64,000 nt of DNA from assembly GCF_000165795.1 (NCBI RefSeq), contig NZ_CM001022.1, positions 1,178,001 to 1,242,000 of the forward strand. Reading direction: 5' to 3'. This document shows positions 1-64,000 of the stretch, piece after piece (the first letter of the stretch is position 1; each line of letters starts with the position of its first letter). The stretch comes from Aminomonas paucivorans DSM 12260 (GTDB taxonomy: Bacteria; Synergistota; Synergistia; Synergistales; Synergistaceae). The translations under genes and the position numbers were made by a program. The notes under the pieces were generated by a model. It was not told where the DNA came from and did no database searches. It saw only the letters and a program-made list of their open reading frames with translations.

Positions 1-93
1 GGATGGCTGCGTTCCGATCTTCCCCCTCCCCCCGCCGTGGTGAACCCCCGAGGGGCTCTGGCGGCGGCGGCGGAGCTGGTGAAGGTTCTGTAA
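1..93 (+). CDS. C-terminal end of an unidentified gene (partial)
   Basis: An open frame enters the window at base 1 and runs 30 codons to a TAA at 91-93. The tail is rich in proline and alanine (a PPPP run, then NPRGALAAAAELVK and a final VL). I do not recognise the family from so short a tail. It lies on the same strand as the ATPase gene that starts 34 bases after its stop, so it could be part of the same transcript or of an upstream pseudaminic-acid locus, given pseC nearby. Neither is shown by the sequence. Confidence 0.4.
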   Translation, partial: GWLRSDLPPPPAVVNPRGALAAAAELVKVL

Positions 94-127
94 TGAGTTG
101 CCAGGGGGAGGCTAAGGAGGGGATTCT

Positions 128-1195
128 ATGAAACTACTTGGCTGTTCGCTGAAGAACTTTAAGGGCATCCGAGAAAAGACCATCTCGTTTCGGGGTGATC
201 CCCAAGGGGATCCTCGTCCGCTGACTGCTTTTCTAGGGGAGAACGGAACAGGTAAAACCACGGTCCTGCAGGCCATAGCGCTGGTCCTTTCTCTAGCTAC
301 CCGTAAGGGAAGGATCCTGCGCGTGGAGGATTTCCCATGGCATGGTTTTTTGCCTGAGCGCTTATCGAGCCTCGGCCCTACGGAAGTGGAGTTGGATGTG
401 GCCTTTGGCGAAGACGAGGTGCGGGCGGTTCGGGAGTTGTACGAACTGACCAGGGGACGTCCGGGACTCACGAGGGAAGAGATCCCCGGTTCCCATGAGG
501 AGGTTCGCTTGGTATTCCGGGAGGGCAAGCTGGAGTCTCCCCAGGGGCCGGATGGGCTGGCGCAGTTTTTGGGACGATATTATATTCAAGTCATGCAGAA
601 GCAAGATCCGGAGCTTCGTAACTTCTACCGGCGCGTAGGGGGGGTTTTCTGGTTCGACCAGTTCCGAAACCTGGTGACTCGTTCCGGGGGAGAGTGGGGA
701 GCTGCAGAACCCGGAGGTTGGTCTGCGGGAGTGGAACGCCTTCGTGAGTACTTGGTGGTCTGGTGGAGTTATCACGTTTCGTCGTTTCCCCATGGAGTAG
801 ATTACATTCCTGATCTGGAAAAGGCGTTTCAGAACGTCTTCCCAGATGTGGAGTTTGCAGGAGTTCAGCCTAGAAATGTGGATAGCGGCGGGGGCATCAA
901 GGATTCCTTGTTTTTGCTTCGAAAAAAGCAGCGGGTGTACGACATCGCTGAGATGTCCTCTGGGGAGCAAGGTGTGTTCCCGATTCTTTATGAATTCGTT
1001 CGACTGCGCATCGCCAAATCCATCGTTCTCGTGGATGAGTTGGAGATGCATCTGCATCCCTTCCAACAACAGGTTCTTCTTGCTGCCCTGTCTCGTCTAG
1101 GCGAGGATTGCCAGTTCGTCCTGACCACCCATTCGCCCTATCTGGAAGAAGTGATCCCCGATTCCTGCGAGGTGCGTTTTGGGGGGGAGAGTTGA
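128..1195 (+). CDS. AAA/SMC-type ATPase (RecF/OLD-like), probable sensor of a PARIS-like defence pair
   Basis: A 355-residue ABC/SMC-type ATPase. The N-terminus (KNFKGI near residue 10) is typical of RecF and OLD ATPases. The Walker A motif GENGTGKTT is at residues 37-45, an SSGEQG signature-like motif is near 277, Walker B VLVDE is at 300-304, and a switch histidine lies in TTHSP at 333-337. AAGGAGGG sits just upstream of the ATG. The stop is 2 bases before the next start, which encodes a TOPRIM/DUF4435 protein. In known systems of this type (PARIS AriA/AriB and class 2 OLD-like pairs) the ATPase senses phage and holds or releases the nuclease. The family is clear; the defence role is inferred from pairing. 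Base composition is visibly less GC-rich than the flanks, which suggests transfer. Confidence 0.82.
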   Translation: MKLLGCSLKNFKGIREKTISFRGDPQGDPRPLTAFLGENGTGKTTVLQAIALVLSLATRKGRILRVEDFPWHGFLPERLSSLGPTEVELDVAFGEDEVRAVRELYELTRGRPGLTREEIPGSHEEVRLVFREGKLESPQGPDGLAQFLGRYYIQVMQKQDPELRNFYRRVGGVFWFDQFRNLVTRSGGEWGAAEPGGWSAGVERLREYLVVWWSYHVSSFPHGVDYIPDLEKAFQNVFPDVEFAGVQPRNVDSGGGIKDSLFLLRKKQRVYDIAEMSSGEQGVFPILYEFVRLRIAKSIVLVDELEMHLHPFQQQVLLAALSRLGEDCQFVLTTHSPYLEEVIPDSCEVRFGGES

Positions 1196-1197
1196 GA

Positions 1198-2058
1198 ATG
1201 CAAAGGACTATCCTTTATGTAGAGGGAACGCTGGATGCGGAACTTCTGTTTTTGTTGTTTGATGGGACCCCTCTCGTCTTGAGCGCAGGATCTAAAAATG
1301 CGTTGGCCCCTGTCGTCTTTCGAGAGAGAGAAAAAACGAACTTGCAACATCGAGTCTTTTACCTGCGTGACCGGGATTTTGACTACGATCCCCCAGCGGA
1401 TTTTCCCGACATCCCCCAGGAAGATCGCAAGGATAACAGCGGTCGTGTGTTGGGTTGGCGCTGGTGTCGCCACGAGATGGAAAATTATTTGTTGGACCCG
1501 GTTTTGGCCTGTGCCTCATTGGGAATGGATGCACCAACCTACGAAAGATTCCTGCTCTCTTCGGCGGAGCGGATCCTTTACTACGAAGCTTCCCGATGGG
1601 CGCTTGGGAAAGCCCGACGCTCTCTGCCGCCGTCCTATGAGTTTCGGACCAGACCGGATTCGATTCCCCCGCGAGTGGAGTTTTATCTCCCAGAAGACCT
1701 CTCTGAGGAGATGCAGCGCGGTTGGATGATCGAGCAGACGAACACGTTTTCCGGCAGGATCTTTGAAGCTCTGGACGTGACCCGGATCGAAGAAGACAGG
1801 AAGTGCTACCAGAAGCGGTTGAAGAAAGAGGGATTGAATGGGACGTCCGGAATCCTGCTCTGGTTTTCGGGAAAGGATCTGCTGAAAGCCATGACGCAGG
1901 AACAGTCCTGCGCAAGGGCATGGGCGGGAAGCCCGAAATGTCTGCGGAGATGTCTCTTGGAGGAAGCGCGGAAACGAAAAGATATCCTGAAAGATCTTTT
2001 CCCCGAGTGGGAAGCCCTATCGCGCTGTTTATCCTCCGAAGGAGGAGATAGAGCGTGA
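1198..2058 (+). CDS. DUF4435/TOPRIM-like nuclease-type partner (AriB-like)
   Basis: A 286-residue protein starting at ATG 1198, behind a purine-rich site and only 2 bases after the ATPase stop; an in-frame upstream extension lies inside the ATPase gene and is unlikely. It has TOPRIM-like landmarks: an acidic VEG with Glu9 after a beta strand, an RDRDFD motif with Asp58 and Asp60, and the HEMENYLLD motif (residues 92-100) that I associate with DUF4435 proteins. In PARIS the DUF4435 partner (AriB) is a toxic RNase released by the ATPase. Here the pair is inferred to act likewise. Which nucleic acid it would cut cannot be told from the sequence. Its last bases overlap the start of pseC. Confidence 0.75.
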   Translation: MQRTILYVEGTLDAELLFLLFDGTPLVLSAGSKNALAPVVFREREKTNLQHRVFYLRDRDFDYDPPADFPDIPQEDRKDNSGRVLGWRWCRHEMENYLLDPVLACASLGMDAPTYERFLLSSAERILYYEASRWALGKARRSLPPSYEFRTRPDSIPPRVEFYLPEDLSEEMQRGWMIEQTNTFSGRIFEALDVTRIEEDRKCYQKRLKKEGLNGTSGILLWFSGKDLLKAMTQEQSCARAWAGSPKCLRRCLLEEARKRKDILKDLFPEWEALSRCLSSEGGDRA

Positions 2059-3230
2059 ACAACTTCATTCCCTACGGGCATCAGTGGATCAGCGAAGAGG
2101 AGATCAGAGCGGTGACGCAGGTCCTCAGGGGGGACTGGCTCACCCAGGGACCTGCGGTGGAGGCCTTCGAGGCGGCGGTAGCCCTGGCTGCGGGGGCGCG
2201 ACATGCCGTGGCCTTTTCCAGCGGCACGGCGGCCCTGCACGGGGCTTACTTCGCCGCCGGGGTGGGGCCTGGGGACGAGGTGCTGACCTCGCCCCTCACC
2301 TTCGTGGCCACCGCCAACGCGGCCCTCTACCTGGGGGGAGAGGCCCGGTTCGCGGACATCGATCCGGCCACGGGGTGTCTGGATCCCCGGAAGGTTCGAG
2401 AGGCCCTTTCGCCTCGGACACGAGTGATCGCCCCGGTGAGCTATGCGGGCTACCCCGCCCCGATGGGGGAGTTCCTGTCCCTGGCCCGAGAGGTGGGGGC
2501 TCTGGTGGTGGAGGATGCCAGCCATGCCCTGGGGGGAACCCGGGACGGGCGCCCCGTGGGGGCGGAGGCGGACCTGACGGTCTTCAGCTTCCACCCGGTG
2601 AAGCACGTCACCACCGGGGAGGGCGGCATGGTGACCACGGATCGGGACGACCTGGCAGCCCGGCTTCGGCGCTTCCGTTCCCACGGCATCGAAAAGGCTC
2701 CGGAAGCGTTGGAGGGCCCCTGCGAAGGTCCCTGGTACTACGAGATGCAGGACCTGGGGTACAACTACCGACTCACGGACCTCCAGTGCGCCCTGGGGCT
2801 GGGCCAGATGGGGCGTCTTGAGGGATTCGTGGCCCGGCGTCGGGAACTGGCGGCCCGGTACGACGAGGCTTTCGGCTCCGTACCGGGGGTGCAGCTGCCC
2901 CCCCGCCACCCCGGGCATGCCTACCACCTCTACCCCCTTCGGGTGGAGCCCGCCTGGAGACGAGCCCTCTTCGAGGGGCTGCGTCGCCGGGAGCTGGGGG
3001 TGCAGGTGCACTACATTCCCGTGCCCGCTCACCCCTTCTACCGGAAGCGCTATGGACTCGCCCTCGGGAGTTTCCCTCAAGCGGAGCGGTTCTACGCTTC
3101 GGAGATCTCCATTCCCCTGTACCCCGCCCTTTCGGACCCGCAACAGGACGACGTGATCCGCCGGATTCAGGAGGGGTTGAGGGAAGCCCAGGCTGACAGA
3201 AAGAGAATGTGGCTGAAGACGGGGGGATAA
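2055..3230 (+). CDS. pseC: PseC, UDP-4-amino-4,6-dideoxy-N-acetyl-beta-L-altrosamine transaminase
   Basis: A 391-residue PLP aminotransferase of the DegT/DnrJ/EryC1 family. PseC makes the 4-amino sugar nucleotide in pseudaminic acid synthesis, used for flagellin or surface glycans. The N-terminus (IPYGHQWIS, then RGDWLTQGP) is characteristic. The cofactor aspartate lies in VVEDASH (Asp154) and the Schiff-base lysine is Lys183 in FSFHPVKH. The start is GTG, with GGAGGAG 7 bases upstream, and it overlaps the stop of the preceding defence-type gene as GTGA, implying translational coupling. No pseB, pseF, pseG or pseI is visible in the window. Other DegT-family sugar transaminases are possible, but the N-terminal motif favours PseC. 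Confidence 0.85.
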   Translation: MNNFIPYGHQWISEEEIRAVTQVLRGDWLTQGPAVEAFEAAVALAAGARHAVAFSSGTAALHGAYFAAGVGPGDEVLTSPLTFVATANAALYLGGEARFADIDPATGCLDPRKVREALSPRTRVIAPVSYAGYPAPMGEFLSLAREVGALVVEDASHALGGTRDGRPVGAEADLTVFSFHPVKHVTTGEGGMVTTDRDDLAARLRRFRSHGIEKAPEALEGPCEGPWYYEMQDLGYNYRLTDLQCALGLGQMGRLEGFVARRRELAARYDEAFGSVPGVQLPPRHPGHAYHLYPLRVEPAWRRALFEGLRRRELGVQVHYIPVPAHPFYRKRYGLALGSFPQAERFYASEISIPLYPALSDPQQDDVIRRIQEGLREAQADRKRMWLKTGG

Positions 3231-3234
3231 ATCG

Positions 3235-4062
3235 ATGTACTTTTTCTATTTTGATGAATCAGGATCAAGGGATCCTTCTGTTGGGACTCGGGAAAACCCC
3301 AAGGATCACATTTACGTGTTATGCGCCGTGGGCATGTTTGAGGCGCAATGGGTTAAATTTGATAAAACCATCTCGAGTTTGAAGATTGCATTGGGCAGGA
3401 AGTGCAAGCAGCCGCAGCAAAAAGATTTCCAGCTCGCAGAATGTGAAGTGAAGTCAAATTGGATCCGAAGTCCCAAAGCCAGGCTTGAAAGTAGCCCATT
3501 CCTCTGTGCATTGCACGACGAAGACAGAGAAAGGCTGGTAGGGTGTTACTATGAACAAATAAAGAGGTGTAACTTGGTTTTGTTTGCTAGTGTTATAGAT
3601 AAAAGATACCTATGGGACTATATGACTCACGAGTTACTGCACAAGAAGGCTTATGAATTTTTGTTAGAACGCATAGAACAGTTCATGAAGGAATATCATT
3701 CAAAGCACAACGCTCTGATCGTTATGGATGACACGAGTAAGGAGTTGAATCGAGCAGTGGCAATGAAACATGCTTATTTTCTCCATAAAGGCAACGAAAA
3801 TCTTGAGTTTAGACATATTGTTGAATATCCCTTTTTTACAAGAAGCGAATTATCCAATGGCGTGCAACTCGCAGATTTGTTGGCGTATAATATTTACCGA
3901 GCCTTTCGTCAGGAGGATTTCGCCTATCCCTATTTTTCGGAGATGCTACCCTACATTTACCGACGCCGTGGCGCTGATTTTTTGGATGGGTTGAAAGTTT
4001 GGCCAGAAGGATCTCCCCTTGTGGGGGAAGCTCGGGCCTGGGGAAGAATTTCAAACCACTAA
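3235..4062 (+). CDS. DUF3800 family protein
   Basis: A 275-residue protein opening with the family's hallmark YFDESG (Asp7, Glu8). A second acidic pair is in IVMDDTS (Asp165, Asp166) and a late QLADLLAY motif carries Asp214. DUF3800 proteins are thought to have an RNase H-like fold, and these acidic residues would form the metal site. They are common on mobile and defence-rich islands, but their function is not settled. The gene starts 4 bases after the pseC stop. It is strongly AT-richer than its surroundings, with many AAA, TTT and ATA codons, a sign of recent transfer. A small-RNA-like unit on the other strand terminates against its 3' end. Confidence 0.8.
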   Translation: MYFFYFDESGSRDPSVGTRENPKDHIYVLCAVGMFEAQWVKFDKTISSLKIALGRKCKQPQQKDFQLAECEVKSNWIRSPKARLESSPFLCALHDEDRERLVGCYYEQIKRCNLVLFASVIDKRYLWDYMTHELLHKKAYEFLLERIEQFMKEYHSKHNALIVMDDTSKELNRAVAMKHAYFLHKGNENLEFRHIVEYPFFTRSELSNGVQLADLLAYNIYRAFRQEDFAYPYFSEMLPYIYRRRGADFLDGLKVWPEGSPLVGEARAWGRISNH

Positions 4063-4136
4063 AAAGCCCCCCCGTACGGGAGGGCCCGTGATGTCGGGCT
4101 GGGGTGTCCATATCGAGCTCACAAGGAGCACCCGAC
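4061..4136 (-). ncRNA. candidate small RNA (~76 nt), promoter to terminator
   Basis: Minus-strand unit with a sigma-70 promoter just upstream (see 4143-4171). The predicted RNA begins near 4136, where a first GUCGGG (4131-4136) can pair with CCCGAC (4093-4098) around a 30-nt internal region containing a UCC/GGA inner stem. An intrinsic terminator follows: an arm pair around the palindrome CCCGTACGGG (4071-4080) and a run of five U (4065-4061). No open frame of plausible quality fits inside. It does not resemble tRNA, 6S or SRP RNA in the parts I can compare. Transcription is inferred from the signals only. The 3' end touches the stop codon of the DUF3800 gene. Confidence 0.5.
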
Positions 4137-4142
4137 GCCTTC

Positions 4143-4171
4143 ATTATCGGTGCGATAGCTCTCTCGGTCAA
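4143..4171 (-). promoter_or_regulatory. sigma-70 promoter of the candidate small RNA
   Basis: On the minus strand TTGACC (4171-4166) and GATAAT (4148-4143) are separated by exactly 17 bases. The expected start point is a G near 4136. The gene that follows on this strand has no ribosome binding site, and a terminator comes about 75 bases later. Confidence 0.55.
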
Positions 4172-4254
4172 GGGAGTCTCGGATAGATTGCAGAAAAGGA
4201 TGGAGTCGCACGGATGCTTCCCGCGTTGCTCGGGAGAATGAAGGAGGATGATTC

Positions 4255-4611
4255 ATGCGGCGCGTTCCCTGGTGGCTCTGGGGGCTGGTTTTCGTCCTGG
4301 CCTTCGGAGGGTGCGGACGAGGATGTCTGTGGGGGCCCGGGATGATGATGGCTCCGGGGATGGGGCGTTCCTTCGGGCGCTTCGGGCCTCTGCCCGCCAT
4401 GGTGGCCCTGGGGGTGGGGGCGGTGGTCCTGGGGGTGGGGCTCTGGTGGCTCCTGGAGCGGACCTTCTGGCACAAGTACTTCCCTACCCAGACGCCTCCG
4501 CCTCCCATGAAGACCCCGTCCGGGGCCGTTCCCCCGCCCCCGCCGCCCAAGGCGGTTTCCCCGACGGCGGAGGGGGGAGAAGAAAAGCCTGGCCCGGAGG
4601 GACCCGACTAG
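4255..4611 (+). CDS. small proline-rich membrane protein, unknown
   Basis: A 118-residue protein with GGAGG 8 bases before its ATG. Residues 5-20 are a hydrophobic segment ending in a Gly/Cys-rich GGCGRGC stretch that could be a weak lipoprotein signal. A second hydrophobic span lies around residues 47-68. The C-terminal third is a Pro-rich low-complexity tail (PPPP and PPPPPP runs), probably on one side of the membrane. I do not recognise the family. Its stop overlaps the stop of the convergent DUF3343 gene by a few bases. Confidence 0.6.
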   Translation: MRRVPWWLWGLVFVLAFGGCGRGCLWGPGMMMAPGMGRSFGRFGPLPAMVALGVGAVVLGVGLWWLLERTFWHKYFPTQTPPPPMKTPSGAVPPPPPPKAVSPTAEGGEEKPGPEGPD

Positions 4612-4826
4612 GTCAGCTCGTGGTACCCTGCCACGTCGATGGAGTGTTCCGCCGCCAGGCGTTCCACGTCCCCCCGGCGGTCGCAGGGGTAGCGGCAGGC
4701 CAGTCCGCAGCTGGAGGAGAGTTTGCGGGGGACCGGGACGATGCGTACCGCCAGCCCCTCCTTGCGGCAGGTCTTCTCGAAGAGCAGGGCCATGTGGGTG
4801 GTCTCGAAGGTGGCAAGGCATTCCAT
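4608..4826 (-). CDS. DUF3343 (putative Se/S carrier-like) protein
   Basis: A 72-residue protein matching the DUF3343 pattern: an ATFETTHMALLFEK start, an RIVPVPRKLSSSCGLA core with a conserved cysteine near residue 40, and a second cysteine a few residues later. Members are small ferredoxin-like-fold proteins, often near selenium or sulfur metabolism genes or YedF/TusA proteins, and are proposed to bind sulfur or selenium. No such genes are visible next to it here. AAGGAGG precedes the ATG by about 10 bases. It is convergent with, and overlaps the end of, the preceding membrane protein gene. Confidence 0.75.
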   Translation of the reverse strand: MECLATFETTHMALLFEKTCRKEGLAVRIVPVPRKLSSSCGLACRYPCDRRGDVERLAAEHSIDVAGYHELT

Positions 4827-4978
4827 GGGAAGCAGGACCTCCTTGTGGGTGGATGAGGGGCTCCGGCAGAAACGAGAGGAGAGGGTGGGCTCCCGATCCG
4901 CAATTATACCTGTGGACGCGGGGATGGGAGAACGTTAGAATGGCACGGCGTAAGGAACCAAACCCAAAGGAGGTTTTC

Positions 4979-5428
4979 GTGATTATGTCCAAGTCCCGTC
5001 GTGTGGTCGGTGCGCTGCTTGCTTCCGTGTTTCTCCTGGTGTCCCTGGCCGGGGTCGCCCTCGCGAACGAGAAGGTAGCGGTCATCAACCCTCAGCAGGT
5101 CATGTTCCAGCACCCGAAGTTCGAGCAGACCCAGAAGCAGATCAAGGCCGTGATGGACAAGAAGCAAAACGAGGCCAAGGCGGCCATCGACAAGGAAAAG
5201 GACAACAACAAGAAGGCCCAGATCTTCCAGGCGAAGCGGCAGGAAGCGGCGGTGGAGGAGAAGAAGCTCATGGATCCCCTCTTCAAGGACATCGACATGG
5301 CCATCCGCTCGGTCTGCAAGGCCAAGGCGGTCACCGTGGTGGTGGACAAGAACGCGGTGTTCTTCGGCGGTCTGGACATCACCGACGACGTGGTGCAGGA
5401 GCTGAAGAAGAAGAACGCGGGCAATTAG
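4979..5428 (+). CDS. Skp/OmpH-family periplasmic chaperone
   Basis: An OmpH/Skp family protein of about 149 residues. A signal peptide (MSKSRR, then a hydrophobic stretch ending ALAN) is followed by the beta strand EKVAVINPQQVM, a Lys/Gln/Ala-rich helical arm (about residues 50-95) and a C-terminal strand VTVVVDKNAVFFGG. Skp holds unfolded outer-membrane proteins in the periplasm, so this gene argues for a diderm cell. AAAGGAGG at 4966-4973 sits 5 bases before GTG 4979 and 11 before ATG 4985. I chose GTG, but ATG 4985 is almost as good; an earlier in-frame ATG at 4853 has no matching signal. The gene is monocistronic with a strong terminator. Confidence 0.85.
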   Translation: MIMSKSRRVVGALLASVFLLVSLAGVALANEKVAVINPQQVMFQHPKFEQTQKQIKAVMDKKQNEAKAAIDKEKDNNKKAQIFQAKRQEAAVEEKKLMDPLFKDIDMAIRSVCKAKAVTVVVDKNAVFFGGLDITDDVVQELKKKNAGN

Positions 5429-5460
5429 CCCGGGTTTCCCGGTTTCCCCGGTGGGAGAAG

Positions 5461-5506
5461 AAAAGGGAGAGGGCCGCGGGTTCCGCGGCCCTCTCCCTTT
5501 TCTTTG
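5461..5506. terminator. strong, probably bidirectional intrinsic terminator
   Basis: A long GC-rich hairpin (GGGAGAGGGCCGCG against its complement ending CCCTCTCCC) is flanked by AAAA on the left and TTTTCTTT on the right. It can end skp/ompH transcription on the plus strand and livF on the minus strand. Confidence 0.85.
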
Positions 5507-5531
5507 GGTGTCGTGCTTGGGGTTTTAAGGG

Positions 5532-6266
5532 CTACTTCTTCTTTCCCCCCAGGTATGCGGCCTCGATCTCCGGGTTGTGGAGGAGTTCCTGGGAGGGTCC
5601 CTCCATGAGGAGGTGCCCCGTCTGGATGACGTAGGCCCGGTGGGAGAGCATGAGGGCCTGCTTGGCGTTCTGCTCCACGATGAGGATGGTGAGGCCCATC
5701 TCCTGGTTCACCCGTTTGAGTTCCTTGAAGATCTCCTTGATGATGATGGGCGCCAGGCCCAGGGAGGGTTCGTCCAGCAGCAGCACCCGGGGGCGAGCCA
5801 TGAGGGCCCGGCCGATGGCCAGCATCTGCTGCTCCCCCCCCGAGAGGGTCCCGGCGTACTGGTCCTTCCGCTCCTCCAGGCGCGGGAAGAGGTCGTAGAC
5901 CTTCCGCAGGTCTCCCTGGATGTCCGTCTCCGACTTCTGGGGGAACGCCCCCATGCGGAGGTTCTCGTACGTCGTCAGGGGGGCGAAGACCTTTCGTCCC
6001 TCCGGGGAGATGGATACCCCCGCATTGACCACCTGGAAGCTCTTGGTGGGAAGGGGACGCCCCTCCAGGAACACCTCGCCCCCCGCCCGGGGGACGCTGC
6101 CCATCACCGCGTTCATCAGGGTGGACTTTCCCGCTCCGTTGGCCCCGATGACCGCCACGATCTCTCCGGCGTACACGTCCAGGTCCAGTCCCTGCAGGGC
6201 CTTGATGGCCCCGTAGTTCACCACCAGGTTCCGCACCGAAAGGAGGGGGGTTCTTTCCTGCGACAT
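5532..6266 (-). CDS. livF: LivF, branched-chain amino acid ABC transporter ATPase
   Basis: A 244-residue ABC ATPase of the LivF type, the second of the two nucleotide-binding subunits of the branched-chain amino acid (HAAT) importer. Walker A GANGAGKST is near residue 40, the LSGGEQQ signature near 140 and Walker B VLLLDEP near 160. It is the last gene of the minus-strand livH-livM-livG-livF operon, 4 bases after livG. It acts at the inner face of the membrane with LivG to drive uptake through LivH/LivM. The specificity (Leu/Ile/Val or another amino acid or amide) cannot be read from the ATPase. Confidence 0.93.
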   Translation of the reverse strand: MSQERTPLLSVRNLVVNYGAIKALQGLDLDVYAGEIVAVIGANGAGKSTLMNAVMGSVPRAGGEVFLEGRPLPTKSFQVVNAGVSISPEGRKVFAPLTTYENLRMGAFPQKSETDIQGDLRKVYDLFPRLEERKDQYAGTLSGGEQQMLAIGRALMARPRVLLLDEPSLGLAPIIIKEIFKELKRVNQEMGLTILIVEQNAKQALMLSHRAYVIQTGHLLMEGPSQELLHNPEIEAAYLGGKKK

Positions 6267-6270
6267 GGGT

Positions 6271-7038
6271 CTAGTCCTCCTCTCCCAGGTAGGCCTTGAG
6301 GACCTCCGGGTGGCTCTGGATGTCCTCCGGGCCCCCCTCGGCGATCAGGGCGCCGAAGTTCATGCAGACGATGTGGGGGCAGATGGCCATCACCAGCTCC
6401 ATGTGGTGTTCGATCACCAGGATGGTGAGCTTGAAGTCCCGGTGGATCCCCAGGATCAGGTCGTTGAGCTGTTCCACTTCCTCCGGGTTCATCCCCGCGG
6501 CGGGTTCGTCCAGAAGGAGCAGCTCCGGCTGGAGGGACAGGGCCCGGGCGATCTCCAGACGCCGCTGGAGGCCGTAGGGCAGGGTGCCCGCCGCCTGTTC
6601 GGCCCGGTCCGCCAGGCCCACCCGCTCCAGGAGTTCCATGCTATGGGTCCGGTTGGCCTTCTCCCGGCTCCCCCAGCGCCCCAGGTGGGTGCAGGCCTCG
6701 AAGAAGCCGTAGGGGTGGTGCTGCTGGCAGGCGGTCATGACGTTGTCCAGCACCGAGGAGGTGGGGAAGAGGCGCAGGTTCTGGAAGGTGCGGGCGATGC
6801 CCTTGCGGATCACCTCGTAGGTCTTCAGGGGGGTGATGTCCTCCCCCTTGAAGTGCACCTTTCCGTCGGAGACGTCGTAGACCCCCGTGATGAGGTTGAA
6901 GATGGTGGTCTTTCCCGCCCCGTTGGGGCCGATGAGCCCCGCCAGTTCCCCCTCCTGGAGGGAGAAGGTCATGTCCCGCACGGCCTGCACGCCCCCGAAG
7001 GCTTTCCCCACTCCGGTCAGTTCCAGCACCGCAGCCAT
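6271..7038 (-). CDS. livG: LivG, branched-chain amino acid ABC transporter ATPase
   Basis: A 255-residue ABC ATPase with Walker A GPNGAGKTT near residue 38 and Walker B LLLLDEP near 170. The signature is the LivG-type variant, LPYGLQRRLEIARAL. The C-terminal tail (HPEVLKAYLGE) is typical of LivG. It sits between livM (4 bases upstream) and livF. Together with LivF it forms the ATPase pair of the HAAT importer. Confidence 0.93.
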   Translation of the reverse strand: MAAVLELTGVGKAFGGVQAVRDMTFSLQEGELAGLIGPNGAGKTTIFNLITGVYDVSDGKVHFKGEDITPLKTYEVIRKGIARTFQNLRLFPTSSVLDNVMTACQQHHPYGFFEACTHLGRWGSREKANRTHSMELLERVGLADRAEQAAGTLPYGLQRRLEIARALSLQPELLLLDEPAAGMNPEEVEQLNDLILGIHRDFKLTILVIEHHMELVMAICPHIVCMNFGALIAEGGPEDIQSHPEVLKAYLGEED

Positions 7039-7042
7039 GCGC

Positions 7043-7936
7043 TCACCTCCCCTCTCCTGCAGTGGTTTGTTCCGTGGACTGTTTCTTGCGCCCTCCGAAG
7101 ATGTGGGCGAAGAACTTGCGGTTCAGCTCGTACTGCCCCATGAGTCCCTCAGGGCGGACCACCATGATGACCACCAGCACGAGGCCGTAGATCAGCATGC
7201 GGTACTGGGAGATGGGACGGAACAGCTCCGTCACCAGGGTGATGATCACCGTGCCCAGAAGGCATCCGCTCATGGAGCCCAGGCCTCCGAACACCACCAC
7301 CGCCGTCAGCTCCGTGGACTTGTTCATGTCGAACATCACGGGCTGGATGAAGGACATGAACCCCGCCAGCAGGCCCCCCGCCACGCCGCAGTAGAAGGCG
7401 GAGATGGCCAGGGAGAAGACCCGGTAGTTGGCGGTGTGGAAGCCCAGGAGGGACGCGGCCAGGTAGTCGTCCCGGCAGGCCTTGAAGGCCCGGCCGAAGT
7501 TGCCGTTGATGAGCAGGAACATGGCGGCGGACATAACCACCAGGCAGCCCACCGCTACGGGCAGGGTGGTGAAGGCGTCGATGCCCGGATAGCCTCGGGC
7601 GCCCCGGGTGACGGACTGCCAGTTTTCGATGATGAGCCGGATGGCTTCCCCCAGGCCGATGGAGGCGATGGCGTAGTAGTCCCCCATGAGTTTCAGGGTG
7701 GGGATGCCGATGAGGTAGGCCAGCACCATGGCCACGATGCCCGCCAGGATCAGGGCGGCGAACCAGGGCAGACCGTACTCCACCGTGAGGATGGCCACCG
7801 TGTAGGCTCCCAGGGCCATGTACCCCGCGTGTCCGAGGCTGAAGATCCCCGTGAAGCCCGTGAGGAGGGAGATCCCCAGGGCGGCGATGCAGTTGATGCA
7901 CAGCAGGATGACGATGCCTTCTCCGTAACCTCCCAT
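7043..7936 (-). CDS. livM: LivM, branched-chain amino acid ABC transporter permease
   Basis: A 297-residue integral membrane permease with about eight to nine hydrophobic segments. The GHAGYMALGAYT motif near residue 35 and the cytoplasmic coupling region GRAFKACRDDYLAASLLG are characteristic of LivM. The C-terminus is short and charged. It follows livH by 10 bases and precedes livG by 4. It would form the transmembrane pore with LivH. Confidence 0.92.
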   Translation of the reverse strand: MGGYGEGIVILLCINCIAALGISLLTGFTGIFSLGHAGYMALGAYTVAILTVEYGLPWFAALILAGIVAMVLAYLIGIPTLKLMGDYYAIASIGLGEAIRLIIENWQSVTRGARGYPGIDAFTTLPVAVGCLVVMSAAMFLLINGNFGRAFKACRDDYLAASLLGFHTANYRVFSLAISAFYCGVAGGLLAGFMSFIQPVMFDMNKSTELTAVVVFGGLGSMSGCLLGTVIITLVTELFRPISQYRMLIYGLVLVVIMVVRPEGLMGQYELNRKFFAHIFGGRKKQSTEQTTAGEGR

Positions 7937-7946
7937 GTCAGGGCAC

Positions 7947-8828
7947 CTACACTTTCTCGCCCACGGACTTGCCGAAGAGTCCCGTGGGGCTGATCAGGAG
8001 GGTGACGATGAGGAGGGCGAAGACCACCAGGTCCCGGAACTGGCTGGAGATGAACCCGGCGGTGAGCATCTCCGCCAGGCCCAGGATGATGCTTCCCACC
8101 ACCGCCCCGGGAAGGGAACCCAGGCCCCCGATCACCGCCGCCACGAAGGCTTTGATGGTGATCATCCCCAGCTGGGGGTACAGGGTATAGCGCACGGAGA
8201 GAAAGATGCCCCCCACCGCTGCCAGAAGCCCCGCCACGAAGAAGACGATGGAGATGAGGAGGTTCACGTTCACCCCCATGAGCCCGGCGGTGCGGAGGTT
8301 GTAGGACGCCGCCCGGATGGCCAGGCCCCACTTGGTCTTCACCAGGAAGAGCTGGAGCCCCACCAGGCAGACCACCGAGGTGACCAGGGAGAGGAGGTCG
8401 AAGGCGCTGGTGGTGGCCAGGCCGAAGAGGCTCACCGGGTCCGTGGGGATCACCGGAGGCAGGGCGCGGAAGCGGCCCCCCACGGTGACCACGAAGAGGT
8501 TCTCGATGACGATGCTCATGCCCATGGAAGCGATGAGGAGGTACAGGGTGACGTTGGTGCGTTCCCGGATGGGTTTGTAGGCCAGGCGCTCCGTCAGGAT
8601 GGCGGAGACCCCCCCGGCCAGGAGGGAGAGGACGGCGGCCACCCAGATGTTGGTGCCCATGGCCTTGAGGGCGTAGTAGCAGGCGTATCCGCCGATGACC
8701 AGGAAGCCCCCGTGGGCGAAGTTGGAGAACAGAAGGATGGAATAGACCAGAGAGTATCCCACGGCGATGAGGGCGTAGACGGAACCGAGGGAGAGACCGT
8801 TGATGACCTGCTGGATTATCGTGTCCAT
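7947..8828 (-). CDS. livH: LivH, branched-chain amino acid ABC transporter permease
   Basis: A 293-residue permease beginning MDTIIQQVINGLSLGSVYAL, the usual LivH start; 17 further in-frame codons upstream lack a conserved sequence and a GAGGTGG site precedes ATG 8828. Motifs include NFAHGGFLVIGGY near residue 45 and VIGGLGSLPGAVVGS near 225. It is the first gene of the liv operon, about 100 bases downstream of a good promoter. No LivJ/LivK binding protein is encoded in this operon, which is unusual; one must be supplied elsewhere, perhaps by a gene like that at 11203. Confidence 0.92.
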   Translation of the reverse strand: MDTIIQQVINGLSLGSVYALIAVGYSLVYSILLFSNFAHGGFLVIGGYACYYALKAMGTNIWVAAVLSLLAGGVSAILTERLAYKPIRERTNVTLYLLIASMGMSIVIENLFVVTVGGRFRALPPVIPTDPVSLFGLATTSAFDLLSLVTSVVCLVGLQLFLVKTKWGLAIRAASYNLRTAGLMGVNVNLLISIVFFVAGLLAAVGGIFLSVRYTLYPQLGMITIKAFVAAVIGGLGSLPGAVVGSIILGLAEMLTAGFISSQFRDLVVFALLIVTLLISPTGLFGKSVGEKV

Positions 8829-8926
8829 CCAGGCCACCTCACTTTGTGGTTGAAGCGCGTTTCGGGCACCGAAGACCACCTCCGAATCGGACTATGCGCT
8901 CTGCCGTGGAGACAGGCACAAAGGAA

Positions 8927-8956
8927 ATTGTACCAGAAGGGAAGTTTATTTTGCAC
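8927..8956 (-). promoter_or_regulatory. probable sigma-70 promoter of the liv operon
   Basis: On the minus strand TACAAT (8932-8927) is preceded by GTGCAA (8956-8951) with an 18-base spacer. The -10 is near consensus; the -35 is weak. It lies about 100 bases before the livH start. Confidence 0.5.
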
Positions 8957-9159
8957 GGCGAAAACCGGGGGGAAGCGAAGCAGGGAAACGAAGGCGAAGA
9001 CTCTCCATATTCGAAAAAATCAAGGCATATGCCCGATGCAGCAGGGATTAACGGGGGCGTTGCCCCGGGGGATCCGGGGAACACCGGGTTGATTCCAGGA
9101 ATTGCCATGCAAATTCGCAAAACGGCAAGGAACGCACCCTATTGCATCACCGGTTTCCT

Positions 9160-9190
9160 TTGAGGCCGCAGCCGTGGTCTTTGCTACAAT
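9160..9190 (+). promoter_or_regulatory. probable sigma-70 promoter for the gene at 9215
   Basis: TTGAGG (9160-9165) and TACAAT (9185-9190) with a 19-base spacer. Transcription would begin close to 9197, leaving a very short leader before ATG 9215. Confidence 0.5.
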
Positions 9191-9214
9191 CGGGACGAAA
9201 GGACGGTGGTCCCG

Positions 9215-9712
9215 ATGGCGGAAGCGCTGCGTTGGTCCGTGGAATCCCTGGAGATCCCCGAGGGATGCAACCTGGTTCTGGGGCAGAGTCACTTCATCAA
9301 GACCGTGGAGGATCTTTACGAGGCCCTGGTCACCTCTTCCCCTTCCCTGGAGTTCGGCATCGCCTTCTGCGAGGCTTCCGGGGACTGCCTGATCCGCCGG
9401 GACGGCAACGCGCCGGACCTGGTGCAGGCTGCGGTGGAAAACGCCCGGCGGGTGAACGCGGGGCACGTGTTCGTGGTGCTGCTGCGAAACGGATACCCCA
9501 TCAACGTGCTGGACCGGATCAAAAGGGTTCAAGAGGTGTGCCGGGTCTTCGCCGCCACCGCCAATCCCCTCCAGGTCCTGGTGGCCCAGACGGAGCAGGG
9601 CCGGGGCGTGGCGGGGGTGGTGGACGGGTTTCCCACCCTGGGGGTGGAGACGGAGGAGGATGCGGCGGGACGCCGACATCTGCTCCGGGAGATCATCGGC
9701 TACAAGCGCTGA
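9215..9712 (+). CDS. adenosine-specific kinase family protein
   Basis: A 165-residue member of the small adenosine-specific kinase family (PF04008). Family landmarks are [20 protein letters not shown] near residue 20, an [12 protein letters not shown] segment, the [16 protein letters not shown] block and the C-terminal [14 protein letters not shown]. Structures of archaeal members bind adenosine or AMP in a trimer; the cellular role is unclear. ATG 9215 is chosen over GTG 9206 because the purine-rich AAAGGA site sits too close to the GTG. Its end overlaps the convergent symporter gene by 13 bases. Confidence 0.88.
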
Positions 9713-11082
9713 CCCCGACGCCCCGCCCAGAACCCCGCAAGGCAGAACGCTCCCGACAGGGCGAGCCCCAGGAAGAGGGGCTCGCCCTGTTGTCCTGTCA
9801 GGGGCCAGAGGAGGGTGCCCCCCAGCCCGGCCAGGGCAGAGGCCAGGGCCCAGGGTGGGGGAAGGCGCCCCGGGGCCAGGACCCCCAGGACCAGGGGGAA
9901 GAAGGTCCCCGCCCCCCGGAGACCCATGCTCAAATAGCTCCACTGAAGGATCAGGGAGCCTCCGCTTCGCGCCCCCAGGGCGGCGGCGGCGGCCACCACC
10001 CCCAGAACGGAGAGGCGCAGGGCCCGAATCTCCCCTCGCCCGTCCGCTCCCTTCCCGTTCCACCCCAGGGCGGGGAGGAGGTCCCGGGCCAGATTGGTTC
10101 CCATGCCCAGGGAGAGCCCCGCCGCGCAGCCCACCACGGTGATGAACAGGATCCCCCAGAGCAGCCCCGCCACGCCGGGGGAAAAGGAGTGGAGCAGAAA
10201 CCAGGGCAGGGCTAGGGCCGGGTCGATGTCCACCCCCCATGCCCGCACGGAGAGTCCCACCCAGACCCCCAGAAGGCCCAGGGGAGGCATGAGCAGGGCG
10301 GACCACAGGGCTCCCCGCCGGGCCGTGGCCTCGTCTCGGGCGGCGAAGAGGGACTGGAGGTAGATCTGGGTGCAGAAGACCCCCACCACCAGGGAGACGC
10401 AGGCCCCCAGGTCCACCCCCAGGCCTCGCCCCAGGGGGTGAAACCAGGGGAAGAGGGGAAGGCTCTTCCATAGGAAGGTAGGGGTGGCGCCCTGGCTGTG
10501 GGCGGCCAGGGCGCAGAATGCCAGGACCCCGTAGAGGAGGAGGATCTTCGCCTGTCCCAGGGTGCCGTAGCTTCGCAGCCCCCCCAGAGCGATGAAGGCC
10601 AGCACCAGCAGGGCCGTGCCCCCCACCGCAAGGGCGGGAGGCAGGGGCAGCACGCTGGCCAGCAGCGCCGCCCCGGAGAGAAACTGGGCCACCACGGAGA
10701 GGAAGGTTCCCAGAAACGAAGCGGCCAGGGCCGTCAGGGCGGTCTTGCGCCCGTATCGCTCCTCCAGGAGCTGGATCAGGGTCTCCACCCCAAAGCGGCG
10801 CAGCGGGGCCGCAAATCCCCACCCCAGCAGGAGGCATCCGAGCCCGCCTCCCAGGGTGAACCACAGGGCGGAGAGTCCCGAGGTGTAGGCCAGCTGAGCG
10901 GTCCCCACCGTGGAGGCCCCTCCCACCAGAGCTCCCAGGAGGATGCCCACCACCGCCGGGGCGGAGGCGCTTCGCCCCGCCACGGTGAAATCGCTCCCGG
11001 AGCGGACGCGCCGGGCTCCCCAGACTCCCAGACCCGCAAAAGCCAGCAGCACCGTCGCCACCGCCAGGGTAAAAGTGACCAC
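9700..11082 (-). CDS. sodium:solute symporter (SSS/SLC5 family)
   Basis: A 460-residue integral membrane protein with about 13 hydrophobic segments, of the SSS family. An early [31 protein letters not shown] region (about residues 29-58) matches the TM1-loop-TM2 pattern, and [11 protein letters not shown] near residue 350 is the conserved late motif. The start is GTG 11082, preceded by GGAGGGGGG with a 7-base spacing; further upstream the open frame is only shadow. It is monocistronic, divergent from the LivJ-like gene. The substrate cannot be assigned. Unlike the other SSS gene in the window (35921-37315), it has no adjacent kinase. Confidence 0.85.
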
Positions 11083-11202
11083 TATCGAGCCCCCCTCCAC
11101 CCGGGTATGATACTCCTGGGGCTCTGGGCCCCGTTGCGCCCGGGGCCCCTTTCGCTTGAGGGCTGGCGGGTCGAAAACCTGCCTGGAAGGGGGCGTCATC
11201 AC

Positions 11203-12393
11203 ATGGTGGGATGGAAGGGATTTCGAGGCTGGGGGGTCCTGGCCCTCTGTTGTGCGGTCCTCTGGGGGTGCGTCGCCGAGGCCGCCCCCCTTTCCGCCCT
11301 GAAGGAGGGGTGGGGGTGGCCCGTGGTGGTCCTGCCGCCGGAAGGGGGATGGAACTCTCCCGCGGGGCAGTCGGTGAAGTGGGCCCTGCGCACTGCGGAG
11401 AGGGAGGTCTCCCTGACCCATCAGGGGGTCCACGGAAGGGACGTGGTGTTCCTCTACGCCCCCGTGGACACGAAGGAGGAGGCCCTGAAGCGTTTGCCCC
11501 AGTGGCGGGCCATGGGCGCGGGGGCCATCCTCTGCTTCGCCTCCGGGGACCTGGAGGCCGGATTGATCCAGGCCTGCGCGTACCAGGGGCCCTCCCTGAT
11601 CCTGGCGGGCGGGGAGGAGCGGCGCATCCGGGATCCCAAGGGGAAGCCCTGTCCCTACCTCTTCGCCCTGGATCTGTACCGGAACTACCGGGCCAACGCC
11701 TTCGCCGCCCTGGCGGGGTCCCAGGGCAAGGAGCTGATGGGGATTCTGTCGGACCCCTACGCGGTGGACCTGGCCCGCACGGCCCGCCTGTCCGCCCGGT
11801 TCTTGGAGAAGCGGGGTGTCCCCAGCCGGAGTTTCTGGATGTCCGGGGAGGGGGATGATGAAATGGGGGTCCGCCTGGCGGAAATGGAATCCTCCGGAGC
11901 CGGGCGGGTAATCTGCTGGCTGGGGGGCATGGGGACCCGTTCTCTCTGGAAGACGGCGGCTTATTACCGTAAGTCCCTGAAGGTTTGGCATGGAGGGCCC
12001 TACGATCCGCTCCTTCAAGGGGCGGAGGGGGTGCTGTACCTGGAGCAGGACGCCCCCCTTCAGGAACGGCTGAAGGCCCAGGACGCCCTGCGCTGGAACG
12101 TCCTGCGCAAGACCCGGGTTCGGGTGACGGACCTGGTGTTGGCGGGAAAGGCGTACGCTTTGGGACACTGGGCCATCGGGGCTTTCCTGGAGGCGGGGAC
12201 GAACGCCCCTGCCCCGGTGGCTGCCGCCCTGGCCCGGAACCGGGACGTGCCCCTTCTGGGGGAGACCCTCTCCATCAACCCGGGGACCCATCGTCCCCAC
12301 CAGCGGGAGGTGGGGGTGATGCGGATTCGCAAGAACCAGCCCCCCCTCCGGGAGACCTCCCTGAAGGTGACCTCCCAGGGGGTGGTGGAGTGA
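11203..12393 (+). CDS. secreted LivJ-like substrate-binding-fold protein
   Basis: A 396-residue exported protein. The start is ATG 11203 with GGAAGGGGG 9 bases upstream. The N-terminus is a signal sequence with a cysteine at the end of the hydrophobic core (AVLWGC) and a possible signal peptidase I site at AEA just after. The mature part has the alternating pattern of a type I periplasmic binding protein (Peripla_BP_6/LivJ-like): repeated YxGPSLILAGGEE, LSDPYAVDLARTARLSARFLEKRG and WKTAAYYRKSL blocks. It could serve the binding-protein-less liv transporter or act as a sensor. Identification rests on fold pattern and is moderate. Confidence 0.6.
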   Translation: MVGWKGFRGWGVLALCCAVLWGCVAEAAPLSALKEGWGWPVVVLPPEGGWNSPAGQSVKWALRTAEREVSLTHQGVHGRDVVFLYAPVDTKEEALKRLPQWRAMGAGAILCFASGDLEAGLIQACAYQGPSLILAGGEERRIRDPKGKPCPYLFALDLYRNYRANAFAALAGSQGKELMGILSDPYAVDLARTARLSARFLEKRGVPSRSFWMSGEGDDEMGVRLAEMESSGAGRVICWLGGMGTRSLWKTAAYYRKSLKVWHGGPYDPLLQGAEGVLYLEQDAPLQERLKAQDALRWNVLRKTRVRVTDLVLAGKAYALGHWAIGAFLEAGTNAPAPVAAALARNRDVPLLGETLSINPGTHRPHQREVGVMRIRKNQPPLRETSLKVTSQGVVE

Positions 12394-12399
12394 GATGTC

Positions 12400-12428
12400 T
12401 TGAGTTTTCTGAACGATTTTGTTACTCT
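12400..12428 (+). promoter_or_regulatory. sigma-70 promoter for the DRTGG/Fe-S/PHP operon
   Basis: TTGAGT (12400-12405) and TACTCT (12423-12428) with a 17-base spacer in an AT-rich patch, only 6 bases after the preceding stop codon and about 75 bases before the first gene of the operon. Confidence 0.55.
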
Positions 12429-12501
12429 ATGCGCATGTTGGCCGAGGAAGTGTACCGGGAAAAGAGGCTTCACGTAGGACTACCGAGGAGGGACTAGGGA
12501 A

Positions 12502-12870
12502 ATGAAACTGAGCGAGGCGGTCCAGGCGATCGACGCCAAGGTGCTCTGCTGCGAGGACCAAGTCCGCGATATTGAGGTGCACTATGCCTATGCGTCGGAC
12601 CTGATGAGCGACGTGCTGGCCTTCTGCGCCCCCGGCTCCATGCTTCTCACGGGCCTGACGAACATCCAGATCGTCCGCACCGCCCAGATGCTGGATCTTC
12701 CCGCCATCGTCTTCGTCCGGGGCAAGATGCCCCAGGAGGATACGATCCGTCTGGCGGAGAGCGCTGGGATCCCCATCCTGGTTTCTTCCTGGAGCATGTA
12801 CGAAACCAGCGGGATCCTCTACGACAAGGGCGTCCCCGCCTGCGCCATCAGCCACAAGCAGAAGGAATAG
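12502..12870 (+). CDS. DRTGG domain protein (first of two)
   Basis: A 122-residue stand-alone DRTGG domain (PF07085). The core pattern is visible: YAYASDLMSDVLAFCAPGSMLLTG, then NIQIVRTAQMLDLPAIVFVRGK and a C-terminal GIPILVSSWSMYETSGILY. DRTGG domains are alpha/beta ligand-binding modules, often linked to CBS or phosphotransacetylase proteins; the ligand here is not known. It is the first gene of a five-gene operon (DRTGG, anti-sigma-type ATPase, hydrogenase-like Fe-S protein, DRTGG, PHP) that recurs near electron-bifurcating iron hydrogenases in anaerobes. Confidence 0.82.
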   Translation: MKLSEAVQAIDAKVLCCEDQVRDIEVHYAYASDLMSDVLAFCAPGSMLLTGLTNIQIVRTAQMLDLPAIVFVRGKMPQEDTIRLAESAGIPILVSSWSMYETSGILYDKGVPACAISHKQKE

Positions 12871-12875
12871 GCTTC

Positions 12876-13331
12876 ATGGACGGGCCTGTCTGTCTGGAGT
12901 ACCAGGTGGAGGGGGACGACTTCCTGGCAGCGGGCGAGGCCTCCAACAACATCAAGGAAACCCTCAAGATGTTGGGGGTCCCGTCTGGCATTTGCCGCCG
13001 CGCGGCGGTGGTGACGTACGAAGTGGAAATGAACCTGGTCATCCACGCGGGGGGGGGAACCCTCAAGGCGTCCATCTCTCCGGAGAGACTGGTGATCCAG
13101 GCGGAGGACCAGGGACCGGGGATTCCCGACGTGTCCCTGGCCATCCAGGAGGGCTTCTCCACCGCTCCGGACCACATCCGGGAAATGGGTTTCGGGGCGG
13201 GCATGGGCCTTCCCAACATCAAACGGAACTCCGACGAATTCGGGATCGAGACGGAGGTGGGACGGGGGACCACCGTCCGGTCCGTGATCGTATTCCCTCA
13301 GGAACCGGATAGGGTCACGGAAAGCCAATGA
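12876..13331 (+). CDS. anti-sigma regulatory factor-type ATPase (RsbT/RsbW-like HATPase)
   Basis: A 151-residue GHKL ATPase like the serine kinases RsbW/RsbT/SpoIIAB. The N box YEVEMNLVIHAGGG is near residue 50, the G1 box EDQGPGIPD near 86, and FGAGMGLPNIKRNSDEFGIET and GRGTTV form the rest of the nucleotide site. Such proteins phosphorylate or bind partner switch proteins. No anti-sigma antagonist is encoded beside it; its partners may be the DRTGG or Fe-S proteins of the same operon. It starts 5 bases after the first DRTGG gene. Confidence 0.85.
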   Translation: MDGPVCLEYQVEGDDFLAAGEASNNIKETLKMLGVPSGICRRAAVVTYEVEMNLVIHAGGGTLKASISPERLVIQAEDQGPGIPDVSLAIQEGFSTAPDHIREMGFGAGMGLPNIKRNSDEFGIETEVGRGTTVRSVIVFPQEPDRVTESQ

Positions 13332-13342
13332 GGTGAGCTGCC

Positions 13343-14647
13343 ATGTCCCATAGCGTGAAGGTGTTCGAGGCGGCCTGCAAGGGTTGCGTCAACTGCCTCA
13401 AATCCTGTCCCACCGAAGCCATCCGCGTGGTCAACGGGTCCATCCGGATCCTGCCGGAACTCTGCATCGACTGCGGCGAGTGTCTCCGTACCTGCGGAAA
13501 GAAGGCTCTGGGGCTGGAGGAGGACGACTGGGAACTGATCCGCTCCCACCCGCCGGCGGTGCTGGCGGCGGACCCGACCTTTTTTGCCCAGTTCAGTGCC
13601 TACTGGCATCCTTCCATGGTTCAGGAGGCTCTGAAGGCGTGGGGGATGGAGTTGATCATGGATCAGGCGGCCACGGCCTTTGACCTGTCCGCCTACGCGG
13701 TGGCCCGGGCCTTGGAGATGTCCCCGCGACAGCACCTGCCCCTGATCTCCACGTACTGTCCTTCGGTGGTGCGCCTTATCCAGGTGCGCTTTCCGGAGCT
13801 GTTAGGGCGTCTGGTTCCGGTGGACAACCCCTTGAACATGCTGGGAGATCTCTGGCAGAGGGAGACGGGACGGGAGGATCCCATCACCCTTCTCTCTCCC
13901 TGTCCCTCCAAGATCACCATGGTCCGTACCCCCATCTGCCGGACGTCCACCCCCTTCGACCACGTGGTGTCGGTGCGTCGGGTCACCCGGCAGCTTTTGG
14001 CTGCGGGGCCCCAGATCGCCGAGACCCTGCCGGATCCGTCGAACCGCCGGTGGCTCAAATGGTCCCTCCGGGGGGGGGAGTCCCGGCACGTCCGGGCCTT
14101 CTCCAAGCGCAATCTCACCACCCTGGCGGTCTCGGGGCTGCGGAACACCCTGGACCTCCTTCAGGACCTGGAGCTGGGGCGCCTGGCGGGAGTGGACTTC
14201 GTGGAGTGCCGCATCTGCGATCTGGGCTGCATCGGGGGCATCGCCACCGCGGAGTCCCGCTTTTTGGCCAGTCTGCGCCTTCAGGCCCTGGAAACCCCCT
14301 GGGAACCCACCCCGGAAGAGCTTGAAACCGCAAAGACCCTCTACGAGGAGGATCGCTGGATCCTGGATCGGCCGATCCTGCCTCGGCCCCGACTGCCCCT
14401 GTCGGACAACCTCTCCGAGGCCATGAGCAAGCTCAAGGAAATGAAGGCCATCCATGCGGAGCTTCCCCACATCGACTGCGGTTCCTGCGGCAGGCCCTCC
14501 TGCAAGGCCATGGCGGAGGACATCGTCCGGGGAGAAGGGGAGATCACGGACTGCATCTTCAAGCTGCGGGAGGAGATCGGCGACCTGGCCACTCGGATCG
14601 TCTCCCTGTCGAAGAGCGTCCCCCATACGATCAAGGGGAGGAGCTGA
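13343..14647 (+). CDS. iron-only hydrogenase-like Fe-S protein with ferredoxin and 4Fe-4S domains
   Basis: A 434-residue iron-sulfur protein. Two ferredoxin clusters are seen at Cys12/15/18/22 and Cys41/44/47/51. A hydrogenase large-subunit-like domain follows with remnants of the three H-cluster motifs: TYCPSV (Cys139, where the usual preceding proton-shuttle cysteine is Tyr138), SPCPSK (Cys187) and ECRICDLGC (Cys289, Cys292, Cys296). Near residue 380 is a C-terminal DCGSCGRPSC four-cysteine domain with a later cysteine. The ligating cysteines seem kept while the proton-transfer cysteine is lost, so it may be a redox sensor or electron carrier rather than a hydrogenase. It is the third gene of its operon. 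Confidence 0.82.
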   Translation: MSHSVKVFEAACKGCVNCLKSCPTEAIRVVNGSIRILPELCIDCGECLRTCGKKALGLEEDDWELIRSHPPAVLAADPTFFAQFSAYWHPSMVQEALKAWGMELIMDQAATAFDLSAYAVARALEMSPRQHLPLISTYCPSVVRLIQVRFPELLGRLVPVDNPLNMLGDLWQRETGREDPITLLSPCPSKITMVRTPICRTSTPFDHVVSVRRVTRQLLAAGPQIAETLPDPSNRRWLKWSLRGGESRHVRAFSKRNLTTLAVSGLRNTLDLLQDLELGRLAGVDFVECRICDLGCIGGIATAESRFLASLRLQALETPWEPTPEELETAKTLYEEDRWILDRPILPRPRLPLSDNLSEAMSKLKEMKAIHAELPHIDCGSCGRPSCKAMAEDIVRGEGEITDCIFKLREEIGDLATRIVSLSKSVPHTIKGRS

Positions 14648-14652
14648 TCCCG

Positions 14653-14988
14653 ATGACGGTGGAACAGATTTGCGCGGTCCTGGAGGCTCGGGTCTTTGTG
14701 CCCGGCAAGGGGGACAAGGAGGTCTCCTCGGTCTCCGCCGGGGACCTGCTGAGCTATGTCATGGGCACCGCCCAGGAGGGGGCCCTGTGGGTCACCATCC
14801 AGACCCACCTCAACGTGGCGGCGGTGGCGGTGCTGAAGGACATCCCCCTCATCCTCCTGGCGGCGGGGAGGCAGCCCGCCCCGGACCTGGCGGCTCGGTG
14901 CGCCGAGGAAGGCATCTGTCTGGCGGGGACCGACGCCAGCCTCTACGGCGCCTGCGCCCGACTGGCTTCCCTGGGATTGCCCGGTTGA
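14653..14988 (+). CDS. DRTGG domain protein (second of two)
   Basis: A 111-residue stand-alone DRTGG domain: VSSVSAGDLLSYVMGTAQEG, then a hydrophobic strand, NVAAVAVLKDIPLILLAAGR and a C-terminal GICLAGTDASLYGACARL. It is clearly related in layout to the DRTGG protein at 12502 but diverged in sequence, so the two may form a heteromer or bind different ligands. It starts 5 bases after the Fe-S gene and overlaps the start of the PHP gene (TTGA). Confidence 0.8.
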   Translation: MTVEQICAVLEARVFVPGKGDKEVSSVSAGDLLSYVMGTAQEGALWVTIQTHLNVAAVAVLKDIPLILLAAGRQPAPDLAARCAEEGICLAGTDASLYGACARLASLGLPG

Positions 14989-15752
14989 AGGAACCGCGCC
15001 TTCGCCCCTTCCGGCTGGACCTGCACCTCCATTCGGTCCTTTCTCCCTGCGCGGAGCTGGAGATGGGGGCGGCGGAGATCGCCGCGAGGGCTCGGGAGAT
15101 CGGCCTGGACGGTCTGGCCCTTACGGACCACAACGGGTCGGCCAACGTGCCGGCCCTTCGGCGTGCCTGCGTCGGGGGGCCGGCGGTGTTCGCCGGGGCG
15201 GAGGTGCAGACGGAGGAGGACATCCACGTGGTGTCCCTCTTCCCGGACGACGAGGCCGCCCTGGCCTTTCAGGGGTGGCTTTGGGAGCGCCTTCCCTCCA
15301 CGCCCAACGATCCGGCGGTGTTCGGTTACCAGCTGGTGGTGGACGAAGGCGGAGGAATCCTGGACCAGATCGAACCCCTTCTGGTGCAGGGGGTGGCGGC
15401 GGGGATCGACGAGGTCCTCCGGGAGATCCGATCCCGGGGGGGGCTGTCCATCCTGGCCCACGTGGACCGGCCCTCCTTTTCCTACACCGCCGTGCTGGGC
15501 CCCGTGCCCCCGGACGTGGGAGCGGACGGGGTGGAGTTCTCCTGGCGCGCCCCGGAGGAGGAGCTGCGGGCGTTTCGACGTCGTCTCCCCCACCTTCCCC
15601 TCCTGCGTTCCTCCGACGCCCACCGTCTGGAGGACATGAGAGCGGACCGGACCTCCCTGTTCCTGCTGGAGTCTCCCTGTTTCGAGGAGCTGCGCCTGGC
15701 CCTGCGGGGCGAGGGAGGACGCCGCATCCTGGAACCCTGCCCCTTCCCCTGA
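14985..15752 (+). CDS. PHP domain metal-dependent phosphoesterase
   Basis: A 255-residue PHP-family protein. The first metal motif LDLHLHS, the DHNGSAN block (LALTDHNGS near residue 45), an ILAHVDRPSF motif and a final SSDAHRLEDM motif give the His/Asp set of a trinuclear PHP site. Such enzymes hydrolyse phosphoesters such as nucleotide or histidinol phosphates; the substrate is unknown. The best start is TTG 14985, overlapping the DRTGG stop, because the conserved part begins only about 13 codons later. It is the last gene of the DRTGG/Fe-S operon. Confidence 0.82.
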   Translation: MKEPRLRPFRLDLHLHSVLSPCAELEMGAAEIAARAREIGLDGLALTDHNGSANVPALRRACVGGPAVFAGAEVQTEEDIHVVSLFPDDEAALAFQGWLWERLPSTPNDPAVFGYQLVVDEGGGILDQIEPLLVQGVAAGIDEVLREIRSRGGLSILAHVDRPSFSYTAVLGPVPPDVGADGVEFSWRAPEEELRAFRRRLPHLPLLRSSDAHRLEDMRADRTSLFLLESPCFEELRLALRGEGGRRILEPCPFP

Positions 15753-15768
15753 ACTTCGCTTTTTCCCT

Positions 15769-15796
15769 CTGAACTTATGCCGTGGACTGCTAGAAT
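15769..15796 (+). promoter_or_regulatory. probable sigma-70 promoter of radA-nfeD-slipin
   Basis: CTGAAC (15769-15774) and TAGAAT (15791-15796) with a 16-base spacer, about 70 bases before the radA ATG. Confidence 0.45.
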
Positions 15797-15865
15797 GGGT
15801 TCAGGTCCTCCGGCCTGCGGCTTGGCTGCCGCGCCCGGGGCCCAATCCAACCTGGGAGAGCGACC

Positions 15866-17209
15866 ATGGCCAAACAACCCACCCTCCGTTATCGCTGTGC
15901 AGCCTGCAGCTACCTGAGCCTGACCCCCGTGGGGCGCTGTCCCTCCTGCGGGGCCTGGGGCACCCTGGAACCGGAGGAGACCGCTCCGGTGCGGCTTCCC
16001 TCCCCCTCCCGTGGCCGCTCCAAGCCCATAGCCCTTCCCGATGCCCCCCCGGAGACTCGTGTTTCCAGCGGCTTGGAGGAGCTGGACCGGGTGCTGGGGG
16101 GCGGCTGGCTCGCCGGAGGGGTGGTGCTGCTGGGGGGAGAGCCTGGGGTGGGGAAGTCCACCCTCCTCCTTCAGTCCTGCTGCGCCATGGCAGAGACGGG
16201 GGAGAAGGTGCTCTACGTCTCCGGGGAGGAGTCCGCCTCCCAGTTGGCCCTTCGGGCCCGTCGCCTCGGTCTGGAGACGCGGAACCTGTCCCTGCTCAGC
16301 ACGGACGACGTGACGGAGGCCCTGGAGGAGGCGGACCCCTATGCCTTCGTGGTGTTCGACAGCGTCCAGGCCCTGAAGGACCCGGAGTCCACCGGCTGGC
16401 CCGGCTCCCCCCACCAGGTGCGCTCCGTGGCGGAACGGGTGCTGGCCTTCTCCAAGGGGCGACGAGTGCCCACGGTGCTGGTGGGACACATCACCAAGCA
16501 GGGGCAGATCGCGGGGCCCAAGCTGCTGGAACACCTGGTGGACGTGGTGCTCCTCTTCTGGGGGGAGAAGTCCTCCCGGAACCGGCTGCTCCGGGCGGAG
16601 AAGAACCGCTTCGGCAGCACCGACGAGCTGGGGGCCTTCGAGATGGGGGAGCGCGGCCTTTCCCCTCTTCTCGACCCGAGCCACCTCTACTGGAACGGGG
16701 AGGAGTCGGGGGTGCCTGGGGTGGCCCTGGGGGTTGTCCTGGAGGGCTCGCGTCCTCTGCTGACGGAGGTGCAGGCCCTGAGCTGTCCCTCTCCCTTCCC
16801 CTACCCCAAGCGCACCGCCCGGGGCATCGAGATGAACCGACTCCAGCTTCTCCTGGCGGTGTTGGAGCGACGCTGCGGCCTTTCCTCCCGCACCGGGGAC
16901 GTGTACCTCAACGTGGCGGGGGGGCTGGTGGTGCAGGACCCTGCGGCGGATCTGGCGGTGTGTCTGGCCCTGGCGGGGGCCCTTCGGGACCTGTCCCTGG
17001 ACGGGAAGACCTGTTTCGTGGGGGAGGTGGGGCTGGCGGGGGAAGTGCGCCCCGTGGCCCGGACCCTGGCCCGGCTGAAGGAGGCCGCCCGGTTCGGCTT
17101 CCGCCGGGCCTTCGTGAGCCGTCGGGGGCTGGATCGAGGGGAGACCTACCCCCTGGAGGTGGTCCCCGTGTCGAGCCTTTCGGAGGTGGTGAGGGCCGTG
17201 TTCCCCTGA
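15866..17209 (+). CDS. radA: RadA/Sms DNA repair protein
   Basis: A 447-residue RadA, the RecA-like helicase that helps branch migration in recombinational repair. The N-terminal zinc finger uses Cys11/Cys14/Cys25/Cys28. Walker A GEPGVGKST is at 91-99. The RadA-specific KNRFGS motif is present, followed by a Lon-like C-terminal domain (YLNVAGGLVVQDPAADLAV). Length and domain order are normal for the family. It is the first gene of a radA-nfeD-slipin operon and its stop overlaps the apparent nfeD start. Confidence 0.95.
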   Translation: MAKQPTLRYRCAACSYLSLTPVGRCPSCGAWGTLEPEETAPVRLPSPSRGRSKPIALPDAPPETRVSSGLEELDRVLGGGWLAGGVVLLGGEPGVGKSTLLLQSCCAMAETGEKVLYVSGEESASQLALRARRLGLETRNLSLLSTDDVTEALEEADPYAFVVFDSVQALKDPESTGWPGSPHQVRSVAERVLAFSKGRRVPTVLVGHITKQGQIAGPKLLEHLVDVVLLFWGEKSSRNRLLRAEKNRFGSTDELGAFEMGERGLSPLLDPSHLYWNGEESGVPGVALGVVLEGSRPLLTEVQALSCPSPFPYPKRTARGIEMNRLQLLLAVLERRCGLSSRTGDVYLNVAGGLVVQDPAADLAVCLALAGALRDLSLDGKTCFVGEVGLAGEVRPVARTLARLKEAARFGFRRAFVSRRGLDRGETYPLEVVPVSSLSEVVRAVFP

Positions 17210-18540
17210 AGCGCAGGCTGAGAGCGGGATTCCTGACGATTCTGTTGTGGGCCGTCCCCGCCTGGGGTGGGGAGGTCTGGGTCACCCGCCTGGACGGGGT
17301 GGTGGGGGTGGCCCTGGAGGAGCACCTGGACACGACCCTTCGCCGGGCCCGGGAGGAACGGGTCCACCTTCTGGTGGTGGAGCTGGACACCCCCGGGGGG
17401 CTGGTGGCCTCCATGAACGCCATGGCCCGGGCCATCGCCGGGTCCTCCGTCCCCGTGGCGGTGTGGGTGGGGCCCTCCGGGGCCCGGGCCGCTTCCGCGG
17501 GGGCCTTCCTCGTCCAGGCAGCCCACGTGGCTGCCCTGGCCCCGGGGACCCACCTGGGGGCCGCACACCCCGTGGGTCTGGGGGGCAAGGACCTGGAGTC
17601 CAAGGAACTGGACCGAAAGATCGTAAACGACCTTTCCGCCCGGATGCGGGCTCTCGCCCAGGAGCGGGGGCGCAACCCCGAAATGGCCGCCCGGATGGTG
17701 GGGGAGAGTGTTTCCCTCACCGCCCGGGAGGCCCTGAAAGAGCGAGTGGTGGATGCTCTGACGGCGGATGTCCCTGCGCTGCTTCGGGACGTGGAGGGAC
17801 GCACGGTGGTCCTCCAGGGGGGGCGGGCCGTGGAGCTGCATCCCCGGGGTCAACGGATCGTTTCCGTCCCCCTGCCCCTGCGCCTCAAGCTGCTGGAGGC
17901 GGTATCCCGACCGGACGTGGCGGCCCTGGCTCTCTCCGCGGGGGTCTTCGCCCTGATCCTGGAGGCCTCCGCGCCGGGGGGGTATCTGTTCGGTACCGCC
18001 GGGGTGCTGCTCCTGCTGGTGGCGTCCTACGGCCTCAAGGTGCTCCCGGTGAACCTGGCGGGGGTGGCGCTGCTTCTGGCGGGGGTGGGCATCCTGGCGG
18101 CGGACCTGTTCGTGGGAGGGGTGGGAGTCTTGAGCCTTCTGGGAATCGGCGCGCTGGGAATGGGGGCCCTGCTGTCCTTCCGGGCTCCGGGAGGGGAGCT
18201 GCTGCCTCCCTCCTCCCCGTCCCTGTACGTGGTCTTGGCCCTGCTGGGACTGTGCTTTGCCGTTGTCCTCCGGGCGGTGTGGCGTGCCCAGCGGAAGCGC
18301 CCCACCTCGGGGGTGGAGGAGCTGACCCAGGCCTCCGCCCGGGTGGTAGTGGCCCTGGACCCGGAGGGCATGGTGCTGCACCGGGGGGAGCTGTGGAAGG
18401 CCCGTCTGCGGGAGGGCGGTTTTGCCCATGTGGGGGAGGAGGTTCGGGTGGTGGAGGTTCGGGGTCTGCTGTTGGAGGTGGAGTCCTTGTCCCCGGTGGA
18501 GGGGAAGGACCCGGTTTCGGATGAGGAGGGAAGCCCATGA
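17206..18540 (+). CDS. NfeD family membrane serine protease (nodulation-competitiveness type)
   Basis: A 444-residue long-form NfeD. A signal peptide is followed by a ClpP-like 1510-N protease domain with the [15 protein letters not shown] block that carries the catalytic Ser, four to five hydrophobic segments (about residues 235-340), and a C-terminal OB-fold NfeD domain ([23 protein letters not shown]). The family cleaves or regulates the partner stomatin, encoded next. No ATG, GTG or TTG lies before the signal peptide in this frame. The only fitting start is CTG 17206, which overlaps the radA stop (CTGA), with a GAGGG about 10 bases upstream. Confidence 0.83.
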
Positions 18541-19325
18541 TCTTCGATCTGTTCAGCCTGTTGTGGGAGGCGGGGACCAGCCTGGTGGGGCTGCTCCTGG
18601 TTCTGATGTTCCTGGGGGCGGCGGTGAAGGTGGTTCCGGAGTACCAGCGGGCGGTGGTGTTTCGCCTGGGGCGTCTGGTGGGGGGGAAGGGGCCGGGGCT
18701 CATTCTGGTGATCCCCGTGGTGGACCGGGTGCTTCGGGTGGACCTGCGGGTGGTGACCCTGGACGTGCCGGTGCAGGAGGTGATCACCCGGGACAACGTG
18801 CCCATCAAGGTGAACGCGGTGGTGTATTTCCGGGTCATGGACCCCTCCCGGTCGGTGGTGGAGGTGGAGAACTACATCATGGCCACCAGCCAGCTCTCCC
18901 AGACCACCCTGCGGTCCGTCATCGGTCGGTCGGAGCTGGACGAGGTGCTCTCCGCCCGGGACAAGATCAACCTGGAGCTGCAGCAGATCATCGACGAGCG
19001 CACGGATCCCTGGGGGATCAAGGTCAGCGCCGTGGAGGTGAAGGAGCTGGAGCTGCCCGAGGGGATGAAGCGGGCCATGGCGCGGCAGGCGGAGGCGGAG
19101 CGGGAGCGGCGGGCCAAGGTCATCGCCGCGGAGGGGGAACTTCAGGCGGCGGAGAAGCTCTTCCAGGCGGCGGAGGTGATGGACCGGTCGCCGGTGACGC
19201 TGCAGCTTCGGTACCTCCAGACCCTGCGGGAGGTGGCCAGCGAGAAGAACTCCACCACCATCTTCCCCCTGCCCATCGACCTGTTGCGACCCTTTCTGAA
19301 GAAGGCGGAACGTCCGGAGGACTGA
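18537..19325 (+). CDS. slipin (stomatin/SPFH family) membrane protein
   Basis: A 262-residue SPFH-domain protein of the bacterial slipin group. One N-terminal membrane segment (residues 8-30) is followed by [20 protein letters not shown], the conserved [21 protein letters not shown] block and a long charged helix rich in Ala/Glu/Arg (about 175-215). Slipins scaffold membrane microdomains and occur as operon partners of NfeD proteases. Its ATG overlaps the nfeD stop (ATGA), so the two are likely made together. It is the last gene of the operon. Confidence 0.9.
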
Positions 19326-19350
19326 ACCCGCAAGGGGAGGCGGAACTGCC

Positions 19351-19376
19351 GGGAGGAGGCCCTCGGGCCTCCTCCC
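19351..19376 (+). terminator. GC-rich hairpin after the slipin gene
   Basis: Perfect 12-base inverted repeat (GGGAGGAGGCCC at 19351-19362, its complement at 19365-19376). No U-run follows directly, so it may be a weak terminator or a 3' stabilising stem. A second small CCCAC-TTC-GTGGG hairpin overlaps its end. Confidence 0.5.
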
Positions 19377-19401
19377 ACTTCGTGGGAGCCCTTCCGTCTT
19401 T

Positions 19402-19430
19402 TTGCGCCCCCCGGGGAGGCTGGCTATAAT
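19402..19430 (+). promoter_or_regulatory. strong sigma-70 promoter of leuS
   Basis: TTGCGC (19402-19407), a 17-base spacer and a perfect TATAAT (19425-19430). The leader to the leuS ATG is only about 45 bases, too short for a T-box. Confidence 0.75.
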
Positions 19431-19482
19431 GGGGCGAACTCGACTTGGAGCGGGTCATCACGGGACGGAGGCGAAGCTAGCC

Positions 19483-21972
19483 ATGGCGTACGATTTCGGG
19501 TCCATCGAGCCCAAGTGGCAACGAACCTGGGCGGAGCAGGGAGTCTTCCACGTGGAGAAGGACGGGAAGGGTCCCAAGTTCTACTGTCTGGAGATGTTCC
19601 CCTACCCCAGCGGCGCCCTGCACATGGGGCACCTGCGGAACTATTCCATCGGGGACCTCCTGGCCCGGTTCCTGCGGATGCAGGGGTACAACGTGCTGTA
19701 CCCCATCGGGTTCGATGCCTTCGGGCTGCCCGCGGAGAACGCGGCGCTCAAATACGGGGTTCAACCCTCCGAGTGGACCTGGAAAAACATCGACCACATG
19801 ACGGAACAGCTCCATCGTATGGGGTGCAGCTACGACTGGCGCCGTCGGGTGGAGACCTGCAACCCCGACTACTACCGCTGGACCCAGTGGCTCTTCCTCC
19901 AGTTCTTCAAGAAGGGCCTGGCCTACCGCAAGCACGCCCCGGTGAACTGGTGCGATTCCTGCCAGACCGTGTTGGCCAACGAGCAGGTCATCGACGGGGG
20001 ACACTGCTGGCGCTGCGGCACCGCCGTGAAGAAACGGGGTCTGGAGCAGTGGTTCCTGCGCACCACCGACTATGCCCAGGAGCTGCTGGATTGCCTGGAC
20101 GAGCTGCCCGGGTGGCCCGAGCGGGTCAAAATCATGCAGAAGAACTGGATCGGCCGGTCCGAGGGGGTGCGCCTGTCCTTCCGCATCGAGGGTACGGATC
20201 TGGACATGGAGGCCTTCACCACCCGCATCGACACCATCTATGGGGTCACCTTCGCGGCCCTGGCGGCGGAGAACCCCCTGGTGGAGGAGCTGGCGAAGCG
20301 CTCTCCCCGGGGCGAGGAGATCCGGGCCTTCGTGCGGAAGGTGGTCCACCAGAGCGAGATCGACCGCACCGCCGTGGGAGGGGAGAAGCTGGGGATGGAC
20401 ACGGGCTTCTTCGTCCTCAATCCGGTGAACGGGGAGCGGATCCCCCTGTGGATCGCCAACTACATCCTCATGGACTACGGCACCGGCGCCATCATGGGGG
20501 TCCCTGCCCACGACCAGCGGGACTTCGAGTTCGCCCGCAAGTACGCCATCCCGGTGATCCCGGTGATCCGTCCCGCCGACGGCCCCGTGCCCGACGGAGA
20601 CGCCCTGGAGGCGGCCTTCGAGGCCGACGGGGTGCAGTGCAACTCCGGCTCCTTCGACGGGATGCCCACCGCCGAGGCCCTGTCCGCCATGAGCCGGTGG
20701 TTCGAGGAGCAGGGCTGGGGCAAGCGGGAGGTGAACTACCGCCTCCGGGACTGGCTTATCTCCCGGCAGCGCTACTGGGGAGCCCCCATTCCGGTGGTGA
20801 CCTGCGAGAAGTGCGGCATCGTCCCGGTGCCGGAGGACCAGCTCCCGGTGCTGCTGCCCATGGACGTGAAGGTCCTGGAGGGAGGCGGCACCCCCCTGCC
20901 CGGGGCGACGGAGTGGGTCCACACCACCTGCCCCCGCTGTGGCGGCCCGGCGGTGCGGGAGACGGACACCATGGACACCTTCATCTGCTCGTCCTGGTAC
21001 TTCCTGCGCTATACCTCCCCCTGGACGGACGCGGAGCCCTTCGCCCACGACGACGCGGCCTACTGGATGCCCGTGGACCAGTACATCGGGGGCATCGAAC
21101 ATGCCTGCCTGCACCTGATCTACGCCCGGTTCTTCACCAAGGTCTGCTCCGACCTGGGCCTCCTGCCCCAGACCGTCCGGGAGCCCTTCACCAACCTCCT
21201 CACCCAGGGAATGGTCCTCAAGGAAGGCACCAAGATGTCCAAGTCCAAGGGGAACGTGGTGGACCCGGACGAGATCATCCGGCGCTACGGGGCGGACACG
21301 GCGCGCCTGTTCATCCTCTTCGCCTCCCCGCCGGAGAAGGACCTGGACTGGTCCGACAAGGGAGTGGAGGGGGCCCACCGCTTCCTGGGGCGGGTGCACC
21401 GGCTGGTGGAGGACCGCCTGGAGGGGTTGCGCGCCGCCGGGGCTCCCCTGGCGTCCTCGGACCTCCCCCGTCGGGAGGACCGGGACCTCAAGCGCCTGAT
21501 CCACGGCACCATCGACCGGGTCACCCGGGACATCCGGGACGAGCGGCAGTTCAACACCGCCGTGGCCCGGCTTATGGAGCTTTCCAACGCCCTGGGGGCC
21601 TTCAAACCCGCCGACGGGACCGCCTGGAGGGTGCTACGGGAAGGGGTGGAGACCCTGCTGGTGTGCCTTTCTCCCTTCACCCCCCACCTGTGCGAGGAGC
21701 TGTGGCAGATGTTGGGACACCAGGATCTCCTGGCCCGGCACCCCTGGCCCCAGGTGGACCGGACCGCCCTGGCGGCGGAGGTGGTGACGGTGGTGCTTCA
21801 GGTGAACGGCAAGGTCCGGGAGCAGCTGGAGATGCCCGCGGGGCTTTCCCGGGAGGCCCTGCAGGAGCAGGTGCTGGCCCACGAGGCGGTGGCGGCCCGG
21901 CTTGCGGGCAAGGAGATCCTCAAGGTCATCGCCGTGCCGGACAAGTTGGTGAACGTGGTGGTGAAGCCCTAG
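19483..21972 (+). CDS. leuS: leucyl-tRNA synthetase
   Basis: An 829-residue class I synthetase charging tRNA-Leu. The HIGH-type motif is PSGALHMGHLRN near residue 45. An editing (CP1) domain spans roughly 220-410, a zinc-type CxxC...CxxC is seen (VTCEKCGI and TTCPRCGG), and the KMSKS loop is GTKMSKSKGN near residue 585. Start ATG 19483 gives the usual MAYDF N-terminus with GGAGG upstream; an in-frame upstream extension has no conservation. It forms an operon with holA, whose GTG overlaps its stop. Confidence 0.95.
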   Translation: MAYDFGSIEPKWQRTWAEQGVFHVEKDGKGPKFYCLEMFPYPSGALHMGHLRNYSIGDLLARFLRMQGYNVLYPIGFDAFGLPAENAALKYGVQPSEWTWKNIDHMTEQLHRMGCSYDWRRRVETCNPDYYRWTQWLFLQFFKKGLAYRKHAPVNWCDSCQTVLANEQVIDGGHCWRCGTAVKKRGLEQWFLRTTDYAQELLDCLDELPGWPERVKIMQKNWIGRSEGVRLSFRIEGTDLDMEAFTTRIDTIYGVTFAALAAENPLVEELAKRSPRGEEIRAFVRKVVHQSEIDRTAVGGEKLGMDTGFFVLNPVNGERIPLWIANYILMDYGTGAIMGVPAHDQRDFEFARKYAIPVIPVIRPADGPVPDGDALEAAFEADGVQCNSGSFDGMPTAEALSAMSRWFEEQGWGKREVNYRLRDWLISRQRYWGAPIPVVTCEKCGIVPVPEDQLPVLLPMDVKVLEGGGTPLPGATEWVHTTCPRCGGPAVRETDTMDTFICSSWYFLRYTSPWTDAEPFAHDDAAYWMPVDQYIGGIEHACLHLIYARFFTKVCSDLGLLPQTVREPFTNLLTQGMVLKEGTKMSKSKGNVVDPDEIIRRYGADTARLFILFASPPEKDLDWSDKGVEGAHRFLGRVHRLVEDRLEGLRAAGAPLASSDLPRREDRDLKRLIHGTIDRVTRDIRDERQFNTAVARLMELSNALGAFKPADGTAWRVLREGVETLLVCLSPFTPHLCEELWQMLGHQDLLARHPWPQVDRTALAAEVVTVVLQVNGKVREQLEMPAGLSREALQEQVLAHEAVAARLAGKEILKVIAVPDKLVNVVVKP

Positions 21973-22937
21973 TGCCCCACGTGGTGTTGCTGGTCTCCTC
22001 GGGCAGCGGCCGTCGCCGTCTGCTGGAGGAGACCCTGGCGAGGCTTGCAGGGCCCGACTCGGAGGTGCTCTCCGCGCGGGAAGGGGAGACGTGGGTTTCC
22101 CTTTTGGCGGACAACCTCTCCGGGGGGCTTTTCGACGAGCGTCGGATCGTGGTGGTGGACGGGGCCCAGGAACTGGGCCCCCTGCCCCCCGCCTGCGTCG
22201 CTCTCCTGGAACCCCCCGAAGCCTCCACCACCCTGGTGCTGCTGTACGAACAGGATCCGGGCAAGGCGCTTCCGCCGGAGGCCCGGGAGCGGATCGTCCG
22301 GGTGGAGAGCCGTCCCCTGCCTCGTTTCGGCCGGGAGCGGCTGGACTGGATCGAGGGGATCGCCCGGGAGGAGGGGGTGCGCCTGGAGCCGGGGGCACTG
22401 GCCCTGCTCTCCGAGGCCTTCGAGGACCCGGGGGAGCTGGCCATGGAGGTGCGCAAGCTGGCCTTGCTGGGGGAGACGGTGGGGGAGGAACAGGTTCGAG
22501 CCCTGTGCCTGGGAGACGGGAGCCGCCTTCTGGTGCAGTTTCTGGACCACCTCTGCCGAGGGCAGGCTGTTCCCGCCCTGGCCTGTCTGGAGGGGCTTCG
22601 GCGCCGGGACGAGGTGATTCCCGTGCTGGCGGCTCTGCACAACCGCTTTCGCCTGGCCTGGTGGGGGGCCCGGTTCCCCAGGAGGTCCGGCCAGGTGGAG
22701 CGGTTCCTGAAGGCCCGGCCCTACGCCTGGAAGCTGGCCCAGCAGGCGGGGGCCCGGTATGGCCTGGCGGCCCTCACCCGCTTTACCGGAGACCTCATCG
22801 GGCTCAACCTGCAGGAGAAGACCGGCCAGGGAACCGGTTGGGCGGGGGTGGAGCTGGCGGTGCAGGGGCTGCTTCGGGCAAGAAAAAACGAGGGATCCCG
22901 CGGGCATCCCTCGTCCATGGCAGCCGTTCGTCGGTAA
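21972..22937 (+). CDS. holA: DNA polymerase III delta subunit (clamp-loader)
   Basis: A 321-residue HolA-like protein. The N-terminal RecA-fold part shows LVSSGSGRRRLLEETL and RRIVVVDGAQEL, a middle part carries FEDPGELAMEVRKLALLGE, and the C-terminal helical part has VLAALHNRFRLAWWGARF. HolA opens the beta clamp in the gamma complex. Sequence identity in this family is low, so the call rests on the domain pattern and length. GTG 21972 overlaps the leuS TAG. The 3' end of the coding region contains the rpsT terminator of the other strand. Confidence 0.8.
   Translation: MPHVVLLVSSGSGRRRLLEETLARLAGPDSEVLSAREGETWVSLLADNLSGGLFDERRIVVVDGAQELGPLPPACVALLEPPEASTTLVLLYEQDPGKALPPEARERIVRVESRPLPRFGRERLDWIEGIAREEGVRLEPGALALLSEAFEDPGELAMEVRKLALLGETVGEEQVRALCLGDGSRLLVQFLDHLCRGQAVPALACLEGLRRRDEVIPVLAALHNRFRLAWWGARFPRRSGQVERFLKARPYAWKLAQQAGARYGLAALTRFTGDLIGLNLQEKTGQGTGWAGVELAVQGLLRARKNEGSRGHPSSMAAVRR
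22883..22913 (-). terminator. intrinsic terminator of rpsT, inside holA
   Basis: On the minus strand a CGAGGGAT...ATCCCTCG hairpin (22913-22889) is followed by six U (22888-22883). It lies in the last 55 bases of the holA coding region on the opposite strand. Confidence 0.8.
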
Positions 22938-22949
22938 GGCCCGGAAGAA

Positions 22950-23228
22950 CTAAGCCTGAGCCGTCTTCAGGAGAACGTGAACCTTGGCGGCGACACCCGA
23001 CTTCCGCCGGGCTGCGGTGTTGCGGTGGATCACGCCCTTGACCACTGCCTTGTCCAGGACGCTCTGGGCTTCCACCAGGCGCTTGCCTGCCAGATCCTTG
23101 TCCCCTTGGGCCACCGCTTCCAGGACCTTCTTCACCGCGTTCTTGCAGCGGGTCTTCCAAAAACGGTTGTACAGGCGGTTCCGCTCGGCCACCAGGACCC
23201 TCTTTGCCGCGGATTTCTTGTTCGGCAC
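22950..23228 (-). CDS. rpsT: 30S ribosomal protein S20
   Basis: A 92-residue S20, which binds 16S rRNA in the 30S body. The N-terminus PNKKSAAKRVLVAERNRLYN and the C-terminal GVIHRNTAARRKSGVAAKV are typical. The start is GTG 23228: AAGGAGGTGA lies 5 bases upstream, whereas the GTG 9 bases earlier overlaps that site. It is monocistronic, with its own promoter (23290-23261) facing the rpmH promoter and a terminator inside holA. Confidence 0.95.
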   Translation of the reverse strand: MPNKKSAAKRVLVAERNRLYNRFWKTRCKNAVKKVLEAVAQGDKDLAGKRLVEAQSVLDKAVVKGVIHRNTAARRKSGVAAKVHVLLKTAQA

Positions 23229-23260
23229 TGCCGTCACCTCCTTTTTCCGAAACGCATTGG

Positions 23261-23342
23261 ATCATAGCATACCCGACCGGGGCGGGGCAACCGCGGAGGG
23301 AGCTCCGCGCGGTTGCCCCGTTTCGGCGGCCTGTGCTATAGT
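23261..23342. promoter_or_regulatory. mirror-image divergent promoters of rpsT and rpmH on an inverted repeat
   Basis: Minus strand: TTGCCC (23290-23285), 18 bases, TATGAT (23266-23261) for rpsT. Plus strand: TTGCCC (23313-23318), 18 bases, TATAGT (23337-23342) for the rpmH cluster. Both -35 boxes sit inside the arms of a perfect 12-base inverted repeat, GGGGCAACCGCG at 23284-23295 and its complement at 23308-23319. Confidence 0.65.
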
Positions 23343-23402
23343 ATCAAGGCTTTTCCGAAAGGGTCCATGCGCGTCACCACGTCGAAACGGGAGGTGTCAC
23401 CA

Positions 23403-23537
23403 GTGAAACGGACGTATCAGCCGCACAACGTTCCCCGGAAGCGTTCCATGGGCTTTCTGGAGCGTTCCGCTTCCCCCAGCGGCCGCAACATCCTGCGCAA
23501 CCGGCGCCGCAAGGGCCGCAAGCGCCTCGCCGTCTAG
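23403..23537 (+). CDS. rpmH: 50S ribosomal protein L34
   Basis: A 44-residue L34 with the standard KRTYQPHNVPRKRSMGFLER start and an Arg/Lys-rich tail. GTG 23403 is chosen because it gives the conserved N-terminus and has GGGAGGTG upstream. It opens the conserved rpmH-rnpA-yidD-yidC-khpB cluster near replication origins; no dnaA or origin is in the window on its other side, where rpsT, holA and leuS are found instead. Confidence 0.95.
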   Translation: MKRTYQPHNVPRKRSMGFLERSASPSGRNILRNRRRKGRKRLAV

Positions 23538-23543
23538 CTTCCC

Positions 23544-24050
23544 GTGCCCAGCGAACCGCAAGGCGAAGCCGCGGATCACGGCGAAGCTCGATTCGGATTT
23601 TCCCGGGCTCTCCGCCTGAAGCGGGGATGGGAGTTCGACCTCGTATTCCGCACCGGCCGTCGAGCCCATGGCGAGCTGGTGCGGTTGTTCTTTGTGGAGA
23701 GGCCCGGAGAGGCCACCCAGGTGGGGGTTACCGTGGGGCGCAAGGTGGGCAAGGCGGTCTTCCGCGTTCGGGGTCGTCGATGGATGCGGGAATCCTTTCG
23801 CCGCCTTCTTCCCTGGGTGCGCCCGGGGTTCTGGGTCGTGGCCTCCCTCCGGGAACGAGGCTTGGCGGTGGGGGCGAGGCCCGTATATCGGGAGATGGCC
23901 CGTCTGTTCCGTCAGGCGGGATTGCTCCGAGAGGATTGGCCCGGAGAGGATTGGGACGTGGACCGTGGAGAAAGTCGGTCTGCCCGCCCGGATGGCCATG
24001 GGGGCGGTGCGGTTCTACCAGAGATGGATCTCCCCGCTTCTGGGGGATAA
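23544..24050 (+). CDS. rnpA: ribonuclease P protein component
   Basis: A 168-residue RnpA, the protein subunit of RNase P that matures tRNA 5' ends. The core includes [46 protein letters not shown] (the RNR-type arginine-rich helix) and a central strand [11 protein letters not shown]. It is longer than most family members because of an N-terminal extension of about 18 residues and a C-terminal tail of about 40. The tail overlaps yidD by 86 bases, as in many bacteria. The GTG start is 6 bases after rpmH. Confidence 0.9.
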
Positions 24051-24246
24051 CTGTCGCTTCCACCCCACCTGTTCCCAGTACATGGTGGAGGCGTTGGGGC
24101 GTTTTGGCCTCCTGAAGGGTCTGTGGCTGGGGACGGCGAGGATCCTGCGCTGCGGTCCCTGGCACCCGGGAGGGTACGATCCGGTGCCGGAGGTCTGGCC
24201 CCGAAGGGGCGGGCCACCGGGCCCACGACATGAACGAGGAAGGTGA
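23965..24246 (+). CDS. yidD: YidD, membrane protein insertion efficiency factor
   Basis: A 93-residue YidD. The signature is complete: [23 protein letters not shown], with the two conserved Cys, then [31 protein letters not shown]. It sits at the inner membrane and aids YidC-dependent insertion. The start GTG 23965 lies within rnpA; ATG 23992 or 23998 are alternatives, and the conserved part begins only after these. Confidence 0.88.
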
Positions 24247-24252
24247 ACGCCC

Positions 24253-25047
24253 TTGGGCTCGCTTTGGAACGCTGCCGGGAACCTCATGCTCGGCACGCTC
24301 AATTTCTTCTACGGACTGACCCACTCCTACGGCCTGGCCATCATCCTGCTCACCCTGGCCGTGCGGGTGCTGCTCCACCCCCTTTCCCACAAACAGCTCA
24401 TGAGCATGCAGCGCATGCAGAAGATCCAGCCCCGCCTGAAGGTGATCCAGGAGAAGTACGCCGGGGACAAGGAGAAGCTGAACCAGGAGATGATGAAGCT
24501 CTACAAGGAGAACGGGGTGAACCCCGCGGCGGGCTGCATGCCCCTGCTGGTGCAGCTCCCCATCTTCATCCTCCTGTACCGGGTCCTGATGCAATACGAC
24601 TTCGCCAAGGCCACCTTCCTGGGGGTAGGCCTGGACACCAGCGCCCTGGGGGCTCTGGCCGCTGCGGTGGGGATGCCCGTCAAGAACGCCAGCTTCGGTT
24701 CGGTACTCCAGGGATTGGCAGCCCACCCCGAAGGGCTGATGCGCCTGGACCTCTACGGTCCCGTGGTGATCCTTATCGTCCTGGTGGGTTTTCTCACCTG
24801 GTTCCAGCAGCGCCTGAGTTCCGCCAACAACCCCCAGATGGCCTTCCTTAACTGGTTCATGCCCCTGTTCATGTCCTTCATCTGCCTGAGCCTTCCCGGG
24901 GGAGTCATGCTCTACTGGGGTTCCTCCTCCTTCATCAGCGTGGCCCAGCAGTGGAGGGTGATGCACAAGGCGGAGCAGGAAATGCAGGTCAAGCCCACGC
25001 TCCACAAGAACAAGCCCGAGGAAGCCGGAGCGGGCAAGGACGACTAG
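24253..25047 (+). CDS. yidC: membrane protein insertase YidC (Oxa1 type, short form)
   Basis: A 264-residue YidC/Oxa1 insertase with five hydrophobic segments. The first TM is followed by VRVLLHPLSHKQLMSMQRMQKIQPRLK and GCMPLLVQLPIFILLYRVLM, both typical. It lacks the large periplasmic P1 domain of proteobacterial YidC, so it is the short Oxa1-like form. The hydrophilic-groove arginine lies in LAVRVLLHP. The apparent start is TTG 24253 with GAGGAAGG upstream. It is followed by khpB. Confidence 0.93.
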   Translation: MGSLWNAAGNLMLGTLNFFYGLTHSYGLAIILLTLAVRVLLHPLSHKQLMSMQRMQKIQPRLKVIQEKYAGDKEKLNQEMMKLYKENGVNPAAGCMPLLVQLPIFILLYRVLMQYDFAKATFLGVGLDTSALGALAAAVGMPVKNASFGSVLQGLAAHPEGLMRLDLYGPVVILIVLVGFLTWFQQRLSSANNPQMAFLNWFMPLFMSFICLSLPGGVMLYWGSSSFISVAQQWRVMHKAEQEMQVKPTLHKNKPEEAGAGKDD

Positions 25048-25086
25048 ACGGCCTCAAGAGCGGCGTTCGCAAGGGGAGGCGATGGA

Positions 25087-25749
25087 ATGACGACGGAAGG
25101 ACAGGAGACCTTGGTTCTGGAAGTGGCCACCCTGGAGGAGGCCCAGGAGCAGGGATCGAAGCACTGGGGACTGGAACCCGAGGACCTCTCGTTTTCGGTG
25201 CTGGATGAGGAAAAACGTCTCTTCGGCCTGTTGGGACGGAAGCTGCGGGTGGAGGTGGCCCCTCTGGCCGCCCCGGGGCTTCTGAAGGTGCGCCGCCACG
25301 CCCGGGAGCTTCTTTCCCGGATGGAGCTGGAGGTGCAGCCCGAGATCACCCCCGAGGGGCTCCTGAACCTGGTGGGCGACGATGCGGGCATCGTCATCGG
25401 GCGCTACGGAGAGACCCTCAAGGCCCTGGAGTTCCTCACCAACCTCATGCTCCACGAGGAGGCGGGGGGGCATCGGGTGCGCTTCGACTGCGGCGGGTAT
25501 CGGGAGCGGCGCGAGGCCAGCCTCACCCGGCTGGCGGAGTCCGCCGCCCGGGACGCAGTGCGCAAGGGACGTCCCATCAGCCTGGACCCCATGTCCAGCT
25601 GGGAACGCCGCATCATCCACGTGGCCCTGAAGGACGACGGAGAGGTGGAGACCCGGTCGGTGGGGGACGAACCCCTCCGCAAGGTGGTCGTCTGGCCCAA
25701 GCACCGCAAGGAACGCCGTCCTCAGCGACGCCTGTCCACTTCCTTCTAG
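25087..25749 (+). CDS. khpB: KhpB/Jag RNA-binding protein
   Basis: A 220-residue Jag/KhpB protein. An N-terminal Jag_N domain (EDLSFSVLDEEKRLFGLLGRKLR) is followed by a KH domain with the GxxG loop in IVIGRYGETLKALEFL, and an R3H domain ending in the motif IIHVALKDD. With KhpA it binds RNA and influences cell envelope and division genes in Gram-positive bacteria. The cluster position after yidC is conserved. Confidence 0.92.
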   Translation: MTTEGQETLVLEVATLEEAQEQGSKHWGLEPEDLSFSVLDEEKRLFGLLGRKLRVEVAPLAAPGLLKVRRHARELLSRMELEVQPEITPEGLLNLVGDDAGIVIGRYGETLKALEFLTNLMLHEEAGGHRVRFDCGGYRERREASLTRLAESAARDAVRKGRPISLDPMSSWERRIIHVALKDDGEVETRSVGDEPLRKVVVWPKHRKERRPQRRLSTSF

Positions 25750-26523
25750 ATGTTCCCCGTCCTCTTCAACCTGGGGCCGCTGGAGGTCCAGAGCTACTAC
25801 GTGCTCTGGACCACAGCGCTGTGCCTCTTCGTCCTCACCTCCCGGCGCCGGGCGGTGGCGCGGTACGGGTTGGACTACGACGACGTCACGGACGTGCTTT
25901 TCTGGGTCTTCCTGGGTTGTCTCGTGGGGGCACGCCTGGGGGGCTATGGGGACTACTGGTCCTACTACGTCGCCCATCCGGAGAAGATCCTTCGCGTCTG
26001 GGAGGGAGCCATGTCCTCGGGACCCGCGTTTCTGGGGGGGGGGCTGGCGGGACTCTGGCGGGTCCGCCGCAAGGGGCTTTCCCTGGGGGCCTTCGCGGAG
26101 TCCGTGGCGGTTCCCGCCGCCTGGATGGTGGGAATCGGGCGGTGGGGGTGTCTGCTGAACGGCTGCTGCGTGGGGCGGATCACCTCTTCTCCCTTGGGGG
26201 TGCACTTTCTTCGAGATCCCGAAGGGGTCCTGCGCTTCCCCTCTCAGCTTTTCGAATCCCTGGGGGCGTTTGCCATCGCCCTGACCCTCATGGGGCTGGA
26301 ACGGCGGCTTCGCTGGGACGCCGCCCAGGCGAAACGGGGAGCGGTCCTTTGGCCCCTCTTCCTGATCCTCTACGGCCTGTATCGCCTGGCCGCGGACGTG
26401 CTGCGGGACGGGGACCGCATCCTGGGCCTCCGGGTGGGGCAATACCTGGGCGCCCTGGCCCTGGCGGTGGGGGCTGCCTGGCTGATCGTTTCCTGGAGAG
26501 GGCGGCGGCGCTTCCGGGGATGA
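25750..26523 (+). CDS. lgt: prolipoprotein diacylglyceryl transferase-type protein (Lgt family, variant)
   Basis: A 257-residue integral membrane protein of the Lgt family with about seven hydrophobic segments. Lgt moves a diacylglyceryl group onto the lipobox cysteine of prelipoproteins. Lgt features are GARLGGYGDYW, SSGPAFLGGGLAG and GIGRWGCLLNGCCVG, then FPSQLFESL. The catalytic block reads GCLLNGCC instead of the usual GNFxNxE, which places it in a variant subgroup, so transferase activity is likely but not certain. It starts directly after khpB and the two are probably co-transcribed. Confidence 0.78.
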   Translation: MFPVLFNLGPLEVQSYYVLWTTALCLFVLTSRRRAVARYGLDYDDVTDVLFWVFLGCLVGARLGGYGDYWSYYVAHPEKILRVWEGAMSSGPAFLGGGLAGLWRVRRKGLSLGAFAESVAVPAAWMVGIGRWGCLLNGCCVGRITSSPLGVHFLRDPEGVLRFPSQLFESLGAFAIALTLMGLERRLRWDAAQAKRGAVLWPLFLILYGLYRLAADVLRDGDRILGLRVGQYLGALALAVGAAWLIVSWRGRRRFRG

Positions 26524-26560
26524 ACCGAGGGGATTTCTCCTGCACACAAGAGACAAACCG

Positions 26561-26597
26561 GAAGGCGGCGGATTCCCTCAAGGGGTCCGCCGCCTTC
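26561..26597. terminator. 12-base-pair hairpin between lgt and the relE remnant
   Basis: GAAGGCGGCGGA (26561-26572) and its perfect complement (26586-26597) with a 13-base loop. Only short T runs adjoin it (TTTG on the minus side). It separates two convergent genes and may end either. Confidence 0.45.
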
Positions 26598-26659
26598 GTC
26601 GTGGATCCTGAAGAGGGGTCGTTTCAAAGAGAGGGACCACTCTGACAACAGGAGCGGTT

Positions 26660-26922
26660 TCAGCGGTAGACGTCGCTCCGATGGGCGATCCGGACGACGA
26701 GAGAACCAACAGCACGTCGTCGCGGATCTCGTAGACAATGCGGTATCGCCCCACGCGAACCCGATAAGCTTCGCTCCCCGTCAGCTTCAGGCTGCCTCGG
26801 GGGCGGGGACACTCTTCCAGAGACAGAAGGGCCAGAGCGACCCGCTCCGCTGCGTCTCGGGGGAGCGCTTTGAGTTCCTTGGCGGCTCCGACTGCGAGTT
26901 CGACCCGGTAAAGGTCAGTTAA
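26660..26922 (-). pseudogene. decayed RelE/ParE-type toxin gene (frameshift, no start codon)
   Basis: Read on the minus strand directly after the antitoxin stop, one frame gives TDLYRVELAVGAAKELKALP and later SEAYRVRVGRYRIVYEIRDD, a normal RelE core. The normal end VVRIAHRSDVYR and stop appear only two bases out of frame: an extra GA in a (GA)3 run at 26699-26704 breaks the frame. In addition the codon where the start is expected is TTA (26922-26920), and no ATG, GTG or TTG precedes the core. The gene is therefore called inactive. The frame as written continues past the normal stop to about 26581. Confidence 0.72.
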
Positions 26923-27133
26923 GGCTCATCTCCTTGAGGATGTCGCGAAGAGGAACGGACGGTTCGTTCCGGCGCTCCTGGGTGACCCAGAGATCCTCCG
27001 CATCTTCGAGGTTCCTTTGGTAGGTCAGAAAGGCCGCGTAGCTTGCGACTTTCTCAACATCCTCCGGGGGAAGATTCCGGATCAGGCGGTACATGTCCCG
27101 TCGGGTCCTGCGGTCTCGCGTGATGACGGCCAT
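26915..27133 (-). CDS. antitoxin-like protein, partner of the relE remnant
   Basis: A 72-residue acidic protein of RelB-like layout: a short N-terminal basic region, a LIRNLPPEDVEKVASYAAFL helical block and a Glu-rich tail (ERRNEPSVPLRDILKEM). It is 5' to the toxin remnant and its stop overlaps the toxin start region, as in relBE operons. RBS AAGGGGG is 8 bases before the ATG, with TATAAT on the minus strand at 27162-27157 though a poor -35. With the toxin broken it may be orphaned or counter a toxin elsewhere. The exact family is not recognised. Confidence 0.6.
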   Translation of the reverse strand: MAVITRDRRTRRDMYRLIRNLPPEDVEKVASYAAFLTYQRNLEDAEDLWVTQERRNEPSVPLRDILKEMSLN

Positions 27134-27234
27134 GGGATCACCCCCTTTCTGGGACGATTATATCGCCCGGAAGACTGACGGGTCGTGGGTGGGTGGTAGC
27201 GGGCAGGTGGTTTTCCCGGGGAGAGCGCAACGCA

Positions 27235-27261
27235 CGAGGGAGGGCCTGGGGCCCTCCCTCG
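27235..27261 (-). terminator. hairpin after the 5-oxoproline operon
   Basis: Perfect 12-base inverted repeat, CGAGGGAGGGCC (27235-27246) with its complement at 27250-27261, loop TGG. It lies 26 bases beyond the ycsI stop. There is no strong U-run. Confidence 0.5.
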
Positions 27262-27286
27262 CCGTTTCTCCTGGGGTCTTCCCCCT

Positions 27287-28117
27287 TTAGAACACCGCGT
27301 AGTCCGCGTCTCGGGGATTGCATAAAAACATGTGGCCTGGCGAGTGCGTGATCACGAAGGGGGGCTTGGAGGCCATCACCACCGCCTGGGGGGTGACGCC
27401 GCAGGCCCAGAACACCGGGGTCTCTCCGGGGCGGATGGGCACCGGGTCCCCGAAGTCCGGCCGGTTCACGTCGGCGATGCCGAGGGCTTCGGGGTCGCCG
27501 ATGTGGATGGGGGCGCCGTGGACCGAGGGGAAGCGGCCCGTGCAGAGAACCGCCTTGGGCACCAGGGGGTTGGGGACGGGCCTCATGCTCACCACCGTGG
27601 GACCGGCGAAGCGCCCTGCGGGGACGCAGGGTCGGTTGGTGATGTACATGGGCACGTTGGTGCCTTCCTCGATGTGGCGCACCGGCACCCCCGCCTCCAG
27701 CAGGGCTCCCTCGAAGGAGAAGGAGCAGCCCAGGAGGAAGGCCACCAGGTCGTCCCTCCACAGGTGGCGGATGTCCGTGGGCTCCTCCGTCAGCACCCCG
27801 TCCCGGTAGACCCGGTAGCGGGGCAGGTCGGTGCGCAGATCCGCCCCCGGGGCCACCAGCCGGGGCTCCGGGGATCCGGGTTCCGTCACGTCCAGCACCG
27901 GGCAGGGTTTGGGGTTTCGCTGGCAGAAGAGGAGGAATTCGAAGGCCCAATCCGCCGGGAGGATGGCCATGTTGGCCTGCACGTGTCCCCGGCACAGCCC
28001 CGCCGTGGGTTCCGTCCAGGCCCCCGTCCGGATGATCCGCCGCATCTCCTCCGGGGAAGTGGCGCCGTGGGCGGCGGTACGCTCCGCCAGGGTGCCGCCG
28101 CAGAGAAGGTCGCTCAC
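27287..28117 (-). CDS. ycsI: YcsI/D-glutamate cyclase family protein (PF07286)
   Basis: A 276-residue member of the family formerly DUF1445. Family blocks are [15 protein letters not shown] near residue 40, the [22 protein letters not shown] block near 125, [15 protein letters not shown], then [12 protein letters not shown] and [12 protein letters not shown] at the end. Mammalian DGLUCY, which contains this domain, forms 5-oxo-D-proline from D-glutamate. Here it ends the 5-oxoproline operon, so a link to glutamate/5-oxoproline conversion is plausible. It overlaps the pxpA end by 4 bases. Confidence 0.88.
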
Positions 28118-28887
28118 AGTCCCAGCACCTCCTTGAGGGAACAGACCTGAACCCCCGCGGCCTCCAGGGCCTTTCGGGCCGCCAGGGCCATCTCCACCGC
28201 CTCGGGGGTGTCCCCGTGGAAGCAGATGGAGTGGGGGCGGAAGGCGATCTCCGTGCCCTCCACGCTTCGCACCTTGCCCTCCGTGGCCATGCGCACCACC
28301 CGGGCTGCGGCCTCCTGGGGGTCGTGGATCAGGGCTCCGGGCTGGGAGCGGGGCACCAGGGTCCCGTCGGCCTGGTAGCCCCGATCGGCGAAGGCCTCCG
28401 CCCCGTAGGGAACCCCCACGGCCTCCGCGGCCCTGTCAAAGGCGGACCCCGCCAGGCCCAGGAGGATCAGTCCCTTCCCCGCGTCCTTCACCGCCCGGGC
28501 GATGGCTTCCGCCAGGGCGGGATCCTTGGCGGCCTGGTTGTACAGGGCCCCGTGGGGCTTTACGTGGACCAGGGGCACCCCTGCGGCGTCGCAGAAGGCC
28601 CGCAGCGCCCCGATCTGATACAGACAGTTGGTGTAGGCCTCCCAGGGGGTGCAGGCCAGGGTCCTCCGTCCGAAACCCTGGAGGTCCGGGTGTCCCGGGT
28701 GGGCTCCCACGGACACCCCGTGGCGGGCGCAGAGCTTCACGGTGGTCTCCATCACCTGGGGGTCCCCGGCGTGGAAACCGCAGGCCACGTTGGCGGAGCT
28801 GACCGCCCTCAGGACCGCCTCGTCGTCTCCCAGCACGTAGGTTCCGAAGCTTTCCCCCAGATCGCTGTTCATGTCCATGCGGTGCAT
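28114..28887 (-). CDS. pxpA: PxpA, 5-oxoprolinase subunit A (LamB/YcsF)
   Basis: A 257-residue LamB/YcsF family protein, subunit A of the ATP-dependent prokaryotic 5-oxoprolinase PxpABC that opens L-5-oxoproline to L-glutamate. The N-terminus [12 protein letters not shown], the [13 protein letters not shown] block, VGAHPGHPD and [10 protein letters not shown] are diagnostic. ATG 28887 is preceded by AAGGAGG with a 5-base gap. Unusually, the operon order is pxpB, pxpC, pxpA, ycsI. Confidence 0.94.
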
Positions 28888-28909
28888 GTGGGCCTCCTTC
28901 CTCCCGGGG

Positions 28910-29968
28910 TTAGGCCCCGGGGCTGACCTGTACGTCGTACTCCCGTCCCTCCAGGCGCAGGCGGAAACGACGGGGGCCCTCCCCCTGGAGGGAGGGGGTT
29001 TCCTGTCGGCTGCGCCAGGAGGCCCGCACGCTCCCGGCCCGGCGGAGCCGTTCCTCGAAGTCCCGCAGGACCGCCGTGGCCTCCTCCGGGGTGGTCCGTC
29101 GAAACCGGACCCCCTGTCCCGGGAGGCGCTGGGCCAGTTGGGCCACGGACCAGGCGGAGAGCACCCCGATCTTGGTGTAGCCCCCCGTGGTCTGCCGATC
29201 CGCCAGCATGGCGATGGGCTGGCCGTGTCCGGGCACCTGGATCGCCCCCAGGGGGATGGCGTCGGACACGATGTCCGCCCCCGCAAGGTGCTCCACCGCC
29301 GGTCCCTCGAAGCGGTAGCCCATGCGGTCCGCCTCGGGGGAGATGGCGTACTCGTTTCCGAAAAACGTCTCCAGCCCCTGGGGGGTGAAGGCGTCCGTCT
29401 GGGGGCCCTCCAGCACCTCCAGGGGGGCCAGGGGATCCCAGCGGGGTCTCATGTCCTCGGGACAGGGTAGCCCTTCTCCCCGAGCCCACAGGGGGTCCGG
29501 AGAGCCGGAAACGATCTCGTCCCCCGCCGCCAGCGCCCGGCCCTGAAAACCTCCCAGACGGGCACGCAGGTGGGTGGAGCGGCTGCCCATCACCGAGGGC
29601 ACCTCCACCCCCCCGGCAAGGCACAGGTTTGCCCGGCACCCCCCGGAACCCAACCCCCCGAAGGAGATCCGGCACCCCCGGGAGACCCGGTAGACCCGCC
29701 AGGGCTCCGCCGGGATTCCGTCCAGGCGCATCTTCAGGTCCCCTCCGGCCAGGATCAGGGTTCCCCCCTCCAAGACCTCCAGCTCCGGTCCCATCACGGT
29801 GAGTTCCAGGGCCGCCGCCCCCTCCCCGTTGCCCAGCAACACGTTCCCCAGGCGCAGGGAGAAGGGGTCCATGGCCCCGGAGACGGAGACCCCTCGGGAC
29901 TGGTGCCCCCAGCGTCCCAGGTCCTGCACCGTGGTGAGCATCCCGGGTTTGTGCACCAGAAGGCGCAT
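28910..29968 (-). CDS. pxpC: PxpC, 5-oxoprolinase subunit C (biotin-dependent carboxyltransferase-like)
   Basis: A 352-residue protein of the AHS2/KipA type. The start HKPGMLTTVQDLGRWGHQS, the GVSVSGAMDPFSLRLGN block, LSPEADRMGYR-like EYAISPEADRMGYRFEG and QTTGGYTKIGV are family marks. PxpB and PxpC together phosphorylate 5-oxoproline. ATG 29968 overlaps the pxpB stop (ATGA). Confidence 0.93.
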   Translation of the reverse strand: MRLLVHKPGMLTTVQDLGRWGHQSRGVSVSGAMDPFSLRLGNVLLGNGEGAAALELTVMGPELEVLEGGTLILAGGDLKMRLDGIPAEPWRVYRVSRGCRISFGGLGSGGCRANLCLAGGVEVPSVMGSRSTHLRARLGGFQGRALAAGDEIVSGSPDPLWARGEGLPCPEDMRPRWDPLAPLEVLEGPQTDAFTPQGLETFFGNEYAISPEADRMGYRFEGPAVEHLAGADIVSDAIPLGAIQVPGHGQPIAMLADRQTTGGYTKIGVLSAWSVAQLAQRLPGQGVRFRRTTPEEATAVLRDFEERLRRAGSVRASWRSRQETPSLQGEGPRRFRLRLEGREYDVQVSPGA

Positions 29969-30717
29969 CACCGGCTTCCCCCTTCCCGGATCCGGGTCAC
30001 CCGGTAGGCCCCCGAGGTCACCTGGGCTTCCAGGTCCACGTAGGTCTTCTCGTCCACCCGCTGAAAGCGGATCCAGTCCCCCGCGTCTACCAGGGTGGGG
30101 GGGGTGCCGTTCGGGTCGAAGAGCCGCAGGGGGGTGCGGCCGATGAGCTGCCATCCCCCGGGGCTGTCCATGGGGTACACCCCGGTCTGTTTGCCCGCGA
30201 TGCCCACGCTGCCCCCGGGGATCACCGTGCGGGGGTTGGCCAGGCGCGGGGTGGCCAGGGATTCGTCCATCCCCCCCAGATAGGGGAAACCGGGGGTGAA
30301 GCCCAGCATGAAGCAGTAACAGTCCCGAGCCGTGTGTCGGCGGATCACTTCCTCCTGGGACAGCCCCGTGTGGGTCGCCACGTTCGCCAGGTCCGGACCG
30401 TGCTCCCCGCCGTAGCACACCGGCAGCACCACCACGGACCGTTCCGCTTCCTCCTCGTCCCGGAATTCCGTCAGGGAGCCGCGGATCCGGTCTTCCAGGT
30501 CCTCCCGGCGGCAGACCAGGGGGTCGAAGTACACCGCCAGGGAGCGGTAGGTGGGGACGCATTCCCGCAGTCCCGCCGGGGGAGCGTCCTCCAGGGAGCG
30601 CCTGAGGAGCTGGAGCCTGGCGTTGGAGGGCCGATGGATCTCGTCGGCAAACTCCACCACCAGGCATCCTTCCCCGGCGCCCAAGAGTTTCGGTGTCTCG
30701 TAGATCGCCAAGCCCAT
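29968..30717 (-). CDS. pxpB: PxpB, 5-oxoprolinase subunit B (KipI/AHS1)
   Basis: A 249-residue AHS1-domain protein. Diagnostic blocks are CYGGEHGPDLANVA near residue 102, FMLGFTPGFPYLGGMD near 136, TVIPGGSVGIAGKQTGVYP and SPGGWQLIGRTP. In Bacillus KipI also inhibits a sporulation kinase; in a non-sporulating context the 5-oxoprolinase role is expected. It lies 19 bases after the NRAMP-like gene and overlaps pxpC. Confidence 0.93.
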   Translation of the reverse strand: MGLAIYETPKLLGAGEGCLVVEFADEIHRPSNARLQLLRRSLEDAPPAGLRECVPTYRSLAVYFDPLVCRREDLEDRIRGSLTEFRDEEEAERSVVVLPVCYGGEHGPDLANVATHTGLSQEEVIRRHTARDCYCFMLGFTPGFPYLGGMDESLATPRLANPRTVIPGGSVGIAGKQTGVYPMDSPGGWQLIGRTPLRLFDPNGTPPTLVDAGDWIRFQRVDEKTYVDLEAQVTSGAYRVTRIREGGSR

Positions 30718-30736
30718 GCGCCTCCTCGGGATCGTC

Positions 30737-31957
30737 CTACTTGAACATGTCCAGGATCTTCGTCAGGGAGGTGACCCCCATCCACCCCGTGAAGGCCACC
30801 ATGATGTACCCCATGATACTCATCCAGAGGGGGTGCTTGTAGTCGCCCACGATGTCCTTGCGGTGGGCCGCCAGGAGCATGGACACCAGGGCCACGGGGA
30901 GGATCAGGCCGTTCACCGCCCCGGCGAAGATGAGCAGACGCACGGGCTTGCCCACGGTGACGAAGATGGCCGTGGAGGCCACGATGAACCCGATGATCCA
31001 GTACCGCTGGTTGGCCTCGATGGTCTTGGCCAGGGTGCGAAGGAAGGAGATGGAGGTGTAGGAGGCTCCCACCACGGAGGTCACCGCGGCGGCCCACAGG
31101 ATCACCCCGAAGGCCTTGTAGCCCAGCTCGCCCGCGCCGATGCGGAAGGCGGAGGCGGGGGGATTCTCCGGATCCAGGGGGTGTCCCATCACCACGACCC
31201 CCAGGATGGCCAGAAAGAGGAGGTACCGCATGACTGCGGTGATGCTGATGGCGTTGATGGAGCCCGCGCTGATCTGCTTCAGGTGGTCCTTGCCCACCAC
31301 CCCCGCGTCGATGATCCGATGGGCCCCGGCGAAGGTGATGTAGCCTCCCACGGTTCCTCCCACCAGGGTGAGCACCATCATCCAGTCGATCTTGGAGGGA
31401 AGGACCGTTTCCTGCAGGGCCAGAGCCACGGGGGGCTGGGTCTTCACCACCACGATGAACACCAGGGCGATCATGAGGAAGCCCAGGATTTGGGCGAATT
31501 TGTCCATGGCCTTGCCCATCTCCTTATTCAGGAAAAGGAGGATGGCCAGGGCGGCGGAGAGGGCCGCTCCGGGGATCAGGGGCACCCCCGCCACCACGTT
31601 GAGCCCCATGGCGGCTCCCGCCACGTTGCCGATGTTGAACACCAGCCCCCCCAGGGCCACCGCGAAGGCCAGGAAGTACCCCAGCCCGGGGAAGACCTTG
31701 TTGCCCACGTCCTGGGCCCTCATGCCCGAGACCCCCAGGATGCGCCAGATGTTGAGCTGCACCACCATGTCGATGAGCACCGAGGCCAGGATGGCAAAGC
31801 CGAAAGCCGCCTGGAGCTTCTCCGTGAACACCGCCGTCTGGGTCAGAAAGCCCGGCCCGATGGCGGACGTGGCCATGAGGAACGCCGCCCCCATCAGGAC
31901 GCTCAGGGTCCCCGCCTTGTTCTCCTTGCCGCCCAGCAACTTCCCGTTCTCCGACAT
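30737..31957 (-). CDS. NRAMP-like transporter (YcsG type) of the 5-oxoproline operon
   Basis: A 406-residue membrane protein with about 11 hydrophobic segments and NRAMP architecture. The TM1 motif is SAIGPGFLTQT, not the DPGN metal motif, and the TM6 region (FAGAHRI) lacks the MPH metal ligand. It therefore probably does not carry divalent metal. The same neighbour, YcsG, accompanies pxp genes in Bacillus, so 5-oxoproline or a related acid is a reasonable substrate guess. It is first in the operon, behind a sigma-54 promoter, with CGGAGG before the ATG. Confidence 0.85.
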   Translation of the reverse strand: MSENGKLLGGKENKAGTLSVLMGAAFLMATSAIGPGFLTQTAVFTEKLQAAFGFAILASVLIDMVVQLNIWRILGVSGMRAQDVGNKVFPGLGYFLAFAVALGGLVFNIGNVAGAAMGLNVVAGVPLIPGAALSAALAILLFLNKEMGKAMDKFAQILGFLMIALVFIVVVKTQPPVALALQETVLPSKIDWMMVLTLVGGTVGGYITFAGAHRIIDAGVVGKDHLKQISAGSINAISITAVMRYLLFLAILGVVVMGHPLDPENPPASAFRIGAGELGYKAFGVILWAAAVTSVVGASYTSISFLRTLAKTIEANQRYWIIGFIVASTAIFVTVGKPVRLLIFAGAVNGLILPVALVSMLLAAHRKDIVGDYKHPLWMSIMGYIMVAFTGWMGVTSLTKILDMFK

Positions 31958-32004
31958 GTGCGACCACCTCCGATAAAGGATGAGAATGCCTCACCCTCTC
32001 TCTA

Positions 32005-32020
32005 TGCAAAAAGACTGCCA
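32005..32020 (-). promoter_or_regulatory. sigma-54 promoter of the 5-oxoproline operon
   Basis: On the minus strand TGGCAG, five bases, TTGCA: the -24 GG and -12 GC are at the exact spacing of the consensus TGGCAC-N5-TTGC. It lies about 48 bases before the NRAMP-like ATG, directly beside the rpoN gene and its NtrC-type regulator. Confidence 0.78.
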
Positions 32021-32036
32021 GATGGATCGGGGGATC

Positions 32037-32054
32037 GGGAATCATCGGATTCCC
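32037..32054. promoter_or_regulatory. inverted repeat, candidate activator-binding site
   Basis: GGGAATC and GATTCCC arms (7 bases each, perfect) with a 4-base centre, lying about 17 bases upstream of the -24 element on the minus strand. It is a candidate site for the NtrC-type regulator encoded at 33307-34653, though close to the promoter for an enhancer site. Confidence 0.45.
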
Positions 32055-32093
32055 GGGAAAAGGGGGAAAAACGCAGGTCTTCCGAAAGGGGGA

Positions 32094-33320
32094 TTAGCTT
32101 TCGTGCGGTCCCCGCGCCCCCGGGCGTGCGGTTCCCGCACGGTTCGACGGGACAAGGCCCAGGCGGAGGCGGTGGTACGTCACGGTCCGGCGGGGCAGAC
32201 CCAGAGCTTCGGCGACCCTTCGGTCCGGAAGGCCCTTTTCCTGGGCGTCCCGGAGCAGGGCCTCCAGGGTGTCGTAGTCCAGGTCCGGGCGACGTCGGGG
32301 GGAACGGGCCAGGAGGAAGGCCAGGGGCAGGGTGCCCCGGAGGGTTTGCGCCCAGGTCTGGTTCAGGCAGCGGCTGAGGGTGGACGGGGAGATCCCCGTG
32401 TCGTCGCTCAAGGTCCGAAGCCCCAGGGGGGCCCGGGGGGCCGCCGAGTCCAGCAGAAAGGCCCGCTGGCGGTGGGCCAGGGCCAGCCCGAGGCGCACCA
32501 GGGTCCGGGAGCGCAGTCCCAGGTGCAGGAGAAGCTCCCGAAGCCGCCGGTCCGTCTCCCCCGCAGGGAGGTCACTGGCCCATTCCACCCGGGGCTGGTG
32601 TTCCCGAAGCAGGCGGCAATCCACGGAGCCGTCGGAGCCCGGAAGGAGGGACAGCTCCGGGCGCACCGTCCGGGTGGGGACGAGGCCCCGTCCCGGGGCG
32701 GGGTCCAGGCGCCGCAGGGCCGCCAGTGCCGCCTCCAGGCGCCCCGGGTCCCAGTCCTGTACCTGACAGAAGTGCTTCAGGGTTCCCCCCTCCAGGTCCT
32801 CCCGTCCTTCCCGGAGCAGGGTGGCCTCGTCGGAGGGGTCTCGCCCCAGCCTGCGGAGCTGGAGGAGCAGGCACTCCTGGAGGTCCCGGGCGAAGAGCCC
32901 CGGGGGGTCCGCCCAGGCCTGGAGGGCCTCCAGATTCCGCAGGAAGGAAGCCGGGGGGAGGCCCAGAAGCGCCGCCCCCTCCGCCGGGGAGACGTTGAGG
33001 AGCCCCCGGGGGCCCAACAGCTGGACCCACAGCTCCGGAGGGGTGGGGTCCTGGCCCAACCCGGGGCAGGAGGCCACCTGGGAGTGCAGGGCCTCCTCCA
33101 GCCCCGCCTCTCCGGGGAGGTCCACTCCCAGGGCATCCAGGGAGAGGGGGCGTCCCTGGGGCGGACGGATCACCGCCGGGAGGCCTCGGGCCAGGGAACG
33201 AAGGGACTCCGTCAGGTCCTCCGGGGAGAGGAAGAGCCAGTTTCCCTGAAGCCAGAGGTAGGGCCTTTGGGTCAGGGAGGGCTGGGGGCGGGGCTCCTGA
33301 CGCAGCTCAGGCCAGGTCAT
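32094..33320 (-). CDS. rpoN: RpoN, RNA polymerase sigma-54 factor (divergent)
   Basis: A 408-residue sigma-54 factor. The core-binding and DNA-binding regions are recognisable: LASDLPAGETDRRLRELLLHL-like WASDLPAGETDRRL and LGLRTLSDDTGISPSTLSRCLN. The RpoN box appears as LPRRTVTYHRLRLGL near the C-terminus, which differs from the usual ARRTVAKYRE. The N-terminal activator region (region I) is shortened and lacks the Gln-rich pattern. It overlaps the end of the NtrC-type gene by 14 bases and ends a five-gene operon. Its own sigma-54 box lies just beyond its stop. Confidence 0.85.
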   Translation of the reverse strand: MTWPELRQEPRPQPSLTQRPYLWLQGNWLFLSPEDLTESLRSLARGLPAVIRPPQGRPLSLDALGVDLPGEAGLEEALHSQVASCPGLGQDPTPPELWVQLLGPRGLLNVSPAEGAALLGLPPASFLRNLEALQAWADPPGLFARDLQECLLLQLRRLGRDPSDEATLLREGREDLEGGTLKHFCQVQDWDPGRLEAALAALRRLDPAPGRGLVPTRTVRPELSLLPGSDGSVDCRLLREHQPRVEWASDLPAGETDRRLRELLLHLGLRSRTLVRLGLALAHRQRAFLLDSAAPRAPLGLRTLSDDTGISPSTLSRCLNQTWAQTLRGTLPLAFLLARSPRRRPDLDYDTLEALLRDAQEKGLPDRRVAEALGLPRRTVTYHRLRLGLVPSNRAGTARPGARGPHES

Positions 33321-34653
33321 GCTTCTGGAGCCTGCGGAGCAGGGAGAAACGGGAGATCCCCAGGATCCGGGCGGCCTGGGTGCGGTTCTGTCCCGCCGCC
33401 TCCAGGGCCTCCAGGAGGCAGCGCCGTTCCTGGGCCTCCAGGCGTTCCGGAAGAGGCAGGTCCGTCCCCTCCGGGGCGGGGAGATCCTCGGGCAGGCGTC
33501 CCAACATCTCCTCCGGCAGGTCCTTGAGGCGGACCAGGGGATCCGAGGGGTCCGCCAGGAGGGTCAGCCGCTCCATCAGGTTCTTCAGTTCCCGCACGTT
33601 TCCCGGCCAGGGGTAGGCCAGGAAGAGGTCCTCCACCTCCGGGGAGAGGTGCTTGGGGATCCGTCCCCGTTTGGCGGCGAAGAACTCCAGGAAGAACCCC
33701 GCCAGCTCCAGGACATCCCGCCCCCGCTCCCGCAAGGGAGGGATGGTCAGGGGCAACATGGAGATGCGGTAGAACAGGTCCTTGCGGAAGCTCCCCCGGG
33801 CCACCGCCTCTGCCAGGTCCACGCAGGTGGCGCAGACCACGTTGAGGGACACGGTGCGCTCCCCCGATCCACCCAGGGGGCGCAGGGCCCGGGTGTCCAG
33901 GAAGCGCAGCAGTTTCCCTTGAAGGGAGGGGGGCAGGTCCCCGATCTCGTCCAGGAAGAGGGTTCCCCGGTCCGCCAGCTCGATGAGCCCCTGCCGGTCC
34001 CCCGTGGCCCCCGTGTAGGCCCCCTTGCGGTGCCCGAAGAGCTCCGATTCCAACAGGGTCTCGGGGATGGCGGCGCAGTTGAGGGGAACGAACTGCCCCC
34101 CGCCTCCCGTCACCTCGTGGAGCAGTCGGGCCACCACCTCCTTCCCCGAGCCGCTCTCCCCCAAAAGCAGCAGGTTCAGGTCCGTCTGCCCCGTCAGGCG
34201 GGAGAGGGTCTCCTGGAGGGGGCGCAGGGCGGGGGAGGACCCCACCAGGGGGGCGGGACGGCAGCGGGCCCGGTCCCGGGCCTGGCGCAGGAGTACCAGA
34301 GAGTCCCGGGCCTTGGCCACCATGCGGCGCACCGCCTCCAGGGAGAAGGGCTTGTCCAGGTAGTCGAAGGCCCCTTGGCGGATGGCCCGGACGATGAGGG
34401 GGGATTCCCCGTAGGCGGTCATGAGGATCACCCGGGTCTCCGGGGCGGCCCGCAGCAGGGAGGGCAGCTCCTCCAGCCCCAGGCCGTCGGGAAGCCGCTG
34501 GTCCAACAGCACCAGGTCCGGCGCCTCCTGGCTCAGGTGGCGCCGCAGCTCCTCCAGGCGGGAGCACAGCCGTACCCCGTACCCCTCCGCTTCGAAAGCC
34601 TGCTTCAGCCCCTGGGAGAGGCGCGGCTCGTCGTCCACGATCCACAGGTTCAT
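33307..34653 (-). CDS. NtrC-family sigma-54-dependent response regulator
   Basis: A 448-residue activator with three domains. The receiver (residues 1-115) has DDEP, LLDQRLPDG with the phosphoacceptor Asp near 52, and K in DYLDKP. The AAA+ domain has Walker A GESGSGKE near 165 and the sigma-54 contact motif as GAYTGA. The C-terminal Fis-type helix-turn-helix reads NRTQAARILGISRFSLLRRLQ. It overlaps the kinase gene (ATGA) and rpoN. The target promoters are inferred to include 32005-32020. Confidence 0.93.
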   Translation of the reverse strand: MNLWIVDDEPRLSQGLKQAFEAEGYGVRLCSRLEELRRHLSQEAPDLVLLDQRLPDGLGLEELPSLLRAAPETRVILMTAYGESPLIVRAIRQGAFDYLDKPFSLEAVRRMVAKARDSLVLLRQARDRARCRPAPLVGSSPALRPLQETLSRLTGQTDLNLLLLGESGSGKEVVARLLHEVTGGGGQFVPLNCAAIPETLLESELFGHRKGAYTGATGDRQGLIELADRGTLFLDEIGDLPPSLQGKLLRFLDTRALRPLGGSGERTVSLNVVCATCVDLAEAVARGSFRKDLFYRISMLPLTIPPLRERGRDVLELAGFFLEFFAAKRGRIPKHLSPEVEDLFLAYPWPGNVRELKNLMERLTLLADPSDPLVRLKDLPEEMLGRLPEDLPAPEGTDLPLPERLEAQERRCLLEALEAAGQNRTQAARILGISRFSLLRRLQKHDLA

Positions 34654-35924
34654 GAGAGTCCATCCCCTTCCTCGTGGGGTTCCTCCTGCCGGGGCAGGAT
34701 CAGGATGAACCGGGTCCCCCCGGGGGAGGTCCGGCAGCTCAGGTTTCCTCCATGATCCTGGGCGATCCGCTGGGCGATGGAAAGCCCCAGTCCCGTCCCG
34801 TCCGGGCGGGTGGTGACGAAGGGCTCGAAGACCCGGTCCACCAGTTTCTCGGGGATCCCCTTCCCCGTGTCCTCCACGGCGAAGCGCAGCTCCTCCGGGG
34901 TCTCCTGCAGCTCCAGGGTCAGGGTCCCCCCTTCCTCCATGGCCTTCAGAGCGTTGAGCCCCAGGTTCAGCAGCAGCTGCCGAAGCTGGTCCTCATCTCC
35001 CCAGAAGGGGAGGGGAGCCGGTGGAGCCTCCAGGACCACCCGGACGTTGCCCCGGGAGCCCTGACTTCCCACCATCCGGGCGGTCCATTCCAGCAGGTCC
35101 CGGGGCTGGAGTCGCTCCCTCCGGGGAGGGCGCGGCCGGGCGAAGGCCAGGAACTGGTCCACCGTGCGCCCCAGCCGGTCCATCTCCACCCCCAGGGCCT
35201 CCAGGTGTCCCTCCAGTTCCGGACGGTCTCGGAGCCGGTCCGCCAGCAGGTCCAGGTGGATGCGCATGCTGGCCAGGGGGTTGCGGATCTCGTGGGCCAC
35301 CCCCGCCACCAGCTCCCCCAGGGCGGCCAGCCGGTCCATGCGGACGATCCGCCCCTGAACCCGGCGCCATCGTTCCATCTGTTCCGCCAGGTCGTTGAAC
35401 ACCCCCGTGACGTGGGACAGCTCGAAGGAGACCCCGCGGCCCAGGGGAAGCCGCACCGAGCGACCCCGGGCCAGCTGAGAACAGCCCCAGGAGAGGCGCC
35501 GCAGGGGGCGGGTGATGCCGTAGGCCAGAAACACGGCGATCTCCACCGAGGCCAGCAGGCCGATCATCCCCAGCACCAGGAGGTAGCGGTTTTCCTCCAC
35601 CAGCTCCGCGAAGAGGGCCTGACGGTTCAGGGTCAGCCCCCAGTCCTTCCCGTCGGCGGACCGAAGGATCCGGTCCACCGGCCCTTCCGCCAGGGGAGGG
35701 GTGGAGACCTTCCACGCCGGGCCCAGCCGGGACAGCCAGCCCTCCGCCGCTACGGAGGGCAGACGGGTCACCACCTCCCCCACCAGGTCCGAATCTCTCA
35801 GCGCCTGGGTGCGCAGGTCCCCGTAGCCCTGGTAGAACCGGGTCCCCAGGAGGAAGAGGGCCAGGCTCACCGCCAGGGCGGTGAGGATCCACTTCAGCAG
35901 CCCCTCCAGGGTCGGGGGGGTCAC
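34650..35924 (-). CDS. sensor histidine kinase, partner of the NtrC-type regulator
   Basis: A 424-residue membrane kinase. Two hydrophobic segments (about residues 9-28 and 125-150) flank an extracytoplasmic region of about 100 residues. A HAMP-like linker follows, then the H-box GELVAGVAHEIRNPLASMRI, an N-box NLGLNALKAMEEGG and G-boxes VEDTGKGIPE and GTGLGLSIAQRI. The GTG start overlaps the symporter stop (GTGA), and its end overlaps the regulator start. Sensor input may come from the symporter, as in CbrA. Confidence 0.92.
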   Translation of the reverse strand: MTPPTLEGLLKWILTALAVSLALFLLGTRFYQGYGDLRTQALRDSDLVGEVVTRLPSVAAEGWLSRLGPAWKVSTPPLAEGPVDRILRSADGKDWGLTLNRQALFAELVEENRYLLVLGMIGLLASVEIAVFLAYGITRPLRRLSWGCSQLARGRSVRLPLGRGVSFELSHVTGVFNDLAEQMERWRRVQGRIVRMDRLAALGELVAGVAHEIRNPLASMRIHLDLLADRLRDRPELEGHLEALGVEMDRLGRTVDQFLAFARPRPPRRERLQPRDLLEWTARMVGSQGSRGNVRVVLEAPPAPLPFWGDEDQLRQLLLNLGLNALKAMEEGGTLTLELQETPEELRFAVEDTGKGIPEKLVDRVFEPFVTTRPDGTGLGLSIAQRIAQDHGGNLSCRTSPGGTRFILILPRQEEPHEEGDGLS

Positions 35925-37315
35925 GATCTCGCCCTCCAAGAGAGGATCCAGAAGGCTCCTTCGAAGGCCAGGGCCACCAGCATGGAGGTTTCCGGCGTGA
36001 GGGGGGAGAGGGTGGAAAGGAGGGCGTGCACCCCCAGGGCGGAGGCCAACACGGCGAAGGTCTGCTTGGGAGCCATGCGTCGGGGCAGGTAGAGGGGGAA
36101 GAGGAAGCACACCGCCACCACCGTCCAGCTCATGCGCCCCAGGGCCAGGATCCCCGGAAGGGGGATCTGGCTCAGCACCAGGGACACCGTGGCGATGGCC
36201 ACGATGGCCAGGCGGTTTTGCAGAAGGAACCGATCCTCCCCGAAGGGGTCCTGCTCCGCAAGGGGCCTCTGGGGGAGCAGGTCGTGGCACAGGGAGCAGG
36301 CCGCCAGGAGGAGCTGGGAATTGGCGGTGCTCACCGCCGCCGCGAGAACCGCCACCAGCAGGGGCAGGGCTCCCCAGACGGGCAGGGTTCCGTCGAAGAG
36401 CCGCGCAAAGGCCGTCGGGTCCAGGGTCTGGGGGATGTGGGGGAAGGAAGCCCTCCCCACCAGCCCCAGGACGGTGAGGCACAGGTAGATCCACCCCAGA
36501 AAGAGGGGGGCGGCGCAGAGCATCCCCAGGGCATCCCGGGTGCGCCGCGCCGCCATGAGGCGCACCCCGTACTGGGGGTTCGCCGCTACCCCCAGACCCC
36601 AGGCCAGACCCAGGGTGAGGGTGGTGATCCCCTCCCTCCAGGAGCTCCAGGGGTTCAGAAGCTCCGGGGCCCGCACTGCCAGGACCCGGCAGGTCGCCAG
36701 GGGGGAGCCGTAGAGGTGGATCGCCGCCCCCGCCGCCAGGGTCACCCCCGCCAGGATGAGGCAGAGGTTCAGGGCGTCACTTCGCACCACCGAGGGGTAG
36801 CCCCCGAAGGTGGTGTACAGCACGAAGAGGTACACCAGCGCCGCGGCGGCGAACCCCAGGGGGAGCTGGAGCAGGTGGGCCGCCACGGCCCCGAAGGCCC
36901 GAAACTGGATCACCAGGTACAGGGTGTAGGCGAAGAGCAGCGCCCCTCCTCCCAGGCGGCGGAGGCGCTCGTCCCCGTATACCCGAGCGAGCCACTCCGG
37001 CAGGGAGAGGCATCGCACCCGACGAAGGCGGAAGACCAGCAGGGGCATGGGGACCAGTCCCAGGAGCCAGCCGTTCACGGAGCCCCCGAAGGCCCGGAAG
37101 CCGTCCTGCATCATCCAGAGGGTGAACCCCACCACCGAGGCGGCGCTCATCCAGGTGGCGCAGAAGGTGGCCAAGGACATCCACATCCCCGTGCGACGCC
37201 CCCCCAGGTAGAAGAGGCTTCGCGTCTCGTTCCACGCGAAGGCCTGCCCCGTGAGCAGCAGCAGCGCCAGGGTGTACCCCGCGAAGGCCCCCAGGTGAAG
37301 CAGCAGGGGGGGCAT
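35921..37315 (-). CDS. SSS-family sodium:solute symporter linked to the two-component system
   Basis: A 464-residue SSS-family membrane protein with about 13 hydrophobic segments. Family blocks are the YLGGRRTGMWMSLATFCATWMSAASVVGFTLWM region (TM1-TM2) and the later FHxxxLVAVLAAAVSTANSQLLLA block carrying the sodium-site pattern. It is followed, overlapping, by a histidine kinase gene, resembling a split CbrA, where an SSS transporter domain is fused to the kinase. It could carry or only sense its substrate. The ATG overlaps the stop of a 37-residue peptide gene. Confidence 0.85.
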   Translation of the reverse strand: MPPLLLHLGAFAGYTLALLLLTGQAFAWNETRSLFYLGGRRTGMWMSLATFCATWMSAASVVGFTLWMMQDGFRAFGGSVNGWLLGLVPMPLLVFRLRRVRCLSLPEWLARVYGDERLRRLGGGALLFAYTLYLVIQFRAFGAVAAHLLQLPLGFAAAALVYLFVLYTTFGGYPSVVRSDALNLCLILAGVTLAAGAAIHLYGSPLATCRVLAVRAPELLNPWSSWREGITTLTLGLAWGLGVAANPQYGVRLMAARRTRDALGMLCAAPLFLGWIYLCLTVLGLVGRASFPHIPQTLDPTAFARLFDGTLPVWGALPLLVAVLAAAVSTANSQLLLAACSLCHDLLPQRPLAEQDPFGEDRFLLQNRLAIVAIATVSLVLSQIPLPGILALGRMSWTVVAVCFLFPLYLPRRMAPKQTFAVLASALGVHALLSTLSPLTPETSMLVALAFEGAFWILSWRARS

Positions 37316-37428
37316 CAGGTTCTCCTCCGGAGGCGCCGGGCCCGGCAGACCCCCCAGACCGTCAGGGAGGGTCCCAGAAGGAGGAGGGCGAAGGCGGCCC
37401 AGTCGATCCAGCAGTTCGGCAGACCCAA
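37315..37428 (-). CDS. 37-residue membrane peptide, putative symporter small subunit
   Basis: A short frame ending TGA, overlapping the symporter ATG (TGATG). TTG 37428 is preceded by GAGGTGA at a 5-base gap; the peptide has a single hydrophobic segment (WAAFALLLLGPSLTVWGV) followed by a basic Arg-rich end. This is the layout of small subunits of some SSS and NSS symporters. It is too short for standard ORF calling. It is supported by its RBS, overlap and TM segment, but not by homology. Confidence 0.6.
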   Translation of the reverse strand: MGLPNCWIDWAAFALLLLGPSLTVWGVCRARRLRRRT

Positions 37429-37575
37429 GAAAATCACCTCGCAGTGCATCATACCCGACGGCCTGGGTGTTCGGTAGAATTGACGATGTCAGGATTCGTC
37501 AGATTCGTAGACTGGAGAACACGGAAGACCCGCCCCGGCGTCCCTGGCCGGAGGCCCCTTTTGGAGGTGAGGTTC

Positions 37576-39066
<1,491 letters not shown>

Positions 39067-39077
39067 GGGACGAAAAC

Positions 39078-39116
39078 GGGGAAGGGGGAGGGCCATGGCC
39101 CTCCCCCTTCCCTTGT
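39078..39116. terminator. terminator between htrA and the two-component pair
   Basis: 34-base perfect palindrome (39079-39112) built from GGGAAGGGGGAGGGCC and its complement, followed by TTGTC and preceded by AAAA. Likely bidirectional for the convergent genes. Confidence 0.75.
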
Positions 39117-39146
39117 CATGGATTGATTGCTTGTGATGGCGTCACC

Positions 39147-40307
39147 TCAGGCTTCCTCTTCCTCCTCCCCCGGGTCGGGCTGCATCAGGTTTTCCGTGTC
39201 CAGGGGGAAGCGGAGGGTGAAGCGGGAGCCCGAATCGGGGGCGGACCAGACCTCGATCTGCCCTTGGTGAAGCAGGGCGATGCGCCGGACCAAGGGAAGC
39301 CCCAGGCCGTAGCCCTGAGTGGCCCGGGCGGTGTCTCCCCTCCAGAAGGGTTGGAAGCACTTCTCCCGGGTCTCCGGATCCATCCCCTTGCCCCGGTCCC
39401 AGACCGTCAGGACGGCGGAACTCCCCTCCGCCCGGGTGGAGACCCCCAGCTCTCCCCCCTCGGGGCTGTATTTTGAGGCGTTCTCCAGCAGGTTGGCGCA
39501 CAGCCGGATCAGCAGGGTCTCCCGTCCCCGAAGGGGGGCGGACTCCAGGTCCTGTCGCAGCTTCTGGCCTCGGGAGGACAGGACAGGCAGGACCCCGTCA
39601 ACCGCCTCCTCCGCCACGATCAGGAGGTCCGTGGCCTCCGCGTCCTCCAGCCGCGCCAGGGCGTCCAGTCGCGCCAGGTCCAGGAGCCCCTTCACCATGC
39701 TCTGCATCAGGTCCGCCTGCTGGCCGATCTCCCGCAGGCGTTCCTGATAGTAGTCCTGGTCCCGCTCCTTCAGGAGGGCCACCTCCACCTTGCCCTTGAT
39801 CACCGCCAGAGGGGTGCGCAGCTCGTGGCTCACGTCGGAGGTGAACTGCTGCTTCACCTGGTTCATGGCGACCTGGAGCCGCATGAGGGATTGGCGGATC
39901 TGCTGGGTGACCTCGGTCATCTCCCGGTCCTCCGGGTTTTCCGGCAGGGGAAGCCCCAGATCGTCGGGGGAGAGGTGTTCCAGGGAGCGGATCAGGGTCT
40001 GGAAACGATCGTGGTTCCTGCGGGCCTCCCGGAAGTTGAAGAGGAAGACCAGGGGGGTGAGGAGCAGGCCGCTGACCAGTCCGGCCTCCACGAGGCCGGG
40101 CTGGGAGAAGGCGAAGATGACCACCTCCCGGGTGGCGGAGCGGGGCAGAAAGGAATTCTGCCCCCAGAAGAGGGATGCCAGGAGGACGAAGAGCACCCCG
40201 AACAAGAACAGCGCCGCCACCCACAAAGACGTCAGGGCCAGGGCGGCGCGTCCTTCTTCGGACAGGCGGAAGCCGACGGTTGCGGGCCGACCGGGACGGC
40301 GGGCCAC
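39147..40307 (-). CDS. sensor histidine kinase (EnvZ/PhoR class)
   Basis: A 386-residue kinase. Two hydrophobic segments (about residues 23-48 and 70-92) define a short external loop. The H-box is FTSDVSHELRTPLAVIKGKVEVAL, the N-box LLENASKYSP, and the G-boxes DRGKGMDPE and GYGLGLPLVRR. The start is GTG 40307. It lies 10 bases after the regulator gene, in one operon with it, and faces htrA. The signal is unknown. Confidence 0.93.
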   Translation of the reverse strand: MARRPGRPATVGFRLSEEGRAALALTSLWVAALFLFGVLFVLLASLFWGQNSFLPRSATREVVIFAFSQPGLVEAGLVSGLLLTPLVFLFNFREARRNHDRFQTLIRSLEHLSPDDLGLPLPENPEDREMTEVTQQIRQSLMRLQVAMNQVKQQFTSDVSHELRTPLAVIKGKVEVALLKERDQDYYQERLREIGQQADLMQSMVKGLLDLARLDALARLEDAEATDLLIVAEEAVDGVLPVLSSRGQKLRQDLESAPLRGRETLLIRLCANLLENASKYSPEGGELGVSTRAEGSSAVLTVWDRGKGMDPETREKCFQPFWRGDTARATQGYGLGLPLVRRIALLHQGQIEVWSAPDSGSRFTLRFPLDTENLMQPDPGEEEEEA

Positions 40308-40317
40308 GGAGTCTCTC

Positions 40318-40998
40318 TCAGTCGTAGTCGGGGCAGCTGACCTTGTAGCCCACTCCCCGGACGGTGACCACCACCACGTCCAGGTTGAAGGGGCGCAGCT
40401 TGTCCCTCAGGTACTTGACGTGCACGTCCACCACGTTGCTGGTGCCGTCGTACTCCTTCTGCCAGACGTGGGAGATGATCTTGTCCCGGGTGAACACCTG
40501 GTTCTCGTAGCGCATCAGGAGTTCCAGGATGTCGAACTCCCGGCGGCGCAGGGGCACCTTGGTCTCCCCCACGCAGCACTCCCGGGCCACGGGGTCCAGG
40601 GTCAGGGGGCCGCACTTCAGCAGGGGACGACGCTGTTCCGAATGGCGACGGATCAGGGCGTTGACCCGGGCCAGGAGTTCCTTGAAGTCGAAGGGCTTGA
40701 TGAGGTAGTCGTCCGCTCCCCGGTTGAGTCCCTCCACCCGGTCGTCCACCGCGTCCTTGGCGGTGAGCATGATCACCGGGGTGTCGTGCCCCTCCTCCCG
40801 GAAGCGGTCGATGAGTTCGAAACCGTCCATGCCGGGGAGCATCACGTCCAGGACGATGCAGTCGAACTCCCCGGAGCGGGCGCGATTGAGCCCCGTTTCC
40901 CCCTCGTAGGCGGCTTCCACGGCGTAGTCGTGTTCCTCGAAACCCTCCTGGAGCACCTGGACCAGATCGTGGTTGTCCTCGATCACCAACAGCTTCAT
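40318..40998 (-). CDS. OmpR/PhoB-family response regulator
   Basis: A 226-residue regulator. The receiver has EDNHD, LDVMLPGMDG with the phosphoacceptor Asp near 51, and K in YLIKPFD. The winged-helix C-terminal domain has RRREFDILELLMRYENQVFTRDKIISHVW and VVDVHVKYLRDKLRP, then VRGVGYKV. It is the first gene of the pair with the kinase at 39147. The 240 bases upstream separate it from divergent rpsO; a clear -35 is not seen for it. Confidence 0.94.
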   Translation of the reverse strand: MKLLVIEDNHDLVQVLQEGFEEHDYAVEAAYEGETGLNRARSGEFDCIVLDVMLPGMDGFELIDRFREEGHDTPVIMLTAKDAVDDRVEGLNRGADDYLIKPFDFKELLARVNALIRRHSEQRRPLLKCGPLTLDPVARECCVGETKVPLRRREFDILELLMRYENQVFTRDKIISHVWQKEYDGTSNVVDVHVKYLRDKLRPFNLDVVVVTVRGVGYKVSCPDYD

Positions 40999-41144
40999 TC
41001 CGTCCCCTCCTCCTCTAAAAGAAAGTGCGTTCGCAAAGTAGGCGATTAGGCGTTGTTCATTAACTTAACACGGAAGGTATCCCTTGTCGAGGGGGGGAAA
41101 AAGAGATTGTCCTCTTTTCTTTTCTCCCAAGGGGCGGGGCGCGA

Positions 41145-41173
41145 TTGAACCGTGGGCAGGAAGGAGGTATAGT
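41145..41173 (+). promoter_or_regulatory. strong sigma-70 promoter of rpsO
   Basis: TTGAAC (41145-41150), 17 bases, TATAGT (41168-41173), with a leader of about 70 bases before rpsO. Confidence 0.75.
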
Positions 41174-41247
41174 AGCCGAACCTCCTACGCGGATGAGCGC
41201 CTGGACGCCCACCTGGGTTCGAGGATTTTTTTCGAGGAGTGAAGGAC

Positions 41248-41514
41248 ATGATCGACAAGGAGATCAAACAGAAGGTCATCGAAGATTACAAGACCCACGG
41301 AGCGGACACGGGTTCCCCGGAGGTCCAGGTGGCCATCCTCACCTTCCGGATTCGGGAGCTGACGGACCACATGAGGGCCCACAAGAAGGACTTCCACTCC
41401 CGCAGGGGCCTTCTGATGATGGTGGGGCGGCGGCGCAAGCTCCTCCAGTACCTGAAGGACCGGGACTTCAACCGCTACCAGAGCCTGATCCAGAAGCTGG
41501 GACTGCGGCACTGA
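41248..41514 (+). CDS. rpsO: 30S ribosomal protein S15
   Basis: An 88-residue S15, a primary 16S rRNA binder. The [19 protein letters not shown] and [22 protein letters not shown] blocks are standard. ATG 41248 is chosen, as GGAG at 41236-41239 is 8 bases before it and the GTG 41239 overlaps that site. It has its own promoter and terminator, followed by pnp, the usual order. Confidence 0.95.
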
Positions 41515-41542
41515 CGAGTCGGTTCCCGAGGTTGCTTCCCGA

Positions 41543-41577
41543 GGCGAGGCCCGATTGGGTCTCGCCTTTTGTTTTGT
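41543..41577 (+). terminator. intrinsic terminator of rpsO
   Basis: GGCGAGGCCC (41543-41552), loop GATT, GGGTCTCGCC (41557-41566), then TTTTGTTTTGTG. Readthrough into pnp is possible, and a second promoter may lie just after it. Confidence 0.85.
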
Positions 41578-41640
41578 GTTTGTGCTATCCTCAGAAATTA
41601 GATGGACAAACGGACAAAAAAAGAGGAGGCAACAAGACAG

Positions 41641-43911
41641 ATGCCGCAGACATTCACGCTGGACCTGGCCGGGAGGACCCTGTCCTTCGAGACGGGGAAG
41701 ATGGCCAAACAGGCGAACGCTTCGGTGTTCGCCCGCTACGGGGAAACGGTGATCCTGGTGACCTCGGTGCTGGCCGAGAAGGCCCGGGAGGGGCTGGACT
41801 TCTTCCCCCTTCTGGTGGACTACGAGGAACGCTTCTACTCCGCGGGCAAGATCCCCGGCGGGTTCATCAAACGGGAGGGACGCCCCTCCGAGACCGCCAT
41901 CCTGAGCGGCCGCATGGTGGACCGCTCCATCCGCTCCCTCTTCCCGGACTACCTCCGCAACGACGTGCACGTGGTGGCCACGGTTCTCTCCGTGGACCAG
42001 CAGAACGCCCCCAACGTCCTGGCCATCAACGCCGCCTCCGCCGCCCTCGCCCTTTCCGACATCCCCTGGGAGGGGCCCATCGGGGCGGTGCGCATCGGCT
42101 GTCTGGACGGGAACCTGGTGGTGAACCCCACGGAGCAGGAAATCCCCTTGAGCACCCTGGACCTCCTGGTGGCGGGGCACGAGGGGGGCATCACCATGGT
42201 GGAGGCGGGGGCTCAGGAAGTGAGCGAGGCCCTGCTGGTGGACGCCCTGGAACTGGCCCATCGGGAGATCCGTCGCATCGTGGCTTTCATCCTGGAGATG
42301 CGGGCCGCCGCAGGCAAGCCCAAGAGGGACTTTCCCGCCCCGGCGCGGATTCCGGAGATCGATCAGTGGGTCCTGTCGGAACTGGACGGAGAGATCTACC
42401 AGGCCGTGCAGGTCCACGACAAAATGGAGCGGGCCGCGGCCCTCTCCAAAGTGTCCCAGAAGGCGGTCGAGCAGTTCGCCGAGGCCTACCCCAACGCCAA
42501 GGGCTACGTGGCGGGGGTGGTGGAGGAGCGGGTGAAGGACGGTCTGCGCCGCCTCCTCCTGGAGGAGGGGCGTCGGGCGGACGGTCGGAAGATGGACGAG
42601 CTTCGCCCCATCTGCTGCGAGACCGGTCTGCTGCCCAAGGCCCACGGGTCCGCCCTCTTCACCCGGGGGGAGACCCAGTCCCTGGCCGTCACCACCCTGG
42701 GCATGGTGGGGGAGGACGACCAGATCCTGGACGGGCTGAAGCACGACGAGCCCTCCAAGCGCTTCCTTCTGCACTACAACTTCCCCCCCTACTCCGTGGG
42801 AGAGGTGCGCCCCATGCGCGGCCCCGGACGGCGGGAGATCGGGCACGGTGCCCTGGCGGAACGGGCCCTGCGCCCCATGTTCCCCGACGAGGCGGCGTTC
42901 CCCTACGTGGTCCGGGTGGTTTCGGACATCCTGGAGTCCAACGGCTCCAGCTCCATGGCCAGCGTCTGCGGCGGCAGCCTCTCCATGATGGACGCGGGGG
43001 TTCCCCTGAAGAAGGCCGTGGCGGGGGTGGCCATGGGACTCGTCACCGACGGAAGTCGGGTGCGGATTCTCACGGACATCCAGGGGCTGGAGGACCACTA
43101 CGGAGACATGGACTTCAAGGTCACGGGCACCCGGGACGGGGTGACGGCCCTCCAGATGGACAACAAGGCCGGAGGCATCACTCGGGCCATCCTGGAGCAG
43201 GCCCTCTCCCAGGCCCGGGAGGGACGCATGAAGATCCTGGACATCATGGACGGGGCGCTTCAGACCCCTCGGGAGGAGATCTCCCCCAACGCCCCCCGCA
43301 TCCTCACCCTCACCATCGACCCGGAGAAGATCCGGGAGGTCATCGGCCCCGGCGGGAAGACCATCCGCTCCATCGTGGCCCAGACGGGAGCCAAGGTGGA
43401 CGTGGAGGACGACGGCCGCATCTACGTGGCGGCCCTCACCTACGAGGCGGCGAACCACGCCGTCAAGATCATCACGGACCTCACCCGGGAGGTGCAGGCC
43501 GGGGAGACCTTCCTCGGCACCGTCACCCGGATGCTCAGCTTCGGGGTCTTCGTGGAGGTCCTGCCCGGCAAGGAGGGGCTGCTCCACGTGAGCGAGGTGA
43601 GCACCTACCACATCCCCCGGCTGGAGGACGCCTTCTCCATCGGGGACCAGGTTCTGGTGGTGGTGAAGGAGATCGACGACATGAAGCGGGTCAACCTCTC
43701 CCGCCGTCGCCTCTTCGACCAGTACGACGCCCTGGCGGCCCAGGATCCCGCCTTTGCCGCCCAGATCGAGGTGGAGCGGCAGCGGGAGATCAAGTACGAG
43801 GCCATGAAGGGGGAGGCTCCCGCCCGGGGAGCCGGCGGCCCCCGTCGGGACGGAGACCGGCGGCCCGGCGATCGGGACCGGCGGGACCGGGACCGGCGTC
43901 CCCCCCGGTAG
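41641..43911 (+). CDS. pnp: polynucleotide phosphorylase
   Basis: A 756-residue PNPase, the phosphorolytic 3' exoribonuclease of the RNA degradosome. Two RNase PH domains are seen (FARYGETVILVTSVL in the first, ALFTRGETQSLAVTTLG in the second), then the KH loop VIGPGGKTIRSIV near 570 and an S1 domain GTVTRMLSFGVFVEVLPGKEGLLH. The C-terminus is an Arg/Asp/Gly-rich tail (DRRPGDRDRRDRDRR) of the kind found in Synergistota and others. GAGGAGGC sits 10 bases before ATG 41641; the earlier in-frame ATG at 41602 has no such site. Confidence 0.95.
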   Translation: MPQTFTLDLAGRTLSFETGKMAKQANASVFARYGETVILVTSVLAEKAREGLDFFPLLVDYEERFYSAGKIPGGFIKREGRPSETAILSGRMVDRSIRSLFPDYLRNDVHVVATVLSVDQQNAPNVLAINAASAALALSDIPWEGPIGAVRIGCLDGNLVVNPTEQEIPLSTLDLLVAGHEGGITMVEAGAQEVSEALLVDALELAHREIRRIVAFILEMRAAAGKPKRDFPAPARIPEIDQWVLSELDGEIYQAVQVHDKMERAAALSKVSQKAVEQFAEAYPNAKGYVAGVVEERVKDGLRRLLLEEGRRADGRKMDELRPICCETGLLPKAHGSALFTRGETQSLAVTTLGMVGEDDQILDGLKHDEPSKRFLLHYNFPPYSVGEVRPMRGPGRREIGHGALAERALRPMFPDEAAFPYVVRVVSDILESNGSSSMASVCGGSLSMMDAGVPLKKAVAGVAMGLVTDGSRVRILTDIQGLEDHYGDMDFKVTGTRDGVTALQMDNKAGGITRAILEQALSQAREGRMKILDIMDGALQTPREEISPNAPRILTLTIDPEKIREVIGPGGKTIRSIVAQTGAKVDVEDDGRIYVAALTYEAANHAVKIITDLTREVQAGETFLGTVTRMLSFGVFVEVLPGKEGLLHVSEVSTYHIPRLEDAFSIGDQVLVVVKEIDDMKRVNLSRRRLFDQYDALAAQDPAFAAQIEVERQREIKYEAMKGEAPARGAGGPRRDGDRRPGDRDRRDRDRRPPR

Positions 43912-43916
43912 AGGCG

Positions 43917-44363
43917 GTGGAGACCCTGCGGGTTCGGGTCCGGCGCGGCGTCGAGGCGTCGGACCTGCCCCTTCCTGAGCCCGCCTCGGAGCACGCCTCC
44001 GGGGCGGACCTGCGGTCCTCCGAGGCGGGGATCCTCCAGCCCGGGGAGATCCGGGCCTTCGGGACGGGGCTTTCCGTGGAAATCCCCCCGGGGTACGAGT
44101 TTCAGGTGCGTCCCCGAAGCGGTCTGGCCCTCAAGTCCGGGGTCACGGTGCTCAACACCCCCGGGACCATCGATGCGGACTACCGGGGGGAGATCCGGGT
44201 GATCCTGTACAACGCAAGCCGGGTACCCTTCGAGGTCCGCCGGGGAGACCGCGTCGCCCAGCTGGTACTGGCGCCGGTGGTCCGGGCGCTCTGGGACGAG
44301 GCGGAATGCCTGGAGGAGACCTCCCGACAGGAGGGGGGCTTCGGCAGCACCGGGGTCCGCTGA
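43917..44363 (+). CDS. dut: deoxyuridine 5'-triphosphate nucleotidohydrolase (dUTPase)
   Basis: A 148-residue trimeric dUTPase, which keeps dUTP out of DNA and supplies dUMP. Motif 1 is HASGADLRSS, motif 2 RPRSGLALKSGV, motif 3 NTPGTIDADYRGEI, motif 4 RGDRVAQLVLAPV and motif 5 near the C-terminus RQEGGFGSTG. The start is GTG 43917, 5 bases after the pnp stop; no better ribosome site is visible. It is probably co-transcribed with pnp. Confidence 0.93.
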   Translation: METLRVRVRRGVEASDLPLPEPASEHASGADLRSSEAGILQPGEIRAFGTGLSVEIPPGYEFQVRPRSGLALKSGVTVLNTPGTIDADYRGEIRVILYNASRVPFEVRRGDRVAQLVLAPVVRALWDEAECLEETSRQEGGFGSTGVR

Positions 44364-44414
44364 CCTTCGGCGAACCCCCTGCGCAGGACCGGGGCCGAAG
44401 AGAAGAAGGCAGAA

Positions 44415-44453
44415 CAAGGGGAGGGGCGCCTGACGGCGCCCCTCCCCTTGTCT
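44415..44453. terminator. terminator between dut and the NSS operon
   Basis: CAAGGGGAGGGGCGCC (44415-44430) and its complement ending 44450, loop TGAC, followed by TCTAT. The genes on both sides converge on it. Confidence 0.75.
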
Positions 44454-44485
44454 ATCGTTTCTCTCCCGTTATGGTGGCCCGACCC

Positions 44486-44584
44486 TCAGGCCTTCTTGCC
44501 TTCCGCCTTCATGGCGGCGGCCAGGCACCAGATGAATCCTCCGTAGACCAGTCCCAGGATGATCACCATGGTCACTTTCCACAT
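44486..44584 (-). CDS. MetS-like small subunit of an NSS transporter
   Basis: A 32-residue peptide, starting ATG 44584 with GGAGGGATCCCC before it. It has one hydrophobic segment (VTMVIILGLVYGGFIWCL) and a Lys-rich tail (MKAEGKKA). It follows the NSS transporter by 13 bases in the same operon. MetS is the small subunit of the MetP methionine transporter of Corynebacterium. The layout is the same, but the substrate is not shown. Confidence 0.72.
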   Translation of the reverse strand: MWKVTMVIILGLVYGGFIWCLAAAMKAEGKKA

Positions 44585-44597
44585 GAGGGGATCCCTC

Positions 44598-46076
44598 CTA
44601 ATCCTTGATCTGGAGCTTGTACTTCATGATGTCCGCCAGCCAGCCGTTGAGGACGAAGAACACCACCGCGGCGAGGCCCCACTGGACGAACATGGTGCCG
44701 GGGGTATAGGTGTACTTGGCGAGGGGCAGGAACTTGTACCACTCTCCGGGGTACCACTCGATGGACTGCTTCACCCACCAGCCGAAGATGATCACGAACC
44801 ACAGGGGGAACAGCTTGATGAGGCTCCACATCCACTCGACCTTGAGGTCCGAGCAGGGCTCGATGAACTCCACCCAGATCTTCTTGACCCCGTAGCGGAT
44901 GGCTCCCAGGGAGAAGAGGAGCCCGGAGATGAGCAGCCCCACCCCCCAGACCCAGTCCTGGTTCTCGAAGAAGGTGTTGTCCATGGCGGAGGGGGCGCCG
45001 CAGACCACGCAGGCGATGCCGATGACCCAGGTGGCCTTCTTGCGGTCGAAGCCCGCGTCCGCCAGGATGCGGCTGCCCAGCTCGATCATGGCGATCTCGG
45101 AACTCAACGCCGCCATGATGAGGGCCGCGAAGAAGGCGATGGCCATGATCACCCCGCCGGGGATCTCGGAGAAGAGGCGGGTGAGGTGGACGAAGGTCAT
45201 CCCGTTGTTCCCCGCCTTGACCGCCGCCATGGGGTCCGGGGCGAAAGCGAAGATGGTGGGGATGACGCACAGGGAGGCCAGGGAGGCGGCGGTGGTGTCC
45301 GCGAAGGCGGTGGTGACGGAGTTGAGGAGGATGTCCTCGTTCTTCTTGGTGTAGACGTAGTACGTCAGGAAGAGCCCCCAACCCGCCCCGGTGGACCAGG
45401 CCGCCTGGGTGAAGGCCTCCAGGTAGGTCTTGGCCTTGAGCACGTCCTCCATGCGCACGGTGAACATGTACTCCAGGCCCTTCCAGGCGTTGGGCAGGAA
45501 GTTCGCCCGGATGGCCAGGAAGATCAGCAGGACGAAGATGGAGGGGATCATGATCTTGTTGGCCTTCTCCAGGCCGTTCTGGACGCCCAGCATGGAGATG
45601 GCCAGGGCGGCGAGGATGGAGACCAGGAAGAACACCAGCCCTGCGGTGGGGTTGGTGATGAAGGCCTTCCAGAGGCCCTCCGTGTCCAGGCCGGGCTTCA
45701 TCACGCCGGTGAGAGCGTAGAGGAAGTACCGGAGGCACCAGCCGATGACCACGGCGTAGTAGAAGGTGATGGCCAGGCAGCACCAGGCCACCCACCCGCC
45801 GATCCAGGTCCACTTGCGGCCCAGCATCTCCTTGAAGGATCCCACCACGCCCATGCGGGCGGTCTTGCCCCACACCGCCTCGGCGCAAAGCAGGGGGACC
45901 GCCCAGAGGAACAACGCGAAGAAATAAGCAATATAGAAGGCGCCTCCGCCGTTGGTGGCGCAGACCCGGGGGAACCGCCAGATGTTACCGGTCCCCACTG
46001 CCATGCCGATGGCCGCGAACACCAGGCCCCAACGGCTCGACCACTGCTCGTTCTGTCCTTTCATTTGCTCCGCCAT
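44598..46076 (-). CDS. NSS-family sodium-dependent amino acid transporter (MetP-like)
   Basis: A 492-residue member of the neurotransmitter:sodium symporter family. The N-terminus SSRWGLVFAAIGMAVGTGNIWRFPRV contains the family TM1 sodium/substrate motif, followed by NGGGAFYIAYFFALF. There are about 12 hydrophobic segments, and the small-subunit gene follows. Amino acid uptake is expected. Its promoter (46256-46228) has an inverted repeat that may be a repressor site. Confidence 0.9.
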   Translation of the reverse strand: MAEQMKGQNEQWSSRWGLVFAAIGMAVGTGNIWRFPRVCATNGGGAFYIAYFFALFLWAVPLLCAEAVWGKTARMGVVGSFKEMLGRKWTWIGGWVAWCCLAITFYYAVVIGWCLRYFLYALTGVMKPGLDTEGLWKAFITNPTAGLVFFLVSILAALAISMLGVQNGLEKANKIMIPSIFVLLIFLAIRANFLPNAWKGLEYMFTVRMEDVLKAKTYLEAFTQAAWSTGAGWGLFLTYYVYTKKNEDILLNSVTTAFADTTAASLASLCVIPTIFAFAPDPMAAVKAGNNGMTFVHLTRLFSEIPGGVIMAIAFFAALIMAALSSEIAMIELGSRILADAGFDRKKATWVIGIACVVCGAPSAMDNTFFENQDWVWGVGLLISGLLFSLGAIRYGVKKIWVEFIEPCSDLKVEWMWSLIKLFPLWFVIIFGWWVKQSIEWYPGEWYKFLPLAKYTYTPGTMFVQWGLAAVVFFVLNGWLADIMKYKLQIKD

Positions 46077-46227
46077 GCTGTTTGAACCTCCTTTTCTCTG
46101 ATTTGCCTGAAGGGACGTTCAAAGGCCGATCCTCTGTGGTTTCGGGACATCACCTCCCCGGGCGCACACGAAAGCGGGAAATCGTCTTGCAGCGCCATCA
46201 CGTTCAAGCCTGCTAGTTACAAGAGGG

Positions 46228-46256
46228 ACAATAAACCAACCGGTGGTTTAGAGCAA
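46228..46256 (-). promoter_or_regulatory. NSS operon promoter with an operator-like inverted repeat
   Basis: Minus strand: TTGCTC (46256-46251), 17 bases, TATTGT (46233-46228). The spacer holds the perfect repeat TAAACCA-accgg-TGGTTTA (46232-46250), a likely binding site for a repressor. Confidence 0.55.
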
Positions 46257-46351
46257 GTGCAAAAGGTTAAGACTTTTTGGTGCAATAAACACATCATAAG
46301 AAAGGACGCCCCCCCTCCCGCGCCCCTCTCCGCAGCGGTCCGGGGAAGGCA

Positions 46352-46360
46352 TGGTACAAT
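46352..46360 (+). promoter_or_regulatory. extended -10 promoter of thrS
   Basis: TGGTACAAT, with TG one base before TACAAT (46355-46360). No good -35 is visible. Confidence 0.45.
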
Positions 46361-46436
46361 GACGAGGTTTCCCCATGGATACCAAGCTATCCGGAGCGCT
46401 GCTCCTCGGAGGCTCCGCGATCTGGGAGGGATGGTC

Positions 46437-48332
46437 ATGCTGCGCTTTGAAGGCCCTTCGGGCAAGGTCTTGGAAACGGAAGAACCCCGTACTTCGGGAG
46501 AGCTTATCACGTCCTGGAAGCTGGGAAAGGGCGTTGTGGCGGCGCGGGTGAACGGGGTCCTGGTGGACCTGTCGACGCCCCTGACGGAAGGGGGGACGGT
46601 GGAGCCCGTGGCGGGGGACTGCGAGGAGGGTCTGGAGATTCTCCGGCACTCTGCGGCGCACCTCATGGCCCAGGCCATCCGGCGCCTCTTCCCGGAGGCC
46701 CGCTTCGGCATCGGCCCGGCGGTGAAGGACGGGTTCTACTACGACGTGCTGCCTCCCCGTGCCCTGACGGAGGAGGACCTCCCGGTCATCCAGGCGGAGA
46801 TGGACCGGATCGTCCAGGAGGATGTGCGGGTGGAGAGGCGGGTCCTCCCTCGGGAAGAGGTGATCCGTCTCTTCCGGCAGAGGGGGGAGATCTTCAAGCT
46901 GGAGCTGCTGGGGGAGATCCCGGACGAGGAGATCTCCACCTACTGGCAGGGGGACTTCGTGGACCTCTGCCGGGGGCCCCACGTGCCCTCCACGTCCCTG
47001 CTGCGTCACGTGAAGCTCCTCTCCCTGGCGGGGGCCTACTGGCGGGGAAACGAGAAGAACGTGATGCTCACCCGCATCTACGGCACCGCCTTCGGGGACA
47101 AGGCTTCCCTGGAGCAGCACCTGAAACGCCTGGAGGAGGCCAAGCAGCGGGACCACCGCAAGCTGGGCCGGGAACTGGACCTCTTCAGCCTCCAGCCCGA
47201 GGCCCCGGGGTTCCCCTTCTTCCACCCCAAGGGCATGGTGGTCCTGGGGGAGCTGGTGAACTTCTGGAAGCGGGAGCACCAGCGCCGGGGGTACTGCGAG
47301 ATCCGCACCCCCCTCATCCTGGATCGGGCCCTCTGGGAGCGCTCCGGCCACTGGGACCACTACCGGGACAACATGTACTTCACCACCATCGATGAACGCC
47401 CCTTCGCGATCAAGCCCATGAACTGTCCCGGGGGCATCCTGGTCTTCAAGAGCAGCACCCGAAGCTACCGGGACCTGCCCCTCCGGATGGGGGAACTGGG
47501 GACGGTGCACCGCCACGAGCGGTCCGGGGTGCTCCACGGCCTCATGAGGGTACGGTGCTTCACCCAGGACGACGCGCACCTGTACTGCACCCCCGACCAG
47601 GTGGCCCAGGAGATCGCCGGGGTCATCGACCTGATGCGCTACGTCTACAAGGACGTGTTCGGCTTCCCCTACCGGGTGGAGCTGTCCACGCGGCCGGAGA
47701 ACTACATGGGGGAACTGTCCCTGTGGAACCTGGCGGAGCAGAAGCTCCAGGAGGCCCTGGAGGCCACGGGGACGCCCTACAAGGTCAACCCCGGGGATGG
47801 GGCGTTCTACGGCCCCAAGATCGACTTCCACCTGGAGGACTGCATCGGCCGTACCTGGCAGTGCGGCACCATCCAGCTGGACTTCCAGATGCCCGAGAAG
47901 TTCGACGTGGCCTATATCGGCCCCGACGGGGCGGAACACCGGCCGGTGATGCTGCACCGCACGGTCTTCGGCAGCCTGGAGCGGTTCCTGGGCATCCTCA
48001 TCGAGCACTACGCCGGGGCCTTCCCCTATTGGCTCGCCCCGGTGCAGGCCAAGATCCTCCCGGTGAGCACGGATCTGCTCCCCTACGCCCGGGAGGTGGA
48101 GGGCATCCTCCAGTCCTGGGGGGTCCGCACGGAGACGGATACCCGGGAGGAGAAGCTGGGCCGCAAGATCCGGGACGCCCAGCTCTCGAAGGTGCCCTAC
48201 ATGCTGGTTCTGGGAGGGCGGGAGGCGGAATCCCGAACCGTGGCGGTGCGGGAGCGTGTCCGGGGCGACCTGGGCAGCCTTTCCCTGGAGGCTCTAAAAG
48301 AGATGCTGGAGGGAGAATACGCCCCCGCCTGA
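46437..48332 (+). CDS. thrS: threonyl-tRNA synthetase
   Basis: A 631-residue class II synthetase. An N-terminal TGS-like domain is followed by the editing domain with LRHSAAHLMAQAIRRLFPEA, and class II motifs including AIKPMNCPGGILVFK and VLHGLMRVRCFTQDDAHLYC. The C-terminal anticodon-binding domain (APVQAKILPVSTDLLPYA) is present. ATG 46437 has GGGAGGG at a 6-base gap; ATG 46431 overlaps that site. The upstream AUG-containing leader is not coding. Confidence 0.94.
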   Translation: MLRFEGPSGKVLETEEPRTSGELITSWKLGKGVVAARVNGVLVDLSTPLTEGGTVEPVAGDCEEGLEILRHSAAHLMAQAIRRLFPEARFGIGPAVKDGFYYDVLPPRALTEEDLPVIQAEMDRIVQEDVRVERRVLPREEVIRLFRQRGEIFKLELLGEIPDEEISTYWQGDFVDLCRGPHVPSTSLLRHVKLLSLAGAYWRGNEKNVMLTRIYGTAFGDKASLEQHLKRLEEAKQRDHRKLGRELDLFSLQPEAPGFPFFHPKGMVVLGELVNFWKREHQRRGYCEIRTPLILDRALWERSGHWDHYRDNMYFTTIDERPFAIKPMNCPGGILVFKSSTRSYRDLPLRMGELGTVHRHERSGVLHGLMRVRCFTQDDAHLYCTPDQVAQEIAGVIDLMRYVYKDVFGFPYRVELSTRPENYMGELSLWNLAEQKLQEALEATGTPYKVNPGDGAFYGPKIDFHLEDCIGRTWQCGTIQLDFQMPEKFDVAYIGPDGAEHRPVMLHRTVFGSLERFLGILIEHYAGAFPYWLAPVQAKILPVSTDLLPYAREVEGILQSWGVRTETDTREEKLGRKIRDAQLSKVPYMLVLGGREAESRTVAVRERVRGDLGSLSLEALKEMLEGEYAPA

Positions 48333-48343
48333 GACGAAGAGCC

Positions 48344-48372
48344 TTGTCACGGGACGGGATCTGTGGTACCGT
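48344..48372 (+). promoter_or_regulatory. promoter of infC-rpmI-rplT
   Basis: TTGTCA (48344-48349), 17 bases, TACCGT (48367-48372). Start point near 48379. Confidence 0.6.
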
Positions 48373-48464
48373 ACCTTCGCATGCAGAAAAGGCATGAAGC
48401 AGAGGACAAGCCCTCTCGCCTGTCGGTCGAAACCGGACTGCCGGGCTGCCTGAAGCGACAGCAC

Positions 48465-48497
48465 AGGCCGGGCGCGTCATGGCGTCCGGCCTTTTTG
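48465..48497 (+). terminator. attenuator terminator upstream of infC
   Basis: A GGCCGGGCGC stem (48466-48475) pairs with GCGTCCGGCC (48482-48491), followed by TTTTTGTG. It lies 40-50 bases before the infC start and after a leader of about 85 bases, the pattern of an L20-type autoregulatory leader. Confidence 0.7.
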
Positions 48498-48539
48498 TGT
48501 GGAATCCAAAGGAAGAAGAAACCAAGGAGGTGGCGTGCT

Positions 48540-49184
48540 ATAGGCATCAAGGACGACGAACCCCGCGTGAATCGGGAGATCCGGGCAAACGAAGTGCTTC
48601 TCATCGACGACCAGAACGTCAAACAGGGCGTCGTGCCCACCCGGCAGGCCTTGCAGCTTGCGGAGGAGCGGGAGCTGGACCTGGTGGAGGTGGCGCCCCT
48701 GGCGAAACCTCCGGTGTGCCGCATCATGGACTACGGCAAATACCGGTTCCAGCAGCAGAAGCGCGACAAGGACGCTCGCAAGAAGCAGAAGAACCAGAGC
48801 GTCAAGGAAATGAAGATGCGCCCCAAGATCGACGTTCACGACTACACCTTCAAGGTCAAGGCGGTCTGTGCCTTCCTGGAGGACGGGCACCGGGTGAAGG
48901 TCTCGGTGTTCTTCCGGGGACGGGAGATGGCGTTCCTGGATCGGGGTCGCGAGGTGCTCGACCGGGTGCGCCGGGACATCGAAGGGTTCGGCAAGGTGGA
49001 GATGGAGCCCCGCATGGAAGGTTCGTACATGCGCATGATGATCGCTCCGGTCCTCCCGACCCTGCCCGTCAAGGAGCCCGCCAAGGAACCCGGAGGGAGT
49101 TCGAAGTCCCCTGCCCCGAAGGCAGCCGCCCCCAAGGCAAAGCCGGAACCCACGAGCGACGACGTATCGCCGCAGGAATCTTAG
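48540..49184 (+). CDS. infC: translation initiation factor IF-3 with an AUA start codon
   Basis: A 214-residue IF-3, which keeps ribosomal subunits apart and checks start codons. The N-terminus reads [23 protein letters not shown], the linker and C-domain include [22 protein letters not shown] and EGSYMRMMI. The C-terminal 40 residues are an added Pro/Ala/Lys-rich tail. No ATG, GTG or TTG fits: AGGAGG (48525-48530) is followed after 9 bases by ATA 48540; ATC 48546 is the other choice. Rare starts are used for infC autoregulation. Confidence 0.9.
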
Positions 49185-49198
49185 AGGAGGGAACTACC

Positions 49199-49396
49199 AT
49201 GCCGAAAGTCAAGACCCATTCTGGGGCGAAGAAGCGTTTCTCCGTGACCGGATCCGGGAAGGTGGTCTACCAGAAGAACGGTCGCCGCCACCTGCTGCAG
49301 TGCAAGAACGCCAAGCGCCGCCGTCGTCTCCGCCAGCAGGGCGTGTTGACCCCGGTCCTTGCCGATACGCTCAAGCAGATGATGCCCTACGCGTGA
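49199..49396 (+). CDS. rpmI: 50S ribosomal protein L35
   Basis: A 65-residue L35 ([21 protein letters not shown] start, [10 protein letters not shown] core). Its ATG 49199 has GAGGAGGG upstream. It is second in the conserved infC-rpmI-rplT operon. Length and sequence are standard. Confidence 0.96.
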
Positions 49397-49434
49397 GCGT
49401 AGACGCCCGCCCGACGGAGAAGGAGTGAAGCGCC

Positions 49435-49791
49435 ATGCGAGTCAAAGGTTCCAGCGCAAGCCGTAACAAACTGAAGAAGCTCTTCAGCATCACCAAGGGC
49501 TTCTGGGGACGCAAGAAGAACGTCTATCGCCGGGCCCGGGAGGCGTACCTGCACGCCCTCTCCAAGTCCTATCACGATCGCAAGGTCAAGAAGCGGGACT
49601 TCCGGCAGCTCTGGATCATCCGCATCAACGCCGCCGCCCGGATGAACGGCATCAGCTACAGCCACCTCATGAACGGCCTGAAGAAGGCCCAGGTGGGAGT
49701 GAACCGGAAGATGCTGGCGGATCTGGCGATCCACGATGCCGCGGCCTTCACCGCCCTGGTGGGCAAGGCCAAGGAGGCGCTGACCCGGTAA
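49435..49791 (+). CDS. rplT: 50S ribosomal protein L20
   Basis: A 118-residue L20, an early 23S rRNA assembly protein and the usual autoregulator of this operon. It begins MRVKGSSASRNKLKKLF and has the GFWGRKKNVYRRAREAYLHAL and FRQLWIIRINAAARMNG blocks. ATG 49435 is 39 bases after rpmI. The leader attenuator upstream of infC would be its likely target. Confidence 0.96.
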   Translation: MRVKGSSASRNKLKKLFSITKGFWGRKKNVYRRAREAYLHALSKSYHDRKVKKRDFRQLWIIRINAAARMNGISYSHLMNGLKKAQVGVNRKMLADLAIHDAAAFTALVGKAKEALTR

Positions 49792-49792
49792 C

Positions 49793-51112
49793 GTGCGGAT
49801 CTACAGCTCTCTGCGCGTCGAGCGCATGCTTGTTCTGGGGTTCCTGTCGCTCATCACGGCAGGAACCCTTGTGCTTTGGGCGGTGGACCGCCTGTCGGGA
49901 CACCCCTTAAGCCTTTTGGACGCCCTCTTCACCGCCACCTCCGCGGTCTGCGTCACGGGGCTTGCGGTGGTGGACACGGGGAGGGATCTGAGCCTGCCCG
50001 CCCAGGGGGTGCTGTTGCTGCTGATCCAGTTGGGGGGCCTGGGGGTGATGACCGCCACCACGGCGTTGCCCCTGGTCTTCGGGATGAAGATCCACCTCCG
50101 GCAGCGGCTTCTCTTCGCGGGAGGGCTGGGGATGGACACTCCCCAGGGGGCGGTGCGGCTGCTGTCCACGGTGCTTCGGTACACCCTGGCGGTGGAGGCC
50201 CTGATGGCCGCACCCCTGTTCTGGGGGTTTCTCCAGAGGGAGGCCCCGGGGCGGGCGGCGTACCTGGCGGTCTTCCACAGCATCAGTGCCTTCTGCAACG
50301 CCGGGTTCTCCCCCTATGGAGACAGTCTGGAGACCTTTGCGGGGACCTTCTGGGTGCCCGGAGCGGTGATGGTCCTCGTCGTCCTGGGGGGGCTGGGGTT
50401 TCCGGTGGCGGCGGAGCTGCGGGCCTGTGCCCGCAGGCGCCACCCCCTCTCCGCCTACACCCGGATGGTGCTGGTCGTCACGGCGGGGCTGATCCTCCTG
50501 GGCACGGTCCTGCTTGCCTTCTCGGAGTGGGACCGGGCGTTTCGGGACCTTCCGCCCCTCCTGAAGGGGTGGAACGCCCTCTTCCACAGCATCACTCCCC
50601 GAACGGCGGGGTTCGACACGGTGGCCCTGAGAAACTTCTCCGGCCTGGGCCTGGGGATCACCCTCACCCTCATGTTTGTGGGGGCTTCCCCGGCCTCCAC
50701 GGGGGGGGGAATCAAGACCACCACCTTTGGGGTGCTGCTGGCCTGTTCCTGGAAGGAAGTCCAGGGGGAGGAGGAGACGGTGGTCTGGGGGCGACGCATT
50801 GATCCGCGAACCCAAAGGAAGGCCCTGGCCCTGACGGTGCTGTACCTGGCCACCCTGTTCCTGGCGGTGCTGGGGCTCTGTCTCTACGAACCCTTCTCCT
50901 TCCGGGACCTGCTCTTCGAGGCCTTCTCCGCCATGGGCACGGTGGGGCTTTCGGTGGGCATCACCCCGAGGCTCACCCCGGAGGGTAAGATGATCCTGGT
51001 GTTTCTGATGTTCTGGGGCCGGGTGGGCATCGTGACCTTCCTCTACGGCATCCTCGCCCGCACCCGTCCCGGGAAGGTCCAGTACCCCTCGGCGCAGATG
51101 CCCATCGGCTAG
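49793..51112 (+). CDS. ktrB: KtrB/TrkH-type potassium uptake transmembrane subunit
   Basis: A 439-residue membrane protein of the TrkH/KtrB family with four repeated M1-P-M2 units. Filter-loop regions include TSAVCVTGLAVVD, FHSISAFCNAGFSPYGDS, FHSITPRTAGFDTVAL and AFSAMGTVGLSVGI. It works with the RCK protein KtrA encoded next, using sodium or membrane potential for K+ uptake. GTG 49793 starts 1 base after the rplT stop, so it may also be read through from that operon. Confidence 0.9.
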   Translation: MRIYSSLRVERMLVLGFLSLITAGTLVLWAVDRLSGHPLSLLDALFTATSAVCVTGLAVVDTGRDLSLPAQGVLLLLIQLGGLGVMTATTALPLVFGMKIHLRQRLLFAGGLGMDTPQGAVRLLSTVLRYTLAVEALMAAPLFWGFLQREAPGRAAYLAVFHSISAFCNAGFSPYGDSLETFAGTFWVPGAVMVLVVLGGLGFPVAAELRACARRRHPLSAYTRMVLVVTAGLILLGTVLLAFSEWDRAFRDLPPLLKGWNALFHSITPRTAGFDTVALRNFSGLGLGITLTLMFVGASPASTGGGIKTTTFGVLLACSWKEVQGEEETVVWGRRIDPRTQRKALALTVLYLATLFLAVLGLCLYEPFSFRDLLFEAFSAMGTVGLSVGITPRLTPEGKMILVFLMFWGRVGIVTFLYGILARTRPGKVQYPSAQMPIG

Positions 51113-51125
51113 GAGGAATCGGGAC

Positions 51126-51803
51126 ATGAAAGAGGAATCCAAGAGCTATCTGGTCATCGGGCTGGGGCGTTTCGGTACGGCCCTGTGCAACCGGCTGGTG
51201 GACCTGGGACAGCGGGTGGTGGGAGTGGACAAGGTGCGCGCCCACGTGGAGGAGCTGGCGGATCGCCTGGATCTGGCGGCGCAGCTGGACGCCACGGACG
51301 AGGAGGCTCTGGTGAAGGTGGGGGCCAAGGACGCGGACGTGGCGGTGGTGGCCATCGGGGAGGGCGTGGAGGCAAGCGTGCTGGCCACGGCCATCCTCCG
51401 GGACCTGGGCATCCCCCTGGTGGTGGCCCGGGCCATCGATCCCCTTCACGCCAAGGTGCTGGAACGGGTGGGGGCCCACCGGGTCTTTTCCCCGGAGCAG
51501 GACATGGGGGTGCGGATGGCGGAGCAGCTGGCCCATCCTTGGCTGGCCCACTTCACGGCCCTGCAACAGACGGATTTTCTGGTGGGGGAGATGGCCCCGC
51601 TGGAGGAGATGACCGGCAAGACGCTGCAGGACCTGCATTTCACCCATCGCTACAAGGCCATGATCCTCCTGGTGGAACGCGGGGGTACCCGCTTTCTCCC
51701 CCGGGCGGACACGGTGATCCTGCCCACGGACCGTCTTTGGGTGGCTGGAAGGCAGGAGGACCTGGCCCAGTGGCTGGATGGGACGGATTCGGAAGGGAAG
51801 TGA
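51126..51803 (+). CDS. ktrA: KtrA/TrkA-type RCK regulatory subunit of potassium uptake
   Basis: A 225-residue RCK protein. The N-terminal Rossmann part (YLVIGLGRFGTALCNRLVDLG) binds nucleotide, and a TrkA-C domain covers about residues 140-220. It gates KtrB. Its ATG is 14 bases after ktrB, with AGGAGG upstream. The next gene (pheS) is close by, so the transcript may continue. Confidence 0.92.
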   Translation: MKEESKSYLVIGLGRFGTALCNRLVDLGQRVVGVDKVRAHVEELADRLDLAAQLDATDEEALVKVGAKDADVAVVAIGEGVEASVLATAILRDLGIPLVVARAIDPLHAKVLERVGAHRVFSPEQDMGVRMAEQLAHPWLAHFTALQQTDFLVGEMAPLEEMTGKTLQDLHFTHRYKAMILLVERGGTRFLPRADTVILPTDRLWVAGRQEDLAQWLDGTDSEGK

Positions 51804-51807
51804 CGGG

Positions 51808-52842
51808 ATGAGCGACATGCTCCGGGATGTGGAGCGGATGGAGGCAGCCTTCGCCGAGACCATGGAGAAGGTTCGGTCCCTGGGGGACCTGGAAGCCCTC
51901 CGGCTGGAGTACCTGGGCAAGAAGGGCGCGTTGACAGGGCTGCTTCGTCTCCTGGGCCAGGCGGCCCCGGAGGAGCGTCCGGCCCTGGGTCAGGCGGTGA
52001 ACCGGCTTCGGGACGCCTGCGAGGAGAGCCTGAAGGTCCGGGCGGCGGAACTGCGGGAGCAGGAAGAGGAGGCGGCGGAGGCCCGGGACCGGGTGGACGT
52101 GTCCCTCCCCGGGTGCGGTCGCCCCTACGGCCGCCCCCATCCGGTGGTACAGACCTTTCAGGAGATCCTGGACATCTTCGTCTCCCTGGGCTTCTCCGTG
52201 GCCTCGGGCCCGGAGATCGAGACGGACTTCTTCAACTTCGAGGCCCTGAACTTCAAGGCCCACCACCCCGCCCGGGACATGCAGGACACCTTCTTCGTGG
52301 AGAAGGATCGCCTGCTGCGGACCCACACCTCCCCGGTGCAGGTGCGGAGCATGCTGGCCCAGGGGGCGCCCCTTCGGATCGTCATTCCCGGACGGGTGTA
52401 TCGCCGGGACAGCGACCCGACCCATTCCCCCATGTTCCATCAGGTGGAGGGGCTGCTCCTGGACGAGAACATCTCCGTGGCGGACCTGAAGGGCTGCCTG
52501 CAGGCCTTCGTGGACGCCATCTTCGGGCGTCCCCTGCGGTCCCGCTTCCGGGGAAGTTACTTCCCCTTCACGGAGCCCTCCCTGGAGATGGACGTGGAGT
52601 GCGTGGTCTGCGCGGGGAATCCCGCGGGGTGCCGGGTCTGCAAGGGGACCGGCTGGCTGGAGATCCTGGGGGCGGGGATGGTGCACCCCAACGTGCTGCG
52701 CAGCGGAGGGGTGGACCCGGAACGCTACGGCGGCTTCGCCTGGGGCATGGGGGTGGACCGGGTGGCCATGCTCAAGTACGGCCTCTCGGACCTGCGTCCC
52801 CTCTTCGAGGGAGACCTGGCGTACCTGACGGGGGGGAACTAG
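51808..52842 (+). CDS. pheS: phenylalanyl-tRNA synthetase alpha subunit
   Basis: A 344-residue PheS. A coiled-coil N-terminal tRNA-binding part (about 1-85) precedes the class II core: HPVVQTFQEILDIFVSLGF (motif 1 region), RDMQDTFFVEK, THSPMFHQVEGLL (motif 2) and a late GMGVDRVAMLKYG (motif 3). The catalytic alpha-beta tetramer needs PheT, which starts 3 bases after its stop. It starts 5 bases after ktrA. Confidence 0.95.
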   Translation: MSDMLRDVERMEAAFAETMEKVRSLGDLEALRLEYLGKKGALTGLLRLLGQAAPEERPALGQAVNRLRDACEESLKVRAAELREQEEEAAEARDRVDVSLPGCGRPYGRPHPVVQTFQEILDIFVSLGFSVASGPEIETDFFNFEALNFKAHHPARDMQDTFFVEKDRLLRTHTSPVQVRSMLAQGAPLRIVIPGRVYRRDSDPTHSPMFHQVEGLLLDENISVADLKGCLQAFVDAIFGRPLRSRFRGSYFPFTEPSLEMDVECVVCAGNPAGCRVCKGTGWLEILGAGMVHPNVLRSGGVDPERYGGFAWGMGVDRVAMLKYGLSDLRPLFEGDLAYLTGGN

Positions 52843-52844
52843 AC

Positions 52845-55256
52845 ATGCGGGTGTACTGGAAATGGCTGGAGGAGCTGGTGACCCTCCCCCTGGGTCCCGA
52901 GGCCCTGGCAGATCGGCTCACCATGACGGGCACGGAGGTGGAGTCCATCGAGACCCCCTGCGGCGCCCTCTCGGGCGTCCTGGTGGCTCGGGTGGTCTCC
53001 TGCGAGCCGCACCCGGAAAAGGGATCCCTTCGGGTGGTCCGGGCGGACCTGGGCGGAGGGCGGGAGGCCACGGTGGTCACCGGAGCGGCCAACGCGAGGG
53101 TGGGGGCCAAGTTCCCCTACGCCCCCCCCGGAGCGACCCTGGCGGACGGGACGGTCCTGGGCACCCGGGACTTCGACGGGGTGTCCAGCGCCGGGATGCT
53201 CCTGTCCGCGGAGGAATTGGGGCTGGAGGGTCTGGACGGCGAAGGGGGGCTGCTGTCCCTGCCCGAGGAGGCCCCGGAGGGGACGGACTTCCGCGCCTGG
53301 GCGGGGCTGGACGTCCCGGTGCTGGACCTGTCCATCACCCCCAATCGGGGGGATCTCTGCTCCCTCATGGGGGTGGCTCGGGAGGTCCACGGCCTGCTGG
53401 AGGACGCCCCGCTGCGGGGCCCCCTTCCTCTGTCGGGGACCGGAGAGGTGGAGTGGGCGGACTCCTTCGGGGGCATCCGGCTGGAGGATTCGGGGTGCGA
53501 GCAGTACGCCCTGGGGTATGGAGAGAACATCCGCATCGCCCCCGCCCCCCTGGAGGCCCGGCTGAAGCTCCTTCTCTCGGGGATGCGCCCGGTGAGCAAC
53601 GTGGTGGACGCCACGAACCTGGCCATGCTCCTCTTCGGTCAGCCCCTTCACGCCTTCGACCGGGACCGGTTGCCCGGTTCGGACATCCGGGTCCGCGGCG
53701 CCCGCCCGGGGGAAAGGCTGGTCACCCTGGACGGGAAGGAACGGGTCCTGGAGGAGCAGGACCTGGTCATCGCCAGCGGAGAGACCCCCATCGGCCTGGC
53801 GGGGGTCATGGGGGGGCTGGACTCGGAGATCGTCCCGGAGACGAAACGAATCCTCCTGGAGTCGGCGGTGTTCGATCCCTCCCGGGTGAGCCGCACCTCC
53901 CGACGGCTGGGTCTCCCCAGCCAGGCGGCGTTCCGGTTCAGCCGGGGTCTGGATTCGACCCGGGTGCTCCCGGCGGCGGAGTACGTGCTGGATCTTCTCT
54001 CCCGCTGGGCGGGCATGAGGCCGGGAAATCGGATCCTCCATCAGTTTCGGGACATCCCCGCCCCTCGGACGGTGCTCCTGCGCCGGGAGACCCTGCGCCG
54101 GGTGCTGCTCTGGGACGGCCTGGAGGAGGCCGTCCCGGGTCTGGAGCGGCTGGGATTCGGGGTGCAGCCCCAGGAGGGACTGGGGGAGGACCGGGTCCTC
54201 TTCCGTGTGCCCTCGTGGCGCAACGACGTGGAGGCGGAGGAGGACCTGGTGGAGGAGGTGGGGCGCCTTCGGGGCTACGACCGCATCGCTCCCCGGATCC
54301 CCGGCTGCCTGCACGGTCGGGGCGTGCTCCCCGAGAGCTTCCTGGCCCTGCGGCAGGTGCGCCAGGCGGCGTTGGCTCGGGGGTACGTGGAGGTCATGAC
54401 CTACAGCTTCCTGCACCCTCGGGAGCTGGAGCGGCTGCACTTTTCCCCCCAGGATCCCCGGGGCAACCCCCCCGGGCTGCTCAACCCCATCAGCCAGGAA
54501 CAGGTGGCCATGCGCACCTGCATCCTCCCGGGGCTGCTGCGGGCGCTGGAACAGAACCTCCGGTCGGGGTGGCGCGGCTCCATGCGGTTCTTCGAGACGG
54601 GCAACGTGTTCTTCCACGATGCGCAGGAAGGTTACCGGGAATCGGAGCACCTGGCGGGGCTGGTCTACCTGGGCAAGGACAGGCACGTGCTCTACGGGGA
54701 TCGCCTCCGGGAGGACTTCTTCACGGTCAAGGCGGACGTGGAGGCCCTGCTTGCCGCCCGAGGGATCGTCGCCCAGTGGCGGGAGGGAGAGGAGCCCTTC
54801 GGCCACCGGGGGCAGACCGCCGCGATCTTGCGGGACGGAGTGCCCCGGGGCACCCTCTGCCGCCTGAAGCCCGCACTGGCCCGGGAGCTGGATGCGGAGG
54901 AAGGAATCTTCGTCTTCGAGCTGGACCTGGATGCCTTCAGCCCCGCGGTGCGGGGGGTTTACGGAAACCCCTTCCGCTTCCCTCCCGCCCAGCGAGACGT
55001 GGCCCTTTTGGTGTCGGTGGACCGCCCCGCAGAGGCGGTGCGGGAGGAGATCCTGACCCTGGGGGACCGGGAGCGGATCCGAGGGGTGGAACTCTTCGAC
55101 CATTTCGAGGGCAAGGGCATCCCCGAGGGGTTCCGCAGCCTGGCCTTCTCGGTGCTCTACCGCCACCCCGACCGGACCCTCCGGGACGAGGAAGTGGAGG
55201 GAGCCCACCTGGAGCTGCGCCGCAAACTGCAGGAAAAGGGATACACTCTACGGTAG
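52845..55256 (+). CDS. pheT: phenylalanyl-tRNA synthetase beta subunit
   Basis: An 803-residue PheT with normal domain order: a tRNA-binding EMAP-like domain (CEPHPEKGSLRVVRADLG near 46-65), B3/B4 editing domain (residues about 200-380), B5 domain, the catalytic-like core and a C-terminal anticodon-binding FDX-ACB domain (FRFPPAQRDVALLVSVD near 700). It pairs with PheS and hydrolyses mischarged Tyr-tRNA. It is the last recognisable gene of this pair. Confidence 0.95.
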   Translation: MRVYWKWLEELVTLPLGPEALADRLTMTGTEVESIETPCGALSGVLVARVVSCEPHPEKGSLRVVRADLGGGREATVVTGAANARVGAKFPYAPPGATLADGTVLGTRDFDGVSSAGMLLSAEELGLEGLDGEGGLLSLPEEAPEGTDFRAWAGLDVPVLDLSITPNRGDLCSLMGVAREVHGLLEDAPLRGPLPLSGTGEVEWADSFGGIRLEDSGCEQYALGYGENIRIAPAPLEARLKLLLSGMRPVSNVVDATNLAMLLFGQPLHAFDRDRLPGSDIRVRGARPGERLVTLDGKERVLEEQDLVIASGETPIGLAGVMGGLDSEIVPETKRILLESAVFDPSRVSRTSRRLGLPSQAAFRFSRGLDSTRVLPAAEYVLDLLSRWAGMRPGNRILHQFRDIPAPRTVLLRRETLRRVLLWDGLEEAVPGLERLGFGVQPQEGLGEDRVLFRVPSWRNDVEAEEDLVEEVGRLRGYDRIAPRIPGCLHGRGVLPESFLALRQVRQAALARGYVEVMTYSFLHPRELERLHFSPQDPRGNPPGLLNPISQEQVAMRTCILPGLLRALEQNLRSGWRGSMRFFETGNVFFHDAQEGYRESEHLAGLVYLGKDRHVLYGDRLREDFFTVKADVEALLAARGIVAQWREGEEPFGHRGQTAAILRDGVPRGTLCRLKPALARELDAEEGIFVFELDLDAFSPAVRGVYGNPFRFPPAQRDVALLVSVDRPAEAVREEILTLGDRERIRGVELFDHFEGKGIPEGFRSLAFSVLYRHPDRTLRDEEVEGAHLELRRKLQEKGYTLR

Positions 55257-55278
55257 TCCGAGAAAGGGAGGGTTTGGA

Positions 55279-55593
55279 ATGATCCAGCAGTTCGAACAGT
55301 TCGAAAGACTGGTGGACCGCCTCGCCGGAAGGATGGCGAACCTCCAGAGGGAACGGGATGGGGCGGTGGCCGAAGCGGCCGCCCTGAAGGGACAGATGCA
55401 GGAGAAGGACCTGGAACTGATCCGGGCCCGCAAGGAGGCCCAGCGGGCGGTGGAACAGATGGAGCGGGAGAAGATGGCCCTCCAGAAGGACCAGCAGCAG
55501 TTGGAGCAGAAGCTGGGCGACCTGATGGCCAAGATCCGGGGGCTCCTGCCGGAGGAGACCCCTTCCTCCGGGGGGGGGCGTCCGGCGGCCTGA
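55279..55593 (+). CDS. coiled-coil protein (ZapB-like)
   Basis: A 104-residue protein that is almost one long coiled coil from residue 8 to about 92 (repeated Arg/Glu/Gln/Leu heptads, e.g. ERLVDRLAGRMANLQRERDG), ending in a short flexible SSGGGRPAA tail. It sits just before a ZapA-like gene, so a role in cell division as a ZapB-like partner is plausible. Low complexity makes the family call weak. AAGGGAGGG lies before its ATG. Confidence 0.6.
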   Translation: MIQQFEQFERLVDRLAGRMANLQRERDGAVAEAAALKGQMQEKDLELIRARKEAQRAVEQMEREKMALQKDQQQLEQKLGDLMAKIRGLLPEETPSSGGGRPAA

Positions 55594-55619
55594 CGCAGCC
55601 TTAGGTGCGGGACGGGACG

Positions 55620-55859
55620 ATGGAACAACGCCTCACCCTTCTCGTGGGCAGAAAGACCTACTCCGTGGTCACCTCCCTGGGGGAGGAACGGGCCCGGGAG
55701 GTCTCGGAGGTGGTCCGTCAGGTTCTGGACCAGACGGACCCCTCCCTGAGCCAGGAAGAACGCCTCTTCCTGGTCTCCATGCTCCTGGCGAGCCAGATGG
55801 TGCACCTGAGGGAGAGGCTGGAGATCCTGGCGGGACCGGAAGGGGAGGAGTCCTCGTGA
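55620..55859 (+). CDS. zapA: ZapA-like cell division protein
   Basis: A 79-residue protein with the ZapA layout: a short N-terminal beta region (MEQRLTLLVGRKTYSVVT) and a helical remainder (REVSEVVRQVLDQTDPSLSQEERLFLVSMLLASQMVHLRERLE). ZapA crosslinks FtsZ filaments. Start ATG 55620 is preferred over GTG 55605, which would add five residues. It lies between the coiled-coil gene and cvpA, which it overlaps by 4 bases. Confidence 0.68.
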   Translation: MEQRLTLLVGRKTYSVVTSLGEERAREVSEVVRQVLDQTDPSLSQEERLFLVSMLLASQMVHLRERLEILAGPEGEESS

Positions 55860-56415
55860 CGTCTCCCGTGGACTACCTGGTGGCCGCCGCCGGGGCGTTC
55901 TGGATCCTCAAGGGCCTCTTCCGGGGTTTCGCCGGGGAGGTCCTTTCCCTTCTGGGGTGGGTCCTGGGGGTGTTCGCGGGGCTGCGCTTCGGGGGGGGGC
56001 GGCTTCTCCGCTTCAGAAAAGCCTGGGGCTGGAGCCTCCCCTTGCCGCCGCCCTGGGCTTTTTGGGGGTGCTCCTGGGGTGTCTGTTGGCGGCGGCGCTC
56101 CTTTCCCGGGTCGTCCGGTCCGCCTTAAGCGCCGTGCGCCTCTCCCTTCTGGACCGTCTCCTGGGAGGGGTCTTGGGGGCGGCCAAGGTCCTGCTGCTGC
56201 TCTTCGGGATCTATTTCCTGGGGACCCTAGTCTCTCCCTGGCTCGCCCCCCACTGGACCGACGGGAGCGTGGCCCTTCGGTTCGCCCAAAGCCATTGGGA
56301 GGAGGTCCAAAGCCTCGGGGGGCGGCTGGGACTTTCCCCCACGGGAACCCGGGTCCCTCATCCCCTGCCTCCCTTCCTCCAGGAGGCGCCGCAGCACCCC
56401 GAAGGAAACCCATAG
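55856..56415 (+). pseudogene. cvpA: cvpA family membrane protein, frameshifted at a run of nine G
   Basis: Frame 1 gives MTSPVDYLVAAAGAFWILKG, then GFAGEVLSLLGWVLGVFAGLRF, and breaks after a run of nine G (55991-55999). A second frame continues with LAAALGFLGVLLGCLLAAALL and LLDRLLGGVLGAAKVLLLLFGIYFLG, the normal end of a CvpA protein with four membrane segments. One more G (or two fewer) restores a single gene of about 187 residues ending near 56415. It could be a sequencing error, phase variation by slippage, or a true mutation. CvpA proteins are linked to colicin V secretion and envelope homeostasis. Confidence 0.72.
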
Positions 56416-56431
56416 GAGGGACGAAGCGTTC

Positions 56432-58780
56432 ATGTGGTGTGAACCCCATACATACCAAGCCCTGGAAATCGACAAGATCCTCCGCATCCTCGCCGCGGGG
56501 TGCCGCAGCCCCCTGGGCCAGGAGACCCTGCACAAACTGACGCCGGCGGGGGACGGCACCGCCCTGGCCCGTAGGGTGGGACGCTTCCGGGCGTACCTCC
56601 AGGCCCGGGACCGGCAGGGGGAATACCCCTGGGACGGCAGGCTTCGTCCCCTTTCTCCCCTGGCGGAGGAGGCCCGGCGCGCCGGGTGGCTTACCGGGGA
56701 AGAGCTGGTCACCGTGCGCATCGCCCTCCTGTTGGCCAAGCGTCTGCGCCAGCGCCTTCGGACGGACGGGGAGACCTGGCCGGAACTCAAGGACCTGGCC
56801 CGGACCTTCCACGATTGGGACGAGGAAGTGGCGGCCCTGGAGGTGCTGGACGAGGACGGGCGCTTCTACGACCATGCCTCGCCGGAGCTGAAGCGCATCC
56901 GGCAGAAGCAGTTCACCGTCCGGGATGCCATCAAGCGCCGTTCCCAGCAGCTCTTCCAGGACTCGGGCACCGCCTCCATGCTTCAGGAACGGGTGCTCTC
57001 CCTGCGCAACGGCCGCTTCTGCGTCCTGGTGCGCATGGACGCCGCGGGGGGCTACCCCGGGCTGGTGCTGGAAAAGTCCTCCTCGGGCAACAGCATCTAC
57101 GTGGAGCCTCAGATCCTGCTCCCCCTGAACAACCAGTGGGCGGTGCTTCTGGAGGAGGAACGGGAGGAGGAGAGCCGCCTCCTCCGTGCCCTCACGGGGC
57201 TGATCCTGAAGCGGGAGAAGGCCTTGCTGGACACGGAGGAGAGCCTGGGGCTCCTGGACCTGTTCTACGCCCTGGGGGAGAGGATGGACCGGGACCGCTG
57301 GACCCTTCCGGAATGGACCCCCAAGAAGACCCTGGACTTCCGCCAGGCCCGGCACCCCCTCCTGGGGGATCGGGCGGTGCCCCTGGACCTGCTCTGCGGG
57401 GAGGGGTACCGGATGCTGGTCATCACGGGGCCCAACACGGGGGGGAAGACCGTGGCCCTCAAGACCCTGGGGGTGTGCGCCTACCTGGCCTGGATGGGTT
57501 TCCCCGTGCCCTGCCGGGAGGATTCCCGGGTGGGGGAGGTGGGGGAACTCTTCGCCGACATCGGGGACGAACAGAGCATCGAACAGAACCTCTCCACCTT
57601 CAGCGCCCACGTGCACCATCTGGTGGCCATCCTCAAGAGCGCCACGGAGCGGTCCCTGGTGCTGCTGGACGAGCTGGGGGCGGGGACGGATCCCGACGAG
57701 GGTTCGGCCCTGGGCATCGCCCTGCTGGAGCACTTCCGCAAGCTGGGGTGTCTGCTCTGGGCCACCACCCACCACAACCCCATCAAGCACTTCGCCCTGG
57801 CCACCTCCGGGGTGGAGACCGCATCCATGGAGTTCGACCTGTCCACCCTCTCTCCCACCTACCGGCTGCGCCTGGGTATCCCCGGGAAGAGCAACGCCCT
57901 GCTCATCGCCCGCAAGCTGGGCATGCCCGGGGGGGTGCTCCGTCGGGCCCGGGAGGCCATGGAGGGACAGCACGCGGACTTTGAAGCCCTGCTGGGGGAG
58001 CTGGAGGAGAAACGCCGACGCCTGGAGCGGGAGATGGAGACCCTGGAGACCAAGACCCGGGAGGCGGAACGCCTGCGTCGGGACTTCGAGACCCGCAACA
58101 AGGAGATCCAGGAGAAGAAGGACAAGCTGCTGGAACAGGCGGACCACAAGGCCTCCCGCATCATCCGGGAGGCGGAGGAGGGCGCCAAGGCCCTGCTGCG
58201 CAACCTCCGGGAGGCGGAACTGGCCAAGGCCCACCAGGAGTACCAACGGAAGAAGCATCACTTCGACCGCCTGGAAGATCGGCGGGAAGAGAGGGAGGTC
58301 CGCCGGGTCAACCGTCTGGCCGCGGAGGGAAGCACCGGGGAGCCCCAGGTGGGGGACCGGGTGGAGATCCCCGGCTCGGGCCTTCGGGGGGACCTGGTGG
58401 CCCTCGAAGGGGGGGACGCCCTGGTGCAGTCCGGTCCCATGCGGGTCCGGGTGCCCCTGAAGCGGCTCAAGCGCAGCGCGGACCAGCAGCGCAACGACCC
58501 CCCTCCCCGGATTCAGGTCTCCGCCCCTCGGGGTGTGTCCAGTTCCCTCATGGTGCGGGGCATGACCGTGGACGAGGCCATGCCCCTGGTGGAGCAGTAT
58601 CTGGACCAGGCCTACCGGGCGGGGTACGGGGAGGTCTCGGTGATCCACGGCCGGGGAGAGGGCATCCTGCGCCGGGAGGTGCAGGAGCTGTGCAAGCGCA
58701 CCCCCTTCGTGGAGTCCCATCGTCTGGGGGGACCCGGCGAGGGGGGCTACGGGGTCACCATCGTCCGGTTCGCGTCCTGA
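56432..58780 (+). CDS. mutS2: MutS2 (Smr-domain ATPase)
   Basis: A 782-residue MutS2. A core/lever region precedes the ABC-ATPase with Walker A GPNTGGKT near residue 335 and Walker B LVLLDELGAGTDPDEG near 410. A long coiled coil (about 520-600) and a C-terminal Smr nuclease domain follow (LMVRGMTVDEAMPLVEQYLDQAYRAG and VIHGRGEGILRREVQELCK). It acts in ribosome collision rescue and/or recombination control. ATG 56432 is preceded by AGGAGGGACG. Confidence 0.94.
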   Translation: MWCEPHTYQALEIDKILRILAAGCRSPLGQETLHKLTPAGDGTALARRVGRFRAYLQARDRQGEYPWDGRLRPLSPLAEEARRAGWLTGEELVTVRIALLLAKRLRQRLRTDGETWPELKDLARTFHDWDEEVAALEVLDEDGRFYDHASPELKRIRQKQFTVRDAIKRRSQQLFQDSGTASMLQERVLSLRNGRFCVLVRMDAAGGYPGLVLEKSSSGNSIYVEPQILLPLNNQWAVLLEEEREEESRLLRALTGLILKREKALLDTEESLGLLDLFYALGERMDRDRWTLPEWTPKKTLDFRQARHPLLGDRAVPLDLLCGEGYRMLVITGPNTGGKTVALKTLGVCAYLAWMGFPVPCREDSRVGEVGELFADIGDEQSIEQNLSTFSAHVHHLVAILKSATERSLVLLDELGAGTDPDEGSALGIALLEHFRKLGCLLWATTHHNPIKHFALATSGVETASMEFDLSTLSPTYRLRLGIPGKSNALLIARKLGMPGGVLRRAREAMEGQHADFEALLGELEEKRRRLEREMETLETKTREAERLRRDFETRNKEIQEKKDKLLEQADHKASRIIREAEEGAKALLRNLREAELAKAHQEYQRKKHHFDRLEDRREEREVRRVNRLAAEGSTGEPQVGDRVEIPGSGLRGDLVALEGGDALVQSGPMRVRVPLKRLKRSADQQRNDPPPRIQVSAPRGVSSSLMVRGMTVDEAMPLVEQYLDQAYRAGYGEVSVIHGRGEGILRREVQELCKRTPFVESHRLGGPGEGGYGVTIVRFAS

Positions 58781-58796
58781 CGGGAGACCCCGTCCC

Positions 58797-60524
58797 TCAC
58801 CTCTTGGCGGGATCTCCCATCTCCCGAAGGCAGTTCAGGGCGTGAAGCAGCTCCACATCCGTTCCGGCGGCGAAGGCCAGCACGTTCTCCAGGGTGCGGG
58901 GGACCCGGACGTCCGGGTGGACGCCCCCCACCCCGTTTCGGCTGTCGAGCTGGATCCGGCCCTCCCGGTCCACGGAGCGGCCGAAGGGGTAGCCGATGAG
59001 GTAACCGCCGGGTATCCGGATCAGCCCCCCCACCATCCCGAAGGAACCGTTGCTGCCGAAGAATCCCACCACCCGGGCCCGGGGGGCTCGACGGATACCC
59101 ATGGCCAGGCCCTCGCCGGAGCTGACCGTCCCCGGGTTCACCAGCACGGCCACGGGGCCCGCGTATCGAGGCGACTGGGGTTCCATGGAGATGCAGTCCA
59201 CCACCGGGTCGGAGAGGTTTCGCTCGTCGAAGGTGATCCGCAGAAAGCCGCCGGTTCTCCCGTCGTAGTACTCCTGGGCCTCGTAGAAGGAGGGCCCGTC
59301 CAGGAAGAATCCCGCCAGGTCCGCCGCAAGCCGGTCCGATCCCCCGTAGTTGCCTCGCAGGTCCACCACCACCCCCGGCGCGTCCGCCGCGACGAAGGAG
59401 CGGATCGCCTCCTGAAACTGCCGGAAAAGACCCTCGGGGTAGTGTTCCGGGTCTGCCAGGTCCAGTTCCAGCCCCAACCGGACGTATCCAAAACCTCCCG
59501 GCAGGATCCGATGCTCCACCCGGTCGGAAAGTTCCGCCCGGCGGGCGAAGTCCACCCGGGAGAGGGTCCACCCGCCGTCGTCCTCCGCCACGAGCCGGAC
59601 GATCCGGGGATGGGCCTCGCCGGGGTTTCGGTAGACCGCCTCCACCTCCGCCCCCGCCGGGGCTCGGGGCAGGAGCCGAATCCGCTCCAGCCTTCGGTGG
59701 GCCTCCGTGGCCTGAGGGGACTCGCCCCCGAAGGCTCCGGTCAGGGTTTTCAGGGGAACCGTCGCCGGGTCGATTCCCTCCAGGGCTCGCTCGACCGGTT
59801 CGTTTCCCCAGGCCAGGATTTCCGCGCCCTGCCGGATCCCCGCCCGGTCGGCGGGCCCCTTGGGGAGGATCGCCGCCGCGATGATCTGCCCCTCCTCCAG
59901 CTCCGCCGCGGCCAGCCCAAAGCCGGACCCTGCCCGTTCCGCTGCGAGGGCGGCGGGCACGGAGAGAGCTTCCGCCTTCAGCTTGACGTGTCCGTCGGGA
60001 AGGGAGCAGACGTACCCCAGCAGGGCCAGATAGTAGGCTCGCTCGTCCTTCTCCTGGAGGGCTCGTCGGATCCGGGGCAGGAAGCGGGCCCGCAGGTCCG
60101 TCCAGGATATGCTCTTCCACTCCCCGAAGGCGTATTCCCGGGACAGCTTCCCGTGGGCCGCCTCGAAGGCCTCGGTCCAGGAAAGGGCGCTCAAGTCCGC
60201 CGACAGGGGGAACTGGAAACCCTCTCGGGGGTCGACGGGAGGGCTTCCCGTTGCCTCGGCTCTCCCGCAGGTGTCTCCGAGGAGGAGGGCCCCCAGGCAG
60301 AGCAGCCCTGCCAGGAGGCACCGACGAAATCCCCCTACCCTCTGGATGCGCAGCCCTTTTACGATCCCCCGATCCTCCGTGCGCTCCCTCGGGGGGTCTC
60401 CTGCCCTGAAAAAACAGGAAGAGGGCGAAGGTTCCTGCGGATGGCCCTGCTCTGCGGCGTTCTCCAGGGGTTCCCGCTTCTCGATGAGAGGGGTGGGGGT
60501 TGCAAAGGGTAACTGCGGGGGCAT
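58797..60524 (-). CDS. S41-family peptidase (C-terminal processing peptidase-like)
   Basis: A 575-residue protein with an S41 core. A PDZ-like part (GIRQGAEILAWGNEPVE) and a core with DAPGVVVDLRGNYGG near 390, VAVLVNPGTVSSGEGLAMG near 455 (probable catalytic Ser in SSGE) and FFGSNGSFGMVGG are visible. ATG 60524 has AGGAGGACCAC upstream. The hydrophobic segment (CLLAGLLCLGALLLG) begins only at about residue 62, so the first 60 residues would be cytosolic or a later start is used. It is monocistronic, convergent with mutS2. Confidence 0.75.
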   Translation of the reverse strand: MPPQLPFATPTPLIEKREPLENAAEQGHPQEPSPSSCFFRAGDPPRERTEDRGIVKGLRIQRVGGFRRCLLAGLLCLGALLLGDTCGRAEATGSPPVDPREGFQFPLSADLSALSWTEAFEAAHGKLSREYAFGEWKSISWTDLRARFLPRIRRALQEKDERAYYLALLGYVCSLPDGHVKLKAEALSVPAALAAERAGSGFGLAAAELEEGQIIAAAILPKGPADRAGIRQGAEILAWGNEPVERALEGIDPATVPLKTLTGAFGGESPQATEAHRRLERIRLLPRAPAGAEVEAVYRNPGEAHPRIVRLVAEDDGGWTLSRVDFARRAELSDRVEHRILPGGFGYVRLGLELDLADPEHYPEGLFRQFQEAIRSFVAADAPGVVVDLRGNYGGSDRLAADLAGFFLDGPSFYEAQEYYDGRTGGFLRITFDERNLSDPVVDCISMEPQSPRYAGPVAVLVNPGTVSSGEGLAMGIRRAPRARVVGFFGSNGSFGMVGGLIRIPGGYLIGYPFGRSVDREGRIQLDSRNGVGGVHPDVRVPRTLENVLAFAAGTDVELLHALNCLREMGDPAKR

Positions 60525-60694
60525 GTGGTCCTCCTTCTCCCTTGTCTCTGGGGATTGGTCAGGGGTTTGAAGAGTGATGGCCATGGATTTCATCCTGCCT
60601 TTCGGTGAAGGAAGCTGCGGGTTCTTCCTGTCCCTTCTTCGTGTCCTCAAGGGGGTGTAACCTCGGTATTGCCAAGGCTTCGCCGGGTTTCTCC

Positions 60695-60723
60695 TTGACA
60701 AGAAAGGAGAGGGGGAGTAATCT
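60695..60723 (+). promoter_or_regulatory. promoter of tRNA-Arg
   Basis: A perfect TTGACA (60695-60700), 17 bases, TAATCT (60718-60723), 15 bases upstream of the tRNA 5' end. Confidence 0.75.
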
Positions 60724-60737
60724 CCCTCCTGTAGCGC

Positions 60738-60814
60738 GTGTCCGTAGCTCAGCTGGATAGAGTGTTGGCCTCCGGAGCCAAAGGTCCCGGGTTCGAATCC
60801 CGGCGGGCACGCCA
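60738..60814 (+). tRNA. tRNA-Arg (anticodon CCG)
   Basis: 77-base tRNA: acceptor GTGTCCG against CGGGCAC (one G-U pair), D-arm GCTCAGCTGGATAGAGT, anticodon arm TTGGC-CTCCGGA-GCCAA with anticodon CCG for CGG codons, T-arm CCGGG-TTCGAAT-CCCGG, discriminator G and an encoded CCA (60812-60814). A promoter and a terminator bracket it. Confidence 0.96.
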
Positions 60815-60823
60815 TGAACGGTC

Positions 60824-60853
60824 GCCCCTACCGATCCTCGGTAGGGGCTTTTT
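60824..60853 (+). terminator. intrinsic terminator of tRNA-Arg
   Basis: GCCCCTACCG (60824-60833), loop ATCCT, CGGTAGGGGC (60839-60848), then TTTTT. It overlaps the end of the convergent DUF6506 gene. Confidence 0.85.
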
Positions 60854-61163
60854 CGTGGTCCTGCGCAGTCAGAGGGGCCGCGGCCTTTCGGGCCTCCACC
60901 GGATCAAAGACCACCCGTCCCACGGGGATCCGTCCCTCCAGGGCCTCCACGACCCGGCTTGCTGCCTCCTGGTCGAACCCCCCGCAGAGTTCCAGGATCT
61001 GGATTCCCTGATCGAACAGGATTCGGGCGGCCGCGCAGGCCTGTTCCGTGGAGGAGACTGCCACGACCTGAGTGCGGAAGGACCCGGAATCCAGCACCGC
61101 CCGGTGTTCCTCCGGATCGTAGCCGGGGCCCTTCAGGATGAAGCCGTACCTCTTGAGTTCCAT
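60828..61163 (-). CDS. DUF6506 family protein
   Basis: A 111-residue protein. A YGFILKGPGYDPEEHRAVL start, the SGSFRTQVVAVSSTEQACAAARILFDQG block and an ILELCGGF motif match the DUF6506 family, small proteins of unknown function. The last about 20 residues are charged and probably disordered. ATG 61163 has GAGGGGG upstream. Its stop lies in the tRNA terminator. I cannot give a function. Confidence 0.78.
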   Translation of the reverse strand: MELKRYGFILKGPGYDPEEHRAVLDSGSFRTQVVAVSSTEQACAAARILFDQGIQILELCGGFDQEAASRVVEALEGRIPVGRVVFDPVEARKAAAPLTAQDHEKAPTEDR

Positions 61164-61367
61164 GGGCGTCGCCCCCTCGTCGGTTGGATGGATCCCGGAG
61201 CCTTCTCATCATACCCCCCCGTCCTCTCCGATTCTGCGGGAAGGAGGCAGGGGGCTTCCGAGATGCCCTTGACGAGGCAACGGGCAGAATCGAAAGTGGA
61301 GGGCATCCACGGTGTCTCGGCGGGGCCCTTCGGCCCACCGAAGGCATCCTCGGGAGGAGGACCGGAC

Positions 61368-61862
61368 ATGGGTATGAGGCGCAAGGACAAGGAGATCACG
61401 GACCCGGCGGTGTTGGAGGCCATCCTCCGCAAGGGTCAGGTGTTGCATCTGGGCCTGGCAGATGTGGGGGGACAGCCCTACGTGGTGCCCCTGGGGTACG
61501 GCTATGCCCCCGGGGAGGTGGTGCTCCACGGGGCTATGAAAGGGCTGAAGCTGGACCTGATCCGCCAGAACCCCCGGGTGAGCTTCAACGTGGTGCTTCG
61601 TCCCGAACTGGTGCGGAACCCGGACCCCACGGAGTACTCCATGCGCTATATCAGCGTCATCGGCACGGGGGAAGCGGAGATCCTGGAGGACCCGACGGAG
61701 AAGCAGCGTTGTCTGGACGTCCTGATGGGGCAATACGGCGGCCCCCAGGACCCCCTGCCCGAAGAGGCCCTGGCCCGTACCGCCGTGATCCGCCTTCGGG
61801 TCACCTCCCTCACGGGCAAGTTCTCCGGCTATCCCAAGCCTTTGTCGCCCCAGGATCTATGA
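61368..61862 (+). CDS. pyridoxamine 5'-phosphate oxidase-like FMN-binding protein
   Basis: A 164-residue protein of the PNPOx-like/flavin split-barrel fold. It begins MGMRRKDKEITDPAVLEAIL, with VLHLGLADVGGQPYVVPLGYGY and VVLHGAMKGLKLDLIRQNPRVSFNVV in the core, as in NimA-type flavoproteins. RBS GGGAGGAGG precedes ATG 61368. Its stop overlaps the start of the radical SAM gene (ATGA). It could be a flavin reductase or oxidoreductase of the same pathway. Confidence 0.82.
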   Translation: MGMRRKDKEITDPAVLEAILRKGQVLHLGLADVGGQPYVVPLGYGYAPGEVVLHGAMKGLKLDLIRQNPRVSFNVVLRPELVRNPDPTEYSMRYISVIGTGEAEILEDPTEKQRCLDVLMGQYGGPQDPLPEEALARTAVIRLRVTSLTGKFSGYPKPLSPQDL

Positions 61863-62980
61863 TCCCCCTCTCCCGGCTTCTGCAGGGGGGGAGCTTTCCC
61901 GGGGACTCCCTCCGGTTCGGTCCGAGGAGGGGATCGGGGCCGGTGGTGGTGTGGCACCTCACGGACCGATGCGGCCTCCGGTGTCGGCACTGCTATGCCG
62001 AGGCCACGCCGGAGGGAGAGCGTTTCGTCTCCCTCCGGGAGGGATTTCGCTGTCTGGAGACCTTCGCGGCCTGGGGGGCTCCGGCGGTGCTCCTCTCCGG
62101 GGGGGAGCCCCTGGAATCGCCCCATGGACGCGCCTTCCTGGAGAGGGGGGCGGAGTTGGGGCTGTCCCTGGCGGTTTCCACCAACGGTACCAGGGTGGAC
62201 GACTCCTGGGCCGAAGCTCTGGCGAAGCGGGGCGCCTACGTGGGGGTCAGCCTGGACGGGCCGCAGGAGATCCACGACTCCTTCCGGGGGGTACCCGGGG
62301 CCTGGAACGCCGCGGCGGCGGGGCTGGAACGGCTGAAACGCGCCGGGGCCCGGTGCGGGCTGCGGGTCACCCTCTGCCGGAGCACCCTGCCCGGGGTTCG
62401 GGACCTGCTGGAGTGGGCTCGGGGACGGGTGGACCGGGTCTGTCTGTACCACTTCGTCCCTGCGGGGCGGGGGCAGGAGGGGGAGTGCCTCTCCTCGGAG
62501 CAGACCCGGGAGGTGCTGGAGTGGCTGTTCTCCTGGGTGCGCCGGGAGGCGGGACCCCTGGAGGTCCTCACGGTGGACAACGCGACGGACGGGATCGCCC
62601 TGCTGGGCTACGTGAAGCGGGAGCTGCCGGAGCGGTTTGGGGAAGTCCGGGAGCTGCTGGCCCGACAAGGGGGCAACCAGAGCGGTCTGCGGATCCTCTC
62701 GGTACGCTGGGATGGGCTGGTGAGCCCCGATCCCTTCTCCTTCTCCCATCCCCTGGGGCGGCTGGATCGGGACACGGGAGTCTTGTGTCCGGAGGGAGAC
62801 CTCCAGGAACGTCTGAAGGATCGGAAGCCCTATCTTCCCCCCCGTTGCGCCTCCTGTCCCGGCCTGCCCCTGTGCAACGGCAACCTTCGGGCCCGGGCGT
62901 CGGGAACGGGAAGGGGCTTCTGGGGGGAGGACCCGGGGTGCTACCTCTCGGGCCGGGAGATCCGAGAGATCCTCTCATGA
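61859..62980 (+). CDS. radical SAM protein, haem/haem d1-type biosynthesis (AhbC/AhbD/NirJ-like)
   Basis: A 373-residue radical SAM protein. The CX3CX2C cluster motif is Cys38/Cys42/Cys45 in DRCGLRCRHC. LLSGGEPLESP and VGVSLDGPQEIHDSFRGVPG are SAM-fold motifs. The C-terminal region has a second cysteine-rich site (CASCPGLPLC, later CYLS) for an auxiliary cluster. Next to a siroheme decarboxylase it is likely to act on the didecarboxysiroheme product (AhbC/AhbD or NirJ), converting it toward haem or haem d1. Which reaction cannot be told. Confidence 0.85.
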   Translation: MIPLSRLLQGGSFPGDSLRFGPRRGSGPVVVWHLTDRCGLRCRHCYAEATPEGERFVSLREGFRCLETFAAWGAPAVLLSGGEPLESPHGRAFLERGAELGLSLAVSTNGTRVDDSWAEALAKRGAYVGVSLDGPQEIHDSFRGVPGAWNAAAAGLERLKRAGARCGLRVTLCRSTLPGVRDLLEWARGRVDRVCLYHFVPAGRGQEGECLSSEQTREVLEWLFSWVRREAGPLEVLTVDNATDGIALLGYVKRELPERFGEVRELLARQGGNQSGLRILSVRWDGLVSPDPFSFSHPLGRLDRDTGVLCPEGDLQERLKDRKPYLPPRCASCPGLPLCNGNLRARASGTGRGFWGEDPGCYLSGREIREILS

Positions 62981-63972
62981 ATCCCCTGCCCCGATGGGCG
63001 GGTCTCCTGGAGGAGGGGCTTCCCCTGACCCGGCGCCCCTTCCGGGACCTGGGGGCGTCCCTGGGGACGGGAGAAACCGCCCTTTTGGAGGAGGTGCGGC
63101 GTTTTGCGGCGGAGGACCCGCGCTACCGGGGGTTTCGGGCGGTCTGGAGCGCCCGGGCCTTCGGCTTCGCCGGAGCGCTGTGCGCCTTTCTCGTGCCCCG
63201 GCCCCGGGTGGAGGGGATCCGCGGGACGTTGGCGGGGTTCCCCGGGGTGACCCACGGCTACCTTCGGGAGCACCGAATGAACCTCTGGCTCACCCTTCAG
63301 GCCCCGGACGAGAGGGTCCTGCGGGAAGACGCCCGGCGGCTGCGCTCTCTCCTGGGGGCGGAGGAGGGGGTGGTCCTTCCCGCACGGAGGGTGTTCAAGC
63401 TCCGGGCCCGGTTCGCCCCCTCGGGGTCTTCGGTCCTCTTTCGGGAAGAGGAGGAGGTTTCCCCCTGGGGAGAGGAACCGAGTCAGGAGAGACGTACGAT
63501 CCTGGTGACGCGCTCCGAAGAGGGTTTCCCCCTGGAGGCGGAGCCCTTCGACGCCCTGGGGGAGGCGGCGGGGCTGGAGGGTGAACGGGTCCTGGCCTTC
63601 TTTCGGAGGTCCCGGGACCGGAGGCGGCTGCTTCGGGTGGGGTTGACCCTGCGGCACCGGCTTCTGGGGTGGAGGGAGAACCTTCTGGTGGGCTGGCAGG
63701 TTCCCGAATCGAGGTTGGAGAGGGCGGGGCAGGCCGCCTCGGCCTGCCCCGGGGTGAGCCACTGCTACGCCCGAGGGGATGCTCCGGGATGGCCTTACAA
63801 CCTCTATGCCATGCTCCATGCCCGAACGGAAGGGGAACTTCGGGACCTTCTGGCTTGGCTGGAGGGGCGGGTGCTTCCCACGGACCGGGTGCTTCTCCCC
63901 ACCCGGGAGGAGCTTCGCAAGACCGGGGGCTGCGTGGGGAGCCTGCTGGTCCGAAGGGGAGAGGGGGATTAG
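62977..63972 (+). CDS. fused AhbA-AhbB siroheme decarboxylase
   Basis: A 331-residue protein with two repeats of the siroheme decarboxylase fold. First half: YRGFRAVWSARAFGFAGALCAF, VTHGYLREHRMNLWLTL. Second half: RRRLLRVGLTLRHRLLGWRENLLVGWQVPES, CPGVSHCYARGDAPGWPYNLYAM. AhbA and AhbB are usually separate proteins of about 150-170 residues. The enzyme removes two acetate carboxyls of siroheme. The ATG overlaps the radical SAM stop (ATGA). Genes beyond the window are not known. Confidence 0.85.
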   Translation: MNPLPRWAGLLEEGLPLTRRPFRDLGASLGTGETALLEEVRRFAAEDPRYRGFRAVWSARAFGFAGALCAFLVPRPRVEGIRGTLAGFPGVTHGYLREHRMNLWLTLQAPDERVLREDARRLRSLLGAEEGVVLPARRVFKLRARFAPSGSSVLFREEEEVSPWGEEPSQERRTILVTRSEEGFPLEAEPFDALGEAAGLEGERVLAFFRRSRDRRRLLRVGLTLRHRLLGWRENLLVGWQVPESRLERAGQAASACPGVSHCYARGDAPGWPYNLYAMLHARTEGELRDLLAWLEGRVLPTDRVLLPTREELRKTGGCVGSLLVRRGEGD

Positions 63973-64000
63973 GGGCGGTTGTGACGTCCTTCGTGCTCCA

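Follow-up and report, generated by a model that had tools for sequence, protein, structure and literature searches.

A conserved five-gene module built around a group D-type [FeFe]-hydrogenase homologue tracks HydB rather than HydA among Synergistota

At positions 12502-15752 (+) of the window, by which we denote the entire 64,000-nucleotide stretch of Aminomonas paucivorans DNA analyzed, lie five genes. The first and fourth encode a DRTGG protein and a DRTGG-fold protein, the second a SpoIIAB-like GHKL ATPase, the third a hydrogenase-like Fe-S protein (termed FeH) and the fifth a PHP protein. We find that these genes form a conserved unit, that this module tracks HydB rather than HydA, and, as a new observation, that it does not follow [FeFe]-hydrogenase. 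We judge the chances to be even that the five genes represent a redox-signalling module accompanying HydB/HydC (Bfu-type) electron-bifurcating enzymes, with FeH as the electron sensor.

The genes lie where a preliminary description, made from the sequence alone, had placed them, and their identities were established by Pfam/NCBIfam matches, profile comparison and fold. All five occur on one strand and in the same order at 57 of 61 Synergistota loci and at 76 of 80 clostridial loci. The clostridial loci were the top 80 among 584 relatives, those closest to a Subdoligranulum sequence, and stand mainly for Oscillospiraceae. The order is also present in Parabacteroides, bringing the total to three phyla. 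FeH identity between Synergistota and each of the other two phyla is only 31-36%, and retention of a five-gene order in three phyla at such low identity lies far beyond chance. A fortuitous neighbourhood of unrelated genes, for which the lack of HydABC close to the module in this genome might speak, is thereby refuted and retains negligible probability. Three loci of one genus carry FeH without adjoining genes 4 and 5, a point against the redox-module explanation. A plasmid collection contributed five records, two of them with the same kind of FeH.

Judged from Pfam matches and alignments, FeH (13343..14647, +; 434 aa) has the architecture of the group D (M2e) putative sensory [FeFe]-hydrogenases. 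It matches the Fer4, Fe_hyd_lg_C and FeS domains of Pfam, and its AF2 model (pLDDT 82) retrieves [FeFe]-hydrogenases as the top Foldseek matches. All 142 FeH sequences retain the four cubane cysteines of [4Fe-4S]H, and C379-C382-C387-C404 of the C-terminal motif are invariant in the alignment. The description had proposed a hydrogenase core that keeps its cluster-ligand cysteines and bears tyrosine at the proton-shuttle position, and the alignment bears this out: Tyr138 (codon 13754..13756, +) occupies the position of CpI Cys299 and TamHydS Ala137, and tyrosine is found there in 61/61 Synergistota FeH sequences. Lys190 (codon 13910..13912, +) aligns with CpI Lys358, described as holding a cyanide ligand of the diiron site; this lysine is kept in 80/80 clostridial FeH sequences and is Arg, Val or Met in some relatives lacking the H-cluster. 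Arg290 (codon 14210..14212, +) aligns with CpI Met497 and TamHydS Leu291, and is likewise arginine in 61/61 Synergistota sequences. At the Met353 position, where group D has Ser or Thr, the window encodes Ser185, and 34/61 Synergistota sequences have Ala.

The combination of two N-terminal [4Fe-4S] clusters, an H-domain, a C-terminal Cx2Cx4Cx16C motif and no PAS is that by which group D has been defined (PMC8163306), and FeH, which gives no PAS match in the Pfam scan, shares it with TamHydS of Thermoanaerobacter mathranii (PMC8163306, PMC10407848, PMC11803613, PMC13104023). The two proteins are also alike in their four cubane cysteines, replacement of Cys299 and retention of E252 and E289, although FeH has Tyr rather than the Ala usual in group D at position 137, and Arg rather than Leu at 291. 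The proton path proposed for group D, E252-E289-S249-D265, is described as exclusive to that group except for E289, and E252 and E289 have been linked to the diiron site in TamHydS. Assigned by motif, with TamHydS itself outside the alignment, the equivalent positions in FeH retain both Glu residues, while S249 is replaced by Arg243 and D265 by Ser264. Both glutamates stay conserved even where maturases are absent, which counts against a redox-sensor reading. Among the charged residues conserved in group D (R30, R32, D378, E392, D393 and D403; PMC13104023), FeH has D378, E392, D393 and D403, R30 corresponds to R28, and R32 is replaced by Val. An adjoining bifurcating group A hydrogenase, already published as a neighbour of group D genes and common among them without strictly defining them, is absent from the window and present in Clostridia and some Synergistaceae. 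Relatives of the module share with TamHydS a position upstream of HydABC, whereas the module here does not stand beside HydABC, and it occurs in genomes without HydF and HydG.

Gene 2 (12876..13331, +; 151 aa), which starts 5 bp past gene 1, encodes a SpoIIAB/RsbT-like protein that agrees with the anti-sigma-type ATPase first proposed. It matches Pfam HATPase_c (E 2.2e-10) and, more weakly, the NCBIfam anti-sigma F family, with an E-value of 5.4e-10 yet only 39 bits, far under the cut-off of 135; its best solved structures are those of SpoIIAB (E 3e-5), and its ATP-site motifs, of the N, G1 and G2 types, are conserved in relatives. Like SpoIIAB, RsbW and RsbT, it is a small single-domain GHKL ATPase. 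Unlike these partner-switching kinases, it has no STAS or sigma-factor partner beside it, and the genome's three STAS matches all lie elsewhere, unlinked.

The remaining genes encode two distinct DRTGG proteins, as had been recognized, and a PHP-family protein. Gene 1 (12502..12870, +; 122 aa), a stand-alone protein, matches Pfam DRTGG with 29.3 bits (cut-off 25.2), and its motifs DLMSDVLAF and TGLxN...RTAxM are kept across 140 relatives. Gene 4 (14653..14988, +; 111 aa), starting 5 bp past gene 3, has no Pfam match of its own; several lines of comparison identify it as a DRTGG-fold protein and a diverged paralogue of gene 1. Five of eight members of its family alignment match Pfam DRTGG, its profile aligns with that of gene 1 (hhalign, 99.5% probability, E 6.8e-23), its predicted model (pLDDT 95.8) is closest in Foldseek to the solved DRTGG domain 2ioj (TMq 0.84), and the gene in this position in Parabacteroides is annotated as DRTGG by NCBI. 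The fold is common to AF1212 (2ioj) and the CBS-DRTGG pyrophosphatase of C. perfringens (3l2b, 3l31), whereas the module proteins are stand-alone, a pair of diverged paralogues and putative ligand binders. Gene 5 (14985..15752, +; 255 aa) ends the operon as first described, with its start corrected to a TTG at 14985 that overlaps the stop codon of gene 4. Although its Pfam PHP match (E 1.7e-4, 22.4 bits) falls under the cut-off of 26.4, it carries the PHP metal-site motifs DLHxH, DHN, AHxDR and SDAH, which are largely kept in relatives (DLHxH, DHN and SDxH being conserved), marking it as a putative phosphoesterase.

The stated absence of HydA, HydB and HydC genes from the window holds, in that our HydA, HydB and HydC profiles find no match there. 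A genome-wide check for HydABC located HydC-HydE-HydB-HydA about 0.92 Mb from the module (C1:266.5-271.0 kb); HydE and HydF are present in this genome, and no HydG scores over cut-off. The genome also has a group C copy beside SpoIIE (C1:2486046-2487236). The group C (M2f) sensory hydrogenases of the TmHydS and Ruminococcus albus HydS/HsfB type, with their SpoIIE-type phosphatase, resemble the module in having a hydrogenase-like domain with C-terminal FeS and linkage to signalling genes; they differ in carrying PAS, as published, and a PP2C phosphatase, where the module has ATPase, DRTGG and PHP proteins.

Co-occurrence was assessed in 149 Synergistota genomes, 72 with and 77 without FeH. A HydB match (E<=1e-120) is found in 70/72 FeH-bearing and 44/77 FeH-less genomes (Fisher p 1e-9), and HydA in 34/72 and 55/77, respectively (p 0.004, negative), both values being uncorrected for kinship, the HydB profile being built partly from module-linked HydB, and most FeH-less genomes with HydA coming from one genus (g22). 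A sharper contrast with HydB at >=1000 bits (63/72 against 6/77) was set aside, its threshold having been picked post hoc and its profile drawing partly on module-linked HydB. HydA, HydF and HydG are all below cut-off in 35 of the 72 FeH-bearing genomes, each of which (35/35) has a HydB relative; such absences may be false in draft genomes, and several of the 35 are near-closed (G065, G069 and G089 among them). HydF was detected in 86 genomes at E<=1e-30 and in 85 over the curated cut-off, the extra one being G157. Some module-bearing species apparently cannot make the metal centre that senses hydrogen. Where maturases are lacking, 15 of 30 sequences have Arg, Val or Met at the Lys358 position, against 0 of 20 from genomes with HydA, HydF and HydG all present, a comparison that we reject as strong statistics, there being only two changes from Lys on the tree and a sign test being unable to reach significance; in G157, one of the Met cases, HydA scores over cut-off and a fragment of HydF under it.

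Physical linkage similarly reaches beyond [FeFe]-hydrogenase. HydC/HydB lie within the fetched stretch at 52/80 clostridial and 15/61 Synergistota module loci, and none was found within about 9 kb on either side at nine Synergistota loci (the window included) and eight clostridial loci. The heads at the 15 linked Synergistota loci are [NiFe] in six, formate dehydrogenase in five, [FeFe] in one and [FeFe] with formate dehydrogenase in one, the remaining two being cut by contig ends and unassigned. At the HydB loci examined in genomes without HydA, HydF and HydG, HydB is joined to [NiFe]-hydrogenase or formate-dehydrogenase-type subunits; [NiFe]-hydrogenase occurs in 9 of 17, so H2 may still matter there. 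These gene sets are of the kind known from the Bfu/HydABC bifurcating family (PMC9304861), including NiFe-HydABCSL of Acetomicrobium mobile (PMC8880783), in which HydC-HydD-HydE-HydB combine with [FeFe], [NiFe] or formate dehydrogenase heads. The module is no part of those enzymes; the available portions of these accounts mention HisK, HydD and HydP, and not these five genes.

That FeH is an H2 sensor as published for group D, with a full H-cluster and controlling HydABC through the ATPase, agrees with the behaviour of TamHydS, which has the same architecture, can be supplied with a synthetic diiron precursor to yield an active H-cluster, and shifts in secondary structure on exposure to H2 (PMC8163306, PMC13104023), and with the clostridial data, in which the module adjoins HydABC in many cases, HydF is present in 35 of the 48 FeH-bearing genomes searched and Lys358 is universally kept. 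We nevertheless consider it rather unlikely, given the 35 Synergistota genomes without HydA, HydF and HydG over cut-off, the lack of HydG in this genome, Tyr and Arg at diiron-flanking positions that otherwise hold small residues or Met, and Arg and Ser in the proton path; that the module generally serves as a plain H2 sensor in Synergistota was rejected on the co-occurrence counts. With HydB joined to [NiFe] or formate-dehydrogenase-type subunits at the loci examined in genomes without HydA, HydF and HydG, a pure H2-sensor role is doubtful in this phylum. The suggested connection to hydrogen metabolism survives only in part: the module stands beside HydABC in relatives and its link to that enzyme family is real, but what its bearers have in common is not H2 made or used by [FeFe]-hydrogenase.

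That the module follows HydB, whichever catalytic head is present, would also suit a factor that assembles or repairs the Fe-S flavoprotein core of HydB/HydC, with FeH as cluster scaffold and the GHKL protein as ATP-driven chaperone. In its favour, HydD and HisK of the A. mobile operon were assumed by its authors to serve maturation and/or regulation (PMC8880783). Active HydABC has, however, been produced without the module, HydB matches occur in 44 of the 77 FeH-less genomes, so that HydB can exist without it, and neither a DRTGG pair nor a PHP protein is expected in such a role; we find this explanation improbable. Least plausible of the functional alternatives, and very improbable, is that FeH is itself catalytic, as a slow hydrogenase or an electron valve, with the other genes as its regulators. 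TamHydS does turn over H2 in vitro (PMC8163306), but proton-path positions are changed in FeH, and maturases are missing from half of the FeH-bearing Synergistota genomes, with HydG missing from this one. Hydrogenase activity of FeH would not in itself refute a sensor, since TamHydS, the characterised group D enzyme, shows low H2 activity in vitro (PMC8163306).

In the redox-signalling reading, for which we infer the signal direction, phosphorylation, effector and target, FeH would sense electrons through its [4Fe-4S] clusters, probably without a working diiron H-cluster in this genome. Its redox state would be conveyed to the SpoIIAB/RsbT-like ATPase, either a protein kinase or a switch driven by ATP. 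Both DRTGG proteins may bind nucleotide or a similar effector, as the partner or the target of the ATPase, and the PHP protein may reset the signal as a phosphoesterase. HydBC-type enzymes would thereby be tuned in their synthesis or their activity, and NAD(P)H and ferredoxin kept in balance. More tentatively, and with less confidence than in the general scheme, we suggest that Synergistota FeH is a hydrogenase derivative that has lost the diiron site and retains cubanes only, reading the low-potential electron pool and, via the GHKL kinase and DRTGG pair, controlling every HydBC-type bifurcating enzyme whatever its head; this would be a new signalling system, independent of H2.

Parts of this module have been described before. 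Group D [FeFe]-hydrogenases have been proposed as H2 sensors; near group D genes, the available portion of Land et al. 2020 notes only an ATPase and an AraC regulator, and we found no mention of the DRTGG and PHP members in the open-access literature searched. The ATPase, the DRTGG pair and the PHP protein, which recur as a fixed set, are concrete candidates for the missing group D signalling pathway. That the module occurs in maturase-less genomes, beside [NiFe]-hydrogenase and formate dehydrogenase complexes, casts doubt on H2 being the signal, a doubt that a single protein from a single genome could put to the test. Should the module prove to control HydBC enzymes generally, electron bifurcation would have a regulator shared among anaerobes, gut Clostridia and Parabacteroides included.

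The five genes of the module lie on the forward strand at 12502-15752, separated by gaps of 5, 11 and 5 bp, with a stop/start overlap of 4 bases between the last two. Gene 1 codes for a DRTGG protein, gene 2 for a SpoIIAB-like GHKL ATPase and gene 3 for FeH (the hydrogenase-like Fe-S protein, 13343-14647); gene 4 adds another DRTGG-fold protein and gene 5 a member of the PHP family. The preliminary description had likewise read two DRTGG proteins flanking an ATPase and an Fe-S protein, with PHP last. FeH combines an H-domain with a pair of [4Fe-4S] motifs at its N-terminus and a Cx2Cx4Cx16C motif at its C-terminus, and its model has a hydrogenase fold (AF2 pLDDT 82; top Foldseek matches DdHydAB, CpI and HydABC); by this architecture it is a group D-type protein. 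Gene 2 retains its ATP-site motifs and gene 5 its metal-site motifs in relatives with and without maturases, which argues that the module is under continued selection. Directly upstream on the same strand is a periplasmic-binding-protein-like gene with a signal-like start (11203-12393), and in 20 Synergistota loci a relative likewise comes immediately before the module; an adenosine-specific kinase family gene (PF04008; 9206-9712) also lies upstream, and 24 Synergistota loci have a relative no more than four genes ahead of the module.

FeH-like matches occurred in 52/52 Synergistaceae genomes searched, with clear orthologues (>50% identity) in only part of them. Among 61 Synergistota loci (20 regions, 40 later phylum regions and the window), the module is complete, in order and on one strand in 57; three exceptions, all from one genus (g9; L040, L045, L048), have neither gene 4 nor gene 5 next to FeH, and the fourth (L176) ends at a contig end. 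The clostridial set, the best 80 of 584 relatives, has all five genes in 76 loci, the other four being cut short. Parabacteroides distasonis has the five genes, the fourth annotated DRTGG by NCBI, plus a second ATPase, and Subdoligranulum has them interrupted by a single small gene; FeH of Synergistota is 31-36% identical to that of Clostridia or Parabacteroides. Two records bearing the module were deposited as plasmids (L056, NZ_OY725779.1; L057, OY725842.1); the Parabacteroides "plasmid" also has gyrA and so is probably a piece of chromosome.

We compared residues in 142 FeH sequences and the host's own HydA (CpI numbering unless stated). The four cubane cysteines are invariant in all 142, and the Tyr reported at the proton-shuttle position (Cys299) recurs in 61/61 Synergistota sequences, so both earlier readings hold; here Clostridia have Ala (80/80) and Parabacteroides has Phe. 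At the Met497 position every Synergistota sequence, like that of Parabacteroides, has Arg, and Clostridia have Asn or Asp. Glu is retained at the positions of E252 and E289 in TamHydS, the group D protein of Thermoanaerobacter mathranii, while in Synergistaceae Arg and Ser mostly stand in place of S249 and D265. Lys358 is kept in 80/80 clostridial FeH and in 20/20 Synergistota FeH from genomes with HydA, HydF and HydG, but of 30 from genomes lacking all three only 15 have it (Arg in 11, Val in 2, Met in 2). As Lys was lost just twice on the tree, once to Arg and once to Val/Met, the association with missing maturases is suggestive, not proof. The Arg358 clade comprises exactly three families (f3, f5, f7), in which [NiFe] or formate dehydrogenase complexes border the module.

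Beside the clostridial module lie HydC, HATP2 (a second ATPase, HydD in A. woodii), a thioredoxin-like ferredoxin, HydB and HydA, oriented either with it or divergently. HydB or HydC was found in 52 of the 80 clostridial loci; 8 loci with at least 9 kb on each side have neither, and a further 20 are too short to tell. For Synergistota the fetched stretches gave 15/61 with either gene and 9/61, the window among them, with neither in at least 9 kb on each side. Catalytic heads vary among the 15 linked loci: [NiFe] large and small subunits in six (L140, L141, L146, L149, L170, L179; the NuoG-like subunit of L140 has a molybdopterin domain and no H-domain), formate dehydrogenase in five (L042, L044, L152, L172, L177), [FeFe] HydA in one (L046), [FeFe] and formate dehydrogenase-like heads together in one (L055), and two unassigned, cut by contig ends (L153, L173). 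The same organisation has been described for NiFe-HydABCSL of Acetomicrobium mobile (PMC8880783) and the wider Bfu family (PMC9304861).

HydA, HydB and HydC profiles gave no match in the window, in agreement with the preliminary description, and the wider search that it advised located a HydC-HydE-HydB-HydA set at 266.5-271.0 kb of the same contig, its HydA bearing canonical TSCCP, MPC and CPGGC motifs. Next to this set lies a HydB-type complex that includes a formate dehydrogenase subunit (259000-271000; L183, L004), making two bifurcating-type enzymes neighbours. The genome has HydA, HydE and HydF; HydG was absent above cut-off from its single contig (best E 9e-12) and from beside HydE-HydF, which are adjacent (697000-711000; L182), though HydA has intact active-site motifs. 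HydA and HydF without HydG above cut-off also occur in several other Synergistota genomes (e.g. G045, G048, G081, G083). Another hydrogenase homologue, HsfB/group C-like, lies near 2.486 Mb (2484364-2487600; L005 ~6368-9566), flanked upstream by a small thioredoxin-like ferredoxin and downstream by a SpoIIE phosphatase, and is a second hydrogenase-derived signalling locus of this genome.

Among 149 Synergistota genomes FeH was counted in 72 (E<=1e-60), HydA (TIGR02512) in 89 (E<=1e-60; 88 above cut-off), HydF (TIGR03918) in 86 (E<=1e-30; 85 above cut-off), HydG (TIGR03955) in 66 above cut-off and HydB in 114 (E<=1e-120). In raw counts, which ignore kinship, HydA is rarer with FeH (34/72 versus 55/77 without it) and HydB commoner (70/72 versus 44/77). 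HydA, HydF and HydG all fell below threshold in 35 of the 72 FeH-bearing genomes, and HydB was present in 35/35 of these, kinship again ignored. Seventeen HydB loci from 15 of the 35 (three more fetched loci came from other genomes) had [NiFe] heads in nine cases, formate dehydrogenase in five and a GltD-type molybdopterin protein in two, one being cut off; many of these genomes would thus still turn over H2, by an enzyme needing no H-cluster. HydF was found in 35 of 48 clostridial genomes searched, which lie behind 48 of the 80 loci and may be incomplete.

Earlier work places group D M2e hydrogenases upstream of bifurcating hydrogenases and near kinases, the sensory class being assigned by proximity (Carere et al. 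2012, PMC3561251). TamHydS, the characterised member, as described in four reports (PMC8163306, PMC10407848, PMC11803613, PMC13104023), has Ala137, is active at low rates with a synthetic diiron cofactor and changes secondary structure under H2, and its C-terminal cluster is not reduced by H2. Searches of open-access papers yielded none listed as treating DRTGG domains in hydrogenase operons and none on a PHP domain with a bifurcating hydrogenase, PHP domain and FeFe meeting only in a Rex-site list. The published view, that FeH is an H2 sensor, seems unlikely for this genome: in Synergistota FeH follows HydB, not HydA, and it persists where the known route cannot make the diiron site. On the same two grounds we favour electron sensing, to which we would give about an even chance. 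FeH would then read electrons, by ferredoxin or NAD(P)H through HydBC, and the ATPase, the DRTGG pair and the PHP protein would be the likely output chain of its signal.

Follow-up and report, generated by a model that had tools for sequence, protein, structure and literature searches.

Sigma-54 is usually described as a global regulator on which many different activators draw. In Aminomonas paucivorans DSM 12260 a gene for an RpoN-like protein lies beside a single candidate promoter in front of an operon for 5-oxoproline use, with a gene for an NtrC-type activator next to it. This arrangement raises the question whether the candidate is a real sigma-54 promoter and whether the surrounding genes form a closed regulatory circuit, as a first-pass annotation of the sequence had proposed. 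The DNA analyzed here, called the window, is a stretch of 64,000 nucleotides (positions 1178001-1242000) of the single-contig 2.63 Mb genome.

Promoter site and gene order

The genes of the locus are arranged on the minus strand in the order SSF symporter, kinase, activator, RpoN-like protein, site, NRAMP-related transporter, PxpB, PxpC, PxpA and D-glutamate cyclase (Table 1). On re-reading, the element TGGCAG-N5-TTGCA was found with the same bases, GG/GC spacing and distance to the transporter gene as first described, and the domain assignments of the neighbors agree with its position beside rpoN-like and NtrC-type activator genes. The GG is at 32019-32018 and the GC at 32007-32006, giving an exact GG-N10-GC, and the 3' end of the site is 48 bp from the NRAMP-like ATG (31957). 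Transcription would be expected to start at ~31994. Beyond the symporter, a HtrA-type protease gene divergent from it and then a second kinase/response regulator pair were observed (37444-40998 of the window); both are also found beside the module in L039, L044, L045, L046, L053 and L058.

Table 1. Features of the locus, in window coordinates
Feature	Position	Strand	Basis or remark
-24/-12 element TGGCAGTCTTTTTGCA, sigma-54 promoter	32005..32020	-	sequence and conservation
Predicted enhancer (upstream activator site), perfect dyad GTGCG-N5-CGCAC	32126..32140	.	
Predicted enhancer, copy 2, one mismatch, 23 bp from first copy	32103..32117	.	
Palindrome CGGGAATC-ATCG-GATTCCCG (full extent of the perfect arms)	32036..32055	.	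not conserved in relatives
Divergent sigma-54 (RpoN-like), 408 aa	32094..33320	-	
NtrC/AtoC-type activator: receiver, AAA+ with GAYTGA loop, Fis-type HTH	33307..34653	-	
Membrane histidine kinase (HAMP, HisKA, HATPase); start codon inferred	34650..35924	-	
SSF sodium:solute symporter, possible co-sensor	35921..37315	-	
NRAMP-related transporter, target operon gene 1	30737..31957	-	
PxpB, 5-oxoprolinase subunit	29968..30717	-	
PxpC, 5-oxoprolinase subunit; start 29971 or 29968	28910..29971	-	
PxpA, 5-oxoprolinase subunit (LamB/YcsF)	28114..28887	-	
D-glutamate cyclase family protein	27287..28117	-	

The textbook consensus TGGCACGNNNNTTGCW, allowing up to 3 mismatches, gave 59 matches in the window against 67 expected. 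The site differs from this consensus at 2 positions and is equaled by three other matches in the window, two of which lack the -12 GC. The genome-wide scan for textbook-type sites which the first-pass annotation had suggested, carried out with the pattern TGGCAYNNNNNTTGCW, returned no match. When the relaxed pattern TGGCANNYTTTTTGCWT was used on the genome, the window site alone matched without mismatch, and the three others found at 2 mismatches equaled the count of the reversed control. In relatives, a conserved element, YGGCAACTTTTTTGCWT, was observed upstream of the transporter at the same place as the window site. The family consensus is GGCAACTTTTTTGCWT, from which the window site departs at 3 positions. 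Among 33 sites the second G and the GC are invariant, while the first G is present in 26. The site is convincing because it is conserved across genomes; its own sequence alone is not above chance. A search of 31950-32250 for a sigma-70-like promoter found none.

Conservation of the site, the predicted enhancer and the gene cluster

The sigma-54 DNA-binding domain was detected in 33 of 151 Synergistota genomes. Most of these carry the divergent form (25-62 bits) and few the canonical form (128-184 bits), while two genomes (G066 and G135) possess both. In nearly all its genomes the divergent form is situated in the same cassette, with the conserved order symporter-kinase-activator-sigma54-[promoter]-transporter-pxpB-pxpC-pxpA-D-Glu-cyclase; the exceptions are a rearranged (G021) and a decayed (G004) cassette. 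Scanning of whole genomes with the divergent factor showed the exact GGCAACTTTTTTGCWT once in each of 12 genomes, always at this operon. Among 44 further genomes with an NRAMP gene the exact element was present in 5, in each at the NRAMP operon, bringing the genomes in which it is single and at this operon to 17. From the site alone, with the sigma gene unchecked beforehand, the presence of the module was predicted, and the full module was found in 4 of 4 testable genomes; the fifth, G165, stands outside this test as its contig ends before the sigma-54 region. A site within 3 mismatches precedes 31 of 31 NRAMP operons of the module type (30 with the sigma gene seen, and G165) vs none of the 21 NRAMP operons without the sigma gene. 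A scan for -35/-10 elements before operons lacking the sigma-54 gene performed no better than on shuffled sequences, so no claim on a replacement promoter is made except for G004.

In the A. paucivorans genome only one sigma-54 DNA-binding domain and only one full activator domain were found, each encoded beside the site. Together with the single site per genome, the distribution among operons and the prediction result, this strongly supports the part of the proposed closed circuit in which sigma-54 and the NtrC-type activator would drive the 5-oxoproline operon. The circuit appears more exclusive than the first-pass annotation had supposed.

A dyad scan upstream of the sites revealed GTGCG-N5-CGCAC as a recurrent element. 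Within 350 bp upstream of the 33 sites 25 perfect copies are present, vs none in the remaining 581 kb of the same loci. The loci in which the motif was discovered also served for the count, which is therefore descriptive, but the difference is large and extends across several families. With up to one mismatch, the dyad is upstream of the site at 26 of 33 loci. Both window copies are inside the end of the sigma-54 gene, and the distance from dyad to promoter is typical of activators of this type. Counts of the dyad over whole genomes range from 0 to 12, mostly close to those of the reversed-pattern control; the A. paucivorans genome has two copies, the further one at 2215150. Its significance is in its position, not in rarity alone. 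Four related genomes (G115, G082, G152 and G153) have the site without the dyad, and their activators show LRK instead of LRR in the recognition helix. This correspondence hints at a possible change in enhancer specificity and is suggestive but, the four being close relatives, no more than a lead. At L052, L054, L136 and L137 an intact promoter without GTGCG-N5-CGCAC was observed along with an activator having LRK, not LRR.

The perfect repeat GGGAATC-GATTCCC, which the first-pass annotation had pointed out, is indeed present upstream of the site, as GGGAATC-ATCG-GATTCCC at 32037-32054. It is of ordinary strength, as the window contains 38 distinct centers of perfect dyads (8-bp arms, 0-12 bp spacers), 6 of them with a 4-bp spacer. 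The suggested search of its own genome gave a single exact copy, along with 4 other places within 2 mismatches. The palindrome was not conserved in the relatives compared, all of which are outside the genus, with one genome of the genus in the set. Its reading as the activator site was rejected on account of this lack of conservation and its ordinary strength, and the conserved GTGCG-N5-CGCAC is likely to be the site at which the activator binds. A role as RNA hairpin or terminator was also rejected: the sequence has no more stable fold than its shuffled versions (z -1.15), and a terminator scan gave no report there. It is unlike the CodY box of Synergistetes, which has AT-rich arms (PMC9318921). 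The palindrome is probably outside the circuit.

Several natural variants of the cluster were observed. In several genomes of the genus g27, genes for a hybrid kinase and for a response regulator separate sigma-54 from the operon, with which the site remains. Inserted genes between sigma-54 and NRAMP are present at L036, L040, L056 and L057; the insert of L036 encodes a hybrid kinase (ABC_sub_bind sensor, receiver domains, Hpt) followed by a receiver-HD protein. In G113 a TRAP transporter replaces the NRAMP gene, with site and enhancer kept. In G021 sigma-54 has remained by itself at the old locus (L049); another contig, C30 (L143, 85-2347), carries the activator, the kinase and a near-consensus site, and there the site precedes genes of the Trp/Tyr (amino-acid) permease and acetamidase/formamidase families. 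In G004 (L053, about 8200-10800) the sigma-54 and activator genes are in fragments while the 5-oxoproline operon is intact; the SSF gene is only partly alignable and the kinase was not found. A full activator domain is no longer present in the G004 genome and the enhancer dyad is absent. Its site is degraded to 4 mismatches, and a sigma-70-like TTGACC-17-TATAGT lies over it, a loss of the circuit with apparent replacement by a sigma-70-type promoter.

The divergent sigma factor and its partner proteins

The window sigma factor possesses the core-binding domain PF04963 (71.6 bits, cut-off 22.9) and the DNA-binding domain PF04552, comprising HTH and RpoN box (47.6 bits, cut-off 22.8), both of which are present in 18/18 aligned members. 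The RpoN box is altered to P-x-RT-x-x-[WY]-H from ARRTVAKYR; compared with ARRTVAKYRE, the divergent members have Trp or Tyr (His once) for Lys, and His for Tyr. PF00309 (region I) was unrecognized in the window protein and seen in 3/18 members, the region being alignable and diverged. As the protein scored 101 bits with the NCBIfam rpoN_sigma equivalog (cut-off 277), and four relatives scored 132-144 bits, it was placed in the sigma-54 superfamily outside the curated equivalog. When its structure model was compared with the PDB, all 31 matches at E <= 0.001 were sigma-54 chains, and the whole-chain superposition was poor because of a mean pLDDT of 73.9; the model supports the presence of a sigma-54 fold in the divergent factor. 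In the tree, the divergent proteins grouped in a single clade with full support, from which E. coli RpoN and the canonical Synergistota proteins were separate. At 383-420 aa the divergent members are short; they lack most of region II, and their region I has diverged. Median identity to the window protein rises from 34% for sigma-54 through 41% (kinase) and 55% (activator) to 73% (transporter). Within the cassette the sigma factor has the lowest conservation of all proteins, and its clade is fast-diverging.

A single-protein search of genome contigs for sigma-54 relatives found none, while a seven-sequence profile, of limited reach beyond the phylum, retrieved seven loci only, six titled Synergistaceae or Thermovirga and one Clostridia. 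On the contig titled Clostridia bacterium (L169), the divergent sigma-54 is 70% identical to a Synergistaceae one; the contig is possibly a misnamed bin. We tentatively suggest, at somewhat below even odds, that the divergent clade is a naturally orthogonal sigma factor which lost global recognition and serves one promoter without cross-talk, even beside a canonical sigma-54 as in G066 and G135, the RpoN box and the -24 preference (GGCAAC, fixed T-tract) having changed together.

The activator contains the AAA+ sigma-54 interaction domain PF00158 (194.5 bits) and the HTH PF02954 (39.8 bits). Its sigma-54 contact loop is GAYTGA, where the family motif is GAFTGA, and GAYTGA variants are reported to be functional (PMC6615313). 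The conserved linkage of the symporter and kinase genes suggests that their products may sense 5-oxoproline.

PxpA, PxpB and PxpC are all present in the target operon (PF03746, PF02682 and PF02626 at 282-341 and 254 bits), PxpC scoring below its NCBIfam equivalog cut-off (194 vs 500). From these family assignments, the operon is predicted to import 5-oxoproline and convert it to glutamate. The NRAMP-related protein is a member of PF01566 (69.5 bits, cut-off 29.8) and scored far below the curated MntH/Nramp models (34 vs 430 bits, 21 vs 50 bits). Its first helix has GPGF in place of the DPGN of canonical NRAMPs, and it may carry 5-oxoproline rather than metal. The replacement of the NRAMP gene by a TRAP transporter in G113 leans somewhat to an organic substrate. 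The NRAMP-like YcsG of B. subtilis is reported to be a manganese importer (PMC10448178), and the pxpTABC operon lets C. glutamicum grow on 5-oxoproline (PMC13274462).

Proposed circuit, alternatives and known systems

Site, enhancer, linkage, co-occurrence and uniqueness were established by computation, whereas binding, activation, phosphorelay and a 5-oxoproline signal are what we infer. We give a probability of roughly 85% that the sigma-54 promoter is real and forms the core of a circuit that is self-contained and serves one promoter. The substrate sensed by the kinase and the symporter would probably be 5-oxoproline or else a related amino acid. The membrane kinase, probably aided by the SSF symporter, would then phosphorylate the NtrC-type activator, which would bind the tandem enhancer copies (GTGCG-N5-CGCAC) that lie ~115-140 bp before the transcription start. 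As known for the family, the GAYTGA loop and ATP hydrolysis would open the closed complex in which the divergent sigma-54 occupies the TGGCA-N6-TTGC-type site. As a result, uptake of 5-oxoproline and its conversion, probably together with that of D-glutamate, to glutamate would be switched on. The sigma factor appears to have no other detectable target. This circuit is supported by the site staying with the operon despite inserted genes and by G004, in which fragmented sigma-54 and activator genes, absent dyad and degraded site occur together. Counting against it are the departure of the window site from the family consensus and its ordinary match to the textbook one, the low RpoN score of the sigma factor with an activator-interacting region unrecognized by Pfam, the four related genomes with the site and without the dyad, and the site before a different operon in G021.

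That the site is real while the sigma factor serves a small regulon of promoters too diverged to be recognized, not one promoter, is unlikely. A window site already 3 positions off consensus means that other deviating sites could be missed, and the copy at 2215150 offers one further dyad; against this, the relaxed pattern found no more additional sites than the reversed control, exact sites are single in 17 genomes and only one activator is available for further promoters. The upstream DNA might instead act through GGGAATC-GATTCCC as a lineage-specific operator for the activator or a repressor, since this exact dyad is unique in the genome and just upstream of the -24 box. Such dyads are common in the window, however, and it is a different one that is conserved, leaving the operator slightly less probable still. 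A chance resemblance, with the operon read from a sigma-70-type promoter, would agree with textbook matches not above chance in the window, and is made very improbable by the conservation, co-occurrence, blind prediction and enhancer data, and by the failure to find a sigma-70-like promoter in the region searched.

In this bacterium and about 30 relatives, a normally global regulator thus seems to have turned into a one-operon switch. A single heritable cassette unites the sigma factor with its only activator and its only promoter. It can be traced through about 30 species, and its loss (G004), move to another operon (G021) and transporter swap (G113) provide a natural series on sigma-factor dedication, suited to asking how the DNA specificity of a sigma factor drifts when only one site has to be maintained. 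The cassette might also serve as a compact, orthogonal expression switch that depends on an activator, and it suggests a way in which Synergistota regulate the use of 5-oxoproline. Among open-licence papers, searches on Synergistetes with sigma-54 and on 5-oxoprolinase with sigma-54 gave nothing relevant, and no description was found there of a sigma-54, itself from a separate clade, that shares a locus with one activator and one promoter and seems to serve these alone.

Single-activator sigma-54 systems are known in Chlamydia, Borrelia and the mannose PTS of Lactobacillus plantarum (PMC3162934). The present system resembles these in having one sigma-54, one activator and a small regulon. It differs in that sigma-54, activator, kinase, symporter and target are encoded in a single conserved cluster, gene adjacency having been compared for the Synergistota side only, and in that the sigma factor is of a separate divergent clade. 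In Clostridiales, where the sigma-54 consensus is TTGGCATNNNNNTTGCT, 65% of activators control one operon, mostly nearby (PMC6615313). Control of one neighboring operon and GAYTGA loop variants, which are reported to function, are shared with them, but there one sigma-54 serves many activators, whereas here the sigma factor itself appears dedicated. The receiver-AAA+-Fis HTH activator, the HAMP-HisKA kinase and an enhancer at about -115 to -140 are like those of NtrC/AtoC two-component systems; the separate linked SSF symporter gene, the other enhancer sequence and the private sigma factor are unlike them. Among 5-oxoproline operons, C. glutamicum pxpTABC is controlled by the GntR-type PxpR (PMC13274462), and the B. 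subtilis pxp operon, with its NRAMP-like YcsG, by KipR, TnrA, MntR and AhrC (PMC10448178). In both, as here, a transporter goes with pxpABC, in B. subtilis also an NRAMP-like gene; in contrast to their sigma-70-type repressors and activators, the operon described here would be controlled by sigma-54 and an enhancer-binding activator.
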